DNA of 33,895 bases from Chitinophagales bacterium (GTDB lineage: Bacteria; Bacteroidota; Bacteroidia; Chitinophagales; UBA2359), in assembly GCA_020629005.1 (NCBI GenBank), contig JAHDEE010000007.1, positions 1 through 33,895 on the forward strand. Direction: 5' to 3'. Below are positions 1-33,895 of this stretch, piece after piece. A model generated the notes under the pieces. That model was not told where the DNA came from. It saw nothing but the letters and a program-made list of their open reading frames with translations, and ran no database searches. Position numbers and translations under genes: made by a program. The first letter of the stretch is position 1, and each line of letters begins with the position of its first letter.

Positions 1-2
1 CA

Positions 3-107
3 GACTTGCGTAGTATGGATGGCAAGGCCCATTCAAACCAGAGATACCACAGGATTGGATGGCGAGCCGGTGGAAATACAACCTGGGCGCTTACATTTTC
101 ACTGTAG
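3..107 (+). CDS. C-terminal fragment of an unidentified protein, possibly an outer-membrane beta-barrel
   Basis: This frame is open from the window edge to a TAG at 105-107 and encodes about 34 residues. The last residues, GGNTTWALTFSL, alternate polar and hydrophobic side chains like a closing beta strand. That would suit an outer-membrane barrel such as the capsule-assembly Wzi type expected beside polysaccharide genes, but this is inference. A second frame is open from 1 to 198 (ends CSATRR) and cannot be excluded. Positions 108-306 contain no gene I would call and seem to be the flippase leader. Confidence 0.3.
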   Translation, partial: DLRSMDGKAHSNQRYHRIGWRAGGNTTWALTFSL

Positions 108-250
108 ATATAAGATTCGTGATAAGGACGATCAAAGAGAAAAAGAAAATCCACTTCAGGGTGTGCCCGGCACATTCTGCTCAGCGACTCGTCGGTAAAT
201 CTTCCGATGCCTTCGAGCTTGTCTTTCAGGAGAAATCTTGTATTTACTGC

Positions 251-258
251 TATCTTTG
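251..258 (+). promoter_or_regulatory. Candidate -7 box for the polysaccharide flippase gene
   Basis: TATCTTTG fits the Bacteroidota -7 consensus TAnnTTTG and lies about 50 bases before the flippase ATG. No good -33 TTTG stands 19-21 bases upstream, so the call rests on the -7 box alone. If right, the short open frames between 108 and 306 are leader sequence, not genes. Confidence 0.35.
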
Positions 259-306
259 GTCTCTTGGTCATCGGCACTTATGTGGGCGCAAATTAAGTGA
301 AAAGGA

Positions 307-1761
307 ATGAATTCCAGCAATCGTAGTTTCGTCAGCAACTTAGCTTTCCTGTTACTGCTAAACCTGATTGTAAAACCTTTCTGGATTTTTGGTATAGATC
401 GCACCGTGCAAAACACGGTGGAAGCTGGTGAATATGGGCTGTATTTCGGCATCTTCAATTTCACCTATCTCTTTCACATACTTCTTGACTTTGGCATCAA
501 TAACTATAACAATCGTGCCATCGCCACTGATCCAGGACGGGTAAGTCATCAGGTGCCCCAATTAGCTCTGCTTAAGTTACTGCTTTCTGCAGCTTATGTG
601 TTTATCTGTATCCTCGGCGGTATCTATTTGGCCTATGAGGGTTTGCAAATGCGGTTGTTGATTTTTCTGGTCTTAAACCAGATCTTGCTTTCAGCTCTTC
701 TATTTGTTCGCTCCAATGTCTCCGGCCTTCAGCATTTTCGTTGGGACAGCCTGTTATCCATCAGCGACAAGCTGATCATGATCATCATCTGTGCGGCGCT
801 TCTTTGGGGAAATGTACTCGGCGAATTCAGAATTGAGTATTTTGTTTTTGCTCAAACTATTGGCTATGCCTTGGCTCTGCTGCTAGGCCTGTTTGTGCTC
901 AAATCCCTGGTCGGAAAGTTGCATTGGAGCTGGAACAGCCGGGAGATGAAGCAACTGCTCCAAGACAGTTTGCCCTATGCGCTAATCGGACTGTTGATGA
1001 GCATCTACTTTCGAATAGATGGCGTGATGCTCAAGGAGCTGCTGACAGACGGGCCGGAACAAACAGCAGTGTATGCAGCTGGATACAGAATTCTGGATGC
1101 TGCAACGATTGTGGCACTGCTTTTTTCGACCTTGTTAATGCCGATGTTTTCGCGCTTGCTAGCCGAAAAAAAGTCGATTGAATCTCTAGCGAAGCTTGGC
1201 GGCTCTGCGGTTTTCGTAATTGCCGCTACTTCCGCTGTCATTGGCTGGTTTTTCCGTCAGCCAATCATGGATATGCTCTATGTTGATTCTACCAGCGCCT
1301 ATGGCGAAGTGTTTGGCTTTCTGATGATTGCCTATGTCTTCTCTTCTTCGGTATACGTTTATGGCAGTTTGCTCGTAGCTGGCAACAAGGTGATGATCCA
1401 AAATGGGATTGCTGCTCTTTGCGTATTGCTCAATATCGGCCTAAACTATTTGCTGATTTTTGATTATGGAGCAACTGGCGCAGCTGTGGCCACCCTGGCC
1501 ACCCAGATACTTGCTGGTGGACTCAACTATGCCTATGCCGTTAAGATCTTCTCTTTGCAGCAGAGTTGGTCAGGACTTTTTCGGGTTTCGGCCTATGTGC
1601 TCTGTCTGATTGCGGCTTGCTTCGCATTGCATTCCAGCAGTTTGGATTGGCGCTTGGCGGTTATCCTGCTCGGCTTGCTATCACTGCTTTGCGCCCAGCT
1701 TTTTGGCTTGCTAAGGGTGTGGCAGATACTTGCTTTGCTACGGAATCGGGTTGATAGCTAG
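307..1761 (+). CDS. Wzx/MATE-type polysaccharide flippase
   Basis: A 484-residue, almost wholly hydrophobic protein with about 12-14 membrane spans and short polar loops, the size and shape of the oligosaccharide flippase (MVF/Wzx) superfamily. Such proteins move undecaprenyl-linked repeat units from the inner to the outer face of the cytoplasmic membrane. The N-terminus (FWIFGIDRTVQNTVEAGEYG) resembles the first helix and loop of these flippases. The next two plus-strand genes encode a chain-length regulator and an O-antigen ligase-like protein, which supports a surface-polysaccharide role. A 341-base gap holding a structured repeat and a promoter separates it from them, so they may not share a transcript. 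The ATG at 307 is preceded by AAAAGGA. The substrate cannot be told from the sequence. Confidence 0.88.
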   Translation: MNSSNRSFVSNLAFLLLLNLIVKPFWIFGIDRTVQNTVEAGEYGLYFGIFNFTYLFHILLDFGINNYNNRAIATDPGRVSHQVPQLALLKLLLSAAYVFICILGGIYLAYEGLQMRLLIFLVLNQILLSALLFVRSNVSGLQHFRWDSLLSISDKLIMIIICAALLWGNVLGEFRIEYFVFAQTIGYALALLLGLFVLKSLVGKLHWSWNSREMKQLLQDSLPYALIGLLMSIYFRIDGVMLKELLTDGPEQTAVYAAGYRILDAATIVALLFSTLLMPMFSRLLAEKKSIESLAKLGGSAVFVIAATSAVIGWFFRQPIMDMLYVDSTSAYGEVFGFLMIAYVFSSSVYVYGSLLVAGNKVMIQNGIAALCVLLNIGLNYLLIFDYGATGAAVATLATQILAGGLNYAYAVKIFSLQQSWSGLFRVSAYVLCLIAACFALHSSSLDWRLAVILLGLLSLLCAQLFGLLRVWQILALLRNRVDS

Positions 1762-1780
1762 TGCTACAAAGACGGTCCTT

Positions 1781-1957
1781 TCAAAATAGCCTCGATAGTA
1801 GTGGAAATAGCGGCGCTATGCAGGTGCTGAGCGCCCGGCAGGCATGGCTCCCATAAGGAGACATGGATGCCGGTGCAGCGAAGCCCTGCATAGTGCCGCT
1901 ATTGCAACGGATAGCGAGCAGACAGATACTACAAGGCCATGCCCTTTCGCTCCAAAA
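1781..1957 (-). repeat. Structured intergenic repeat, copy A
   Basis: Read on the minus strand this 177-nt element starts TTTTGGAGCG, has the box GCTATCCGTTGCAATA, an apical GTCTCC, and ends with AGGCTATTTTGA. Arms at 1806-1824 and 1885-1903 pair over 19 positions with one wobble. An inner stem pairs CCGGCA with TGCCGG and CATG with CATG. Copies B (31823-31999) and C (17371-17550) share the boxes and architecture with different arm sequences. The open frame across it (1844-2110) is explained by the repeat and is not called. The rest of the gap 1762-2102 holds only the promoter of the next gene. Confidence 0.8.
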
Positions 1958-1971
1958 CCTTATATTTTTCG

Positions 1972-1979
1972 TACATTTG
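1972..1979 (+). promoter_or_regulatory. Candidate -7 box for the Wzz-ligase pair
   Basis: TACATTTG matches TAnnTTTG and lies just outside structured repeat A, 123 bases before the wzz-type start. The -33 element is not convincing; a TTTC sits 24 bases upstream, inside the repeat. The predicted leader is about 115 bases. Confidence 0.4.
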
Positions 1980-2102
1980 TGGGCTTATCAAACAAGCGCC
2001 TTTTGCAAGCTAAAATGAGTGATTTTGCGCTGGAAAATTCATTTGGTGCGCAACGTTTAAGTGGGGCATCCTGTCTTTTAAGAACACCGAAAACGCAAGT
2101 GA

Positions 2103-2972
2103 ATGATTGAACTGATATCGATTCTGTGGAAATGGAAGAAACTCCTTATAGGCCTGGCGATCGCCTCTGTGTTGGCGGGAGTGGCCGTGGCATTTCTGCT
2201 GCCGGTTTATTATCAGTCTACGGCTCGTTTTGTGGTGGCAAATCCTGCCATGTATGAGCGTTCCGCATTGTTTTTGGAGAAGCCGGAAAAGCCGATTTAT
2301 CCCTTTGGTGGCAAGGAGGATGTTAACCGGATTTTGGCCATTGCAGATTCTGAGGAGCTGGCGGATTTCGTGATTGAAAAGTTTGACTTGTACAGTGTAT
2401 ATGAGATCGATCCGGATGATCCGGAAGGCAGACATTTTGTGAGGGAGGAGCTGGCCGAAAACTTTGAAGCCAAAAAGAATGCGCTTGGAACGGTTGAGGT
2501 GAGTGTTTTGGATAAAGACCGCCAGCGGGCAGCAGATATGAGCAATGCAATTCTGGAGCGAGTAGATCAAGCCTATAGCCAGATGGTGTTTTCGAAGCAG
2601 AAAGATTTTTATGATATCGTGAAAAAGGAGGCGGTAAAGAAGCAAAATACCGTGGATTATCTGGTGGACAGTTTGAGAACAATTGTGCAGCGAAATCCGG
2701 AGGATACTGTAAGCTCTGGATTGCTGCTTTCGATCACGGAATCTGCGGTATCAAATTTGAATGCCGTTAAGTCGATTGAGAATCAGTTTGCCTCTGTGTT
2801 GGGTCAGACACACTCGCTGCTCTACGTACTGAATAAGGCTACGCCGGCGGTGAAAAAAGCCAAGCCGGTACGTTGGTTGGTGGTGGCCTCCTTTCTTATT
2901 ACAGCCATGATTGTCGGCGTTCTGGGTCTGCTGATTTTTGAGCGTGTGAAGCAACATTCATCTCAGGTCTAA
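2103..2972 (+). CDS. Wzz-type polysaccharide chain-length determinant
   Basis: This 289-residue protein has the classic Wzz layout: a short cytoplasmic start (MIELISILWKWKKLL), a first membrane helix at about residues 14-36, a long periplasmic part rich in charged helices (about 37-255), and a closing helix at about 258-281 preceded by the proline-containing KPVRW. It lacks the cytoplasmic kinase found in Wzc-type co-polymerases. Family members set the modal length of O-antigen or capsule polymers in the inner membrane. Its stop is only 6 bases before the next start, so it is almost surely co-transcribed with the ligase/polymerase-like gene. The ATG at 2103 gives a normal N-terminus. Confidence 0.88.
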   Translation: MIELISILWKWKKLLIGLAIASVLAGVAVAFLLPVYYQSTARFVVANPAMYERSALFLEKPEKPIYPFGGKEDVNRILAIADSEELADFVIEKFDLYSVYEIDPDDPEGRHFVREELAENFEAKKNALGTVEVSVLDKDRQRAADMSNAILERVDQAYSQMVFSKQKDFYDIVKKEAVKKQNTVDYLVDSLRTIVQRNPEDTVSSGLLLSITESAVSNLNAVKSIENQFASVLGQTHSLLYVLNKATPAVKKAKPVRWLVVASFLITAMIVGVLGLLIFERVKQHSSQV

Positions 2973-2978
2973 CAGTAT

Positions 2979-4481
2979 ATGCCAACAGCTGAAGCGATAG
3001 CACCTGTACTGAGCAATAGTCAAAAAGGCTTGTTGACAAGTTTGCTTTGTCTGCTCTGTCTGGCCTTTGTTGGACTGGCCTGGTATACCGGTCAATTGCT
3101 CTTGTTTGGCGTGCCGGCTGTGCTGCTTTTGGCCATGGTGGCACTTACGGATTTTACACCGATCTTTTGGCTGCTACTGCTTTCACTTCCCGTATCACTG
3201 CATATTGATTTATCGCCGAGCCTGGCCATTACGGCTCCCTCAGAGTTATTGATGGCAGGACTGATGATCGTCTGGGTTCTGCTAGTATTGATCAAGGAAA
3301 GGGCGATGCCTAAGGGATTCATGAATCATGTATTTTGCCTGTGGTTGGGCATCCATCTGACCTGGACATTGGTGACTGTGTTCTTTGCAGCCAATAAGCT
3401 AGTGGCTCTGAAATTCTTTCTGGCCAAGCTTTGGTTTATCATTCCATTTGTGTTTCTATCCGGAATCGTGCTTAAGAAATGGAAGAACATACGCATTGCC
3501 GTTTGGTGTCTTTTTGTACCATTGCTACTAGTTGCCATCCAGACGCTGGTTCGTCATGCCAGCTATAATTTCTCCTTCGAAATGGCGAACAAGACGATGA
3601 CCCCGTTTTTCCCAAATCATGTGGATTATGCGGCGATGATAGTCGTGTTTTTCCCCTTGCTGTTGGTTGCCCGAAACTGGTATAAGCGGGGCAGTGTGGA
3701 GAAATCCTTTATCGATGTCGGATTGCTGATCTTTGTGGTCGCCATTTTCTTTAGCTACACGCGCTCGGCTATGGGTACCCTGCTTTTGATACCGGTGTTC
3801 CGATTAGTCTTTAAGCTGCGGCTGACACGAATTGCTGTAGCGGTCTCACTTTTGGCCATCCTGCTGTTTAGCAGCTACCTGATCATCGATAAAAACTACT
3901 TGAAGTATTCACCTGATTTTGAGCGCACGATCTACCATACAGACTTCGATGATCACTTGTCTGCCACATTAAAAGGGGAAGATGTCTCCTTTATGGAACG
4001 CATACACCGTTGGGTAGCGGCAGTAAGAATGTCAACCGTAAATCCGCTAACTGGTTTTGGGCCTTCTAATTTTTACGAGAATTACAAGACCTATACGGTG
4101 CTCGATTTTGAGACCTATGTAAGTGAAAATGAGGAGAGATCTACTACGCACAATTACTTCCTGTTGTTGCTGACGGAACAGGGCTTCATTGGCATGATCA
4201 TCTTTGGGATTTTTATCATCCTGATTTTTGTTGAGGGGGAACGAATTTACTTCGCTTGTCGGACAAAGCGGGACAGAGATTTTATGATGGCCATTTTGGT
4301 TTCGCAGTTGATTATCTTGTTCAATATCATGATGGCAGACTTGATCGAAACCGATTGTATCGGAACCCTGTTCTTTATGAACATCAGTCTGATGATTCTG
4401 ATGGATTTGCGTAACCGCGGAATGCTTGATGAAGGAGAAGATCAGCTGGCAAAAGGGCAACTGAACTCTGCTGAAATATAA
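2979..4481 (+). CDS. O-antigen ligase/polymerase-like membrane protein (Wzy_C family)
   Basis: A 500-residue polytopic membrane protein with about 11-12 spans. Between residues about 300 and 385 is a large hydrophilic loop, followed by TTHNYFLLLLTEQGFIG with a conserved histidine (His391). This loop followed by H-N-x-(F/Y)-L-x-x-x-x-E-x-G-x-x-G is typical of the O-antigen ligase/Wzy_C family, whose members join or polymerise undecaprenyl-linked glycans on the periplasmic side. Ligase and polymerase cannot be separated from sequence alone; the neighbouring chain-length gene slightly favours a polymerase. The last codons and the stop lie inside a short tandem duplication (4473-4515). Confidence 0.87.
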   Translation: MPTAEAIAPVLSNSQKGLLTSLLCLLCLAFVGLAWYTGQLLLFGVPAVLLLAMVALTDFTPIFWLLLLSLPVSLHIDLSPSLAITAPSELLMAGLMIVWVLLVLIKERAMPKGFMNHVFCLWLGIHLTWTLVTVFFAANKLVALKFFLAKLWFIIPFVFLSGIVLKKWKNIRIAVWCLFVPLLLVAIQTLVRHASYNFSFEMANKTMTPFFPNHVDYAAMIVVFFPLLLVARNWYKRGSVEKSFIDVGLLIFVVAIFFSYTRSAMGTLLLIPVFRLVFKLRLTRIAVAVSLLAILLFSSYLIIDKNYLKYSPDFERTIYHTDFDDHLSATLKGEDVSFMERIHRWVAAVRMSTVNPLTGFGPSNFYENYKTYTVLDFETYVSENEERSTTHNYFLLLLTEQGFIGMIIFGIFIILIFVEGERIYFACRTKRDRDFMMAILVSQLIILFNIMMADLIETDCIGTLFFMNISLMILMDLRNRGMLDEGEDQLAKGQLNSAEI

Positions 4482-4515
4482 GCACTGTTGCATGGAAATA
4501 TAAGCACTGTTGCAT
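4473..4515 (+). repeat. 21-bp tandem duplication across the stop codon
   Basis: The 21-base unit that begins GAAATATAAGCACTG and ends TTGCAT occurs at 4473-4493 and again, identical, at 4495-4515, separated by a single G. The first copy contains the last sense codons and the TAA stop of the ligase-like gene. It looks like a recent slippage duplication that left the reading frame unharmed. Confidence 0.9.
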
Positions 4516-4570
4516 TGGGCACACAGTAATAGAAGACAGCCAAATTGTTCCCGGTATTCTTCCTTGGGCA

Positions 4571-5077
4571 TTAGTTTAGTTCTCCTACCGGATTGCTGTT
4601 GGCAATGCTTTTGAGTAGGGCCATTGATTCCGGGGAGCTCCAGTCTTTGAAGCCGGTATGACTGTAAACCACTTCTCCGTCCGCGCTCAGCAAATAGGTT
4701 TGTGGAATGGTAAATACACCAAGCATCTTGATATTTCTTTCACTGTGTAGAATAGTTACATCCATCGGAGTTCGCGATTGGAAACGCTGCAATTTGCTAA
4801 GCTTTTCTTCAGAGATCATGACGAACTCCATTTGATCACCGCCCAGCTCGGCACTGGCCTTTCTGATGGAAGGAACCTCTTGCATGCAGGGCGGACACCA
4901 GGTCGCGAAAAAGGTGACGAACATAGGTTTGCCTTTGAAATCCTCTTGGCTGACCCTTACACCCTCCAGGTTTTGAAGATCTAGTTGGAAGAAATCCACC
5001 TTGGGCTTGTTTTTGCAGCTTGCTGCAAAGAAAATCCAAAGGAACGCCAGGCAGAGTATGCGGGTAAGATTCGTCAT
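4571..5077 (-). CDS. TlpA-like thioredoxin lipoprotein
   Basis: This 168-residue protein starts with a lipoprotein signal ending FFAASC (lipid Cys21), so it should be anchored in the envelope and face the periplasm. A thioredoxin fold follows: KPMFVTFFATWCPPC with the redox pair Cys61/Cys64, and the cis-proline in TIPQTYLL (Pro125). The WCPPC pair and small insert match the TlpA/ResA group, which reduces disulfides in exported or heme-binding apoproteins. It is transcribed convergently with the polysaccharide genes and has no operon partner here. The divergent neighbour at 5399 carries a CxxCH heme site, and the window also encodes a DsbD that could supply electrons; both links are inference. 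The gap up to 5398 is promoter and leader sequence. Confidence 0.88.
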   Translation of the reverse strand: MTNLTRILCLAFLWIFFAASCKNKPKVDFFQLDLQNLEGVRVSQEDFKGKPMFVTFFATWCPPCMQEVPSIRKASAELGGDQMEFVMISEEKLSKLQRFQSRTPMDVTILHSERNIKMLGVFTIPQTYLLSADGEVVYSHTGFKDWSSPESMALLKSIANSNPVGELN

Positions 5078-5206
5078 TGTAGCGATTTATCTGACTATTA
5101 GTGTGCTCCAATATTAAACGCGTAAAGCTTACAAAAAGGTTTGACATCTGACAGTTGAAGCCAAAACAAGCGTTTTGAGTCCATTTTGAACCATGTTATC
5201 GCTGAT

Positions 5207-5239
5207 TTTGCAGCAACGAAGGAGCAGTGACTAATTTTG
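5207..5239 (+). promoter_or_regulatory. Promoter for the heme c-copper monooxygenase gene
   Basis: TTTG at 5207-5210, a 21-base spacer and TAATTTTG at 5232-5239 fit the Bacteroidota -33/-7 consensus. Transcription would start near 5246, giving an untranslated leader of about 150 bases that contains the palindrome at 5295-5308. Confidence 0.55.
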
Positions 5240-5294
5240 TACCACACTTTACTAAACCCGAATATTTCGAACAAAAATTAGCGTAGGGGTAGTC

Positions 5295-5308
5295 CGGCAA
5301 ATTTGCCG
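5295..5308. promoter_or_regulatory. Perfect 14-bp palindrome in a 5' leader
   Basis: CGGCAAATTTGCCG is a perfect palindrome lying about 50 bases after the predicted transcription start and 90 bases before the ATG at 5399. Lacking a loop, it fits a dimeric regulator site better than an RNA hairpin. No specific regulator can be named. Confidence 0.4.
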
Positions 5309-5398
5309 TCTAAGGTAAAACGCTTAATTTCCAAGGTACCCGCCTCTTAACAAGGGTCTCTTGGGCTATATTGACCAAAGAATAAAACGATAAAACGA

Positions 5399-7108
5399 AT
5401 GAAAAATATGTACTCAATGGGCAAGATTGTGCTTGCATTGCTGTTGATCAGCTTCTGCTATGGCGAGACCTTTGCCCAATCTTCTTATCAATCAGTTTAC
5501 CAAATCTTTGAAACCAAGTGCTTTAGCTGCCATTCAGGTGGGAGTCCTGCCGGTGGTTTGGATTTTAATCTTTCTGAATCAGATCTTTATTCGGCCATGG
5601 TGAACGGACAATCAAACCTCTCGGAAGATCCACTGATCTATCCCGGACGCCCAGACCGCAGTTTCATTTACAAGAAGATAAACAATGGTCTGTATCATGA
5701 TGCGGAATTGAGTCCGAGCGAAGGTGGACCAATGCCAGCTTATGGAGGGGAAGCGATGATGGAACACGAAATCGAAACAGTTCGACAGTGGATTCTGTAT
5801 GGCGCAAAAGAAACGGGGGTTCATTTCAACACAGAGACGATAGAAACCTATTATACAGAACCAGCTTCGGCAAGACCTAAACTGGAAAAGCCGCCAGAGC
5901 CAGAAAACGGCATGCAATTCCATCTCGGCAGTATCTTCCTGGAGCCGTCCAGAGAAGTCGAGTATAAGTACAAGTATGAAACTGATCTTCCGGAAGGTTT
6001 GGAGATCAACAAGATCGAAGTGTTTATGAACAGTGATTCCCATCACTTTATCTTCTTCAAGTACAATGGCAATCAAGGAGACAACCAACCGGATGGCTTA
6101 GATCAAGTCTCCTTAGTCAACAATATAGATATTGGAGGTTCTCAAACGACGATGATTGGTTCCTGGGCCTACTCCAGAGCATTCGATCTACCTGCAGGTA
6201 CAGCCTATTCCTGGGATCCTAACGTGACTTTACAATTCAACTACCATATTCTGAACTATAGCAGTACGCAAATTCTGCCTTCAGACGTATACATCAACAT
6301 TCATACGCAACCGGTAGGAACTGCTTTGAAGGAGATGCACTCCAACTTTATTTTAAATCAGAATGTGTTCTCCTTCCTGATTCCGAATAACGGTGAAGAC
6401 GTAACCTTCACCGAGCCGATCACAGGTAATGACTTCAATCAGGCTTCAGCCAGCGACAGTATTCACATTTGGTCCATCGGCTCGCATACCCATGCACGTG
6501 GACGAGACTTTGATATCTTCAAGCGTACTGCGCAAGGAGAAAAGGGAGAGTTAATTTACGAGGGGACCTACAATTATGATGAAGGATTTGACAATGGCTT
6601 CTACGATTACGCGGAACCTCCATTCCGAAATTTTGGTGATGACTACCAGACAATTAAGGCCGGAGACGGTCTGATTTTGGAAGCAACCTACAACTACAAT
6701 GATCCTGATGGTCCGGGAATTCTGACATTCGGACTTACCAGCGAAGACGAAATGATGGGAATGTTTATTCAGTATCTCACCGGTGATATCAGCATGTTGC
6801 CAGGCTCAGGTGCTGGGGTAGCTAACGAGCGCATTGCTGATGTTGGTAACTGGGAGATTTATCCGAACCCATATGCTGGAGAAACACAAATCAGGTACGA
6901 GCTGGAGCGCGATTCAGAAGTTGTGCTGTCTGTCTTTAATTCACTTGGGCAGGAAGTCAGTCAACTTGTGGAAGATCATCTGCCTGCTGGTCAACATATG
7001 GCTAGATTTAGCGCAGCTGACTTAGGCCTGGGCGCCGGTCTTTACATCGTACGTCTAAGCGTAAATGGACAAGTGACCTCCAAAACAATTATGGAAATGG
7101 ACCGATAG
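5399..7108 (+). CDS. Secreted heme c / copper type II monooxygenase-like protein with T9SS tail
   Basis: A 569-residue protein with a signal peptide (about 1-27, ending TFAQ). Residues 30-140 form a cytochrome c-like domain with CFSCH (Cys41, Cys44, His45) and a possible axial Met112 in PMPAYGG. Residues 170-465 resemble the copper type II ascorbate-dependent monooxygenase fold (PHM/DBH): the SDSHHFIFF pair (His215/216), NYHILNYS (His283), GSHTHARG (His363/365), and TSEDEMMGMF, which offers Met452/453 as the second-copper ligand. Residues 480-569 are a T9SS type A sorting domain (WEIYPNPYAGET to the C-terminus), so it should be exported and surface-bound or released. The fusion suggests electron delivery from heme to copper for an oxidative reaction. 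The substrate is unknown. A strong terminator follows directly. Confidence 0.82.
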   Translation: MKNMYSMGKIVLALLLISFCYGETFAQSSYQSVYQIFETKCFSCHSGGSPAGGLDFNLSESDLYSAMVNGQSNLSEDPLIYPGRPDRSFIYKKINNGLYHDAELSPSEGGPMPAYGGEAMMEHEIETVRQWILYGAKETGVHFNTETIETYYTEPASARPKLEKPPEPENGMQFHLGSIFLEPSREVEYKYKYETDLPEGLEINKIEVFMNSDSHHFIFFKYNGNQGDNQPDGLDQVSLVNNIDIGGSQTTMIGSWAYSRAFDLPAGTAYSWDPNVTLQFNYHILNYSSTQILPSDVYINIHTQPVGTALKEMHSNFILNQNVFSFLIPNNGEDVTFTEPITGNDFNQASASDSIHIWSIGSHTHARGRDFDIFKRTAQGEKGELIYEGTYNYDEGFDNGFYDYAEPPFRNFGDDYQTIKAGDGLILEATYNYNDPDGPGILTFGLTSEDEMMGMFIQYLTGDISMLPGSGAGVANERIADVGNWEIYPNPYAGETQIRYELERDSEVVLSVFNSLGQEVSQLVEDHLPAGQHMARFSAADLGLGAGLYIVRLSVNGQVTSKTIMEMDR

Positions 7109-7160
7109 TAGTTTACTGGATTCTGAAAGGCAATCGTCTTTTCGAGTATCGAAAAAAAAG

Positions 7161-7203
7161 AAAGCCACAGTCTCAAATTTGAGACTGCGGCTTTTTCTTT
7201 TGG
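7161..7203 (+). terminator. Rho-independent terminator
   Basis: Arms AAAGCC-A-CAGTCTCAAA (7161-7177) and TTTGAGACTG-C-GGCTTT (7178-7194) pair almost perfectly and are followed by TTTCTTTT. It lies 53 bases after the stop of the monooxygenase-like gene. Confidence 0.9.
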
Positions 7204-7217
7204 CATCGATTGTGCGT

Positions 7218-7381
7218 CTAAGGGATAGGGAATCAATAACTGTCCGATTTTGACGCCGATGGAAATGATTTAGACGAGGCATTTTTTGACAGCATCCTTG
7301 TTGGCTGGTGGAGAAAAATAACGATGGATAAATCATTTCCAGCAAGTCAAAATGGACATTTATTGATTCGCTGTCCCTAAG
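7218..7381. repeat. Long imperfect inverted repeat, MITE-like
   Basis: The left arm (7218-7272) and the reverse complement of the right arm (7329-7381) agree at roughly 45 of 55 positions. Both contain GAATCAATAA, TGTCC, ATTTTGAC and TGGAAATGATTTA. A 56-base centre separates them. The element starts about 15 bases after a terminator and stops about 20 bases before the end of the RDD gene on the other strand. No open frame of note is inside. It could be a miniature transposable element or a structured RNA. Confidence 0.75.
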
Positions 7382-7402
7382 TCATCCTTAGCTCACCATT
7401 AC

Positions 7403-8170
7403 TTAAACCTTCTTAGCGTAGTGCGCTTGGTTGTCCACGATCATTGTACCGGCAGCGAGATCATGCACACTTTGACGATATCGGGTAAAGAAAGGAACCA
7501 AATAGACCAACATTGAGAATGGCAAAGTAACCACCTTCACGATTGACCTGATGGATGCTTGTTTCAAGTCGATTCGCTCTCCTTTCAGATTCATCACTCG
7601 TAGTCCGACAAGCATCTTTCCTAAAGAAGCCTGATGATCTGAAGACTCCATGAACGCATAGTAGGCGAATGGCACAATGATAGCCAGCCCTCTTCCTCTC
7701 AGCACTCCGGCGAAAAAATAAGTGAGAATGGCAATCACAAATGTGTCAATCAAGAATGCCAGTGCTCGGTCAAGAAGCGAAGAAGGTCGGGCTACGACTG
7801 CGCTGCTTGTTCCCTTCTGGTGCTTCTTGCGGCCAGCTCTGGTAGCTCTTTGCTCTCTACCTCTGTTACTACCTCTATTTCTCGCTCCTGTGCTGGCCTT
7901 TGGAGCAGTTGCGTTCCAATAGAACACATCAGTATCTTGTGCAAGGTAATGGCTGAGCTCAAGTTCAGGATTGACCGGCTGGTGAGTTCCGGTCGCGGGG
8001 TTTTTAAAGCTTAAAGACCAATCGCCTTTAAACCATTTAGGATATAGTGATCGAGCACTCTCCATCACTTCTTGAATTGTTCGGTCAGTATGAACCACAA
8101 GATCGGCCGTTCTTTTATCACTGCGATCGATCAGTTTGATTGGTTCCAATGTCATTTTGCTAATTTTCAT
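7403..8170 (-). CDS. RDD-family membrane protein with an N-terminal beta-grasp-like domain
   Basis: A 255-residue protein. Residues about 130-250 are an RDD domain: the first helix RALAFLIDTFVIAILTYFF, then QASLGKMLVGLRVMN, then RYRQSVHDLAAGTMIV, with three membrane segments in the inner membrane. RDD proteins are poorly characterised; transport roles have been proposed for some. Residues 1-90 (TADLVVHTDRTIQEVMESAR to DTDVFYWNA) have the strand-helix-strand rhythm of a ubiquitin-like beta-grasp fold, as in YukD/EsaB. A basic Arg/Gly linker (95-120) joins the two. The domain reading at the N-terminus is inference from pattern only. It is divergent from the CoA-transferase gene across a 94-base gap that holds a small dyad (8182-8204). 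Confidence 0.75.
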   Translation of the reverse strand: MKISKMTLEPIKLIDRSDKRTADLVVHTDRTIQEVMESARSLYPKWFKGDWSLSFKNPATGTHQPVNPELELSHYLAQDTDVFYWNATAPKASTGARNRGSNRGREQRATRAGRKKHQKGTSSAVVARPSSLLDRALAFLIDTFVIAILTYFFAGVLRGRGLAIIVPFAYYAFMESSDHQASLGKMLVGLRVMNLKGERIDLKQASIRSIVKVVTLPFSMLVYLVPFFTRYRQSVHDLAAGTMIVDNQAHYAKKV

Positions 8171-8264
8171 TTAGATTATGGTGAATGCCAGCCTGCAGCA
8201 TTCAAATAATTAATGTCAAACAGTCAGAAAAAGATTCCCAAATTTTCCAAAATCGATCTTGTAA

Positions 8265-9320
8265 ATGTTTAAACAGTTGAAAATTGTAGAGTTAGCGACA
8301 GTGTTGGCAGGGCCTGCCGTCGGTCTTTTCTTTGCCGAATTGGGCGCAGAAGTGATCAAAATTGAAAGTCCCGACGGCGATGTGACACGCAAATGGAAAT
8401 TGCCTTCAGAGCATAAGGAGGCCCAAAGTGCCTACTTCAGCTCTGTTAATTGGAATAAGCAATATCGTCGATTGGACTTGAGAAACGAACTTGAGCGGGA
8501 ACAGGCTTTAGCACTGCTCAGCAGCGCTGATATTGTCATTGCTAACTATAAACCTGGCTCAGCGGAGAAATTGGGCATGAGCTACGAGCAGCTGAGCAAG
8601 GTGAAGCCAGACCTGATTTATGGACAAATCACAGGTTATGGTCTTGATTCCAAGAGAACAGCATTTGATGTAGTACTACAAGCGGAAAGCGGATTCATGT
8701 CTATGAACGGAGAAAAAGGCGCTGTCCCGCTTAAAATGCCGGTAGCACTTATTGACATACTTGCTGCCCATCAGCTCAAAGAAGGACTGTTGATCGCCTT
8801 GCTCAGGCGCTTTCAAACAGGGCAAGGAAGTCACGTGACGGTCTCTCTGTATGATGCTGCGGTGGCCTCACTGGCAAATCAGGCTACCAACTGGCTGATG
8901 GCTGCACAGATACCAAAGGCTATCGGAAGTCTTCATCCCAACATTGCACCCTATGGAGAAACCTTTGCATGCCTGGATGGAGAGTATATCGTGTTGGCCA
9001 TTGGCTCTAACGCACAATTTGCCAAATTCTGCACGCACATTGGCCTGCCGGAATTGGCAACTCAATCAGCGTTTGCAGAAAATGCGAACCGAGTCCGCAA
9101 TCGTTCTGCACTGCAAGAAATCCTTGGCAAAAGATTGGCAGAAAAAAAACGCGCTCATTGGATGTCAATTTTTGAGCGTCATCAAATTCCCGTCGGGCAG
9201 GTGTTGAACCTTGAGCAGGTTTTCAATTCTGAAAGGGCGCAAAATCTCGTGCTTGAAGAGCAGCTACCCTCCGGACAAAAAACCAAGCGAGTGAAGACAG
9301 CCGTCTTCAACATAATCTAA
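8265..9320 (+). CDS. CaiB/BaiF-type (family III) CoA-transferase
   Basis: This 351-residue protein has the family III hallmarks: the start LKIVELATVLAGPAVGLFFAELGAEVIKIE, NKQYRRLDLR, IVIANYKPGSAEKLGM, and the interlocked-dimer segment PVALIDILAAHQLKEGLL with Asp164 at the place of the catalytic aspartate that forms the acyl anhydride. GQGSHVTVSLYDAAVASL follows as expected. It moves CoA between acyl-CoA and a free acid in the cytoplasm, but the acids cannot be told. It is somewhat shorter than the usual 380-400 residues. The gap to trmB is 38 bases and holds a candidate promoter, so the two genes may be separately transcribed. Confidence 0.88.
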   Translation: MFKQLKIVELATVLAGPAVGLFFAELGAEVIKIESPDGDVTRKWKLPSEHKEAQSAYFSSVNWNKQYRRLDLRNELEREQALALLSSADIVIANYKPGSAEKLGMSYEQLSKVKPDLIYGQITGYGLDSKRTAFDVVLQAESGFMSMNGEKGAVPLKMPVALIDILAAHQLKEGLLIALLRRFQTGQGSHVTVSLYDAAVASLANQATNWLMAAQIPKAIGSLHPNIAPYGETFACLDGEYIVLAIGSNAQFAKFCTHIGLPELATQSAFAENANRVRNRSALQEILGKRLAEKKRAHWMSIFERHQIPVGQVLNLEQVFNSERAQNLVLEEQLPSGQKTKRVKTAVFNII

Positions 9321-9335
9321 CATCTGGATTCTTAT

Positions 9336-9343
9336 TACTTTTG
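9336..9343 (+). promoter_or_regulatory. Candidate -7 box that decides the trmB start
   Basis: TACTTTTG fits TAnnTTTG. It overlaps the TTG at 9341 that would open the longest trmB frame. If used, the transcript starts near 9350 and translation cannot begin at 9341, favouring the GTG at 9359. A clear -33 element is missing. Confidence 0.4.
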
Positions 9344-9358
9344 CAAAAAACCGAGCAA

Positions 9359-10051
9359 GTGGCTGGAAAAAGAAAACTCGAGAAGTTCGCGATGGTAAGC
9401 ACCTTTCCAAACACTTTCCAAAATTTTCGCTGGGAAAACCCAGTGCTAATTAACCATGAGGAAAAGGAAGTGGTACTTTCCGGAAAGTGGCGTTCAGAAT
9501 TCTTCCAAAATGAAAACCCAATCGTAATTGAATTGGCCTGTGGTTACGGCGAATACACCATCGGTCTTGCAGAACGATACCCAGAGAAGAATTTCATTGG
9601 TGTAGATATTAAGGGAAACAGGGTTTACCAGGGAGCTAAGTATGCCCTCGAAAATGAAATGTCAAATGTGGCCTTTGTACGCACAGACATTCGGCAGATT
9701 GAGTACTTCTTTGCAGCTGGGGAAATTGATGAGATATGGATCACTTTTCCTGATCCCTTTCGAAAAAAGAGACAAGCCAAAAACCGATTGACGGATTCGC
9801 AATTCCTGGACAGATATAGGAAGATTCTAAGGCAAGACGGTGTCATTCACCTGAAAAGCGATTCTGACATCATTTATGAGTACACCAAGGAAGTGCTTGA
9901 AGAGCTAAAATTGCCAGTATACGTAGATTGCGATAATATTGATGAAGCTGAGGGATTGGATCCTGTTTTGAAAGAAATTCAAACTCGCTATGAAAAGATC
10001 CATCGACAATTGAGACAAACAATCAAGTATATTCAATTCGGTCTCAATTAA
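9359..10051 (+). CDS. trmB: tRNA (guanine-N7)-methyltransferase TrmB
   Basis: A 230-residue class I methyltransferase that makes m7G46 in tRNA from S-adenosylmethionine. The AdoMet loop is IELACGYGEYT (about residues 57-67), the acidic strand end is FIGVDIKGNR, and WITFPDPFRKKRQAKNRL carries the TrmB signature; LKSDSDIIYEYTKEVL follows. I chose GTG at 9359 because it yields MAGKRKLEKFA, matching the usual short KL-KFA start of Bacteroidota TrmB; TTG 9341 lies in a -7 box and ATG 9392 would cut the conserved start. The stop overlaps by 4 bases the stop of the convergent TrpF-like gene. Confidence 0.93.
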   Translation: MAGKRKLEKFAMVSTFPNTFQNFRWENPVLINHEEKEVVLSGKWRSEFFQNENPIVIELACGYGEYTIGLAERYPEKNFIGVDIKGNRVYQGAKYALENEMSNVAFVRTDIRQIEYFFAAGEIDEIWITFPDPFRKKRQAKNRLTDSQFLDRYRKILRQDGVIHLKSDSDIIYEYTKEVLEELKLPVYVDCDNIDEAEGLDPVLKEIQTRYEKIHRQLRQTIKYIQFGLN

Positions 10052-10683
10052 TCCAACTCCAACCATTCCATTAGCGGATCCACATCTTCAAAAGCGCGCA
10101 GGCCTGTGGCCTGTTCCTTACCAGCAGAGATTTCCAAACCCAAAGGCGCAACATTTTCCAATAGATAATCCGCCAATTCAATACTGGGTTTGATGCTGAT
10201 CAACACCTGCTGTTCTTTACAAAGGGAGGCCAAGAGTTCGCAGGACTGCTCGTCCAGATCAGACTTATGATTTAGGCTCTCTTCCAGGTCGAGTATGAAA
10301 ATTGTAGTTGCGTGCTTTGATGCACGTATAGCGGAAGCTGTATCGTGAAGCTTCTTAAAATCTTCCAATTTCATCCGCTGAAAAATCTGCTCGTACGATG
10401 CAGCAGCCAATCCTTCCCCAATCGCCAAGCTGGTTTCAATTCTCTTGATCGATAGTTCATTGCAGATTTGATGGATCGCATCCGCCTGCTGAGCGCCAAA
10501 CTCCGCTACCATTTGCGGTCCTGCCAACCAAGGGATTATCTCGGAAACCGTTTGTGGTGAAACAAAATTTGGCGACGATTCGTCAAAACAAAAGCCGAGC
10601 CATTCCGCCCCTAATGCAGCGAAATATCTCCCCACTGTCAGGTTATCAACCGCCTTTACTTTAAGCCTGCATTTAAGTGACAT
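10048..10683 (-). CDS. Degenerate phosphoribosylanthranilate isomerase (TrpF)-like protein
   Basis: A 211-residue protein with a TrpF-like (beta/alpha)8 layout: LTVGRYFAALGAEWLGFCFD, SPNFVSPQTVSEI, an acidic strand TIFILDLEES, and LEISAGKEQATGLRAFEDVDPL near the C-terminus. In true TrpF the first strand reads K-I-C-G with the catalytic Cys; here the matching stretch is LKVKAVDN with no Cys, although a Cys sits three residues earlier. The second catalytic residue, an Asp, may be kept in ILDLEE. So it may have lost isomerase activity or changed function. No other trp gene is near, so it is not in a tryptophan operon. It shares a 97-base divergent control region with the ATL gene. Confidence 0.7.
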   Translation of the reverse strand: MSLKCRLKVKAVDNLTVGRYFAALGAEWLGFCFDESSPNFVSPQTVSEIIPWLAGPQMVAEFGAQQADAIHQICNELSIKRIETSLAIGEGLAAASYEQIFQRMKLEDFKKLHDTASAIRASKHATTIFILDLEESLNHKSDLDEQSCELLASLCKEQQVLISIKPSIELADYLLENVAPLGLEISAGKEQATGLRAFEDVDPLMEWLELD

Positions 10684-10716
10684 ATACTCTAATTGGTTAT
10701 TTCACCCTGTATTGGG

Positions 10717-10735
10717 TTATCTTCGCGCAAGATAA
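10717..10735. promoter_or_regulatory. Dyad in a divergent promoter region
   Basis: TTATCTT and AAGATAA flank a 5-base CGCGC centre midway between the divergent TrpF-like and ATL genes. On the plus strand TATCTTCG is a near match to the -7 consensus with a TTGG about 21 bases upstream; the minus-strand TATCTTGC is equally near. It may be overlapping divergent promoters or an operator. Confidence 0.35.
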
Positions 10736-10780
10736 GCCTCGGAACTTAATTCGACTTAGCGATCCAGCTTAATTCTGCTT

Positions 10781-11107
10781 ATGAAAGAAAATCAGCACAA
10801 AGAAATTCGCGACCTGGTGCGGCGGATTCCTAAAGGACGAGTAAGTACCTATGGTGCCATTGCCAATTACCTGGGTATCTCTCCTCGTACAGTAGGATGG
10901 GCATTAAACAAATCCTTTCAACCGGGAGCTGAAGCAATACCGGCTCATCGTGTTGTTAACAGGCTGGGATTACTCTCCGGGAAGCATCACTTTGGTGATG
11001 CCTTCACCATGCAGAACCTACTTGAGGATGAAGGGGTAATAGTTAAGGATGATTTGGTACAAGATTTCAAGACCAGACTCTGGGATCCAATCTTTGAGCT
11101 GGCTTAG
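10781..11107 (+). CDS. Alkyltransferase-like protein (ATL, MGMT family)
   Basis: A 108-residue cytoplasmic protein with the DNA-binding half of O6-alkylguanine-DNA alkyltransferases: RRIPKGRVSTYGAIANYLG (conserved Tyr24), SPRTVGWALN (arginine finger Arg36) and IPAHRVVNRLG. The active-site motif PCHRV of true MGMT reads PAHRV here (Ala55 for Cys), so it cannot accept alkyl groups. Known ATLs flip and bind O6-alkylguanine and hand the lesion to nucleotide excision repair. Size and motif order are normal for the family. It is followed after 102 bases by a small membrane protein gene; I see no repair partner nearby. Confidence 0.9.
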   Translation: MKENQHKEIRDLVRRIPKGRVSTYGAIANYLGISPRTVGWALNKSFQPGAEAIPAHRVVNRLGLLSGKHHFGDAFTMQNLLEDEGVIVKDDLVQDFKTRLWDPIFELA

Positions 11108-11209
11108 CATAACAAAGAATGTTCGAGCATAGGGCTATTATTGTACACTTTAGACGGAACCGAAGCGGCACCCGAATACGTTAAACAGGTAACAGTACTT
11201 ACACCATCT

Positions 11210-11587
11210 ATGTCTGCAAACAAAGAAATCGAAATCAGGGAATCAGCGCACACTGGTCTACCTACCCGGAGAACCCTGCTCTTTATCATGGCGCTATCCA
11301 TCGCACTAGACTACATGTTGATGAGCATGGAGATGCCCCTGGTCTTTGTCACTTTCGGTTTCTCTATAGTTGTGGAAGAGATCATCGAGTTAATATTGTC
11401 AACTCAATTGGCAAAGTATGGACTAGAAAATAAACTTAGCCGCACAGATAAAATCATTGGCTTCATTCCCATACCAGGGGTTACAGCAATTGCTGTTCGC
11501 TGCCTGAAGGAACTCATCAAAGGCAATTACGACCACGGTCCGAGAGCACATGATGAGATTGAAGTCATCGAATACCACGAAGATTAA
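11210..11587 (+). CDS. Small membrane protein, unknown function
   Basis: I do not recognise this protein. From ATG 11210 it has 125 residues: a polar start, two or three hydrophobic stretches (about residues 22-55, RTLLFIMALSIALDYM and PLVFVTFGFSIVV), then helices rich in charged residues and an acidic tail ending EVIEYHED. A TTG at 11141 would add 23 residues of uncharged, non-conserved look, so ATG is preferred. It ends one base before the stop of the convergent gyrB, so the two 3' ends abut with no room for a separate terminator. Confidence 0.6.
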   Translation: MSANKEIEIRESAHTGLPTRRTLLFIMALSIALDYMLMSMEMPLVFVTFGFSIVVEEIIELILSTQLAKYGLENKLSRTDKIIGFIPIPGVTAIAVRCLKELIKGNYDHGPRAHDEIEVIEYHED

Positions 11588-13534
<1,947 letters not shown>

Positions 13535-13548
13535 TTACAAATGCGGTG

Positions 13549-13556
13549 CAAAGATA
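13549..13556 (-). promoter_or_regulatory. gyrB -7 box
   Basis: On the minus strand TATCTTTG, followed by CACCGC, is an exact TAnnTTTG match about 35 bases before the gyrB ATG. No TTTG stands at the ideal distance; a TTG lies 14 bases upstream. Further upstream are two small hairpins (13602-13626, 13725-13741) without T tracts. Otherwise I see nothing in 13557-13785. Confidence 0.55.
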
Positions 13557-13785
13557 CGAAATTTGGCCGCAATAGGATAATTTGTACGCATTCTTTGAGC
13601 TAGGGGCTCAGCACCTAAACCCCTATTTATCAATCATTTAAGCAAAACATAAAAATCCACTTCGGGCTAAGGGTTTCTCTGCTCTGATGATTTAGGAATT
13701 TTAAGATTTTTGGCTTTGATTTCTAGGGCCGGAATGGCCCTTCAAAAAGGGACGATTAACTGTTTTTATAACGGTTTCTGGCCTC

Positions 13786-15291
13786 TTATCGTTCGCTAAA
13801 ACAACTTACAATACTACGCTGATTTTTTCTTGCAGCAAGCCAGGCAAGAATCTCCTTTCTCCCCAAAAACTCCAGACCGGTTTTTCCTTTAAATTCCTGC
13901 TGGATTTCTCGCTCTGTCCTGCAATAAATCTCATGTTCAGCTTTCTGGTCCGTTGCCTTTGCCAATCGCCTTCCCATACGAAAAACAAGTCGCTCCCAGG
14001 GCCCAATCCGACTACGATAGTTCAATTGCCGATACAGCTTGTCCAGTAAATTTGCAAAGTAGGTCCGATACTTCAACTCAAAGCAGGAAAGCAAAAAGAA
14101 AAGCCTGGCAGCAATCTGCACATCTGGGCGTATGTTTGACTTCGGAAGTTCGGATATCAATCGGGAGAACCAGGAAAAGGAATCGTCAAAATCCTCCATC
14201 ACGAAATAGCAGACTCCGTAATTATACATCAACACAATACTGTGAGTCTTGCTTAGAAATTGAATACGTGCTTCAAAATTTGGAATTACCTGACTCTTCA
14301 GTAGATCGCGCAAAGCCTCAAAACGACCAGTTCTGTAGCGCCAGATCACATCCTGGGCCTCGTACATGCAAAGGTATCGGTCCCCCAAACTGCCCAGCTT
14401 CTTGATCAAGCTCGCCAGTCTTGGTAGCAATACTTCATGCTGCGAAAAGTCCTCCCGTTGTGAAGCGGCCCCAAGATAATTGAGCAGTACCTTTACATGT
14501 GCATCCGGATCACCGACAAACAGTTCAGCATGATCTTCATACAACTGCACCTTCTTTCGCTTATGCAACAAAGCCGAATCTGGCTCACTTGCCAGCTCCG
14601 CTCTTAGTTCCTGTAGCGTATAAAAATTTAACGTAGCGCGAATAGAGCTCGGCTTTATTTTGAGGGCCTTGGTTGGCAGCATCTCCTGCTCTTCTTCATC
14701 CACTGCAGAAGCTCCTTGATTTTTCAACAGTCTCAAATAGCCAAGGGTATTAGCCTTTTGCAATTCGATAATCTCCTTGAGACAATGCAAATGCCGTTCA
14801 ATCTCTTCATATAGTTCTTCTGAGGCTGCCAGTCCATCTTCTACCGGCTTCAGAAGCATTAGTTTACTCCGTAGCCTGGACATAGCAATCAGTAGCAAAA
14901 ATCTTTCGCCCTTTCTGGCTCTGCTAGCACATTGTTCAATTAGTTTCTTACTCTCGGCATAAAAGCCATGATCAAACAACCACTGGGCATCAAGAATCTC
15001 AGAATAAAACTGAAAGTCAGCACCAAGAGAGCCGGACTGGCTTCTGGTAGCGATCAGGATTTCATCAATCAATCGTCGTTTGAGGCGGTCAAATTTGTCC
15101 TTGGAAAGGAGCGGACGAAGCAACATTCTCAACTCTTCCTCATTCGCAGCAGGATGCGCGACGGCCAATCGAAACAGAGACCTCAATCCCTTTCCACATT
15201 TGCCTTCTACTTGCTTCAAATGAGACTGCAGACAGCGTCTTTCGCTACCCGACAAACTCTCAACAATACGTATAAGGTAATCCCCTTTCAT
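13786..15291 (-). CDS. Large alpha-helical repeat protein, unknown function (solenoid 1)
   Basis: I do not recognise a named family. The 501 residues have no signal peptide or membrane helix and are predicted by eye to be nearly all alpha-helical, with repeating pairs of amphipathic helices like TPR solenoids (for example HSIVLMYNYGVCYFVMEDFDDSFSWFSRLI, given here only as two helices of a pair at about 347-376). The N-terminal 80 residues (LSGSERRCLQSHLKQ, LLRPLLSKDKFDRLKRRLIDEIL) look like a separate helical cap. The protein at 17577-19028 has the same size, cap and fold pattern, so the two appear to be distant relatives. Such proteins usually serve as cytoplasmic scaffolds, but that is inference. 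An ECF sigma gene lies divergently 483 bases away. Confidence 0.7.
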   Translation of the reverse strand: MKGDYLIRIVESLSGSERRCLQSHLKQVEGKCGKGLRSLFRLAVAHPAANEEELRMLLRPLLSKDKFDRLKRRLIDEILIATRSQSGSLGADFQFYSEILDAQWLFDHGFYAESKKLIEQCASRARKGERFLLLIAMSRLRSKLMLLKPVEDGLAASEELYEEIERHLHCLKEIIELQKANTLGYLRLLKNQGASAVDEEEQEMLPTKALKIKPSSIRATLNFYTLQELRAELASEPDSALLHKRKKVQLYEDHAELFVGDPDAHVKVLLNYLGAASQREDFSQHEVLLPRLASLIKKLGSLGDRYLCMYEAQDVIWRYRTGRFEALRDLLKSQVIPNFEARIQFLSKTHSIVLMYNYGVCYFVMEDFDDSFSWFSRLISELPKSNIRPDVQIAARLFFLLSCFELKYRTYFANLLDKLYRQLNYRSRIGPWERLVFRMGRRLAKATDQKAEHEIYCRTEREIQQEFKGKTGLEFLGRKEILAWLAARKNQRSIVSCFSER

Positions 15292-15356
15292 ACTGGATTT
15301 GTGTTTTCATATTCCAGAATTTGTAGGGATACCATAAAGTTGAAGTAGTCAGGGGT

Positions 15357-15386
15357 GGCAGCAAATCTTTTAAAAGATTTGCCGCC
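15357..15386. repeat. Long palindrome upstream of solenoid 1
   Basis: Arms GCAAATCTTTT (15361-15371) and AAAAGATTTGC (15372-15382) are perfectly complementary, and GGC/GCC extend them across one mismatch. No T tract follows on either strand, so it is not a simple terminator. It lies 66-95 bases upstream of the minus-strand ATG at 15291. Confidence 0.6.
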
Positions 15387-15774
15387 TAGCATCCCTAACT
15401 AGATTAAGAATATCAAACGCAACTATTGAGATGTACTATCGAATCTATCTGCTTTAGATCTCAAATCAACTCACAATTCCTAATCTCGCATACCTAGAAC
15501 GTATTTCCTGAAAAAGGTAAACAGAGAAGGATCTCCCAATATCCCGTCAATAGTGAATTGAGAAAAAATTCTGCCAGAATCAGAAGGTAAAATTCACGCC
15601 TTTTTCAATTTTACGAAAACCCTAAACACCCCATAATCAAATACTTATGTGCATTAGACACCAATAATCGCTTCCTTAGGCCCTCCCAATAGCTGCATTT
15701 TTTAGTTAAAAAAGAAGTGTTCCCGTCTCTTCCTTTGCCAAAGAATTAATCGAAAAAACAAAACTGATAACAAG
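15387..15774. other. Gap with no gene seen before the ECF sigma gene
   Basis: About 390 AT-rich bases lie between the palindrome and the sigma-factor gene. I find no coding frame with protein-like composition, no RNA gene and no convincing TTTG/TAnnTTTG pair. The sigma gene's promoter must lie here but may use an alternative, perhaps self-recognised, sequence. Confidence 0.5.
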
Positions 15775-16296
15775 ATGCAATTAGAAGGCAAAAAACATTG
15801 GAATTCCATTTATTCAGACAATCACGCAATTGTTCTAGAGGTCTGCTACAGGATTCTTGGCAATCTGCATGAAGCAGAAGATTGCTGCCACGAAATCTTC
15901 AATAAATTATTTGAGAACTTTCAAAAACACAAGGTTCATGACTATAGCCGATGGCTTCGAAGAGTAGCCCAGTATCACTGCTATCATCATTTGCGAAAGA
16001 AAAAGAGCAAATGCCTGAAGGACTATCAGCAAGAAAACGCCCAACAGATCGTAGAAGAGCCTCCACTGGAGTATGATCACGAAAATCAACTCAAGAAACA
16101 GATCAACCAGGCCATCCAAAAACTTAAACCCGAACAGAGAGAATGCATAGAGCTCTTCTACTTTGAACGCCTCAGCTACAAAGAGATCGCCCTAAAAAAG
16201 CAAATCATGGAAAAACGGGTCAAATCGCATTTGCAATGCGCCAAAAGAAACCTCAGACTACAGCTGGGAGATTGGCAACAATTTGCCGCAAGATGA
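15775..16296 (+). CDS. ECF-type RNA polymerase sigma factor
   Basis: A 173-residue sigma-70 family protein with regions 2 and 4 only. Region 2 spans about residues 12-75 (VCYRILGNLHEAEDCCHEIFNKL, given as two helices, then RWLRRVAQYHCYHHLRKKK). Region 4 spans about 112-160 (LKPEQRECIELFYFERLSYK and EIALKKQIMEKRVKSHLQ, the helix-turn-helix). It would redirect RNA polymerase to a small regulon. No anti-sigma gene or SusCD-type transporter lies beside it, unlike many Bacteroidota ECF factors, so its control is unclear. The protein has several Cys/His residues in region 2 (CCHE, YHCYHH), which is unusual but may mean nothing. The next gene is 376 bases away. Confidence 0.88.
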   Translation: MQLEGKKHWNSIYSDNHAIVLEVCYRILGNLHEAEDCCHEIFNKLFENFQKHKVHDYSRWLRRVAQYHCYHHLRKKKSKCLKDYQQENAQQIVEEPPLEYDHENQLKKQINQAIQKLKPEQRECIELFYFERLSYKEIALKKQIMEKRVKSHLQCAKRNLRLQLGDWQQFAAR

Positions 16297-16672
16297 AGGA
16301 TAAACTTGGCAGATTGGAACAGAAATTGAACCTTTGTTACGTGGTTTTTCAAAAAGAGAGGCTTTTGGCACCTCGGAAACAATGCACCATGTTCCACCAT
16401 AGCACACATTGTTAATCTTTTCTGAATCAACATAAGTTTGGCAAAACCCTTGCATTTTGAAAGCTTCTGATGACTTGCAATAATTTCTCGCTGAAAAATC
16501 CGTTCATTTGGTTTGGACAGCATTAAACTAACTGGTGCAGGCACATCTAACTATTGAACACTTTTTTGAAAGTGCAAAATACATAAACAACACCTGCACA
16601 GCGAGTTAACACAATGTAACGGTTCTTTTGCACCTGAAAACAGTTTTCAATCATTTGACTAAATTTACAGTG
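16297..16672 (+). promoter_or_regulatory. Intergenic region with a candidate promoter for the DUF4294 gene
   Basis: No gene is seen in these 376 bases. TTG at 16409-16411, a 21-base spacer and TAAGTTTG at 16433-16440 fit the -33/-7 consensus and would give a leader of about 225 bases. A closer near-match, TTCTTTTG, is at 16623-16630. Either could serve the DUF4294 gene. Confidence 0.35.
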
Positions 16673-17341
16673 ATGAAACACCTCATTTTTATTTTCAGCT
16701 TCGCTGTATTTGCAACTTTCGCAACTTATGCTCAGGGAACAGGTACAGGACAAGAGCAAGGACCCCTGCCTGAGTTCGATCAGGAAGAACTTTTCATTAA
16801 GCACAGCCAAGGCCAAAAAAATGTGCTGGTCCTGGAAATCATCAACGGCGACACCATTCCCGTTGTCAATCTGCAACCAATCTCAGTGGTCGAAAGACGA
16901 TTTAAAGATCCGGCAGATAGATATGCATTCCTAAAACTCAAGCGCAACATTATCAAAGTTTACCCTTACGCTAAAGAGGCGGCAAGGCTAATGGCAGAAA
17001 TTGAAGAAACAACGGCAGATATAGAAAAGAAGCGCAAAAAGAAAAAGTACCTCAACAGGCTCGAAAAGGATCTCAAAGTTCAATTCGAAGACAAACTGAA
17101 AAAACTGACAGTGAGCCAGGGAAAGGTACTAATGAAACTGGTCGAAAGGGAATCCGGAAGGACAACCCACGATATGATCAAAGACTACAAAAGCGGCGTT
17201 TCCGCATTCTTCTGGCAGCAACTCGGCAAACGCTACGGCTACGACCTCAAAGAAGGTTACGACCCAAACCAATATAGAGACATGGAGATCATCATCAACA
17301 ACCTTGAGGTTACCGGTGAGTTCTCTGCAATGGAAGAATAA
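16673..17341 (+). CDS. DUF4294 protein, exported
   Basis: From ATG 16673 the protein has 222 residues and begins with a clear signal peptide (MKHLIFIFSFAVFATFATYAQ). The DUF4294 core runs from about residue 45 to 215: LEIINGDTIPVVNLQPI, RYAFLKLKRNIIKVYPYAKE, the basic run KKRKKKKYLNRLEKDLK, LTVSQGKVLMKLVERESGRT, and GVSAFFWQQLGKRYGYDLKEGYDP. The family is widespread in Bacteroidota with unknown function; the periplasm is the likely site. The longer frame from TTG 16628 would bury the signal peptide and is rejected. A convergent gene and structured repeat C follow. Confidence 0.88.
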   Translation: MKHLIFIFSFAVFATFATYAQGTGTGQEQGPLPEFDQEELFIKHSQGQKNVLVLEIINGDTIPVVNLQPISVVERRFKDPADRYAFLKLKRNIIKVYPYAKEAARLMAEIEETTADIEKKRKKKKYLNRLEKDLKVQFEDKLKKLTVSQGKVLMKLVERESGRTTHDMIKDYKSGVSAFFWQQLGKRYGYDLKEGYDPNQYRDMEIIINNLEVTGEFSAMEE

Positions 17342-17370
17342 GCATAGCAAGGAAGAAAATAAATTTTGAT

Positions 17371-17550
17371 TTTTGGAGCGCAGCATAGACGGCCGTGGAA
17401 ACCCCGGTCCTGTGCTGCGTTTGTATAAGCTACCCTGCCAGCTGTTCCTACTCGCGCTCTGCCGTCTCTCCGTAAACTATGAGCCAGCATAGCGCGGCAG
17501 TCACCACGCTGGCAGGGCAGCTTATACCACTGCGCCCAGGGCTATTCTGC
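17371..17550 (+). repeat. Structured intergenic repeat, copy C (diverged)
   Basis: A 180-nt element between convergent genes that starts TTTTGGAGCG and ends GGGCTATTCTGC, matching the ends of copies A and B. The arms at 17423-17442 and 17508-17527 pair at 19 of 20 positions, and CGCAGCA/TGCTGCG (17379-17385, 17414-17420) form a first stem. A GTCTC stretch sits at the apex as in the other copies. The second box is degraded (GCTGCGTTTGTATA). It could also stop transcription from both sides. Confidence 0.7.
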
Positions 17551-17576
17551 ACGGTCTCCCCATCGCGCAACCAAGG

Positions 17577-19028
17577 TTACTCCGGTAATAGCCCCTTCAC
17601 TGCTCCTTGCAGCCAATTGATATTTGCAATCTCTCTGGTCTTCTCGATATCTTTCAGCAGTCCCTTGACCGCCTTCTTAAGTTCGCTGTCTTCGATCAAC
17701 TCGCGATTCTGTTGCAAACGGGCTGCCTGCTGAGAAAACTTCAGCAAATTAGAATAGATGGTAACCTGATACTTTGACAATTGTTTGTTTCTCCTCAAAT
17801 AGGTTTTGAAGCTCTTTATCAGCGAAAACAAAGCCTCCGACTCGCGGGTATCAAAATAGATCTTCAGCAACAAGGATCGGACACCAAGACTATAGAATAC
17901 ATTGGAGAAAGCCAATTTATTTAGCAGCTCCTGAGCCTTTGCATAATCGGCTCGCTCATAGAAATAAGCAGCCAAATTATAGGAGTAAGCGTTTGCCCGT
18001 TGTTCTTTCCCCAGATAGTTTTCATACTTGTGTATGAATTCCTCCACCCAATCAAATTCACGCAAACGTAAGCCCACGGTAACTATATTGCGATAGTCAC
18101 TATCCGATATTCTCCCGTTCTCCAATATTAACTGGCTTCCCAACAGTCGTTTATAGAGTCCAAGAAGAGAGGCCAGATAAGCATTATCCCCCTGGTTGAT
18201 ATTTTTGATACAGTAATTCTGAGCATATTTATATAATGCCCTGCCTTCTGCCTTCGAAAAAAAGTGAATTTGGGTGTGCAGCTGTGTCACCAACAAATTA
18301 TAGTGTTTTGGCTCTTCCGGCTCCATCAGCGTCATGAGGACCAAATAATACAAGTAAATCGCCGGAATCTTCTTGTAATATTCCAATTCAGACTCGATTT
18401 CGCGAAGCAGCGGATTTAGCAAACGAGCCTGCAATTGTTTATTGAAAACATTCTTCCGATTAATCATCTCACAGCTAAGACTCAGCTTTAGCGCCAGGTA
18501 ATGATGGTCCAGTTGATTGCTACGCAATTGTAAGCTGCGATCATAATCGGCATCATTACGGTGACTATGCACTTCGTTCAATTCGGTCAGCAATCGATGA
18601 TCATCGTCAAACCATTGTACATCTCTCAGCCCCTTCCTTTTCCTCCGCTTAAAAATCTTCTTGAACCGGGAAAAGAATCGGGAATGCAATTCTCGTTTCT
18701 TTAGCTGCCTAAGCAATAGGCGATCGCCCAACTCCTCTTCTTCCTGCACTTCCAACCAGCAAAGGTACTTCTCAAGATGCTCCAGTAAATCTGAAGCCAG
18801 ATTGCGCAGACTCTCCTCAGAAAAGGCTTTCTCCGGATACAGTTCGGCAAACAACTTTTCCTTTTCAAGATGCTTATCGAATCCGGGACTTTGAGCAATG
18901 ATCAATTCATACAGCCCTAAGAGCTTTTCATGTCTATTAAACAATGGAGACTTCAGGTACTGTAGAAATGACTTCGATTCCTTCTTGTCCAGGGTTTTAA
19001 CTGCCTTCAACAAACTGCTTCGGTACAT
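17577..19028 (-). CDS. Large alpha-helical repeat protein, unknown function (solenoid 2)
   Basis: A 483-residue protein with no signal peptide and no membrane helix. The N-terminus (KTLDKKESKSFLQYLKSPLF followed by NRHEKLLGLYEL) forms a helical cap, and the rest is a run of paired amphipathic helices, for instance NAYSYNLAAYFYERADYAKA with QELLNKLAF, in TPR style. A strongly basic segment, FKKIFKRRKRKG, lies near residue 128 and might bind nucleic acid or membrane. Size and layout match the protein at 13786-15291, though direct identity is low. I know of no defined function for this type, which is common in Saprospira-like genomes as hypothetical proteins. A well-formed promoter lies upstream at 19106-19136. 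Confidence 0.7.
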   Translation of the reverse strand: MYRSSLLKAVKTLDKKESKSFLQYLKSPLFNRHEKLLGLYELIIAQSPGFDKHLEKEKLFAELYPEKAFSEESLRNLASDLLEHLEKYLCWLEVQEEEELGDRLLLRQLKKRELHSRFFSRFKKIFKRRKRKGLRDVQWFDDDHRLLTELNEVHSHRNDADYDRSLQLRSNQLDHHYLALKLSLSCEMINRKNVFNKQLQARLLNPLLREIESELEYYKKIPAIYLYYLVLMTLMEPEEPKHYNLLVTQLHTQIHFFSKAEGRALYKYAQNYCIKNINQGDNAYLASLLGLYKRLLGSQLILENGRISDSDYRNIVTVGLRLREFDWVEEFIHKYENYLGKEQRANAYSYNLAAYFYERADYAKAQELLNKLAFSNVFYSLGVRSLLLKIYFDTRESEALFSLIKSFKTYLRRNKQLSKYQVTIYSNLLKFSQQAARLQQNRELIEDSELKKAVKGLLKDIEKTREIANINWLQGAVKGLLPE

Positions 19029-19105
19029 AGACTTGAATTCGTGTAAACCGGCTGCAAATCAACCATTCCCGGTAAATCAATGTGGGTTTTTGGCTCAGAC
19101 CGGCT

Positions 19106-19136
19106 CAAATTTACAGACTCACATAAGACTATTCAA
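19106..19136 (-). promoter_or_regulatory. Promoter for solenoid 2
   Basis: On the minus strand TTG (19136-19134), a 20-base spacer and TAAATTTG (19113-19106) fit the Bacteroidota consensus. Transcription would start near 19099, giving a 70-base leader. Confidence 0.55.
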
Positions 19137-19242
19137 GTAATCAGCCTACTAAAATTCATTTATTGAGTGTCATAAACACTGAAAATCAAATAATTACACC
19201 CTGCACATGGGTTAACTTTAGCGAGTGCTACTTCTACAAAAG

Positions 19243-19262
19243 TGGCAAAAAGTGTTTTGCCA
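19243..19262. promoter_or_regulatory. Dyad overlapping the -33 element of the cohesin/dockerin-like gene
   Basis: TGGCAAAA and TTTTGCCA form perfect 8-base arms around AGTG. The right arm contains the TTTG used as the -33 element. A protein bound here would block polymerase, so a repressor site is likely. It resembles the GGCAAA-containing palindromes at 5295-5308 and 15357-15386. Confidence 0.45.
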
Positions 19263-19286
19263 AAACAGCACCGTGAGATACATTTG
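19256..19286 (+). promoter_or_regulatory. Promoter for the large T9SS protein
   Basis: TTTG at 19256-19259, exactly 19 bases, and TACATTTG at 19279-19286 form a textbook Bacteroidota promoter. The start would be near 19293, with a 65-base leader to the ATG at 19358. I see nothing else in the 329-base gap. Confidence 0.7.
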
Positions 19287-19357
19287 TAACATAGGCCATG
19301 AACCTTGGTCCACCTTTGACCCAATAACCCTATCTGAGAACTAACAAATTTTGCTTT

Positions 19358-22231
19358 ATGAAGAATCTGATTTCCTTACTTATCCTGACAATTGCCTCTG
19401 TAGTTTTGGCTGACAAGCTACAGGCGAATTGGACCTATCAAAGCTGTGCCAACTTCAGCGCTTCATCGCAGGGTATCCATTTCTATGATGCCAACCATGG
19501 AGCAATCGTAGGCCTGGGTTCAGTCATCTCCTTCACAGACAACGGTGGCTTAACATGGCAAGAGAATTTCGAGCATAACCTTGGAAATTTCTACGACCTA
19601 TGGATGCTCGGAGAGCAAGAAGCCCTAATCGTTGGAGAGCAAGGACTCTTCCACACTACAGATTTCTTCGAAACGCTCAACCCAATAGAACTCTCAGCGG
19701 AAACCCTGAGCCTTTACGATATCGATGCCACCTTTGGCAAATTTGTCATAGGAGGAGAATCCAGCATTTATTATTCTGACGATGGATTTAACTGGACAGG
19801 CAATATAGCTCCACAGGGCTTTGAGGGAATTGCCTACAATAAAGTCCATTGCCAAAGCAATGGGACAGTTACCGCAGTGGGACGCAGCTATTATCCGGGC
19901 AGTGAATCAGAAACTTTTGAAGACTTTCTCATCATCTCCAGTAGCGACCTATTCCAGACCATTACTTACGGAGAGACCGACCTGCCCTTCGTTCTTGATC
20001 CTCCTACTGATCATGTCAACTCCTCAATAATCGCATTGGACTTTTATTCAGACCTAATCGGGTTAGCTGTTTGCGAATCTGACCAAGGCCAGTACTTCCT
20101 GCTAACAAGCGATGGTGGAATTAACTGGTCCCTGCAAAACGCAAATCCTATCAGCAATCAGGTAAAAGATTTGAATATGATTAGTGAGACACGGGCCTAC
20201 ATGGTAGTGCGGGAACCAGAATACCAAAGAGCTGTTGTCTATGAATCTAATGATGCCGGTAGCAGCTGGAACAGTCCTTTTGTTATTCCAGACGGCGCCA
20301 CCGCGGGCGACGACATCAGCTTGTGCTTTGTAGACAATCAAGTAGGTTATGCAGTCGCTGCCGGAACTGGCGATTTTATGGATGTAGAATGCGCCTCAGT
20401 CGTCAAATACGAATTTGGTGCTTGCGGAAACATGATCCAGGAAAGCGCGAGTGCTGGACAAGTCTTTAGTTTTTGCATGGACGAATGCCTCCTTGAGGGC
20501 GCCACAACAGTCAGCATGTTTCCTATCTACTCGGAAGACACCTATACAGATCTGACAAGTTCTGACCTTGGCTGTTTTGAGCTAACTCCCACAAGCACAG
20601 GCACCCTCTTTTTCCAGCTCAACCCCAGTCCCACGGGAGTAATGACCTGGCTCAGCCTGGATGTAAGCGGAGGAGTGGGCAACATAGAAGTGCAAGCAAA
20701 TGACGACTATGAAAACGGACCTGCAATCCCCGAATTAGTGTTGAATGTCCTCGATAATGACTTTGGAGAAAACATCTATATTAGTGACTGGACTGCCGCA
20801 GGACGTGGAACCGTCGAACTCCTGAACGACAACTTCCTGTACACGCTCTTTGACGATTTGACCCTGGGCCCCGATTCCTTTACCTATACGATTACGGATC
20901 TTAATGGAGCAACAGACAGTGCCACCGTATACCTCAATTGGCCACTTAGTACAATCTACGTCACAGAAAACACAGCTATGGAAACCTCGGTGACTGTGAT
21001 CGACCAGTTCGAGCTAGGTGACGAAGAAGCAGTAGCAGACTGGTCCATACCGACCAATGGCTTGATAAACTTCGTCGACGGTGACTTAGTGTACACACCC
21101 AATGGTGGCTTCTTAGGAGTAGATAGTTTTGTCGCTTCCGTGTGCGACTACATGTTTGGAGGTTGCAGACTGTATGACATTACCGTATTTGTCGGTGACT
21201 CGAGTGCTGACTGTGACCCTGATGTCCCTGAAAATTGCGTTTGGCCCGGCGACTGCAACAATGACGGAATCGCCAATAACTACGACTTGTTGAACATAGG
21301 ATTAACAATGAATGCTAGCGGCCCGGGAAGAGCAATCATTTCTCAGGATTGGGAAGGCTTCTATTCTACTGATTGGCCGGAATCTTTAAACGGAAATCTA
21401 AACTACAAGTACAGTGATTGCGATGGAAATGGCCAGGTCAGCCCTTCCGATGTTTCTGCAATCCAAGACAACTATGGACAAGTACATGGAAAGACAGATG
21501 GAATAGAAGACGCCACAGAAGATGACCCGGTGATTAGTCTTCAGCTACCAGAAGGGGCAGATTTTACCAAAGGTAATACAATCGAATTCAGTATTGAACT
21601 GGGTACTGAGGAGATGATTGCAGAGGACATTTACGGACTAGCTTTTACGATAAGCTACGATCCGATACTGATTGAAGCCGGCTCTGTAGCCCTCGATCTA
21701 AGCAGCAGCTGGATGGGCGATGAATCTTCGCTCATCAAACTAGTTAAGGAGTTTCCAAATGAAGGAGAGGGCTATTTAGATCTTGCCATCAGCCGCACTA
21801 ACCAAATGGCATCAAGTGGCTTTGGCACCCTGGGTATTGTCACCTTTGTAACCGACGACATCATAGCCGGCAAGACTGCCGAGGAAATTGTCTTCTCCCT
21901 GGAAATCGACAACCTCAAAGCAATCAATGCGGCTGGAGAGGAGATTACCCTGGCCGCGCAAGGAGATTCAGTAGTAGGAAGTATTTCCAATCTCGTTCCT
22001 GAACAAGCACCAATCGAATTGTACCCTAACCCTGTTGATGCGTTTCTAAATATTGAAAATTCTGAGGGCCAGATTCGAAGCATTCAATTGGTCAATATTA
22101 ACGGCTCGGTGGTTCTGGAAGACAACACAGGAAGCAGCAGCTTAAACCTCAGTGCTTTTGCTGCAGGCTTGTACTGCCTACGACTGGAAACCAATTCAGG
22201 TTATGTCCTGAAAAAGCTCATCATCAAGTAG
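19358..22231 (+). CDS. T9SS-exported modular protein: Asp-box propeller, Ig-like, dockerin-like, cohesin-like
   Basis: A 957-residue protein with a signal peptide (1-23). Residues 25-350 look like a beta-propeller with Asp-box (BNR) motifs: TDNGGLTW (60-67), SDDGFNW (140-146), SDGGINW (251-257) and NDAGSSW (298-304). Residues 445-610 hold two cadherin/VCBS-type Ig-like units (NVLDNDFG, DSFTYTITDLNGATDS, then GFLGVDSFVASV). Residues 630-710 carry two calcium loops, GDCNNDGIANNYD and SDCDGNGQVSPSD, in dockerin type I style. Residues 725-875 resemble a cohesin domain (FTISYDPILIEAGSV). The tail (IELYPNPVDAF to the end) is a T9SS type A sorting domain. It should sit on the cell surface. Adhesion or scaffold roles are inference. 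Confidence 0.83.
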   Translation: MKNLISLLILTIASVVLADKLQANWTYQSCANFSASSQGIHFYDANHGAIVGLGSVISFTDNGGLTWQENFEHNLGNFYDLWMLGEQEALIVGEQGLFHTTDFFETLNPIELSAETLSLYDIDATFGKFVIGGESSIYYSDDGFNWTGNIAPQGFEGIAYNKVHCQSNGTVTAVGRSYYPGSESETFEDFLIISSSDLFQTITYGETDLPFVLDPPTDHVNSSIIALDFYSDLIGLAVCESDQGQYFLLTSDGGINWSLQNANPISNQVKDLNMISETRAYMVVREPEYQRAVVYESNDAGSSWNSPFVIPDGATAGDDISLCFVDNQVGYAVAAGTGDFMDVECASVVKYEFGACGNMIQESASAGQVFSFCMDECLLEGATTVSMFPIYSEDTYTDLTSSDLGCFELTPTSTGTLFFQLNPSPTGVMTWLSLDVSGGVGNIEVQANDDYENGPAIPELVLNVLDNDFGENIYISDWTAAGRGTVELLNDNFLYTLFDDLTLGPDSFTYTITDLNGATDSATVYLNWPLSTIYVTENTAMETSVTVIDQFELGDEEAVADWSIPTNGLINFVDGDLVYTPNGGFLGVDSFVASVCDYMFGGCRLYDITVFVGDSSADCDPDVPENCVWPGDCNNDGIANNYDLLNIGLTMNASGPGRAIISQDWEGFYSTDWPESLNGNLNYKYSDCDGNGQVSPSDVSAIQDNYGQVHGKTDGIEDATEDDPVISLQLPEGADFTKGNTIEFSIELGTEEMIAEDIYGLAFTISYDPILIEAGSVALDLSSSWMGDESSLIKLVKEFPNEGEGYLDLAISRTNQMASSGFGTLGIVTFVTDDIIAGKTAEEIVFSLEIDNLKAINAAGEEITLAAQGDSVVGSISNLVPEQAPIELYPNPVDAFLNIENSEGQIRSIQLVNINGSVVLEDNTGSSSLNLSAFAAGLYCLRLETNSGYVLKKLIIK

Positions 22232-22256
22232 GACAATAAGAGTACTTTATATGATT

Positions 22257-22297
22257 TAGGCCCGGTAGCAGTATTTGCCAACCGGGCCTATTTTTGT
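22257..22297 (+). terminator. Rho-independent terminator
   Basis: TAGGCCCGGT (22257-22266) and ACCGGGCCTA (22281-22290) are perfect arms followed by TTTTTG. It ends the transcript of the large T9SS gene just before the convergent acylase gene. Confidence 0.92.
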
Positions 22298-22315
22298 TCC
22301 CTAGCCGCCTAAGAA

Positions 22316-24664
22316 TCAGAAGTCAGGCAGCAACTCCAGCTTTTGCTTACTTGCTCTCTCCCATTGAGCCTCAGAAAACAATTGTGGCCTGTATTGCCCA
22401 TGCAACCACATGTACACCTGGTCGTTATAGTGCTTACTGGCAACGTTACCTGACTGACCTGGCGGCAAAACTGCCCTGGCACCATCAATATCCCCCATGT
22501 CAATTATGTAGCGATAAGAAGGACCAACGATCTTTCCCCCTAGAGGTTGATCCAGCTGTAAAGAGGAAATCTGGTTTGGGGTATCGGCATCTCCCCCTTG
22601 GGCAAATTTGCCCACATTAAATATTCTGTTCAACGGTCGCTTGCTACCCAGTGTATGCGCAAAGGAAACTGGCCTTGCCTTACCCCAGGCCCAATCGTCC
22701 ATCTGCTTACCCATTTTATGCTGCAAATATTCCACTGCCTGCTCTACACTTACTAGCAGCAAATTTGCTTTGCCTCCTACATTCTCTACCCACCAGTTTT
22801 CAGAATCTCGTAGCAGCTTTAGCAGCACAACTATATTGTTGGAATAAAATTCATTGGTAAGCGATAACTGATCATGGAAGCCCTTTCCTCTAAAAGCATG
22901 AGTCAGCTTTTCCCCCATACCCATGCTATACAAGTTGTACTCAACAAACCAGCAGGTAACCTTATAAATGGTTCCTCCTACTGTACTTGCGTCGAGATCC
23001 CCATCCCAGGCCACCATTCGATCTATTGCGGATTGCACAAATTCATCTTCAGATTGCAAGTCTGTAAAATGAGTGCAAAATTCCTTTCCCGGAATCGAGA
23101 CAAAATCATTTTGCATATCAATACAGTCCTCCACATCGATCAGATCTCGCTCTTCGATCATGTCTTCGATTCGTCTTGCACGAAAACCATTCAAATAGCA
23201 ATCACCAAGGCAGTGAGGGTAGGACTCATCCTGGACCTTGTGATTACAGCTTACAACATAACCACATTCCGGATTCAGGACATGAGGCATTTCCTCATGC
23301 GGAATACTTCCGCACCAATCGTATTCTCCGTTCCATCCTGGAACAGGTATTGCACCATTTCCTTTCTTCCTTACTGGCACTTCGCCAGTCACATAGTAAC
23401 CGATATTTCCATGAACATCAGCATAAACGAGATTTAAAGACGGCGCTTTGATATTTTCGATTGCAGAGGTAAATTCCTCCCAGTTTCTGGCATGATTTAG
23501 CTCAAACCAACCGATCATCAAGGGACAGGATTTCAGAGCGGTGGATTGCAGGGCCACACGCTTGCCCTTTTCCCCGATCACGTCAGATACCACTACCCCG
23601 TGCACGGTATGCACCACAGGCTCTACATGATCCGATCCACCCTTGACTCTAATCACTTCATCAATCACCTGTGGCTTGAGCCACTCGCCCATATATTCGT
23701 ACTCCGTACCTTGCTCATTGAATCGCTCGATAAACAAATCCTCGCAATCGCAATAGGAAAGCGTTGTGCCCCAGGCAATATGATCATTGTGCCCTACCAA
23801 TACAAAGGGCAAGCCCGGCACAGTCGTTCCAGTAACATTTAAGTCACCACATTTCAATTGGTTCTCATACCAGATTGAGGGCACATTCAATAGCAAGTGT
23901 GGATCATTGGCGAGCAATGGAGTGCCCGTTTGGCTGCGATTTCCGGCTATTGCCCAGGCATTGCTGCCCTGCCCCCGTTTCAAGATGGGATCGTCAGCCG
24001 GGTTCAACACATTTACTTCGATACCCTTCTTAATCGTTGTAGGATTTGTCGACTCGTAAAACAAGGCTATTTCATCTGCTGCCACTTCGCTGACTGCTTC
24101 TTCAATGTTTGCACGCACCAATTCCCCTTCCCACCCATGGGAGAGTTGCCAGGACATCAATCTTGCAATTGCCAAAGTATCTGCCGTAGTCCAGACCTCA
24201 GGCTTGTGTTGCAAAACCGAAAACTCTATCGGCAGACTGAACTGATCTGATTCAATGCAAGAGTTGATTCCTGCCACGTAGCTATCCAGCAGTGCAGCCA
24301 TATCTTGCAAATAGTTTTGCAAATCCTCCTGGCCCAAGCGATAGAATCCAATCGTTCGAGCAATTCGATCGGTCGACAAGGCCTCTTTGCCTACAATCTC
24401 TGCCAGCCTGCCAGAAGAGGCTCTTCGTGCAATCTCCATCTGCCAAAGCCGATCCTGTGCATGAACATATCCCTGTGCAAACAACAGGTCGTTCAAATTG
24501 CTGGCCTTGATATGAGGTATCCCCCATTGATCCCTATTGATGACAACCTTTCCAGCTAAACCCTTGCAAAGTAACTCCCCTTCAGTCTGGGGTAGACGCT
24601 TCTTTGCCATATAAGAAGTACCGCCTTTACCCAGCCCTCCCAAAATATCTTTCCAAACCGACAT
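22316..24664 (-). CDS. Penicillin-acylase family N-terminal-nucleophile hydrolase
   Basis: From ATG 24664 the protein has 782 residues. The A-chain part carries VVINRDQWGIPHIKASNLND and AQGYVHAQDRLWQMEI, with RASSGRLAEIVG. Then GQGSNAWAIAG marks the autocatalytic cut that frees the nucleophile (Ser234), followed by TPLLANDPHL, and GHNDHIAWGTT with NVTGTTVPGLPFVLVG. This is the order of family S45 Ntn hydrolases that split amide bonds of acyl groups such as penicillins or homoserine lactones. No signal peptide is seen, so it may be cytoplasmic, whereas many relatives are periplasmic. The TTG at 24688 lies in a -7 box and is rejected as start. The substrate is unknown; quorum-signal or siderophore acyl groups are possible. 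Confidence 0.9.
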   Translation of the reverse strand: MSVWKDILGGLGKGGTSYMAKKRLPQTEGELLCKGLAGKVVINRDQWGIPHIKASNLNDLLFAQGYVHAQDRLWQMEIARRASSGRLAEIVGKEALSTDRIARTIGFYRLGQEDLQNYLQDMAALLDSYVAGINSCIESDQFSLPIEFSVLQHKPEVWTTADTLAIARLMSWQLSHGWEGELVRANIEEAVSEVAADEIALFYESTNPTTIKKGIEVNVLNPADDPILKRGQGSNAWAIAGNRSQTGTPLLANDPHLLLNVPSIWYENQLKCGDLNVTGTTVPGLPFVLVGHNDHIAWGTTLSYCDCEDLFIERFNEQGTEYEYMGEWLKPQVIDEVIRVKGGSDHVEPVVHTVHGVVVSDVIGEKGKRVALQSTALKSCPLMIGWFELNHARNWEEFTSAIENIKAPSLNLVYADVHGNIGYYVTGEVPVRKKGNGAIPVPGWNGEYDWCGSIPHEEMPHVLNPECGYVVSCNHKVQDESYPHCLGDCYLNGFRARRIEDMIEERDLIDVEDCIDMQNDFVSIPGKEFCTHFTDLQSEDEFVQSAIDRMVAWDGDLDASTVGGTIYKVTCWFVEYNLYSMGMGEKLTHAFRGKGFHDQLSLTNEFYSNNIVVLLKLLRDSENWWVENVGGKANLLLVSVEQAVEYLQHKMGKQMDDWAWGKARPVSFAHTLGSKRPLNRIFNVGKFAQGGDADTPNQISSLQLDQPLGGKIVGPSYRYIIDMGDIDGARAVLPPGQSGNVASKHYNDQVYMWLHGQYRPQLFSEAQWERASKQKLELLPDF

Positions 24665-24685
24665 ATCGTGCTCTTTGATTCGGGC

Positions 24686-24693
24686 CAAAAATA
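24686..24693 (-). promoter_or_regulatory. Acylase -7 box, sets the start codon
   Basis: TATTTTTG on the minus strand matches TAnnTTTG and includes the TTG that opens the longest acylase frame. Transcription would start near 24680, so ATG 24664 is the first usable codon, with a leader of about 15 bases. Confidence 0.5.
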
Positions 24694-24766
24694 GCTCAAT
24701 AAATCAAATTCACGGCCACCAAATTGAGCAACAGGCACTTAAGCCCGGTATTTTGCAGTATTAACC

Positions 24767-24774
24767 TATATTTG
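24767..24774 (+). promoter_or_regulatory. -7 box of the DUF6427-like gene
   Basis: TATATTTG is an exact TAnnTTTG match, 17 bases before the ATG at 24791, implying a leader of only about 10 bases. The -33 element is unclear; the nearest TTTG is 11 bases upstream. Confidence 0.5.
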
Positions 24775-24790
24775 TGCAAGCCTTGTATTC

Positions 24791-25768
24791 ATGATCAAAT
24801 TTTTAAAGATAGCTTCTTCGGCCAGCGGGCTACTGCTCTTTTTTCTGACCATCCTTCTAAACCTAAATCTCTTTTTCGTTCAATTTGAGCTTGGCTGGCA
24901 ATCCGCCGCTCCATTCGGCAAGCTGCTACAAGTCCCGCTCGAATTTGTCTACAGCTATTCTTACTTGCCAGCGATCTTGCATGTCCTGTTACTTTACCTG
25001 CAATGCCTGTTGATCAACAGCATTTTCGACCTTCAGAAATGGCTGATTCATGGCAGCCACCTGCCCGGCTATTGCTATTTGTTGCTGTTCTCCTTCTTTA
25101 ATGGAGCATTGATGCTAAGCCCAGCCTTTTTTGGAGCTTTCCTGATGCTGCTTTTATTTTACATGGGATTTCGAACCCTAAACTCAAAGAGCTTTATTCC
25201 CGTATTTGACCTGGGATTCTGTCTCTCGCTAGCGAGTCTCCTGTATTTACCCATTCTGCTTTTGAGCCCCGTCGTTTTTGTGCTTTACGCGAGAACCAGA
25301 CAGTTTCTAATGCCGGAATGGATCACAGCCGCCATTGGACTGATTTTGCCGTATTTCTTTGCGCTAAGCTTGTACTTTGTGACAGACAGCCTGCCACAGC
25401 TTGGAGCGCATTTCCTGCCTTCCAATACCTCCTCCTATCTGTTTGCCGGAGGCTATGAATGGTTAAAGATTCTCGTCCTGATGGTGGCGGCTGGTGTTGG
25501 TCTTTACCAAGTGCAAGACAGCTACATGCGACAAGCTATCAAAGTTCGGCAACTGATGATCCTGACAACCAGTTTTCTCTACTGCAGTTTGCTGACAGTG
25601 ATCTTTCCTCCGATCACTGATGTTCAGGTATTGAACCTCATACTGGTTCCGTTGGCCATCATCTTTGCTTACGGTCTGAGTCAAATAGATGATTTCAAGA
25701 TTCCCGAAATCATCAATGCCAGCCTATTGCTATTGCTCTTTTTCTTCCATCTTGCATTTGTCTTTTAG
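24791..25768 (+). CDS. Polytopic membrane protein, DUF6427-like
   Basis: A 325-residue inner-membrane protein with about 8-10 hydrophobic spans and little else. The spacing of spans, the NLNLFF segment after the first helix, LYLPILLLSPVVFVLYARTR in the middle and ILVPLAIIFAYGLSQI near the end resemble the Bacteroidota family DUF6427, of unknown function. The family name is a tentative match from pattern memory. It stands alone between two promoters; the acylase is divergent and dsbD follows after 238 bases. Confidence 0.6.
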   Translation: MIKFLKIASSASGLLLFFLTILLNLNLFFVQFELGWQSAAPFGKLLQVPLEFVYSYSYLPAILHVLLLYLQCLLINSIFDLQKWLIHGSHLPGYCYLLLFSFFNGALMLSPAFFGAFLMLLLFYMGFRTLNSKSFIPVFDLGFCLSLASLLYLPILLLSPVVFVLYARTRQFLMPEWITAAIGLILPYFFALSLYFVTDSLPQLGAHFLPSNTSSYLFAGGYEWLKILVLMVAAGVGLYQVQDSYMRQAIKVRQLMILTTSFLYCSLLTVIFPPITDVQVLNLILVPLAIIFAYGLSQIDDFKIPEIINASLLLLLFFFHLAFVF

Positions 25769-25808
25769 TCAGCTGGACGATAATACATATCCCGAGGACA
25801 GACAAATG

Positions 25809-25833
25809 TTAACGCTGATTAACGATCATTAAC
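25809..25833. promoter_or_regulatory. Three phased TTAAC repeats upstream of dsbD
   Basis: TTAAC occurs at 25809, 25819 and 25829, each separated by exactly 5 bases, a 10-base period that places all three on one DNA face. The array ends 19 bases before the dsbD -33 element, the place for an activator. No regulator can be named; direct-repeat binders such as LytTR or response regulators are options. Confidence 0.5.
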
Positions 25834-25852
25834 CAGACTTGTGTCCCATTGC

Positions 25853-25884
25853 TTTGCTCTTAGACTGATTTGATCGTAAATTTG
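25853..25884 (+). promoter_or_regulatory. Promoter for dsbD
   Basis: TTTG at 25853-25856, a 20-base spacer and TAAATTTG at 25877-25884 match the consensus. The transcript would start near 25891 with a leader of about 115 bases. The GTG-opened longer frame from 25884 overlaps this box and is rejected. Confidence 0.65.
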
Positions 25885-26006
25885 TGGTGTTGGCCGACTC
25901 AGGGCCTGATTTTATTTTGTTTTCGGAACGAAGGCGACGGAACGCTAATGGCAAAGTGAGTATCATTACTTGCTTTTTATACTGCCAGCTAGCATTAAAT
26001 TCCCAA

Positions 26007-28706
26007 ATGATGAAAAGCTTCAAGAATATTCTGTTTTTAATGCTGACGATATGTGTCAGCAATACCATGTTTGCTCAGGTTTTTGAGCCAGTAGATTGGA
26101 GCTTTAGCTCTGAATCCATTGGTAACAATCAATACGAGCTCAGCTTTCAAGCTACCATAGATTCGGGCTGGTATGTGTATGCTCAGGACTTACCGCCTGA
26201 TGGTCCAGTACCCACTTCATTCAACTTTGAAACCCCTGGAATTAAGCAGGTCGGCAAGATCCGGGAAATAGGAAAAGTCAAAAAGGGTTTTGATCCCATT
26301 TTCGAAATGGAGATCAGCAAATATGCCAACAAGGTCAACTTTATAGCCACCATAGAGGCAGACAAGGCTCCTGGAAAGGCCGAAGGATACCTAACGTTCA
26401 TGACCTGTAATGATGAGCGTTGCTTACCCCCTGAAGATGTGGATTTCAGTTTCACCCTGGAATCGGCAACACCGGTCAAACCAAAGGAAGTTGAGACTCC
26501 TGCAAAGACAGGCGGAACTGGAGGAAATATTGGAGCAACAACTCCATCTAAACCTCTAGTAACCAAAGATCAGGTAAAAACCCAGAGTCTTGAAAGTAGC
26601 AATGATCTATTGGCAGGTAAGTACAAGAAAAAGCCAGCTAAGACCAATATTGAAAAGCTGGTAAAAGATAAGGAACCAGGACAGAGCATAGACCTAAGTG
26701 CAAAGACAGATAAGCAAGCTGAGGACGAGGAAGGTGAAGAAGAAAGTGCTGAGCCTGGCAAGAAAAAGAAGAAGAAAAAAAAGAAAGTCAGACGATCCAG
26801 CAGTTCTGCACAAATTTATGATCCAGTTGAGTGGAAAGTAGAATTCCCTAAGACCGGAGGAAATGAATATGAATTCATAGCTACCTGCAACATAGAAGAT
26901 GGCTGGTATGTATACTCACAGGACAACAGCGGCGACGGTCCGGTTCCTACAAGTTTTGAATTCGAAGAAGTTAAAGGCATCACATGGATCGATAAAGCAG
27001 TAAAAGAAGAAGGAGATTTGAAGGATATGATGGACCCTGTTTTTGATATGCAGGTTAAAAAGTATGCTCATGACATCACCTTTCGCAGAAAGTTCAAACT
27101 AGATGATCCAAAAGGTGGAATGCAGGGCTATCTGCGCTTTATGACCTGCAATGATGAGCGCTGCCTGCCTCCCGATGAGGTTCCTTTCAATTTCAATATG
27201 AAGTCGGTTGAAAGCGCAGCAGGAGCAGGAGCAAATCTCAAAGGAAATGAACTTTCGGGTAAAATTGCCCATTGTGGCAGATCAGCAAAAAAAGAGGAAA
27301 AGAAATCAATCTGGATATTGTTTCTCCTTGGTGTCGGAGGCGGATTAGCTGCACTCTTTACACCTTGTGTTTTCCCTATGATTCCGCTTACGGTCAGCTT
27401 CTTCACCAAGAGCAGCAAGGATAAAACCAAGGGCGTTATCAACGCTGTTATCTATGCGCTCTCCATCATTGTGATTTATGTAGCGCTAGGCTACACCATC
27501 ACAGCCATCTTTGGAGCGGATATGCTAAATATTCTGTCCACCAATGTCTGGTTTAACCTGGCCTTCTTTGCCCTCTTTGTGATCTTCGCCATTTCCTTCT
27601 TCGGATATTTCGAGCTCACATTACCCAATGGGCTAATCAATAAAGTCGATTCCATGTCAGACAAGGGAGGGCTGATTGGGATTTTCTTCATGGCTTTTAC
27701 CCTGGCTTTGGTGTCCTTCTCCTGTACAGGTCCTATCATCGGAACCCAGTTGGTAGTTGCCGCTAATGGAGGTGTACTAGGTCCAGTCGTTTGTATGTTT
27801 GGATTTGCCCTCGCGCTAGCTCTTCCATTTGCACTTTTTGCGGCCTTCCCTGGATGGCTAAATAGTCTCCCTCGCTCAGGTGGCTGGCTCAATACAGTAA
27901 AGGTTACACTTGGCTTTATCGAGCTGATCTTTGCATTAAAATTCCTATCCAATGCAGATATGGTGAAGCAGTGGGGAATTCTGCCACGCGAACTGTTTAT
28001 CCTTCTATGGATCATTCTACTCGTAGCTACAGCGCTATACCTGTTTGGTATCATCAAATTCCCACACGACAGTCCAATCAAGAAACTCGGCGCTGGAAGA
28101 ATTGCTACAGGGGCCTTCGCTGGCATCTTTGCACTCTTGCTGGCTCCAGGCCTGTTCGCCAAACACATGCCTGTAGTGGGAAACCTTATCAGCGGATTCC
28201 CTCCTCCAGTGTTTTACAACATCAGCAGCCTTTGGACAGGCGGCGATGAAGAGGATAAACACCACGGTATCATGGATCTGGAAGAAGGGCTGGCAGAGGC
28301 CAAAAGAACCGGAAAACCACTTCTTCTCGACTTCACTGGCTGGGCATGCGTGAACTGTAGACGAATGGAAGAAAATGTTTGGCCCTCAGTCAGCAATCTG
28401 ATCGATCAGTATACCCTGGTTTCGCTCTATGTAGATGAAGATATTCCTCTGGACAAGTCTGAGCGTTTCGAATATGAAGTGAACGGCAAAAAGAAAAAGG
28501 TGAGAACAGTAGGAAACAAGTGGAGCTATCTGCAAATCAATTGCTTTAGCCAAAATAGTCAGCCGTATTATGTGCTGATGAATGAAAAAGGGGAACTGCT
28601 TGCGGAACCTCGTGGTTATACTCCTGATATCGGACAATACAGCACCTTCCTTCGCGATGGCCTCAACAATCACGACAAAGGCGCTAACCTTTTCAGCGGA
28701 CTATAG
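26007..28706 (+). CDS. dsbD: DsbD-type thiol:disulfide interchange protein with duplicated N-terminal domain
   Basis: From ATG 26007 the protein has 899 residues and a signal peptide (1-24). Two DsbD-alpha-like Ig domains follow, at about 25-155 and 270-400; each repeats WYVY-Q-D, GPVPTSF and FMTCNDERCLPP, giving redox pairs Cys134/139 and Cys381/386. A low-complexity Lys/Glu-rich linker (160-268, with nine consecutive lysines) joins them. The membrane part (435-730) has FTPCVFPM (Cys454) and SFSCTGP (Cys573). A thioredoxin domain ends the protein, with WACVNC (Cys781/784). It carries electrons from cytoplasmic thioredoxin across the inner membrane to periplasmic proteins. TlpA (4571-5077) is a possible client. 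The usual DsbD has one N-terminal domain. Confidence 0.93.
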   Translation: MMKSFKNILFLMLTICVSNTMFAQVFEPVDWSFSSESIGNNQYELSFQATIDSGWYVYAQDLPPDGPVPTSFNFETPGIKQVGKIREIGKVKKGFDPIFEMEISKYANKVNFIATIEADKAPGKAEGYLTFMTCNDERCLPPEDVDFSFTLESATPVKPKEVETPAKTGGTGGNIGATTPSKPLVTKDQVKTQSLESSNDLLAGKYKKKPAKTNIEKLVKDKEPGQSIDLSAKTDKQAEDEEGEEESAEPGKKKKKKKKKVRRSSSSAQIYDPVEWKVEFPKTGGNEYEFIATCNIEDGWYVYSQDNSGDGPVPTSFEFEEVKGITWIDKAVKEEGDLKDMMDPVFDMQVKKYAHDITFRRKFKLDDPKGGMQGYLRFMTCNDERCLPPDEVPFNFNMKSVESAAGAGANLKGNELSGKIAHCGRSAKKEEKKSIWILFLLGVGGGLAALFTPCVFPMIPLTVSFFTKSSKDKTKGVINAVIYALSIIVIYVALGYTITAIFGADMLNILSTNVWFNLAFFALFVIFAISFFGYFELTLPNGLINKVDSMSDKGGLIGIFFMAFTLALVSFSCTGPIIGTQLVVAANGGVLGPVVCMFGFALALALPFALFAAFPGWLNSLPRSGGWLNTVKVTLGFIELIFALKFLSNADMVKQWGILPRELFILLWIILLVATALYLFGIIKFPHDSPIKKLGAGRIATGAFAGIFALLLAPGLFAKHMPVVGNLISGFPPPVFYNISSLWTGGDEEDKHHGIMDLEEGLAEAKRTGKPLLLDFTGWACVNCRRMEENVWPSVSNLIDQYTLVSLYVDEDIPLDKSERFEYEVNGKKKKVRTVGNKWSYLQINCFSQNSQPYYVLMNEKGELLAEPRGYTPDIGQYSTFLRDGLNNHDKGANLFSGL

Positions 28707-28723
28707 AGAAAGTCTATATCCGG

Positions 28724-28754
28724 TTTGGAATTTGACCGGAAGGATGTATATTTG
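28724..28754 (+). promoter_or_regulatory. Promoter for tRNA-Phe
   Basis: TTTG at 28724-28727, a 19-base spacer and TATATTTG at 28747-28754 form a near-ideal Bacteroidota promoter 15 bases before the mature tRNA. It begins just after the dsbD stop. Confidence 0.75.
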
Positions 28755-28768
28755 CATCCACTTAAAAC

Positions 28769-28841
28769 GGTGCGGTAGCTCAGTTGGTAGAGCACAGGAC
28801 TGAAAATCCTGGTGTCGGCGGTTCGACCCCGCCCCACACCA
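28769..28841 (+). tRNA. tRNA-Phe (anticodon GAA)
   Basis: A 73-nt cloverleaf: acceptor GGTGCGG/CCACACC, D arm GCTC-AGTTGGTA-GAGC, anticodon arm CAGGA-CTGAAAA-TCCTG with anticodon GAA, and T arm GGCGG-TTCGACC-CCGCC. The discriminator is A and CCA is not encoded, as usual in Bacteroidota. The acceptor stem has one C-A mismatch at pair 5-68, where related tRNAs normally pair. An independent promoter and terminator flank it. Confidence 0.95.
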
Positions 28842-28848
28842 CTTGAAG

Positions 28849-28882
28849 AAATCCCGATGGCATTTGCTATCGGGATTTTTTT
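28849..28882 (+). terminator. tRNA-Phe terminator
   Basis: AAATCCCGAT (28849-28858) and ATCGGGATTT (28869-28878) form a perfect 10-base stem with a 10-base loop, followed by a T tract. The remaining bases to 29056 hold no promoter I can place firmly. Confidence 0.92.
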
Positions 28883-29056
28883 GTTACCGCTATGCAATAG
28901 CCCATTTCCCATCATCCATGATGTTTTTTTTCTTTCTTGATGCAAAAAGCACTTACATTTAACAAATTAGGGTACTTTTTTTGCACTTCTCCCGTATAAA
29001 GTAGTAGGGTACAAGGTAGTTCCTGTGTCCATAACTAAACCTAAATACTTAGTCCT

Positions 29057-30217
29057 ATGCGAACATTGACCATTCTGGCGTCTTTTTCTGCACTCATCTA
29101 TCTTCTCTCGGGGTGCGCAAAAGAGGGATTCGATATCAACCTCTATAGCGACGAAGACTATGCTGAGATATCGCAGTATTTGAATATCTCGCAGAGTTTG
29201 GAAAACTATGACATGGTTTTTCCAACCTATTACAGACGTGCTAATTCTCAAACTGATGACAGAATAGCAACAGTGGGTAGAGTACTATTCTACGACGCGA
29301 ATCTGTCAAAAGACCGTTCTGTGTCTTGTGCTTCCTGTCACGAACAAAACATCGCATTTTCCGACGATAAGGCTTTCAGCGATGGTATTGAAGGGAAGCA
29401 AACAACCAGAAACTCCATTGCGCTTGGCTCCGTGTTTAGTTTTAGAGAATACTATGGCGTTGGAAGAATCCCATTTTTCTGGGACAACCGAGCCAATACG
29501 GTGGAAGACCAGTCCACCGAGACTTTCGCCAATAAGCGCGAAATGGGCATGGAAATGCATCAGGTGGTGGATCGAGTGTGGGAACAGCCTTACTATCGTC
29601 CGCTTTTCAGGGCAGCATATGAGCAGGAAGACATTACAGAGGCTATGGTACTAGAGGCCATCTCCGTATTTGTCAACAGCATTGGAAGCTTTGATTCAAA
29701 ATTCGACCAGCAGCTGGAAGTAGTCACCGACAATCCAAACGTGGTTATGGAAAGTGCTCACAAAGAGTTTCCTGGATTCTCAGAGGCAGAAAACCGGGGA
29801 AAAGCCATCTACATGGCCAACTGTGCCTCCTGCCATGCCACAGATATGGGAGCTCCACCGGTAACTTCAGGAAACAACGGGCTTTACGAGAATTACGAAG
29901 ATATAGGTATTGGTGAGCACCAATACGGCAGCAGCAATGATGGACTGTTCAAAGTGCCTACGCTCCGAAACATCGCACTTACCGCCCCGTATATGCATGA
30001 TGGCAGCATAGCCACCTTACCTGAAGTGATTGAGCACTACAACAGTGGAATCAAACCGTATGTAAATCTAAGTAATAGCCTAAAAGATGGCGCAGGCAAT
30101 GCCAAACGCTTCTACTTTAGCCAGCAAGACAAAGATGATTTGCTTGCCTTCCTTTATACCTTGACCGACGAAAGCCTGCTTGTTGATGAACGTTTCTCCG
30201 ATCCGTTTATCCGATAA
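29057..30217 (+). CDS. Di-heme cytochrome c peroxidase (MauG/CCP family) lipoprotein
   Basis: A 386-residue protein with a lipoprotein signal ending LLSGC (lipid Cys20). Two heme sites are present: CASCH at 91-95 in the segment VSCASCHEQNIAFSD, and CASCH at 256-260 in MANCASCHATD. TLRNIALTAPYMHDGSI holds the likely distal Met313 of the electron-transfer heme; RNSIALGSVFSF and FFWDNRANTVEDQ are typical of the family. It likely reduces hydrogen peroxide, or acts as a MauG-like oxidant, from the envelope. The next two genes encode small lipoproteins and the first overlaps its 3' end by 32 bases, so the three probably form an operon. Confidence 0.92.
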   Translation: MRTLTILASFSALIYLLSGCAKEGFDINLYSDEDYAEISQYLNISQSLENYDMVFPTYYRRANSQTDDRIATVGRVLFYDANLSKDRSVSCASCHEQNIAFSDDKAFSDGIEGKQTTRNSIALGSVFSFREYYGVGRIPFFWDNRANTVEDQSTETFANKREMGMEMHQVVDRVWEQPYYRPLFRAAYEQEDITEAMVLEAISVFVNSIGSFDSKFDQQLEVVTDNPNVVMESAHKEFPGFSEAENRGKAIYMANCASCHATDMGAPPVTSGNNGLYENYEDIGIGEHQYGSSNDGLFKVPTLRNIALTAPYMHDGSIATLPEVIEHYNSGIKPYVNLSNSLKDGAGNAKRFYFSQQDKDDLLAFLYTLTDESLLVDERFSDPFIR

Positions 30218-30911
30218 ACGTTGGCTTTTATTTGGCCTATATATTTTTTTGATCAGTTCCTGCACCCATTATTATGGACCTTCCGAGTTCATGATAATGG
30301 GTGTAGAGAATGCCGGCCAATTCAAAGCTGCAGCGGGGCTTGAATCAATTAATGCCACGGCAGTCCCGAACTTACGAGCACAAACGACCTACAGCCCAGT
30401 CCAGCACCTGCAATTGCAAGCCGGCATCAGCAGAAACATATTCAATCCAGGTGAGACCTACAACAATGCCTCGCTCGGTATTGGCTACTATTGGCAATCC
30501 AAACGGGAGCAGTTAACCAGTGTTGGTATTGCTGTTTCTTCTTCCTCCACTAAAGCCGATTTAGATCAGTATAAGCTTGGACTAGAAGCCAGACAACTAG
30601 TGCTACAAAGCAACGGCCGCATAAAAAACAACGAAAACTATCAGGTAACTGTAGGTTTAGGCATTGGCATTCTTGACTTCACCAGCATGAACATTGACGG
30701 TTATGTCGGCCAGGAAGATTGGGAAGAGATCATGGACTTGCAAGCACTGGATCCTAACCTATTTGTACGCTCCGCCATAAGCAGCGATTTCGAACTCAGC
30801 CCCAAACTGCTTCTCAATGTCAGTCTAGGCCTCTCCATGAGCCCATCATTCAACCAACCATCAGGACTAATTCAAAGCAGCTTAGTATATTCACCAAGGG
30901 GCAAGAAATAA
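30186..30911 (+). CDS. Envelope lipoprotein, unknown function (paralog 1)
   Basis: I do not recognise the family. From ATG 30186 the 241 residues start with a lipoprotein signal (KRWLLFGLYIFLISSC) with lipid Cys at about residue 26. The remainder is glycine-rich with alternating polar/hydrophobic stretches (LQLQAGISRNIF, YQVTVGLGIGILDF, LLLNVSLGLSMS), which suggests beta strands, perhaps a barrel-like or sandwich fold. It overlaps the peroxidase gene by 32 bases, an arrangement that fits translational coupling. The TTG at 30180 is a weaker start. The next gene is a paralog: both begin their mature part C-T-x-x-Y and share MxGVE-x-x-G-Q. Confidence 0.7.
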   Translation: MNVSPIRLSDKRWLLFGLYIFLISSCTHYYGPSEFMIMGVENAGQFKAAAGLESINATAVPNLRAQTTYSPVQHLQLQAGISRNIFNPGETYNNASLGIGYYWQSKREQLTSVGIAVSSSSTKADLDQYKLGLEARQLVLQSNGRIKNNENYQVTVGLGIGILDFTSMNIDGYVGQEDWEEIMDLQALDPNLFVRSAISSDFELSPKLLLNVSLGLSMSPSFNQPSGLIQSSLVYSPRGKK

Positions 30912-30932
30912 GTCCATAAATCAACCCGCCAA

Positions 30933-31736
30933 ATGAAATCACCCTTCTACAATCACAAACATCATTTACTCGCCTTCCTCGTATTGCCACTGCTCATCCT
31001 AACAGGCTGTACCAAGCATTACTGTGGAAACGACTTCCTTATGCCCGGCGTAGAAGCCAAAGGACAAACAAGAATTAGTGCTGGCTACAATACTATGCCA
31101 GAGTTGAATTCCAGTGCTGGTCGACCCCAGAACTATAATGCACAGCTGCTTCATAGCCCCTGGGACAATCTAGCCTTCGGAGCAGGTTTCTATTCACGAA
31201 AGCGTGCAGAGTTTAGTAGTGTTGCCTTTGGCAATAACCTGGAAAACTCCACCCTCTCCGAATTTAGTCTTGCCCTGGGCACCTACAAAGAAGTTTCCAA
31301 AGGTCTTCTCTTGGATGTCTATCTCGGAGGGTCAATCGGTCAAATCAAACATAAAGTCTCCGATGAGGCATCAGTCAAACTTAACTACCGCAAAACATTC
31401 CTACACCTGGGAACCCATCACTGGGATATGGAAAAGTTCCGCTTTGGAATCGGCCTCAAAATCGTCAATGTCAATTTTACTAATGCCGCCATTGAAGATT
31501 ATGTATCGTCGTTTTGGTTCGATGAGATACGACGACTGCAGAATGATGATCCTTTCTTGTTTGTAGAACCAACTTACAGGATCGAGATGGGATTGGATGC
31601 GGTGAGGTTAAATATGTCGCTGACCATGAGCACTTTCCACCCAGAAGATATAGACTTATCGCCACAAGTAGGTTTGACCTTCGACCTTCACAAACTAAGA
31701 AACCGCAACAGGGACTCAAAAGGCAACATAGAATAG
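30933..31736 (+). CDS. Envelope lipoprotein, unknown function (paralog 2)
   Basis: A 267-residue lipoprotein; the signal ends PLLILTGC with lipid Cys at about residue 26. The mature start CTKHYCGNDFLMPGVEAKGQ parallels CTHYYGPSEFMIMGVENAGQ of the upstream gene, and DDPFLFVEPTYRIEMGL parallels LDPNLFVRSAISSDFEL, so the two arose by tandem duplication. The body has many short beta-strand-like repeats ending in aromatic residues. It follows 21 bases after paralog 1 and probably belongs to the peroxidase operon. The function is unknown; an association with the peroxidase is only positional. Confidence 0.7.
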   Translation: MKSPFYNHKHHLLAFLVLPLLILTGCTKHYCGNDFLMPGVEAKGQTRISAGYNTMPELNSSAGRPQNYNAQLLHSPWDNLAFGAGFYSRKRAEFSSVAFGNNLENSTLSEFSLALGTYKEVSKGLLLDVYLGGSIGQIKHKVSDEASVKLNYRKTFLHLGTHHWDMEKFRFGIGLKIVNVNFTNAAIEDYVSSFWFDEIRRLQNDDPFLFVEPTYRIEMGLDAVRLNMSLTMSTFHPEDIDLSPQVGLTFDLHKLRNRNRDSKGNIE

Positions 31737-31822
31737 ACCAACAGTAGCTAAAAATATTGTCTCTTGTTACATCCATTTTCACACCTATCAAGGGGTAGAG
31801 AAACAGTTTAGAGCTTTTGAAT

Positions 31823-31999
31823 TTTTGGAGCGAAAGGCCGCTGGCTTGTCGCGCCGAATTGCTTGCTATCCGTTACAATAAAGGCACGCTTCACTGCTTC
31901 ATGCATCCAGCTGCATGGTCTCCTAAGGGAGCCCCTGCAGCTGGCGCATTCAGTCAGTTCAGCGCACCTCTATTTTCACTTCTATCAAGGCTATTTTGA
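31823..31999 (+). repeat. Structured intergenic repeat, copy B
   Basis: A 177-nt element, exactly as long as copy A, with TTTTGGAGCG, GCTATCCGTTACAATA, apical GGTCTCC and a final AGGCTATTTTGA. Outer arms (31878-31890, 31961-31973) pair at 10 of 13 positions, and CCAGCTGCA/TGCAGCTGG (31907-31915, 31936-31944) form a perfect inner stem unlike that of copy A in sequence but placed the same. It sits between convergent genes. The rest of the 304-base gap is featureless. Confidence 0.8.
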
Positions 32000-32040
32000 C
32001 ACTGCATAGCTCATCGCAGCAAGCCTCAATGACAGAGCAA

Positions 32041-33687
32041 TCATTCAATCATCAATTTTCCTGTTTTTACAATATCCCCCTCCTGATTTCGCAACTCGTA
32101 CAGGTACATTCCTGCTTTGTACTGCGACACATCCAGTGATGCCAAGGCAGCCTGAGATAGGGGCCGCACAGCAATACTTTGGCCGAGATAATTGTATACA
32201 ATTAGTGTAAGCGACTCGACACAATCAGAGCACTCTATCTGTACTTTTGTACTAGCGGGATTCGGATAGAGTTGCAAGTTTATCTGCTCGCTTTCAACTA
32301 CGTTGGTAGCCCCAACATAACTTTGATCTTCATAGAAGGCTTCCGCAGCTTGTCCCAGTTCGGTAAGATGTGCGAGGTCAGGACAAGGATAAAGATTGGA
32401 TTCGGCAGGTGAAACCAAGACGGCAAAGGTCATCGAACCACTTTGCCCGGGTTGGATATCAAAAGGACCCATGCTCATTACAAATCTCCTGTCGCCCGGA
32501 GTGTTACTTAAAGTACATTCCGACCATCCTTCCTGAGCAGCGGGATCATCAGAATACATGAAAGTTGTTACTTCAGTTCCTTCGGTTCCATCTCCGCCCG
32601 CATAGATCGGAGAACCGTCCCTCCAAAAGCCACTAAGGTAATTGTAGTATTGTTCGCCATTTTCAGGATTGCCATTGTCAGATACATCGTTGTTATATAC
32701 AGTGAAAGAACTAAAACGTATATCACTGCCGGTATTGCCGTACCAGTCACTTAGATATTTGACACCAACTACCGGCACCTCATCTCCATATAGTGCATCT
32801 CGACCGGTTCCGTTGTATGCGAAACCCATTTTTTCTGCTGGGTTGCACCCCACATAGTCATCATCAAATTCGCCAAGATCGGGATCTATCCAAAGCGCCG
32901 AATAAAAGTCATTCAATTCTTCCTCACCATAATATCTCAATGTGTATTTATAAAAGGTGGTATTATTTAGGTAATCATCGGTTGCATAAGCGTATGCCAT
33001 CACAGCAACTTGCATCTTCAAGGGCTGCGCTCCCGTAACTTGATGAGTACCACCTAGATCATTAAAAATCCACCAGGTCATTTGATCTGCATAACTTAAG
33101 GGGTTTGTCTCATCAATTACCGGATAATCACCCTTTCGGGGATCGTAGCGAGCATCACCATCGGCGTCCCAAAAGGGCGCGAGCGCTTGATTCGCCGGAA
33201 GTTCAAAAGCACTGAAGGTGGCCGAACTCCTTCCAGGCCATTCCAGGATAGATTCGGGAATCTCTGCCTCATCGAGATCACCGGTAGCCATTTGCCAGGC
33301 TTGCAGATAGGTCTCTATATCATCGGAAGTTACCGTCCACAGATTATCGAAATTGTCACAAATTGCCTCTATATCGTTGGATATGGGACCGGCATAGTAG
33401 TCAGTACCATCTTGCCTATAGGTCTGAGCTGCACCGCGAAGCTCGCCCGAAGCTGTACGGCCTGCCATCCATAGAGAATTCGCAAATAACAAGTGCTTGT
33501 CAGAACCAGCCGGATACTCATAAACCGCATTGCTCAAATCCCAGAATCCATCTCCTCCACTTAGTAGTCCCGCCTTAATATTGTTGGCAGTGAGGTTCGC
33601 TCTGGCAATGGGCTGCTCACACTGTGCATGCAAGAGCGAACCATTGATAAGAAAGATTGCAAAAATTGACAGTACTGTTGTTTTCAT
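32041..33687 (-). CDS. T9SS-sorted secreted protein, unknown function
   Basis: A 548-residue protein with a signal peptide (MKTTVLSIFAIF to LLHAQ) and a T9SS type A tail (LQLYPNPASTKVQIE to the end, about 470-548). The body includes NNIKAGLLSGGDGFWDL, LLFANSLWMAGRT, APFWDADGDARYDPRKGDYP, DQMTWWIFNDLGGTH and RRFVMSMGPFDIQPGQ. I recognise this as a recurrent secreted type in Saprospira- and Chitinophaga-like genomes but know of no function. The DADGDARYDP part looks like a calcium-binding loop. It is exported to the cell surface or medium. It is convergent with the lipoprotein genes. Confidence 0.8.
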   Translation of the reverse strand: MKTTVLSIFAIFLINGSLLHAQCEQPIARANLTANNIKAGLLSGGDGFWDLSNAVYEYPAGSDKHLLFANSLWMAGRTASGELRGAAQTYRQDGTDYYAGPISNDIEAICDNFDNLWTVTSDDIETYLQAWQMATGDLDEAEIPESILEWPGRSSATFSAFELPANQALAPFWDADGDARYDPRKGDYPVIDETNPLSYADQMTWWIFNDLGGTHQVTGAQPLKMQVAVMAYAYATDDYLNNTTFYKYTLRYYGEEELNDFYSALWIDPDLGEFDDDYVGCNPAEKMGFAYNGTGRDALYGDEVPVVGVKYLSDWYGNTGSDIRFSSFTVYNNDVSDNGNPENGEQYYNYLSGFWRDGSPIYAGGDGTEGTEVTTFMYSDDPAAQEGWSECTLSNTPGDRRFVMSMGPFDIQPGQSGSMTFAVLVSPAESNLYPCPDLAHLTELGQAAEAFYEDQSYVGATNVVESEQINLQLYPNPASTKVQIECSDCVESLTLIVYNYLGQSIAVRPLSQAALASLDVSQYKAGMYLYELRNQEGDIVKTGKLMIE

Positions 33688-33753
33688 ACTTTTAGGATTA
33701 TATTATTAGGAATGTTATTTGATAACCTGACCATGAGCCGCCAGTCATGTCTT

Positions 33754-33761
33754 CAAACTTA
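33754..33761 (-). promoter_or_regulatory. Candidate -7 box for the T9SS protein gene
   Basis: TAAGTTTG on the minus strand fits TAnnTTTG, about 70 bases before the ATG at 33687. The -33 region is weak. Heptamer repeats begin 60 bases further upstream. Confidence 0.4.
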
Positions 33762-33820
33762 AGCAAGTAGCGATTGTATCCATGAAATTGTTGTGTCATT
33801 TGTTTGTAAGAATGTTTGGG

Positions 33821-33868
33821 ATGGCGGATGGCGGATGGCGGAGAAAAGAGAAAAGAGAAAAGAGAAAG
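33821..33868. repeat. Two abutting heptanucleotide repeats
   Basis: ATGGCGG occurs three times (33821-33841) and is followed by GAGAAAA three times plus GAGAAAG (33841-33868), with one shared base. Both units are 7 bases long. They lie upstream of the T9SS gene promoter. The short minus-strand frame crossing them (33698-33889) is not convincing as a gene. Confidence 0.85.
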
Positions 33869-33895
33869 ATTAGGGAGACAAGATTTCAATACTTG

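What the first reader, a model, noticed from the sequence alone, without database searches (positions are those of the whole stretch)
1781..1957. Three-copy structured intergenic element with compensatory changes (copy A)
This minus-strand element and those at 31823-31999 and 17371-17550 share four boxes in the same order (TTTTGGAGCG; GCTATCCGTTnCAATA; GTCTCC; AGGCTATTTTGA). Copies A and B are both exactly 177 nt. The arms between the boxes differ in sequence but still pair: A uses CCGGCA/TGCCGG where B uses CCAGCTGCA/TGCAGCTGG. Pairing kept while sequence changes points to selection on RNA or DNA structure. All copies are downstream of gene ends. Options are a non-coding RNA, a mobile hairpin element, or a transcription-end or mRNA-stability element.
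Basis: partly seen in the sequence, partly recalled or inferred. Interest (0 to 1): 0.75.

Follow-up and report, generated by a model that had tools for sequence, protein, structure and literature searches.

The report
Long-armed Flavo-1 mobile hairpin repeat
The three look-alike stretches are copies of a roughly 195-base hairpin-forming repeat, present about 460 times in this uncultured Chitinophagales genome; it is a long-armed form of a sequence family catalogued for years as the "Flavo-1" RNA, and it behaves like a mobile DNA element that lands between genes.

Summary
A, B and (more diverged) C belong to one family. The genome has 344 exact matches to its end boxes (0 in the control), about 460 copies after correcting for recall. 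Stems covary strongly: 29 of 33 pairs change on both sides; covariation score 0.691 against 0.189 in shuffles. Here the apical arm is much longer and hypervariable.

It behaves as a dispersed mobile element. Four orthologous sites differ in occupancy between this genome and a sister species. Copies 92-93% identical sit in different flanks. All 51 assessable copies are intergenic, without strand preference towards the upstream gene. Pairing is almost purely Watson-Crick (G.U 1.2%), which suits folded DNA better than RNA but proves neither.

The obvious mover, a Y1 (RAYT/IS200) transposase, was tested and not supported: 13 Flavo-1-bearing genomes have no detectable Y1 gene, one with 61 matches. 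The mover is unknown. Transcription and cellular function were not testable.

The parts
1762..1953 (-). The Flavo-1 strand is the + strand.
   Evidence: Reading; family alignment; boundary conservation; Flavo-1 hit 1784-1925 +; DNA fold z -5.8
31827..32019 (+).
   Evidence: Reading; profile hit 107.6 bits; Flavo-1 hit 31855-31996 -; DNA fold z -4.6
17375..17568 (+). Copy C, full element of a second subtype, in the gap between two convergent genes
   Evidence: Reading; profile hit 102.5 bits; 40 relatives by BLAST; absent at the orthologous site of the sister genome; DNA fold z -6.2
4412..4601 (.). Empty site: the sister genome G395 carries a copy (C518:2372-2555) in the orthologous interval, this window does not
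10048..10051 (.). Empty site: the stops of two convergent genes overlap here; the sister genome has a full copy (C210:3795-3975) between the same two genes

Best explanation
A non-autonomous, dispersed mobile hairpin element: a long-armed branch of the family that Rfam calls Flavo-1. The recognised part appears to be the pair of ends (T-tract + GGAGCG; GGCTATTTTGCAC...TCGYGG) plus a conserved core helix with purine-rich internal loops on the Flavo-1 strand. The outer and apical arms may have almost any sequence as long as they pair. Proposed mechanism: an enzyme acting in trans recognises the folded strand (hairpin or cruciform DNA) and copies or moves it into intergenic sites, in this genome mostly beyond stop codons. 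Shown: family membership, copy number, covariation, intergenic location, occupancy differences between sister species, near-identical copies in different flanks. Inferred: that the selected fold is DNA rather than RNA, and that a trans-acting enzyme moves it. The enzyme is not identified, and the Y1 transposases tested do not fit.
For: Copy number: 344 strict matches, 0 control, about 460 by recall 21/28. Family: Flavo-1 hits on the opposite strand, with the same core structure and sequence in short Flavo-1 copies of a Flavobacterium-like genus. Covariation. Mobility: four orthologous sites filled in one sister genome and empty in the other, in both directions; copies 92-93% identical in the element with dissimilar flanks, identity fading at the same two ends; patchy distribution, 38 of 395 Bacteroidota genomes and 52 of 61 within one genus. 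Site choice: 51 of 51 assessable copies intergenic, convergent gaps 22 of 51 vs 33 of 163 background (p = 0.0017), no strand preference. DNA-like pairing: 2443 Watson-Crick, 31 G.U, 15 A.C, 65 other cells.
Against: No enzyme, no autonomous copy, no target-site duplication and no transposition intermediate was found. All three Y1 genes of this genome have an element within 650 bp, but RAYT loci elsewhere do not and Y1-free genomes are full of Flavo-1. Most copies in this genome are old and diverged (median pairwise identity 68%), so activity may be low or past. G.U exceeds A.C 31 to 15 on the Flavo-1 strand and that strand folds better in 70 of 74 copies, which a single-strand RNA reading also predicts. 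For the orthologous sites the direction (gain or loss) is not proven.
Confidence: 0.72

Rival explanations
1. A structured non-coding or cis-acting RNA transcribed from the Flavo-1 strand, as Rfam files it (RF01705, sRNA), present in hundreds of copies.
For: Strong covariation, purine-rich conserved internal loops on one strand and lower folding energy on that strand in 70 of 74 copies, G.U twice as common as A.C. The 2010 survey marks Flavo-1 as a likely RNA, not cis-regulatory (PMC2864571).
Against: About 460 dispersed copies with site turnover between sister species; no strand preference towards the upstream gene; G.U only 1.2% of well-aligned cells. In the F. psychrophilum transcriptome Flavo-1 hits lay indistinctly sense or antisense to transcribed regions and many were outside them (PMC9723704).
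Confidence: 0.17
2. A transcript-end element (terminator, or hairpin protecting mRNA 3' ends) that works in both directions and was spread for that use.
For: Bias to gene 3' ends (37 of 51) and to convergent gaps in this genome. Very stable hairpin on either strand.
Against: No 3' bias in 31 Flavobacterium-type copies (12 nearest a 3' end, 19 nearest a 5' end) or in the small sister sample (4 vs 9). No U-run after the stem on the Flavo-1 strand, nor in Flavobacterium-type copies on the other strand. Conserved end boxes and loops go beyond what a terminator needs (inference).
Confidence: 0.08
3. A REP/BIME-type element moved by a Y1 (RAYT or IS200-type) transposase.
For: High-copy intergenic hairpin repeat; element start GGAGC recalls the tetranucleotide at the foot of REPs; the three Y1 genes of this genome each have an element within 650 bp.
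Against: The two RAYTs here are embedded in other repeat arrays. Of 20 RAYT loci in the Flavobacterium-like genus only 2 hold a Flavo-1, both more than 1 kb from the gene. Flavo-1 is present in 39 of 46 genomes with RAYT-model hits and 13 of 15 without; none of those 15 has any Y1_Tnp match, including the genome with 61 core matches.
Confidence: 0.07

Closest known systems
Flavo-1 RNA (Rfam RF01705)
   Same: Same core: TAGCC-GAT-G-AG-GGAAAT ... ATTG-AACGGA-AGC-GG, same helices and 3-nt internal loops, same GCTCC + A-tract end on that strand; many intergenic copies in both orientations.
   Different: Span of the match is 142 nt instead of about 76; very long, hypervariable arm with its own conserved loop boxes; spacer of about 30 nt before GCTCC; conserved GTGCAAAATAGCC start; most copies fall below Rfam's cut-off.
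REP/BIME elements with RAYT transposases (PMC3733652, PMC6006769, PMC2817692)
   Same: High-copy, intergenic, palindromic, present in hundreds of copies, dispersed without coding capacity.
   Different: About 195 bp rather than the 20-65 nt given for REPs; no association with Y1 transposase genes was found.
MITEs
   Same: Short, non-coding, dispersed, non-autonomous.
   Different: Ends GGAGC... and ...TCGYGG are not terminal inverted repeats; no target-site duplication was recognised.
Integron attC sites (comparison from general knowledge, not tested)
   Same: Works-like resemblance: conserved ends and unpaired bases, hypervariable but paired arms, folded single DNA strand recognised.
   Different: Dispersed over the whole genome rather than in a cassette array; the attC core boxes were not searched for.

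Membership tests
Flavo-1 (RF01705) | Match to the covariance model | tested here: inconclusive
   A 37.6, B 35.9 bits, below the 42-bit cut-off; another copy 45.9, above it; no hit for C
Flavo-1 (RF01705) | Core helices and conserved loop sequence | tested here: met
   Same structure ((((.((...((...((((and same boxes in 16 short copies from the Flavobacterium-like genus and in the copies here
Flavo-1 (RF01705) | Compact hairpin of about 76 nt | tested here: not met
   Model positions 1-76 spread over 142 nt, 74 nt of them inserted in the arm; hence 'variant'
Flavo-1 (RF01705) | Expressed as an RNA | not testable with these tools
   No expression data; literature only
REP/RAYT | Short palindrome of 20-65 nt | tested here: not met
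   About 195 bp
REP/RAYT | Cognate Y1 transposase gene flanked by the element | tested here: not met
   2 of 20 RAYT loci, both distant; 13 Flavo-1-bearing genomes without any Y1_Tnp
MITE | Terminal inverted repeats | tested here: not met
   End consensus GGAGCGAAAC / CTCGYGG
MITE | Target-site duplication | tested here: inconclusive
   Empty-site alignments with the sister are too diverged at the junctions
Integron attC | R and L core boxes, array next to an integrase | not tested
   No attC model was run; the genome-wide dispersal argues against an array

The most novel reading that the evidence does not exclude
Flavo-1, catalogued since 2010 as a structured RNA, is really a mobile hairpin read as folded DNA and moved by an as yet unknown enzyme that is not a Y1 transposase. 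It is the founding case of a class of 'covarying' mobile elements whose arms are free to change as long as they pair.
Probability: 0.35. Interest if true: 0.72.

Novelty: new variant of a known kind. Interest (0 to 1): 0.52.

Why it matters
Flavo-1 has been an orphan in RNA catalogues. If its copies are mobile DNA hairpins, covariation alone was misread as proof of an RNA, and other orphan 'RNA' motifs with many copies per genome deserve the same test (G.U scarcity, site turnover, lack of strand bias). It also points to an unknown mover that works without RAYT or IS200 genes. The long-armed form, with hundreds of diverged copies in one genome, gives a large natural data set on which bases are recognised and which only need to pair.

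Tried and rejected
RAYT/IS200 mobilisation: looked promising because all three Y1 genes of this genome have an element nearby, but locus and genome tests in the Flavobacterium-like genus were negative. A recent burst confined to this species: the strict pattern gave 344 vs 2 in the sister genome, but the sister has many copies with drifted end boxes, so that contrast was an artefact of the pattern. Per-copy matching of the left spacer and right tail (guide-like or target-duplication-like): no better than shuffled partners, direct or inverted. Searches for Flavo-1 on phage and plasmid records with one copy each: none (low sensitivity, since copies differ). Viral-contig scan with the 14-base core: 120 rows at the limit, which is in the range expected by chance for so large a collection, so not used. 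The Rfam model in the genome-wide search missed most copies.

Full report
WHAT IS THERE. The three stretches are real and related. Between the outer boxes A and B are 177 nt and C is 180. A BLAST search of the source genome (G000, 6.9 Mb, 456 contigs; the window is contig C6) with A returned 40 places, the number the tool scored, and C returned 40, largely other ones. The pattern GGAGCG-N142-168-GGCTATTTTG has 344 exact matches, 158 and 186 by strand, and none for the reversed control. In 327 kb of contigs a profile finds 28 full copies, none in the reversed sequence, and 21 of the 28 fit the strict pattern. That extrapolates to about 460 copies, about 1.3% of the genome. The 327 kb were partly chosen because they contain copies; the one stretch chosen mainly for length (100 kb of C341) has 5, which points to the same order of magnitude (about 350).

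ANATOMY. In copy A the tail ends directly at the TAG stop codon of the upstream gene.

STRUCTURE. RNAalifold predicts 33 pairs, 29 with at least one double change. Counted against controls: 89.2% of cells paired vs 60.9% in shuffles, 665 double-change cells vs 215, covariation score 0.691 vs 0.189, and at most 40% paired when the partner is slid by 1-3 columns. The structure was derived from this alignment, which favours it in the slid control, but the gap is very large. The three window copies fold far better than shuffled sequence as DNA (z -5.8, -4.6, -6.2), and A also as RNA (z -5.6).

RNA OR DNA. In pairs that are well aligned within each subtype, 2443 cells are Watson-Crick, 31 G.U, 15 A.C and 65 other, on the Flavo-1 strand. 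These pairs were pre-selected for at least 80% Watson-Crick cells, which lowers all other classes. G.U is thus 1.2%, lower than I would expect for an RNA of this divergence (general knowledge; no matched control was run). In sixteen short copies from the Flavobacterium-like genus, G.U is 2.6% even in minimum-energy folds that allow G.U, and the pair next to AGCCC is C-G, T-A or A-T in all sixteen. G.U is twice as common as A.C, and the Flavo-1 strand has the lower predicted energy in 70 of 74 copies, with purine-rich internal loops, so a single strand, the Flavo-1 strand, is probably what folds. Taken together this leans to folded single-stranded DNA but does not exclude RNA. Template-switch repair of imperfect palindromes could also produce Watson-Crick double changes and is not excluded.

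WHICH FAMILY. cmscan finds Flavo-1 (RF01705) on the opposite strand for A (37.6 bits) and B (35.9), below the 42-bit cut-off. Of 14 other loci most give Flavo-1 hits, one at 45.9 bits. The core pattern TAGCCNNGATNGNAGNGGNA occurs in 38 of 395 Bacteroidota genomes, concentrated in one Flavobacterium-like genus and in G000, and in 52 of 61 genomes of that genus. Copies from that genus are the short Flavo-1 with the same core and usually with GCTCC + A-tract at the end. Homologues with other arm lengths occur in G433 (another family of the order) and G398 (same family) (L063, L066). So the finding is a long-armed variant of Flavo-1.

MOBILITY. Comparison with G395: the gap holding C is 370 nt here and 134 nt there. 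A copy in L143 (1804-1993) is absent there together with a neighbouring palindromic repeat. Conversely G395 has a copy in the interval orthologous to window 4412-4601, and another between two genes whose stops overlap in the window (10048-10051). Four of four readable sites differ. Within this genome seven pairs of copies are at least 85% identical, several of them in dissimilar flanks (for example L035/L039 at 93% and L023/L029 at 92.6%; the 98% pair L029/L038 shares some flank and may be a larger duplication). Direction of change is not proven, because no outgroup was aligned.

CONTEXT. Of 74 unique copies 51 could be placed between two genes; none was inside a gene. Convergent gaps hold 22 (background 33 of 163; p = 0.0017), divergent ones 7. 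The nearest gene end is a 3' end for 37 and a 5' end for 14 (p = 0.0018). Orientation relative to the upstream gene is 16 vs 21. In 31 Flavobacterium-type copies all are intergenic but the 3' bias is absent. A transcriptome of F. psychrophilum likewise reports Flavo-1 hits sense or antisense without distinction, many outside transcribed regions (PMC9723704). This fits harmless landing sites better than a fixed transcript-end function.

THE MOVER. Three Y1_Tnp genes exist here: one IS200-type and two RAYTs, the RAYTs embedded in arrays of other repeats. In the Flavobacterium-like genus only 2 of 20 RAYT loci hold a Flavo-1, both distant from the gene. Among 61 genomes, Flavo-1 is found in 39 of 46 with RAYT-model hits and in 13 of 15 without. 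None of those 15 has any Y1_Tnp match, including the genome with the most copies, 61. Some of these genomes are incomplete drafts, but several are 99-100% complete. The mover therefore remains unknown.

LIMITS. Only unnamed or draft genomes were available; some counts rest on exact patterns. The gene calls are simple longest-ORF calls. The Flavobacterium-like genus is named by inference from its Flavo-1 content and the literature, not by a taxon label. No expression data were at hand. The copies used for context were mostly found by similarity to copy A.

Noticed in passing
window 7218-7381: A different palindromic repeat of about 165 bp with terminal inverted repeats (CTAAGGGATAG.../...CTGTCCCTAAG), more than 40 matches in the sister genome at 87-96% identity and further copies in L143 (2042-2205, 17502-17665); MITE-like.
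   Followed up: partly
L044 1365-1913; L045 1396-1941: Two RAYT genes (NF047646), each lying in an array of its own distinct repeat (CGGCGCGACGGGGACGTCACGCCG-type for L044; ATTCTTCAATTTCATTGGAGAAT-type for L045), probably their cognate REPs.
   Followed up: no
sister genome G395 (L173-L187): The end boxes have drifted together in the sister species: GGAGCNNAGCAG at the left and GGCTAT[GCAT/TCAT/TTTG]CACC at the right, while the body is conserved.
   Followed up: partly
all copies, left spacer and right tail: The same short motif TCGYGG occurs in the left spacer and at the right end of the consensus, a direct repeat at the level of the consensus but not matched copy by copy.
   Followed up: partly
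own genome contigs, e.g. C16, C25, C37, C50, C69, C89, C93: Copies lie within a few hundred bases of contig ends more often than contig lengths would suggest, so they or neighbouring repeats probably break the assembly.
   Followed up: no
L145 2922-3106: A copy with normal ends and core arms whose apical part is replaced by unrelated sequence.
   Followed up: no
Flavobacterium-like genus, G452, G466, G468, G470, G474, G481, G482, G490, G506: Nine of 61 genomes have no Flavo-1 core match although many congeners have 10-60; useful pairs for finding the mover.
   Followed up: no
window 28769-28841 +: A tRNA gene (68.2 bits).
   Followed up: no
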